A DNA stretch of 20,000 bases from Chromera velia (taxonomy: Eukaryota; Sar; Chromeraceae). Position 1 is the stretch's first letter. Every line of letters starts with the position of its first letter. The notes under the pieces are model-generated. The model made no database searches. It had not been told where the DNA came from and worked only from the letters and a program-made list of their open reading frames with translations. Positions 1-20,000 of this stretch are shown here, one piece after another. Location: assembly GCA_018398765.1 (NCBI GenBank), contig JAHBMJ010002889.1, forward strand, positions 4,892 through 24,891. The letters run 5' to 3'. A program made the translations under genes and the position numbers.

Positions 1-397
1 GGGGGGGGGGGGGGCTGAATGGTTCGTTGTTATTCTTTTGAGGCCTGCGCAGTCCTTCCAAAGTCAACCGTGTGATGATTGTAAGAGACGAATGCAGATG
101 TAGAGAAAGGCTGGAGGTCTGCGTTGCTCTGTAAGTGGCGTGGGCGTCGCACAAATGTTTCGAGGGAAAAGAGGATTTGCCTCATGTACATAGTGACCAA
201 GAAGAAGCCCACCGTTGCGTGTGTTTTTTGGGCCTTTCTTTCTTTCTTTCTTTGTTTGTTTGTTTCTTTCTTTCTTTCTTTCTTTCTTTCTATCTTTTTT
301 TTCTTTCTCTTGCGATTCTCTCTCTCTGTGTGTGTATCTCTCTCTCTCTGTGTGTGTGTGTGTGTATGTGTGCGTGTGTTTGTGTGTACATTTGCAG
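1..397. other. PIG-M intron 3' part and window edge
   Basis: A run of 14 G opens the window; it may mark a contig edge or a poorly resolved homopolymer. No PIG-M exon was recognised here. The right part is microsatellite and leads into the acceptor at 397. Confidence 0.5.
234..387 (+). repeat. Composite microsatellite TTTC/TTTG then TC/TG
   Basis: Tetranucleotide runs TTTC, TTTG and TTTC pass into TC and TG dinucleotide runs. On the PIG-M sense strand this is a long pyrimidine/TG tract just before the acceptor. Open frames across it are artefacts. Confidence 0.95.
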
Positions 398-448
398 ATA
401 CGGGTGGGAGTTTCTTTACGAGGCCTATCTCTACCATCTAGTTCGCAA
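398..448 (+). CDS. PIGM: PIG-M exon: YGWEFL...YHLVRK
   Basis: The acceptor is TTTGCAG at 391-397 and the donor is GTGAGC at 449. The exon enters with one base that completes a Glu codon and leaves in phase 2 (AA|G, Lys). It encodes the luminal YGWEFLYEAYLYHLVRK segment, one of the most conserved parts of PIG-M. A TG-rich microsatellite ends about 11 bases before the acceptor. Confidence 0.88.
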
Positions 449-1892
449 GTGAGCTCTCGTTTTTTCTTCTTACGCATGGATAAATGTTTGACAACTTCAC
501 GTGAAGCCGGAGTCTTTGAAAAAAGGACACGGACGCGGGAAAAGATGAGACTCTCCGTCTTTCAAAAGAAAGGCAGGCAAGATGAAGCTTTCCGTATTCC
601 TTCCAAAAGAAAGGGAGGCAGGCAGTCGTGGTTGCCTTGTCGTTTGCTCGTTCTACTCTCTTCTCTTTTCGTTTATCTGCAGGGACACACGCCACAACTT
701 CTCGGTTGTCTTCTACCTCCTGTACCTTCTCCAGACGGAGGCTGTGACGCTTTCGGGCCTTCAACAAGGGGAGCTGGCGGTTCTGTGCGGGAAGGTCGGC
801 AGAGAGACGAGAGGGAATGTGTGCATGTTGTCGGAGCTGCAAATCGATAATTTGCATCTGAGGATTCTTTTGTTCAGTGCTTTTCTCGTTACCGCTTTCC
901 TGTGCACATCCATTGCTGACGAGAAATGAGTGACTGTGTTGCACCTCGGTCAGCACCTACCTCTCTGGGGTATGTGATGGAGGTGAGGGGAGAGTTATGC
1001 AGGGCTTGCCAGTATACAGACGAGACGTCCGGGGTCCCTGTCTTGAGAAGGAGAGGAGGAGCCGTGCAGAAAGAATGAAAGACAAGCAGAAAAGACAGCA
1101 AGGTGTAGGAGGAGCAAGTGAAAATAAAAAGAGAGAAAACGGACGTACGTAAGCACCAGCGGAGTGAAAGTATCGCGGGGGGGGTTGACGGAAGGCACCG
1201 ATAGGCGAGGAGATGTTGTCGCTCTCCCTGCATTGAGATTGTTTCTTCTTTCATGCATGCACACCGCGCATCATTTGTTCATTCGCCTCTGTCTGCAGAT
1301 AGCGGTGTGGGCGTGGACTGTGTCTCAGTGGGGTCTCTCTATTTTCCTCGGGATGTTCTTTGCGTCCTCTGAGAGGGCCCTTCCCTCTGCTCTGTTCCTT
1401 CAGGTGGGTGGGATGGATGGCATGGGAGATGCAGAAACAAAATGCACACTTGGTTTGTTTCAATAGTGTTGTGGGTTTCTTCCATGTCGGCTACCTTGGG
1501 ACACACAGGCAAGAAGAAAAAGGGGGGTGGCGAGGCGAGGTGAGGGACAGTGATGCGTGTATGTTTGCTTGCTTCTTGATTTCCTCTCGTCCGTTCTTTC
1601 TTCGTTCCTTCCCGCCCCTACTCGAAAGTGTGAAAAGATGTTTCTTAGCCGCTTCTGTAAAGGAAACAAAGAGATATGAAGACGGAGGGGATTTGGTCGT
1701 GAGAGCGTTGAATCGCTGCCCTCTCACAAACATGTCTCTTCTCTGCCCCTCCTGCGTACCCGTCTCTGTGCGTGCCTGTATGTGCATAAATGCATGTGTG
1801 TTTTTTCTTGTGCCCATGCAGACTTTGGCATTCGTAGCGATGAACAAAGTTTGCACTGCGCAGGTCAGCCAGCAGCCTGTTTTGTTTGTGAA

Positions 1893-1930
<38 letters not shown>

Positions 1931-2899
1931 CGCATTAGCACATGCAAAACGATACGCAGCTGCTGGTAGCTGCCTGCCTCATGCGCCTACCGCAAGTGTT
2001 CGTCGTTTGTCTGATCGGTCTAGTATTTCCTTTCCCGTTTTCTTGTTAAAATTTGATTTTGGGGGGATCAAAGCAGAGAGGGTCTGTCTTTCTGGGTCCC
2101 ACTTTTTGAGTCACACGAAGATCTGGGTGTTCTCCTAGTGAGAGCTTCTTTGGATCTTGTTTCATGTTGTGTGTCCATGCTTGTTGCTTTCAGTACTTCG
2201 TGTGGTGGATGTCTCTCCTTCCGCTGGCAGTGGCTCCGCTCTTCTCTTCTCCTTCTCTCTCTGCGGCCGTTGGGACTATCTCTGGGGATTCGAGAGGGAC
2301 AGTTGTGGAGGGTGGAGGGGAAGAGACAGAGGTGACGGCAGCTGGAGGGAGTGGGAGCGAGCGCGGGTCCTCTTCAAGGTACAACCTGAGGCCGAGAAAA
2401 GAAGTCAAGGACAAGGACAAGGAGGAGATCGGGAAAGGGCCCGAAGGGGAAGAGGAGAAGTCGGGTGGGAGTGGGAAGGGGGGAGGGAAGGCGAAAAAGG
2501 AGAGTGGAGCTCCGGGGAAGAAGGCAAAGACAAAGGCGAAGATGAGGTTGGAGTGGTGGAGAGACAAACGGATTAGCACTTTCGGTCTTTGCGGTCTCGG
2601 GTGGCTTCTTTGTGAGGTGAGTGATTGGAGGCGGGGTGTTTTTGTGTGTTTGCATGTATGTGTATGTGTTCGTGTGCGAGACAGAAAGGCGGGTAGGGGC
2701 GGAGAGGGCCTGCATGCGGGATGCAGAGGGAAAGCAAAAAAGCGTCTCCTCCCTCCGTCCCTCCCTTCGCCCCCCTCCCCTGCAGGTCCACTGGCTATTC
2801 TGGGCCAACAAGGTCGAGAACTTGGGGGAGCCCGTCTTTCTGCAGGTGCGTGTGAGCGTCAGTCCTTTCTCCGGGTGGTTGGTTGGGTCGTCCTCGTCT

Positions 2900-2930
<31 letters not shown>

Positions 2931-3310
2931 GCGCGCGTGCACACAGAGGGGGAAAGAGACAGAGATGGATGGATAAATCGACGAACAAACCAGAAGAAGA
3001 ATTGATCCCCAATGAGAGAAGATCTCTGCAGGTAGGTGTGTGCTTTGAGACACATCTCTCATCTTTCTGGCTGCAGATAAGGGTGGGAACAACGTTCTTT
3101 GATTTATACACAGCCGTTTGTATTCATGAGTACCTGGATGCAGATTTGGCTGGCTTCAATCATTTTTCTCGCAGCAAATTCGGCCGTTCTCATCGCAGCG
3201 GTCCGCTTAGCCCCTCTCTAACAAAATTGTTAAACAGAAAGTGTCTGAAAGTCTTCCCGGAGGAATCACAATTAGTGCTAGGAAAAGGTTCAAGGTTCAC
3301 TTCGAAGTAA
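398..3310 (+). CDS. PIGM: GPI mannosyltransferase I (PIG-M / GPI14), C-terminal half, 7 exons
   Basis: PIG-M is an ER multi-pass GT50 enzyme that adds the first (alpha-1,4) mannose from dolichol-phosphate-mannose to GlcN-PI during GPI-anchor synthesis. Exons: 398-448, 683-743 (or to 794), 1299-1403, 1822-1863, 2194-2616, 2786-2845 and 3077-3310. Joined, they give about 324 residues in one open frame. Seen in sequence: YGWEFLYEAYLYHLVRK, DTRHNFSVVFYLLYL, FLQTLAFVAMNKVCTAQ and YFVWWMSLLPL. These match, in order, the family signatures [44 protein letters not shown] and YFLWYLCLLPL. The N-terminal half with the catalytic acidic motif lies before the window; codon phase shows that a preceding exon ends with two bases of a Glu codon. 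Oddities are a charged insertion of about 100 residues in exon 5 and a C-terminus running into an interspersed repeat. The family call is secure; the exon 2 donor and the true C-terminus are less so. Confidence 0.88.
683..743 (+). CDS. PIGM: PIG-M exon: DTRHNFSVVFYLLYL
   Basis: The acceptor CTGCAG is at 677-682. The first base completes the split Lys codon, then reads DTRHNFSVVFYLLYLLQTEA. This is the RHNFSPYFY signature with PY replaced by VV. Two donors keep phase 0 with the next exon: GTGACG at 744, which gives a family-like spacing, and GTCGGC at 795, which has a better exonic AAG but adds 17 residues. The first is preferred on spacing. Confidence 0.78.
1299..1403 (+). CDS. PIGM: PIG-M exon: transmembrane segment
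   Basis: The exon has 35 codons, phase 0 at both ends, acceptor CTGCAG and donor GTGGGT. It contains a hydrophobic helix (WGLSIFLGMFFA) and then SSERALPSALFLQ. This aligns with the PIG-M segment [24 protein letters not shown]. Confidence 0.85.
1822..1863 (+). CDS. PIGM: PIG-M micro-exon: TLAFVAMNKVCTAQ
   Basis: This 14-codon exon is in phase 0. The acceptor is ATGCAG and the donor is GTCAGC. It encodes the near-invariant FNKVCTSQ motif (here MNKVCTAQ). A 33-base (AC)n tract begins about 30 bases past the donor. Confidence 0.88.
1895..1927. repeat. (AC)n microsatellite
   Basis: About 16 perfect AC units lie inside the PIG-M intron after the MNKVCTAQ exon. Confidence 0.97.
2194..2616 (+). CDS. 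PIGM: PIG-M exon with charged insertion
   Basis: The acceptor is TTTCAG and the donor is GTGAGT; 141 codons, phase 0. It starts with YFVWWMSLLPL (family YFLWYLCLLPL) and ends with MRLEWWRDKRISTFG...GWLLCE, which corresponds to the MPWKRAVVLLMLWF region. Between them, where human PIG-M has only a few residues, lie about 100 residues rich in Gly, Glu, Lys and Ser (about 2240-2541). No CAG acceptor or pyrimidine tract lies inside, so this reads as a coding insertion rather than a missed intron. Confidence 0.85.
2786..2845 (+). CDS. PIGM: PIG-M exon: VHWLFWANKVENLGEPVFLQ
   Basis: This 20-codon exon is in phase 0. The acceptor is CTGCAG after a C-rich pyrimidine tract and the donor is GTGCGT. It aligns with the MWLAPAYVLEFQGKNTFLF loop that precedes the last membrane helix of PIG-M. 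Confidence 0.85.
2900..2946. repeat. (CA)n(CG)n alternating tract
   Basis: About eight CA units run into about eleven CG units and then TGCACACA, all strictly alternating purine/pyrimidine. It lies in the last PIG-M intron. Such tracts favour left-handed Z-DNA. Confidence 0.95.
3077..3310 (+). CDS. PIGM: PIG-M terminal exon, ends in a repeat
   Basis: The acceptor is CTGCAG, phase 0, and the stop is TAA at 3308-3310. IRVGTTFFDLYTAVCIHEYL corresponds to the last PIG-M membrane helix ([20 protein letters not shown]). About 57 further residues follow and look unrelated to the family. The last ones (GKGSRFTSK) and the stop are encoded by a GGTTCA word block. Splicing to a different end, or a different termination point, cannot be excluded. 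Confidence 0.72.
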   Translation: MRVGTTFFDLYTAVCIHEYLDADLAGFNHFSRSKFGRSHRSGPLSPSLTKLLNRKCLKVFPEESQLVLGKGSRFTSK

Positions 3311-3365
3311 TGAACCTGAATCAGGTTCAAAAACAGGTTCACTTCTATAATAGGTTCACTTTCAA
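3281..3365 (+). repeat. Word block A: GGTTCA cluster
   Basis: Five GGTTCA words (3287, 3294, 3324, 3336, 3353) and one reverse TGAACC (3311) lie within 72 bases. The block opens with a GGAAAAGGTTCA header shared with the other word blocks. It overlaps the last codons and stop of PIG-M. Confidence 0.85.
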
Positions 3366-3540
3366 TCAGTGCAAACTTGCCGTTTTTGACATTGTATTTT
3401 AAGTTTTTACATATTTTTTGAGCGTTTTCCTGATAGTTTTAGTGGTTTTTGATATAATCTAAAGATTGTGAAAGGTGATCTAAAGATTGTATATGAAATT
3501 TAAAACAAAAACGTAGGTTCAACACTGGATCTAATTTGTT
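3366..3540. other. AT-rich spacer
   Basis: No gene or motif was recognised. A direct repeat of TCTAAAGATTGT occurs at about 3459 and 3479. Confidence 0.4.
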
Positions 3541-3660
3541 AAGCGCTCCGGCCTAGGGTCCGGCCTGACTCGCCTTTGTGCCCGGCCCGCCTGGGCCGGG
3601 CCTGTCCCGCTTAATTGCCGGCCCTGTCTGCCCCCCATGGCCGGTGGCGCCGCCTCTAAC
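3541..3660. repeat. GC-rich CGGCC word block with hairpin
   Basis: The words CCGGCC, CGGCCTG and GGGCC recur in both orientations. A perfect inverted repeat (GCCCGGCCC, loop GCCT, GGGCCGGGC) spans 3580-3601. A weaker relative with CCGGCCTGAC is at 6193-6245. Confidence 0.7.
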
Positions 3661-3760
3661 CCCCTTGTCTAACCTTATCTACCCTTTAGCCCTACCGCGC
3701 CCCCCCCCCATAGCCTAGCCTGGCCCCTAAGCCTGGTCTGGCACTTTTATGGTCCGTTTT

Positions 3761-3873
3761 AGGGCTTGGAAAAGGTGCACCTCAGAAAAGGTGCAAACCA
3801 GACAGTTGCACCAGATATGCACCTGTTTTGTACCAGATGCACCTGATGCACCTGTTTTGCATCTGCATGATGG
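3761..3873 (+). repeat. Word block B: GGTGCA cluster
   Basis: The header AGGGCTTGGAAAAGGTGCA (3761-3779) is followed by GGTGCA at 3790 and reverse TGCACC at 3807, 3818, 3838 and 3847. CCTGTTTTG linkers separate some words. Architecture parallels block D, with G for T in every word. Confidence 0.85.
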
Positions 3874-5921
3874 AATGGAATTGGATGAAAAGTGTCAGCG
3901 TCATGGCCATGCAACGCGTTACGGCCCCGCCCCTGCGGCTCCTCGCGGCCCCAAACGCGCGCGTGTTGCCGGGCCGCGGTGCACGGAACAAATCCGATCA
4001 CCTGATTTTTGAAATGAAAATCGGCTGCATGCAGGGCTTACTATGGGCTCATTGCATGAACGAATGCACGTTCGACAACGCATATGCGCTGCATGAAATC
4101 AAGTCTAGCTATATCATGTGAGAACCTCTTCTCTTTGCAGCATGAGAACTGTTTTATAGGCTGCCCTATGTAACAGAAACGACTGCATGTGCACGTATAG
4201 CAACGAGGAGCACACGAAGGTAAAAGGATCAGAACAACAAGTTTGAGTTAAGAAGCTGCGCAAGCAGACTGAGTCCGTTTACAAAACAATGGCACAATGC
4301 TAAACGGTTTGCCGGGAGGAAAACAGCTTTGTCGACCTTTGGCAATCAAAGATGAATGCCAACACAGTGCTGTACGGAGATTCTTTTTCATATTAATATG
4401 AAGAAAAGAAGCAGAAACGGCACACACATGGGAACACGCATACATGAAGGTACGTCCCTCCTGGTTGTAGGTAAGGACTTTTGAAACCTGGTGCCGGGCG
4501 CTCTTTACGATTGGCGGGCTCGATCTATCTTAGTCAGTAAGAGTGCAATTGGTTTGATCATTCAATTTGCTGCTTTGCGTCAGAGAGTGGAACCATTCGT
4601 CACTTCCGTCTGCTGATGGCTCGTCAAGTTTGCATGCTTACATACAGATCTGTATCTGACTTTCTGTCATACCACGGCTTTTCGTTGCGTTTGGTATTTC
4701 CAGAAGGTTTGAAGACCGACTGTAAAGGGAAGTGCAGCTTTCCTAGGGGCGTTCACCCCTTCGTTTGCGAGTCGTCAGTCATACCGGTCCTGTATACCGG
4801 TCACTGCTGTTAATCACTTCTCAATTTCACAAACCGGGGCCCTGTCCAGATAAACGGCTTCACACAAATGTCAGCAAACAAAAGAAAAGCTATTCAAAAA
4901 CAGAGAGAGCCTTCTTTTGGATCTGAAGACGGAGAAAATACTTGTACCAGCCACATAGATCCTTGCAGGTGGCTCAGAAGGGTATGGAAAGACATGCTAA
5001 TCTGGATGAACATCATGAATTAAGCCGGGTCAGTCGGAAGAAGAGGGTCTGGGGTTAGGAATCGCACCTGTCCGACTCTGTCCATATTTTTCTCATTCTT
5101 CAAAGCCAAATTCAAATCAAAAGCCAAAGCCTCCCCTCCACCCCAACCAGCCCGCATCAAACCCGAGGAGTTTCTAGGGAACAAAGACGTCATACTCAGT
5201 CTGAGGTCGATTTTCAAGTTGGACTTTGAGTGAGAGAAAGTCTGTGAGGAGCCTGCTCTCTCCTCTTCTTTCTCCTCTTCTTCTTTCTCCCCTTCCTCTT
5301 TTTTGTCTAGTTTTTGTCCTCCGTTGTCGTTTTGGGGAGGGGGGTGAGTGAAAAAGAGAGCTAAGGTATGATGGGGCTGGGCTCTGAGCCTCTGAGATCA
5401 GGCCCTCGCTTGCCCTTGCTCAGAGATGAAATCCAAAAAAACCTTCCTTTGTTTCATTCTTTCTTCTTTTTCTTTTTCATGAAAACGCACCATTTGTGGT
5501 TGCTTTCTTCAGGAGTTTGCTCCAAAGGGGCACGCGTGTGCAGTTTGAAGGATTTATGGATCGTATAAGCTAAGACACAACTAGACTACGGTGCAGCACG
5601 CAAACGGCGCCAAACATATTCAAACGCTATAGAGCATACATACAAAGCATTGAACAGGTTTTAAATGAAAAAAAGAGACCCAGAAAGAGACCGAAGTCAT
5701 AATATAGTCAGAGACATATAGTCTTTAATTGCATGCAAGATTTTTTTTTTTTTCGTCTTTTCACTGATATTTCTGCTGACATTTTATGTTGTTTTGCACA
5801 TTAAAAGTTTGTGTAGCTATGCTATATCATAAAAAGCTTTTAGGCTTTGAATGAGGTGCCTTTTGGCCGCTAGAAACAATAAAAATCAACCGTAGAAACC
5901 TAGTTGTCATATGGTAAACGG
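3874..5921. other. Intergenic stretch, no recognisable gene
   Basis: The largest open frames are under about 100 codons and none resembles a known family. Small structures seen: TGCATG-type words at about 4026-4110; a perfect 16-base palindrome TTCATATTAATATGAA at 4387-4402; two TACCGGTC copies at 4782 and 4795; a pyrimidine-rich run at about 5255-5310; and a poly-T run near 5742. A short frame at 4868-5023 (starting MSANKRKAIQKQ) is unrecognised. Confidence 0.5.
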
Positions 5922-6016
5922 TACACCTTATTTTGCACCTATTTTGCACCTGATTTAAGGTGCAAACTTGTTTTTGCATCAACACCAGCACCTTATGCAC
6001 CTTTTCTCAGCCTTAG
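5922..6016 (-). repeat. Word block C: GGTGCA cluster, inverted
   Basis: TGCACC at 5934, 5945 and 5996, GGTGCA at 5959, and near-matches TACACC and AGCACC. Read on the minus strand it begins with GGCTGAGAAAAGGTGCA, the same header type as blocks B and D. Confidence 0.8.
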
Positions 6017-6112
6017 TCCGTTTGACCCCAAATTGGTCCCCAATTATCCGAGCCCGGCCAAAGAATGCCAGAAAGCGCAGTCGTGACTCGTAAATACTCG
6101 TGAATAAATTAA

Positions 6113-6132
6113 AACAACTGGAAACAGTTGTT
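6113..6132. repeat. Perfect 8-bp hairpin with GAAA loop
   Basis: AACAACTG, GAAA, CAGTTGTT. In RNA this would be a stem capped by a GNRA tetraloop. No flanking element or function was recognised. Confidence 0.6.
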
Positions 6133-6192
6133 CTTTAGTACCATGTATAAATTAACTTGCTAGATAGACAGTTCCGGCTCTCTATTTCTCCT

Positions 6193-6245
6193 AAGCCGTG
6201 GGCAGGCCAGGGCGGCGCACCCCGGCCTGACCAGGCTTGTCCTAT
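6193..6245. repeat. Short GC-rich block related to 3541-3660
   Basis: It contains GCAGGCCAGG and CCCCGGCCTGACC, similar to the CCGGCCTGACTC of the earlier GC block. It lies beside word block D, as the earlier GC block lies beside block B. Confidence 0.5.
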
Positions 6246-6300
6246 ATTGGCTATGTGCGTGCATAATCCTAGGCATGGTCATGGCATGGTCTCAAAAACA

Positions 6301-6413
6301 GGTTCAAAACAGGTTCACCAGGTTTAATAGGTTCAAAACAGGTTTAACAGGTTCACTTTTCAGATTTCAACTGAGATTTGAACCTTTTCTAAATAAACCT
6401 TTTCCCAACCCTA
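6301..6413 (-). repeat. Word block D: GGTTCA/GGTTTA cluster, inverted
   Basis: GGTTCA at 6301, 6312, 6330 and 6350; GGTTTA at 6321 and 6341; TGAACC at 6379; TAAACC at 6394. On the minus strand it starts with AGGGTTGGGAAAAGGTTTA and repeats AACCTGTTTTG linkers. This is nearly the same layout as block B with a different word. Confidence 0.85.
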
Positions 6414-6461
6414 ATCACAATTCACTTACTACTACATCTATGGACCACCTTCTTTTTTTAG

Positions 6462-6643
6462 CTGTCAGGATAGTAACTATTCCAGAATAGTACACTATTT
6501 AATACTATTCTCTCGAATATTCTTCGACGTTTTAAATTTTTTGTACTATGAATAGTTTACTATTCATGAATAGTATACTGTTCTAATTTCCTGTCTAGAA
6601 ATACTCTAAAATAGGTTGAATAGTATACTATTCTCACTGTCAG
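6462..6643. repeat. Word block E: GAATAGTATACTATTC palindromes
   Basis: A perfect palindrome GAATAGTATACTATTC lies at 6618-6633, with close copies at 6550-6565 and 6568-6583. Looser copies lie at 6468-6483 and 6485-6510. The block is flanked by direct CTGTCAG heptamers at 6462-6468 and 6637-6643, possibly a target-site duplication. It could be a foldback or MITE-like element. Confidence 0.7.
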
Positions 6644-7480
6644 CCAACCCATAGATGTAGCTAGCTTAATTACTAGTAAATTCACTTAAATTTATACGTT
6701 TTAATTTTTTTTTCCATATATTTTTTATTTTAAAACATTTGTAAATTGATCAAATTCACGTATATTCATAAAAAAACTCTAAAAGTTGAAAGCACAATCA
6801 TGCAAATTATGATGCAATTAATTAATGCCATGTGTTTGACCGTTTTTTAGTAAATTGTAAAAAGTTTGATTATTTTGTATTGATTGGCAAACAACTGATA
6901 AACTTTCGAACAAATGTTACTGTAATAGGGTGAAAACCTTAATCTAGACTCTAGACCTTACTCATATCTGTTCAGGTATAGTTTAGTTCAAGTTAATTAG
7001 TTATAGTTATAGATAGTTCTCTATATAGGATGATGAATCACACTAACTAAAGACCACGCCCAGCTTTTGAATAATGTATGATATATGAGAATGATGATAA
7101 ATATTATTCAGAATTTATCCATACTACTGATTCCATAGTAAAGCTACCTTCAAAAATATGTTTATTGCTGGATGCATTAATACTATTGGATGAACTCTTC
7201 ATTCGGATCGATTTCTAGATCGGTTCGGACCTAGAACAGGAATAAGAAGATTGGAAGAAGAACAGGAATAATTCAGGGGAGGCAGAAAGCACCGAAAGAG
7301 AATAGGAAGAAGACTGAAAAGAGGAAGAAACGGAAGAGTGTCGCCATCCCCAAACGGACCTCAGATTTCGTCATTTTTTCTTCCGGAGGCATCAAGCAGG
7401 AAGGAGACTAGGCTCTAGGAAGGACGCGTGATTGTTGGATCATCAACAATTGATCCCGAATAATCATTTGTAAAGGAGGA
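6644..7480. other. AT-rich intergenic sequence, then purine-rich run
   Basis: No gene was recognised. Base composition is clearly more AT-rich than in either gene up to about 7190. From about 7240 to 7340 there is a GA-rich run on the plus strand. Confidence 0.45.
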
Positions 7481-7797
7481 ATGTACCCCAGCCTCCCTCT
7501 CCCCTGCCAGCCCAACCCCATTCCCCGTGCAAAATCTGATGTTCGTCATACAGTCCGAGTATCAGTCAACCTACCTCACTCCACCTCGCTACCATTTCTC
7601 TTTTCAAAATTTCATACGCGTTCTTTCATCAGAATACTACAAGACGGTCAGTCAGGCAGACAGACAAACAGAACAAGACGCAGACCGACGAACGCAGCGC
7701 GTTTCCATCACCCCCGCCCGCTCCCTTAAGTTAACTTCTTCACCCCATGCACCCCACCCTGCCCCCATGCATTTCCGTTCCTCCCTCCCTCCTTCCT
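7481..7797. other. C-rich 3' flank of the helicase gene
   Basis: Pyrimidine-rich on the plus strand, and contains no convincing coding signal. It may include part of the helicase transcript's 3' UTR. No AATAAA was found on the minus strand between the stop and here. Confidence 0.35.
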
Positions 7798-8020
7798 TCC
7801 GCTCTCATGCATCTCACCCCCCTCCGCTCTCATGCATCTCACCCCCCTCCGCTCTCATGCATCTCACACGCCTCCGCTCTCATGCATCTCACCCTCCTCC
7901 GCTCTCATGCATCTCACCCCCCTCCGCTCTCATGCATCTCACCCTCCTCCGCTCTCATGCATCTCACCCTCCTCCGCTCTCATGCATCTCACCCCCCCTC
8001 CGCTCTCATGCATCTCACCG
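7798..8020. repeat. 25-bp tandem repeat, about 9 copies
   Basis: The unit is a constant TCCGCTCTCATGCATCTCA plus six variable bases, mostly C (CCCCCC, CACGCC or CCCTCC). One copy has seven C, and the last runs out after CA. Each unit carries the palindrome ATGCAT. It starts about 140 bases beyond the helicase stop, so it may lie in its 3' UTR. Because 25 is not a multiple of three, all three plus frames stay open, giving spurious frames. Confidence 0.95.
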
Positions 8021-8157
8021 ACACACAGGCAGATCCACTGTCGCTGAAGCATTCTGTTCTTTTCTCTCTTCAACCCCTCTCTCTCACCTTCTCACACTCA
8101 CTCACCCATTTCTGCTGCCGCCTCCCGCCTGCCTACCAGAGAAAGAAAGAAAGAAAG

Positions 8158-11100
8158 TCACGAGGACCCCCCTTTCTTCCTGATGTACTCGTCGATTGCC
8201 CACCGGGGAATGTTGTACTTTCGCTGAAGCTCCTTACCCCTTCCGTCTGTTCCGTCGATCATGGAAGTCAACTGAGGAACAGACATTGCATCGAGCATCG
8301 CAGACACACCCGCAGACAAACTACTGCCCCCACCTGAAGAAGGGGCAGAGCTACTCTGCTGCTGCTGCTGTGTGACTTCCGGTTCTTCCGGCTCCTCTTC
8401 CTCTTCTTCGCTGCTTTCTCCGTACCCCAGATTCTTCATCATCGTTGACTCACCCTTGACTCTCTTCGGCTTCTTGAACTCTCCACGCATTCCCATCGGG
8501 GCCCGCCCTCCTCCCCGACCGAACCCTCCACGTCCTCCACCACCACCACCGTACCCTCCGCGTCTCACGCCGCCAAACCCCCCAGAGGGCCGTGAGAACC
8601 CCCCTCCGGCGTGGCCTGCACTAGCTGCAGACCCCCACGCACCCGTGTTGATCGTGCCGGATGTTCCTGTTCCCCCGCTCCGGCCCCAACCGGAGGCGGA
8701 GGAAGAAAAAGGAGCCGGAGCATTTTGTCCGAGTGGCCTCGGATTTTGCCCGAGTAGCCTCGGACGATTGGCACTTGCTGCTGATGCTGCAGGGGGGCGG
8801 GAGGAAGAGGAAGAACCCCACCCACCTGCTGCAGATCCCCACGCAGTCGTGTTGATGGGCCGGGGGGCTGTCTGCTGCTGCTGCTGCTTCGGCTGGGGTT
8901 GCGGGCGCACTTTCGGCTTCGGGGCTGCGACAGTCGAAGTTGCGAGGGGGCGGGTGGGTGCTGACGAGGTGGTCGCCCACTCGTCTCTGAAGGTCGAGGA
9001 TGAGGATGGCGCTGTTGGTTTGGGTTTGGCCATGGGAACAGAGGGTGCGGTCTGTCCTCCGTTCCTCTGCTGCTGCTGCTGCTGGACTTGCTCTCTCGTT
9101 TTGAGTACGACTGGAACTCCCGACCCCGACTGTGGCTGGGATGATGCAGAGGCAGGGGTCGACTGCTGCTGCTGGGTTTTCAGAGAAACCATACGCACAG
9201 GGGGAGTCGTTTTCTGTTGTGAGGTAGGGGTGGTTTGGGAAGCATTGCAGAGATTCCACGAAGGGTGTGTGTCGTCGGGGGTGGAGACGCTCGAAGAGGC
9301 CCCTTGACGACTTGCAGGTGTTTGGTCCCCCTGGGAACCCATGGACAGTCCCCTGCCTGCTCTGGCAAGGGCGTTGCGGGCAAAGTTGGTGGCAAAGAGG
9401 GAAACACCCCGACTGTCCTTCTCGGCCTGTTTTGCCTTCAGGGCAGCTTCTGCCTTCCATCTGGCAAACTCTTCTGCTCTTCTCTCCTCATCTCGTCGTG
9501 GTCTCTCCCTTCTGTCTCTCTCTCTTTCCCTTTCTTCCTCAACCTCCCGCCCCCGTGCTCGCATCATGCGGCGCTCACGAAGCGAGTATATTTCGTCGTC
9601 CCTGCTGTCATCGGAACGCCGAGACACAGTGCCCCCCCAATCTGCCTCTCTTTCTTTGATCTGCGTCGCTGTGGGTGCGCGGGATCTGGGCGACGAGGGT
9701 GAACGGCTGGGGCCGGTGGATGGGTGTCGGGATGCACCCCGCGAGGAAGCTTGGTGTCTCTTCTCTTCTTCACTTCCCCCCTCTGAGTCCGAAATGACCA
9801 CCACGACGTCTTCCTCCCTCTCCTCCAACTCTCGCAATGCAGCCGCACGAACGCTTGTCGGCTGTTGGGGTGACTTCTTCTGCTTCTGCGTTTGCGGTTG
9901 TCGCTGGTCGAAGGACGTGGGCTTCCTGGCAGGAGAGGGGGAGTCAGACACGACGTGAACACCCACAGAGCCCACACCGGAAAGACCAGACACCCCCCTG
10001 CCAGTCGCAGTGGAAATTCCAGAGACGCCCCTGGATTGATGTCTCTTCTGCTGGTTGCTGCTGGGGGTTTGTTGTTTGGGGCTGGCGGGGAGATCATCGT
10101 CTTCCATGCCCCCCTCCAAATCAGCGTAGGAGTTGGGGCTCCCGTCTGCGAGGAAATCGGGTGGGCCCGCAAAGGAATTCTCCCTCCGCTCAGACGATCG
10201 CAACCTACTGAACCCCTCTTGAGACCCGGACTTCTTCTTCTGGTGCTGCTGGGGGCCGTACGAACCAAAGTCCCATAGGGAGAGGTCGGGAAGGAGCCTC
10301 TTGTTGTCGGGACGACGCGCGCCGATAGGAGTTTCAGCTGACACACGCGCAGCTATCATGCCTCCAGTAGGCATACGAGACTGCACGGGTCGGGTCGAGG
10401 GGGCAGGCTTGGTTGCAATAAGCTCAACTGTGTCGGGAGTGTCGCTCTTGTCGGTGTCTGAGATGGGAATGCTGCGGTAAGCGGAGCGCGGGGCTTTCGT
10501 TTCTTTGACTTCGCTGCGTCTGTTTCTCCTTCTGAGTCTCTTCTTGGCGGCATCGTACTTCTCTTGGACGAATTCGACCTCGGAATCGGACTCAAAGATG
10601 TCAACAGCGGGTTTTTGGGGTGGAGGCTGCTTTGTCTGAGGATCGGGGGTGTTGGTTTGGGTCTGATGGGGTCGGTCTGCCTCTGAAGACCCGTTGGGGG
10701 GGGGCTGTCTGCTTGGCGGCATGGGGCTGCCTCTGAGGCTTTTGGCTTTGGGCACATTCGGCTTCTTGTAGTTGAAAGCCACTCCTACAGGGACCATGAA
10801 GAGGTCAGGTACCTTGATGTTGTCCAAAAAAAGCACTCGCTCTGTGGCGAGACGGGAGAGGCGAACGAACTCAGACACGTCTGTGCGGAGAAGGGAAAAG
10901 GAGACGGAGACGTCTTGGTATCCCCTGTGTTTGTCAGGGGCCTCGAAGTGATGTGCGAAGGAGGGGGCTTTGTTAAATCGGACGATCAAGTCACTAACAA
11001 GCTCTAGTGCATGGAGTACGAAGTACATGTCCCGCCAGATACAGAGTTCCCCCTTCTCACTCATAGTCCCTCCCTCCCTCACAATGGACTGGCACACTGC

Positions 11101-11892
11101 CGGGGAATTTCCGAAAAAATTAAAGAGAACGAGGGAATCGAATCGGAAGGCCGACATCCTCTTCTGCCCCGCACACTGAAGGTACCTAGGCACACCCCTG
11201 GTCAAACCACAAAAACCAACGACCCCCTCAGGGACCCTCTCAAGGAGGACAGCAACCACCAGAGCTTCTGCGTAGGACACAATCTTGTGTGCAAACACAA
11301 ACAGTCTACCCTTCTCCCTGTTGGATGAGATTTGCTCGTCCAGTTCTTCGTCATCCCTAGGAGCCTCGAGAGGTGCATCGAGACCCACGAGGTCACACAG
11401 TGTGTGGGCATCTGCGACGTTTCGACAGACGAGAAGTGCGGTCTGGACACGATTGCGCATTGAGGGCACTGAATCTGCCCCCCTGTCATCGTCATGGTCT
11501 GCTGCAGTGTGGCGGCGCCCTGGGTCGCTCTGGTGCTGTCCCTCCAGACACGCAGGCCCAAAGGGACTCGGAAGGAAGGCCGCGAGGGTGCGACGCCAGT
11601 GGGCGTATGTGTCAGTGCCCTGCTGCCCTCCCGTCTTCCCCACCCACACTCCGCCCTGACTTCCGTTGAGCCCTTTCGGTGCTCTGATCTCAACAGAGGC
11701 CGCCCCTCTGACAAGGAGGGGCATGGTGTCCTCTGGGAAGGGGAGACGGAGAGAGGCCAAGGCAGACACACGGTGTGTCAGGAGGGCCTGTACCTCAGTT
11801 GCGGTTCTGCCCTCCGAGTCCTCGGGAGAGGAGGGGATCTCGGGTGGCAGGGAGCTCAGGGGGAGACGGGAGATGACGGAGAGCGCAGAAGC
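8158..11892 (-). CDS. Helicase terminal exon: motif V, then low-complexity RGG/polyQ tail
   Basis: 1,244 codons plus the TGA stop; acceptor CTGCAG. About residues 1-375 of the exon finish the helicase-like fold: RVQTALLVCRNVADAHTLCDLVG, RLFVFAHKIVSYAEALVV, and AFRFDSLVLFNFFGNSP (the TRANK1-type motif V). No TRAR-like motif VI is visible afterwards. From about 10750 downward the chain is disordered: acidic patches, polyQ (about 8357-8371, 8870-8889, 9068-9085), Arg/Glu-rich helix, and RGG repeats (about 8465-8600). The last 50 residues (AMLDAMSVPQLTSMIDG ... IPRWAIDEYIRKKG) look folded. Confidence 0.85.
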   Translation of the reverse strand, partial: ASALSVISRLPLSSLPPEIPSSPEDSEGRTATEVQALLTHRVSALASLRLPFPEDTMPLLVRGAASVEIRAPKGLNGSQGGVWVGKTGGQQGTDTYAHWRRTLAAFLPSPFGPACLEGQHQSDPGRRHTAADHDDDRGADSVPSMRNRVQTALLVCRNVADAHTLCDLVGLDAPLEAPRDDEELDEQISSNREKGRLFVFAHKIVSYAEALVVAVLLERVPEGVVGFCGLTRGVPRYLQCAGQKRMSAFRFDSLVLFNFFGNSPAVCQSIVREGGTMSEKGELCIWRDMYFVLHALELVSDLIVRFNKAPSFAHHFEAPDKHRGYQDVSVSFSLLRTDVSEFVRLSRLATERVLFLDNIKVPDLFMVPVGVAFNYKKPNVPKAKSLRGSPMPPSRQPPPNGSSEADRPHQTQTNTPDPQTKQPPPQKPAVDIFESDSEVEFVQEKYDAAKKRLRRRNRRSEVKETKAPRSAYRSIPISDTDKSDTPDTVELIATKPAPSTRPVQSRMPTGGMIAARVSAETPIGARRPDNKRLLPDLSLWDFGSYGPQQHQKKKSGSQEGFSRLRSSERRENSFAGPPDFLADGSPNSYADLEGGMEDDDLPASPKQQTPSSNQQKRHQSRGVSGISTATGRGVSGLSGVGSVGVHVVSDSPSPARKPTSFDQRQPQTQKQKKSPQQPTSVRAAALRELEEREEDVVVVISDSEGGSEEEKRHQASSRGASRHPSTGPSRSPSSPRSRAPTATQIKEREADWGGTVSRRSDDSRDDEIYSLRERRMMRARGREVEEERERERDRRERPRRDEERRAEEFARWKAEAALKAKQAEKDSRGVSLFATNFARNALARAGRGLSMGSQGDQTPASRQGASSSVSTPDDTHPSWNLCNASQTTPTSQQKTTPPVRMVSLKTQQQQSTPASASSQPQSGSGVPVVLKTREQVQQQQQQRNGGQTAPSVPMAKPKPTAPSSSSTFRDEWATTSSAPTRPLATSTVAAPKPKVRPQPQPKQQQQQTAPRPINTTAWGSAAGGWGSSSSSRPPAASAASANRPRLLGQNPRPLGQNAPAPFSSSASGWGRSGGTGTSGTINTGAWGSAASAGHAGGGFSRPSGGFGGVRRGGYGGGGGGRGGFGRGGGRAPMGMRGEFKKPKRVKGESTMMKNLGYGESSEEEEEEPEEPEVTQQQQQSSSAPSSGGGSSLSAGVSAMLDAMSVPQLTSMIDGTDGRGKELQRKYNIPRWAIDEYIRKKGGSS

Positions 11893-13375
11893 CTGCAGGA
11901 AAATGAGAAAGAGAGAGAGCTTGAGTGAAAGATCGCATGGAAAAGGGGGGGGCAGGGAGACTACCCCGAGGGGGTCATGTGAGAGTTTATTCGTTTTCTC
12001 TTTCATTCCTTCTCTGTTTCCTTCCATTTTTTGGTGACAGCAAGAGGGTCCTGAACGATCATCAGTCAAGGGATGGTCAGGCACACATTGAGAAAGAAAA
12101 GGCTTTCGAACTCATGCAACCGTCAAAGAGGAACAAACTGATCATTTTGCCATCGGGGAAGACCAAACAAAGGAGAAGGAAGCTGACCTGGAAGAGACTC
12201 GGTCTTGTCGCGACACATCGGGAAAGGTTCCCGAGGCGGCCTGCGAACAGCGCCGTCTGCCTGTCTGTGAAGGCCTTTGCCAGCAGATGGACGTTGGCGC
12301 TTCTCATCCGCACAGACTGAAGAACTTGGGGTGCCGACTTGCTCCCTCCCCCCTTTTTATCCTCAACAGGAGGAGGAAGGGGGAAAGCAGGCGGACCGAG
12401 GGGGAGGCAGACTTTGTGGAGGGAGGAGAGAAGGGCAGAGATCGGCACAGGCCCCTCTTTCTCTCCTGTCTGCATCAAGGAGGGAGGGAGGGAGGGAGGA
12501 AGAGGTGACAGAGCATACCAATCGAGACATGCAGGAGAAAGGACGCCTTGCGTCGATGTGTGGAGGTGAGAGCGCGGGAGCGTACAAGGGACGAATTGCT
12601 GAAAGGAAACTCCCTTTTCTGCTTTGAATTTTTGGTTCCTTCCGGAGGACGGCGAGATTAAATAAAAGACGGAGAAATACAGAGAGAGAGAGAGAGAGAG
12701 TCCACGTCGCCGTGTATTCCCAGGGCTTCGAAAATGAAGAAAAGGGACTGCTTTCCCTCTGTAGTTCTCCCGGCCTTCGCGTTTTCCACCCGCATTTTCA
12801 TCTTGTCTTTTGCCTCTAACGGAAGAAAACTGAGGGCAATCTCGGGAGACCGCAAAAACATATCATGAACATCCCTGCTTATCCTTCTTCTTCGCTGCCC
12901 ATTTTTTCGCTCTGTCTCTGTGTCCTTCCAGAAGAGAAAAAACTTTGAACAGACTTCTGCTTGCTCACTCACTCACTCATTCACTCACTCACTCATTCAC
13001 TCACTCACTTACCGCATCCGCAGTCATGGTCAGATTCCCAGACCCCCTCTCCCTTCTTGCGTTGTCGATCAGAGCCCGAAAGAGTGCGAGCTCCGTCTTC
13101 GTCACAGTCTCGCAGTCGTCAATCATGAGAAAATCAGGACGCCACAGCCACTCCCATCGTTCAGGAGGGGAAGGGGCAAGCTTCTCCTTCTCCTCAGATG
13201 AGGATGACCCCTCGGGGGCTGAGGGGGTCGACACAGAGACTCCGGAAGCGTAGGCCAGAAGGCTGAGAGATAGCTCGGAACGGGTCCACTTCTTCTTCTC
13301 GTCGCTCTGTCCTTCTGGCTGGGCCATGCTGTACCTGCACACATAGACACACACATGTATATATATGCACACACT

Positions 13376-13414
<39 letters not shown>

Positions 13415-14250
13415 GGCTGCAATCGAGTGGGGAGAGAAATGTACTGATGCAGATACAGACAGACAAAAGCACACGCACTCTCACGTCCCCCCACGCCTGC
13501 ACACCCCCACAAACAGACACCTTCACGGCGCATTCGACGAGGCGTCGGTCTGTCTCGCTTCATTTTCATGAAGACGTACATCACAGCTGGGGAAGGAAAA
13601 CATGCAAAAATCATGTCATTTCAAACCCATGCAGCCAGCCAGCCAGCAAGTCCTCTTAATTTCCTCCCTGATAGAGTTGCAAATCGACTGACTTGTACCC
13701 CAAGACGGCGCTGTGGGCGATGAGCAGGGCCTCGATGGAGGCGCAGATGTCAACAGCCGTCTCTCTGGCTGAGGGTGCCGTGGCGTCGGTCTGCTCGGGG
13801 TCCTTGGCATCGCACCTCTTCTCGACGTACTGCCAGTGCTTGAGCATCAGCCGCTCCCAGGAACTTTCTCCCTGCTCGTAGAGGGCTCGGACGCCCTCCT
13901 GCCGAGAAGAGACGACAAGAGAGAGAAATCAAAAAGAACAGAGAGAGGCATAGGTACGGATGAACGCACACCGCCAGTGCTTCATTATCAGAAGAGGGGG
14001 GCGGATCAAGAAGGAGCGGACTGATGCAAAAAATGAAGAGACACCCGAAAGCTTCGAGTTTCATCGTCAGAACAAAAGGGAGCGAGAAAGGAAAAATGGC
14101 ATCATTGAAGGAAGAGAGGAAGGGAAGGGAAGGAAGGAAGGAAGGCAGGAAGGAAGGAAGGATCAACAAACTGACCGGAGTAGCAGCTGCATGGATGTGT
14201 CTCTCGGCCTCTCGCCAGACGAATCGGGCCTGCAGGAGGAGACACACCAA

Positions 14251-14292
<42 letters not shown>

Positions 14293-14293
14293 C

Positions 14294-14379
<86 letters not shown>

Positions 14380-15596
14380 ATTTCTGCGAACATCTGCGCA
14401 GAGTGCTCAGAGGAAAGTGTGAACAAGTAGGAAAAAGCGGACGGTATTTTCTGAATCTCAGCCTTCGATTTGTCGATTTGTGGAAGCGAGAGGCGTAAAC
14501 AATAAGCGCTATGTATACACGCGGCATGCGCACGCAAAGGCAGCCTGATCGATCAAATGATTACAAGGGAAGGAAGGAAGGACAGAAGATGGGGGCATGC
14601 AAACAAACAAACCCGAGGAAGAAAGGGGAATGCACCTCTGCTGCGAAAGACAAAACTGAAAGGACCAAACATTCACAGCCAAGAAATCGTTTGGAAGCAG
14701 AGAGACACCCAGACAGGGACGAGACAATGCAAAGAATCCATCAGTCAGCCAACCAATCAAACAAAGCAAAAAAAAAAAAACGAAACCCAAGCGAAGAAAT
14801 AGACGAAGGAAAGAAAAGAAGAAAGGGACTGACGAGGCATGCGTCCACCACCGTCACATCTGCCCTTCGTCTCCCCGTCTCGTCAAGAGAACGCAACCAG
14901 AGTCCGAAACCGTCCTTGTTGTCCAACTCTGGTGCTTTCCACGTCGACACACGAGCCTCTTTCCCTTCTGCCTTCATCACCTCTCCCTCTTCCCGTAACC
15001 CTTCCGACACTCTCCTCGACAGCTCCCGAACCAACTTCTCCCTCTCCTCACTCGCACTGACCCACTTCGCGTTGTTCATCACATCATTCCACAACCAGGA
15101 CCGAACATGCGGCCACAGGGTGGACACAAATTTCTCCTCCGTCAACTCATTCGCCTCTGCCCTCTCTCCATTCACTTCCACCTCCCGAGGCTCGTCCATC
15201 AAATTCAATTTCCTCACCCCTCCCACCAACGGATTCTTCAAAGAACCGTCGAGACGGAGAAGAAACTCTCGCAGACTGCAGATCGAAAATCGAGTCAACT
15301 CATCAGTCAGCGGCAGCCCATCCCTCCCGTCACTCTCCCCCATCCCCTCCAGCATCCACCAACCACACATCATCAACGCCCCCTTCCGCAACTCCTCCAC
15401 CTCCTCCTCCGGCGTATCGTAGGGAAGCACCAAAACTGCCGAGCTAAGCTTCTTTGCGCTTTTCCCCGCCCCGCTCATCACCTTCATACACTCCTTCTGG
15501 AGCTCCACGAATCTCGACAGGACAACCCTCGTCTTGCCCGAAGATGCGCACCCCGCGAGGAGGACAGACGAAGGGTCTCGAGCAGCAGCCTCCTGA

Positions 15597-15630
<34 letters not shown>

Positions 15631-18600
15631 TCAAATTCATGCAGGGAGGGGTAGTGCAGCAGTGCAGAAGGAAGGAGACAGGAATGACAAGGAGAGAAGG
15701 ACAGAAGAAACAGTTCAATGCCCCAATGAAGAGATCAATCAGAGAGACACGGTCAGAGACATCAGAAGGAAACCTTGACGTACGTACGTACGCACGCACG
15801 CGTGCACGCGCACACACACACACAGAGGGACATTCACAAGAAAAACCCTCCAACACAGAGAACTCAGACGGGCATGCGCAAAAAGAAACTGAAGGCCAAA
15901 AACCAATTGAGTGATGAAAAGATGCCAGAAAACGAGATGAAAGATACACAATCAATTTCCCCACACCCAGCTCTGCCAAAAACCCACCAATCTTCACCAA
16001 ACCAAATCACGCACAGATGACTCACCTGACTGGGTGACAGAACAAAAGGCAGGCTGGTGAATGTCAAGCTGAGTTGAAGAGGCGATCTGTCCTTCGTCCC
16101 TTCTTTCTCCTTCTTCTTCCATCTCTCTTTCGCCTCATTGTCGGTCTCCCACATCAACGCAGCCAGCGCTGCCCCCCCTGCGGGAGCTCTCCTGAAGTCC
16201 AAAAACTCCAGAGACGAAGAAACAGGTAAGAGCCGCCCCCCCGCTCCCCCTGACGAAGACACGTTGACGTTCACAGAGAGAGACTCCAATGCCTCCACGT
16301 CATCCGCAGTCACACTCTCGTAATGGTCCTGCCACCCCCTCAGCTGGTCGGACAGAGACGCCAGAGGAAATTTGTCCACTCCCTCAGGGAGGCCCTCAGG
16401 CAAACCAAGGGACTCGGGGTCAGAAGCACCAACTGCATTGGATGCATACATACATGAAGAAGAATTCGCGGAGAGAAACGCACACACGCACACGCACACG
16501 CACACGCATGCAAAACCAACATGAAGACATTCATGAAGACAGAAAGCTGTGGCACAGCAGAGCGAAACGGTAAGAAGCTCAAAGTAGACTGTGATCGCTT
16601 TCTTCGCCTTCTTTCGGATGTTTCTCTCCACTTAAATGCACAGATGGATGCACACCGGAATCAGCCTCAGGGAAAAACGAGATCATCGAAGCAACGAGGA
16701 GGAAAAGAGTGCTTACCGAAGTAGCGGGCTTCAATTTTTTCGGGTTGAAAGAGGCTCCGCTCTCCTCTGTCCCCCCCGTCATAGAAGACTCCCGTGTGTG
16801 TCGTCTGGCTCTCCCGCACTCTCAGCGTCTTCTCACGCAACGAGGGGGAGAGATTTTCGAACCGCCTCTGGATCCTCTTCAGCAACGCACTCATGTACTC
16901 GGCTGCACACACACACACACACACATACACACACATACACACACACACACACACACTCACTCACTCACTCACTCACTCACTGAATACACATGCAAATTTT
17001 CCTACAGAAGGCTCTCTGTGCAAACAGAAGAGGAAGGACCGAGGGCCCTCTTCATCTGCTGTCTATCACTCCTTGAATGTCTTCAACAGTGATGGAATGG
17101 ACACGGGGGAAGGCCTCTAGACCTACTTAAGCCAAAAAGAAAGCCACGGTGTGTGCAGCATTCTGCCTGTCTGTCTGTCTGTCTGTCCAAAGCCATGCGT
17201 TTGCCCCCTCCACTGCTGCCTGCCGAGAGGGTGCGTGGGTGCGGGGGCACGTTTCCGCCTCCCCTCCCTTATGTGTGCTCCTCCCAATTGAGGTATACAT
17301 GATGAATGACAAAGTGCCTGCCTGCCTGCCTGCCTGAAGGACTACCTGCTTGACTGACTGACGATCAGCTGTGAGTCCCCACACGCGCACTGCCTGCATT
17401 TCGGCCTTGGGGTCGGGTTCCAGTGACCAGATCATCTGCACAGTTGTCTGCAGGTTGAAGAAGGCACCTCCCGAGGAGCCGTAGGGGATCTCCTCAACAA
17501 ACGCGCACGTCTCGGGAGTCCCCGACATGTTCCCCTGGTTAGCGATCCGGCGGGAGTCCTGCAACAAATTTAGCTCGGTGAGTCAATGAATACGTAAAGA
17601 CACAAGAAAGGAATGGAGAGAGAGAAACGTGCATGAAGGGAGGCTCGGCCTGGGAAAAAAGTTGCTGTCTCTCGTTATGCGCGCTGGCGAAGATAGGAAT
17701 CAATTCACTCGCCAAGTCAACCAGCCAAACTACGAACAGCTTGTTTCTCCCTTCCTCGCAAGCCTAGATGAAACGAAGCAGAAGCAACAGAAAAAGAAGC
17801 CGGGGTAAAATGCCTTCCTCTTCCCAACACAACAACAACAGGACCGCCACCAGAACTGTTTTTCCTGTCTACTCCCAGAAGGCTTCACTCACTCAGCAAT
17901 TCTTCTTGACAAAACACATCGATCAATTTGCATTCTGATCTGCAGCTGATCTGATCAAGCGAGGAAGCCAGCCAATCACCTGCATGGGGACTCACCATGG
18001 CGCCCTCCACAAGTCTGCGCAGTCTCGCCCCCACCCCCGCCAGAAGTGCCCGGTGATCCTCCAGGTTCCTCACAGTCAGTCCGAATGCCTCGGGGTCCAC
18101 CAACTGTTCAATCACTCCCATGCTGATCTGCAAAGGGAACTCAGACTGTCCTTCCTTCATTTTCAGCACCCGCAAATCCTGGCTGAAAGGGCACTGCAGC
18201 CACACGTCTCTGCCCACACACGGCGGCTGCACGGTCTCCTTCGACTCCACGTCGATCCGTCCGACCATCGATAGAGGTTCGACAAGAGGCAGCACCCCTG
18301 ACGCATCCCTCACAAGAGGCTCCGCATCTCCCTTCAACATGTGCTCGTGCAGGGCTGCCCACCGGGGTGACAGGTCCCGCAACACAGACACGTTCCCAAC
18401 AATCCACACAGAATGCCGAGCACCCTGCGCCATGGCTTGGAAGAGCGGCCGCAGCGACACGGGCGCCTTGGCTCCTCCGAACGCTGTGCCTCCTGTGACA
18501 TGCGAATACGATCTGACGGGGGAAACCATCAAAATGTCACAACCACGAGGGCCCATACCCAGGGCTTGGATGGGAGACAGGACGCGAAGAGAGAGACGCG

Positions 18601-20000
18601 GGAATTGGTCGGCCAAGAGCGTCTGGGCCAGGCTCTTGATCAATTCGCACTGCAGACAGGCGGAGACATGCAGCGAATACAGTAACTTTTTTGCTCTGCC
18701 TTCTAATATCTGCCTTCTAACATTTTTACTAATATCTGCCTTCTTTTTTGCTCTGCCTCGCCGGACACAACACAATCTCTCTCTTATTCTCTTCTTGATA
18801 TCGCTATTCTCTTTCTGCCTAGCTGGTTTCGCTCTTTGTCCATCTCCTTCTCAACAGCAAAGAACTTAAAGCTCGATCCTTGCACTGAAAGGAAAGAAGG
18901 AATCAATAAAGGAAGAAGACAGAAGACTGGGAAACCGAACGAAGGTGCCCGTCCCTTCCCGCCAGCCAGCCAGCCAGACATCTCTGCTCGCCTCTTCTCT
19001 GTCCCCCCCCCNCCCCAGCCTGCCTGCCTACCTGCGCAGGGGTGAGGGCAACGATGACGACTTCGTGCAAGTCGGGAGCGACCAGGCCTTCCAGCTGTCT
19101 CTGCACACGCGCACCCTCTGCTTTGGGAAGGACATTTCGGAGCTGCAAGCAACGAAAGGCAGGCAGACACATACAGGGGCAGACGTTTGATGTGTGCACG
19201 TGCTTGGTTTTTTTCTTTCTGTCCTTCGTTCTCGACTTGCACCGACACTCAGCGGTCTCGGTAAGGAGGATAGGAGACAGTCTGTCTCATACGGAAAAGC
19301 GGACAAGAGCACCCAGGTGTGCATGACCACAGAGCGAGAGGAGATACAGAACACCCGTCTTCAGAGAAAAAGCCTCTCGCAAAAGCATCAGAGAGAGAAC
19401 GGAAAGGAGGACGAAAGAAAGAACAAACAGACAAACAAACCATTCGAAGCACAAGGAAGGCCTCCCCTCGGTTGAAGGGCCCTCCATCTGCCGACGTCTC
19501 CTCCCAGCAGGACCGCCCAATGACACGAGAGTGGTCAAGAAAGTGCCACGGACCGAACAACCCCCTCCTGAATTGACGCAAACACACATACTTCTTACCG
19601 GACATGAAGAAAGAAGAGAAAAATCAGGTGGGGGCGTCAACAAAATAGACGCAGAGGCCCGGAGAGCGCATGATCGCAACAGCGAGAGAGAGAGAGAGAG
19701 TGTATGAGAGGAAGATGAAAAGAATGATGTAGGCTCTTCAAAGGAGCAGAGACCCACCTTCGAATAATGTAGGATCAAGAGAAGAGTCAGGAAGAAAAAG
19801 AGAGAAGTTCCCATGCAGTGGAGGGAGGATGCATCCATGCATGCATGCATGCAGAACTTTCTCAAAGAAAAGGCATTTCGGATAAGAACGAACGGACAGA
19901 TAGCTCCGTGCCCCAAGTATGCAAACAAACCCACTGACTGACCCCATTCCATGCCACGGAGCCTCCAACATCGACTTCAGGACATCCTTCTGATCCTCCT
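8158..20000 (-). CDS. Tandem UPF1/SEN1-like plus UvrD/TRANK1-like helicase protein, 5'-partial
   Basis: Thirteen exons in window: 20000-19943 (partial), 19567-19441, 19142-19032, 18649-17996, 17558-17363, 16902-16717, 16432-16026, 15592-14834, 14229-14176, 13898-13693, 13334-13013, 12316-12188 and 11892-8158. They join in phase into 2,313 residues; the stop is TGA at 8160-8158. Residues 1-about 200 are the second RecA half of a UPF1-like helicase (VIVALTPAQ, DILMVSPVRS, VWIVGN). A linker with VQMIWSL...AVRVWGLTADPEYM resembles the WSVDI...VLKVWDI linker of plant proteins that carry both modules. From about 570 a UvrD-like module follows: LSPSQ (Q-motif-like), Walker A GCASSGKT at about 593, Walker B LMIDDCE at about 990, and FDSLVLFNFFGNS at about 1320, matching the TRANK1-type LEFDDVLLYNFF. 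Residues from about 1450 on are low complexity. A nucleic-acid helicase or remodeller is inferred, but several motifs are eroded, so activity is uncertain. Two separate genes remain possible but less likely. Confidence 0.82.
12188..12316 (-). CDS. Helicase exon: degenerate motif III to IV
   Basis: 43 codons, phase 0, acceptor TTCAG, donor GTCAGC. SVRMRSANVHLLAKAF follows TADA and resembles QSIY.FRGA.v, but the GDpxQ core is not conserved. LSRCVATRPSLFQ then fits the NYRST.EIL position. Confidence 0.78.
12681..12700. repeat. (AG)10 microsatellite
   Basis: Perfect dinucleotide run in a helicase intron. Confidence 0.95.
12964..13012 (-). repeat. (GAGT)n at an intron donor
   Basis: On the sense strand the intron opens GTAAGTGAGTGAGTGAATGAG, so the repeat restates the 5' splice consensus about ten times. 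Confidence 0.92.
13013..13334 (-). CDS. Helicase exon: UvrD Walker B
   Basis: The acceptor is GTGCAG and the donor is GTAAGTGAGTGAG. DFLMIDDCETVTKTELALFR is motif II, with DDCE where UvrD proteins have DEaQ. The exon ends with GSGNLTMTADA, the start of motif III. Confidence 0.87.
13379..13409 (-). repeat. (TC)n on the sense strand near an acceptor
   Basis: The run is GA on the plus strand and lies about 45 bases upstream of the Walker B exon. Confidence 0.95.
13693..13898 (-). CDS. Helicase exon: EGVRALYEQGESSWERLM
   Basis: The acceptor is CGGCAG and the donor is GTCAGT, phase 2 (AA|G, Lys). Helical and charged, with ARETAVDICASIEALLIAHS; it lies between Walker A and Walker B. Confidence 0.8.
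14107..14161. repeat. GGAA tetranucleotide repeat
   Basis: Imperfect GGAA/GGGAA run just downstream of the donor of the 18-codon exon. Confidence 0.9.
14176..14229 (-). CDS. Helicase micro-exon: ARFVWREAERHIHAAATP
   Basis: 18 codons, phase 0 both sides, acceptor CTGCAG, donor GTCAGT. There is a long sense-strand (TC)n(TG)n tract just upstream of the acceptor. The sequence fits the alpha-helical insert between motifs Ia and II. Confidence 0.72.
14252..14376 (-). repeat. Sense-strand (TC)n(TG)n compound microsatellite
   Basis: About 90 bases of CA with CG interruptions and then about 33 bases of GA on the plus strand, ending just upstream of the 18-codon exon. The intron around it (14230-14833) also holds a poly-A run at 14768-14780 (plus strand) and nothing coding. 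Confidence 0.96.
14834..15592 (-). CDS. Helicase exon: UvrD Walker A
   Basis: 253 codons, phase 0. The acceptor TTCAG is fed by a TCTG microsatellite and the donor is GTCAGT. SSVLLAGCASSGKTRVVLSR is an intact Walker A (GxxxxGKT) of UvrD type; SSAVLVLPYDTPEEEVEEL corresponds to motif Ia; RFSICSLREFLLRL corresponds to the TvHsf segment. Confidence 0.88.
15597..15629 (-). repeat. (TCTG)n abutting an acceptor
   Basis: GACA units on the plus strand. On the sense strand they run directly into TCTTCAG before the Walker A exon. Confidence 0.96.
15779..15825. repeat. Alternating ACGT/CACG/CA tract
   Basis: Purine/pyrimidine alternation (ACGT units, then GCAC, then CA) in a helicase intron. Confidence 0.9.
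16026..16432 (-). CDS. Helicase exon: pre-UvrD region to LSPSQ
   Basis: The acceptor is ATGCAG and the donor is GTGAGT, phase 0. It holds LEFLDFRRAP and ends in LPFVLSPSQ, which reads straight into EAAA of the next exon, the LN..Q..A pattern before a UvrD Walker A. Confidence 0.82.
16480..16509. repeat. CACACG repeat
   Basis: About 30 bases of CA/CG alternation, some 47 bases upstream of the acceptor at 16433. Confidence 0.88.
16717..16902 (-). CDS. Helicase exon: EYMSALLKRIQRRFENLSP
   Basis: The acceptor GTGCAG directly abuts a long TG microsatellite; the donor is GTAAGC, phase 1. Amphipathic helix-like sequence is followed by KIEARYF, the probable equivalent of the short motif before the TRANK1 UvrD module. 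Confidence 0.8.
16906..16981 (-). repeat. (GTGA)n(TG)n directly before an acceptor
   Basis: On the sense strand GTGAGTGAGTGAG runs into TG units, which end in GTGCAG at the exon. Confidence 0.96.
17165..17188. repeat. TGTC tetranucleotide repeat
   Basis: About six units in the intron following the VRVWGLTAD exon. Confidence 0.92.
17315..17336. repeat. TGCC tetranucleotide repeat
   Basis: Five units about 27 bases past a helicase donor. Confidence 0.9.
17363..17558 (-). CDS. Helicase exon: linker, VQMIWSL...VRVWGLTAD
   Basis: The acceptor is TTGCAG. The donor is placed at GTCAGT (17362), which gives phase 1 and joins as GLTAD|PEYMSALL. The alternative donor GTAGTC at 17345 would be out of phase with the next exon. 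The segment resembles the linker linking SEN1-like and UvrD modules in plant TRANK1-like proteins. Confidence 0.78.
17996..18649 (-). CDS. Helicase exon: UPF1-like motifs V and VI
   Basis: 218 codons, phase 0, acceptor CTGCAG, donor GTGAGT. In order: CELIKSLAQTL; RVLSPIQALGMGPRGCDILMVSPVRS (motif V region; the usual D.FQG.E is lost); PLFQAMAQGARHSVWIVGN (motif VI region; VALTRAR has become QAMAQGAR); then W..L..H. The second half (GRDVWLQCPFSQDLRV ... LRRLVEGAM) matches the plant ARWKVCFSDDF ... S linker after the helicase. Confidence 0.87.
19003..19016. repeat. Poly-C run containing an unresolved base
   Basis: Nine C, one N (19012) and four C, just past the donor of the motif IV exon. The N marks a sequencing ambiguity in a homopolymer. 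Confidence 0.95.
19032..19142 (-). CDS. Helicase exon: motif IV (TPAQ)
   Basis: 37 codons, phase 0, acceptor TTGCAG, donor GTAGGC. It ends with HEVVIVALTPAQ, equivalent to the UPF1 motif IV I.VITPY.AQ, with the Tyr replaced by Ala. Confidence 0.85.
19441..19567 (-). CDS. Helicase exon: RGLFGPWHFLDH...NRGEAFLVLRM
   Basis: The acceptor is TTCAG and the donor GTTTGT (weak but in phase 0). LFGPWHFLDH and GPFNRGEAFLV match the SEN1-family pattern (FGPY.FldV ... N..EA.lv) between motifs III and IV. Confidence 0.8.
19684..19700. repeat. (GA)n microsatellite
   Basis: Short dinucleotide run in the first intron seen of the helicase gene. Confidence 0.88.
19832..19853. repeat. (ATGC)n repeat
   Basis: About five ATGC units, self-complementary, in the same intron. 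Confidence 0.9.
19943..20000 (-). CDS. Helicase exon (5' end beyond window)
   Basis: EDQKDVLKSMLEAPWHGM, ending in phase 2 at donor GTCAGT. In UPF1/SEN1-like helicases this is the stretch after the YRMHP motif, where a short strand and L-D-AP lead into the FGPY segment. YRMHP itself would lie just outside the window. Confidence 0.65.

Follow-up and report, generated by a model that had tools for sequence, protein, structure and literature searches.

Elements of the hAT type have a short imperfect TIR that starts with YARNG and are moved by a hAT transposase, which combines an RNase H-like fold with a C-terminal dimerisation region; the maize element Ac makes 8-bp duplications, and those of the Mutator-like VANDAL elements are ~9 bp. 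In maize Ac/Ds, the Ac transposase binds subterminal AAACGG hexamers, and hexamers that bind the transposase lie within ~200 bp of the element ends, with the caution that some hexamer-less Ds1 elements still move and some hexamer-bearing Ds-like elements do not (PMC3260210). Hermes uses BED domains to bind AAG(T/C) repeats, and nTnnnnAn is the target pattern reported for it (PMC10368747). The VANDAL elements of Arabidopsis carry arrays of a short motif, the units of which are described as having 'diverged together' (PMC5735166).

The window (the whole 20,000-nucleotide stretch of Chromera velia DNA that was analysed) contains four blocks of a repeated six-base word, which are real and lie where an earlier note on this DNA had placed them. 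Words were counted with a GGTNYA scan of both strands, which returned six GGTTCA, one of them inverted, in block 1 (3281-3365); seven GGTGCA (five inverted) and one GGTACA in block 2 (3761-3873); four GGTGCA and one GGTGTA in block 3 (5922-6016), with an overlapping GGTACA from 5920, just outside the block; and five GGTTCA and three GGTTTA in block 4 (6301-6413). Blocks 1 and 4 have T as the fourth base of the word, blocks 2 and 3 have G, and the fifth base is either C or T. The claim that each block uses one word throughout therefore stands for the fourth base, with the single GGTACA of block 2 as exception, but not for the fifth. The header AAAAGGTKYA, which accompanies the words, occurs six times in the window vs 0.20 expected, and none of 200 shuffles gave six occurrences.

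What the earlier note had missed is that the blocks are element ends accompanied by exact 8-bp duplications: the four blocks are the subterminal ends of two hAT-like DNA transposons that carry no gene and lie one inside the other. Block 1 pairs with block 4 and block 2 with block 3, because exact 8-bp copies flank each pair (ATCACAAT for the outer, GTCCGTTT for the inner), and the GGTGCA pair is nested within the GGTTCA pair. The features are as follows.

3265..3272, no strand: 8-bp target-site duplication ATCACAAT, left of the outer element (exact)
3273..6413, plus strand: outer transposon, GGTTCA family (exact duplications, word arrays)
3287..3358, no strand: left subterminal array of the outer element, six GGTTCA, one inverted (word scan)
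3752..3759, no strand: 8-bp target-site duplication GTCCGTTT, left of the inner element (exact)
3760..6015, minus strand: inner transposon, GGTGCA family, 2256 bp (exact duplications, word arrays)
3774..3852, no strand: subterminal array of the inner element, seven GGTGCA and one GGTACA (word scan)
5922..6001, no strand: subterminal array at the other end of the inner element, four GGTGCA and one GGTGTA (word scan)
6016..6023, no strand: 8-bp target-site duplication GTCCGTTT, right of the inner element (exact)
6301..6399, no strand: right subterminal array of the outer element, five GGTTCA and three GGTTTA (word scan)
6414..6421, no strand: 8-bp target-site duplication ATCACAAT, right of the outer element (exact)

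The outer transposon has the ends TAGTGCTAGGAAAAGG (left) and TAGGGTTGGGAAAAGG (right, minus strand), and the inner transposon, which sits within it in the opposite orientation, has TAGGGCTTGGAAAAGG at 3760 and TAAGGCTGAGAAAAGG at 6015 (minus strand). In the window, then, an element of the GGTTCA family served as the insertion site of one from the GGTGCA family. With the inner element subtracted, along with a single copy of its duplication, the outer transposon measures 877 bp, a length inside the 733-1699 bp span of 22 other duplication-bearing GGTTCA copies. Because the insides of GGTTCA copies vary, the inner insertion point is spanned by a single locus, L014 on contig C48 (75% identity, 309 bases); apart from this one, no examined locus aligned over it at E values up to 1e-10. 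A known RNA family was also considered and was rejected, the window having no Rfam match at gathering score.

Three other features of the window were recorded. Just beyond the right end of the outer element, positions 6476-6633 hold four ACTATTC and four GAATAGT words within ~160 bases, perhaps the end of another transposon family. A 25-base tandem unit is present at 7798-8019 in 8.8 copies (95% matches), and a 1308-codon open frame with a low-complexity C-terminal part occupies 8158-12084 on the minus strand, for which no Pfam match was found at E values up to 0.001.

The earlier note had proposed a whole-assembly search for the header followed by words as a check on the blocks. When the assembly (177.8 Mb, 4040 contigs) was searched for the linked word pair pattern GGTNNAAAACAGGTNNA, 604 matches were returned vs 6 for the reversed pattern; the blocks are not unique to this locus, and the reading of them as a curiosity of one locus was rejected. 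The assembly also has 58 matches to light-harvesting domains, very probably marking a photosynthetic eukaryote, and the one such protein compared with PDB had distant matches only, the best (E 4.5e-34) being to a longer chain. An exact R-end pattern of TIR plus word gave 190 matches vs 0 in the control across the whole assembly; this pattern fixed GGT and the final A of the word and could reveal changes at the fourth and fifth bases only. Counted by eye among the 100 of these 190 R ends that were listed, 70 carry GGTTYA and 30 carry GGTGYA, and TIR position 8 is T in all 30 of the latter and in none of the 70 former. The terminus TAGGGCTTGGAAAAGG is followed by a non-GGTG word in two cases genome-wide, both GGTA. 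The left-end core of the GGTTCA family gave 135 exact matches vs 0 in the control, and scoring 40 of 177 candidates for the middle part of the inner element yielded at least 46 matches (81-100% identity). A third word, with A or C at position 4 and the double header, was sought and gave 15 matches vs 30 in the reversed control; hence there is no further family of this exact double-header layout with A or C at that position.

Among the examined loci, 30 complete copies with an 8-bp duplication were recovered (23 GGTTCA and 7 GGTGCA, both window elements included); the search accepted one mismatch at most, and 26 of the duplications are exact while 4 have one mismatch. For GGTGCA end pairs chosen without the duplication criterion (nine of ten pairs were testable), seven duplications are exact, one has a single mismatch and one pair has none. 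Locus L116, in which no R end was found, was left out of this set. The copies have short imperfect TIRs and an 8-bp duplication, and at either end ~4-9 words in both orientations lie within ~110 bp of the terminus; the longest stop-to-stop frame among the 30 is 187 codons. The number of words per end is 4-8 (left) and 5-8 (right) in the GGTTCA family and 4-7 and 5-9 in the GGTGCA family, all within 112 bases of the end, and the arrays begin inside the TIR itself.

Putative membership of the hAT group is supported by the length of the duplication, the target pattern and the TIR. Duplications of 8 bp flank both window elements (exact), the 30 complete copies and 8 of the 9 unselected pairs. The insertion sites fit nTnnnnAn, with T at position 2 and A at position 7 in 36/60 each when both strands of the 30 sites are counted, and the termini TAGGG, TAGTG and TAAGG are of the YARNG type. 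With Ac/Ds, the families share several hexamer copies near both ends (here 4-9 words within 112 bases), as well as their make-up as short non-autonomous elements that have little in common beyond TIRs and subterminal hexamers (PMC3260210), and we predict that GGTTCA/GGTGCA ends would work as Ac/Ds ends do. They differ from Ac/Ds in word and TIR, in the presence of two sibling families in one genome with words one base apart, and in that no autonomous partner was found among seven hAT-domain loci. They resemble Hermes in having repeats near both ends and in both orientations, which in Hermes are BED-bound, and in the nTnnnnAn target (PMC10368747), but Hermes has the motif AAG(T/C) and asymmetric ends, and no transposase was seen in the elements described here. 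The likeness to VANDAL is that subfamilies differ, across the whole array, in the type of motif they carry (C-type or T-type) and that tandem units are gained and lost; however, the described VANDAL motifs sit within non-coding parts of the element, all face one way and are bound by an anti-silencing protein, whereas those studied here are terminal and in both orientations (PMC5735166). Membership of the Mutator-like VANDAL group was rejected on the 8-bp duplications and the terminal arrays in both orientations.

The genome has seven PF05699 (hAT dimerisation) loci, six of which form two repeated lineages, three loci in each, while the seventh stands alone. The two lineages are degraded and comprise L041, L042 and L039 (contigs C2757, C1964 and C1530) and L043-L045 (C600, C4004 and C475). 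No GGTTCA/GGTGCA arrays were present beside the seven loci in the flanks examined, up to ~1.5 kb a side, and five fragments of the two lineages had no tblastn match (E up to 1) to the 30 elements or the C48 stretch. This stretch holds a 2.9-kb GGTTCA-type element with matching 8-bp flanks and a degraded R end, for which no transposase match was found. Across the seven hAT-domain loci and the C48 element, no partner transposase could be tied to GGTTCA/GGTGCA ends. In the L041/L042/L039 lineage, the 3' part has 41 matches at 93-100% identity, and GGTAAC/GTTACC words were seen by eye in its end region, which may possibly represent that family's own subterminal word.

The earlier note had proposed that the T/G difference is correlated across words far beyond what independent mutation would give, and that the blocks might belong to a diverged repeat family with a word kept uniform within each copy. 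Both proposals are borne out. Where the first word of a linked pair has T or G at position 4, to which the mixed-pair counts apply, four T-first pairs have a non-T second word (one of them T/G) and 17 G-first pairs have a non-G second word (one G/T and 16 G/A), leaving 2 of 604 linked pairs T/G-mixed. Among aligned ends (GGTTCA, 23 left and 23 right; GGTGCA, 17 left and 16 right), a single GGTGTA is present in 1 of the 23 GGTTCA left ends, and none of the 33 GGTGCA ends has GGTTYA. The end consensuses of the two families were aligned with word position 4 masked, from copies pre-sorted by majority word, and scored 141 at the right end vs -11 for the best of 500 shuffles and 52.5 at the left end vs -0.5 for the best shuffle. 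Eight words align word to word at the right end (of 8 and 9) and five at the left (of 6 and 7). All 13 shared words show the same T/G difference between the families, vs 0 of the 62 remaining positions in those words; at linker/TIR positions, 26 of 105 differ (10/57 right, 16/48 left). We conclude that the words of an array changed together, and that this happened at both ends. At the linker rate of about a quarter, the calculated chance of 13/13 is near 1 in 10^8, even where the same base is not demanded. Despite the changed word, the right arrays of both families retain the same order, orientation and pattern of long and short linkers, and the three short linkers of the right array changed alike between families in the consensus alignment. 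The interiors of the two families showed no similarity to each other, and we therefore limit the claim of common descent to the ends. The blocks are thus transposon ends, as a reading of them as ordinary transposon fragments would have it, but their word positions are specially correlated.

We then considered how the uniformity of the words arises, bearing in mind that the earlier note had suggested copying between words. C-to-T changes at word position 5 in the 23 GGTTCA copies have a variance ratio of 0.99 of the binomial, and this independent decay speaks against ongoing word-to-word copying in inserted copies. Divergence from consensus, computed for GGTTCA right ends and for GGTGCA right and left ends with word position 4 set apart, is higher in words (58/920) than in linkers (48/1308) at GGTTCA right ends, lower in words (18/651 vs 44/877) at GGTGCA right ends and slightly higher in words (18/510 vs 30/1112) at GGTGCA left ends, so that words show no consistent advantage over linkers in conservation. 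Position 4 itself diverges at 9/184, 16/143 and 9/116, respectively. Continuing conversion among the words of inserted copies was rejected on both grounds and, because decay is unclumped and words are not consistently better kept, uniformity seems to have been set in the source elements, without later maintenance. In inserted GGTGCA copies, position 4 is often A (16 of the 17 odd linked pairs) and diverges more than the linkers do, as C-to-T on the other strand would give. A broader version of exchange, in which conversion, slippage or unequal crossing-over within the array keeps the words uniform without selection by a transposase, draws on the differing unit counts per copy, on gains and losses of 7-, 9- and 12-base units seen in the alignments, on the short right-end linkers that changed alike and on the attribution of VANDAL arrays to tandem repeat formation (PMC5735166). 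We nevertheless consider it unlikely, given the independent decay of words in inserted GGTTCA copies and the retained order, orientation and linker pattern of the right arrays, which wholesale re-amplification from one word would erase. Exchange within an array, moreover, does not by itself bring the two ends of an element into agreement. Since unit numbers vary and the three short linkers changed alike, unit turnover probably helps at the level of the source, but alone it does not make the two ends agree.

Two other readings bear on what the words are for and whether they are anything at all. The words could be targets of a factor other than a transposase, such as a host transcription factor or an element-encoded anti-silencing protein of the VANC kind, which binds short array motifs in VANDAL that differ by family (PMC5735166); arrays lying within ~110 bp of both termini and starting in the TIR, as transposase sites would, and the absence of any visible protein-coding gene in the elements (longest frame 187 codons, 30 copies) make this improbable, in our judgement decidedly so. 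The window is rich in simple repeats, and chance or low-complexity sequence might be invoked for the blocks; the pattern matches (604 vs 6 and 190 vs 0), the header count (6 vs 0.20 expected) and the exact 8-bp duplications leave it a negligible prospect, and it was rejected.

We think it quite probable that the blocks represent two related families of hAT-like cut-and-paste elements, short and without genes, with a word that is read by a putative family-specific transposase. By analogy with AAACGG in maize Ac, the word is most likely the predicted binding site of each family's own transposase, which would be encoded elsewhere in the genome. Such a transposase may grip the word several times at both ends in assembling the cutting complex, and copies with words unsuited to the current transposase would stop jumping, which would leave one word per family, the same at both ends. 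The families, which share an end layout, may have parted as the preference of the transposase moved by one base (T/G at word position 4), with the words following at both ends, perhaps aided as short tandem units were gained and lost; once inserted, a copy would decay without upkeep. More tentatively, and in our view less likely than not, the genome may hold two sibling transposase/end systems set apart by a single base read several times per end; each word of the array would have been altered where it stood, leaving layout and linkers intact.

The statement in the earlier note that no described element behaves in this way does not hold, the Ac/Ds hexamers (PMC3260210) and the VANDAL arrays (PMC5735166) being precedents. 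Set-wise change of a motif is already described for VANDAL (PMC5735166), and GGTTCA/GGTGCA adds a clear-cut new case to a known class; the portions of the open-licence literature searched yielded no case of a subterminal word changed wholesale between hAT families. The pair represents well-behaved short hAT-like families, which genome annotation should mask. A transposase that reads one word many times poses a puzzle of coevolution, as its preference cannot shift unless every word shifts with it. If the tentative reading is true, the two families would be a natural record of a multi-site DNA-binding specificity rewritten without loss of function, and of two mutually exclusive transposon systems. 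With 13/13 words differing on a common layout and common linkers, the order of events could become readable from intermediate copies and, once these are found, the two transposases.
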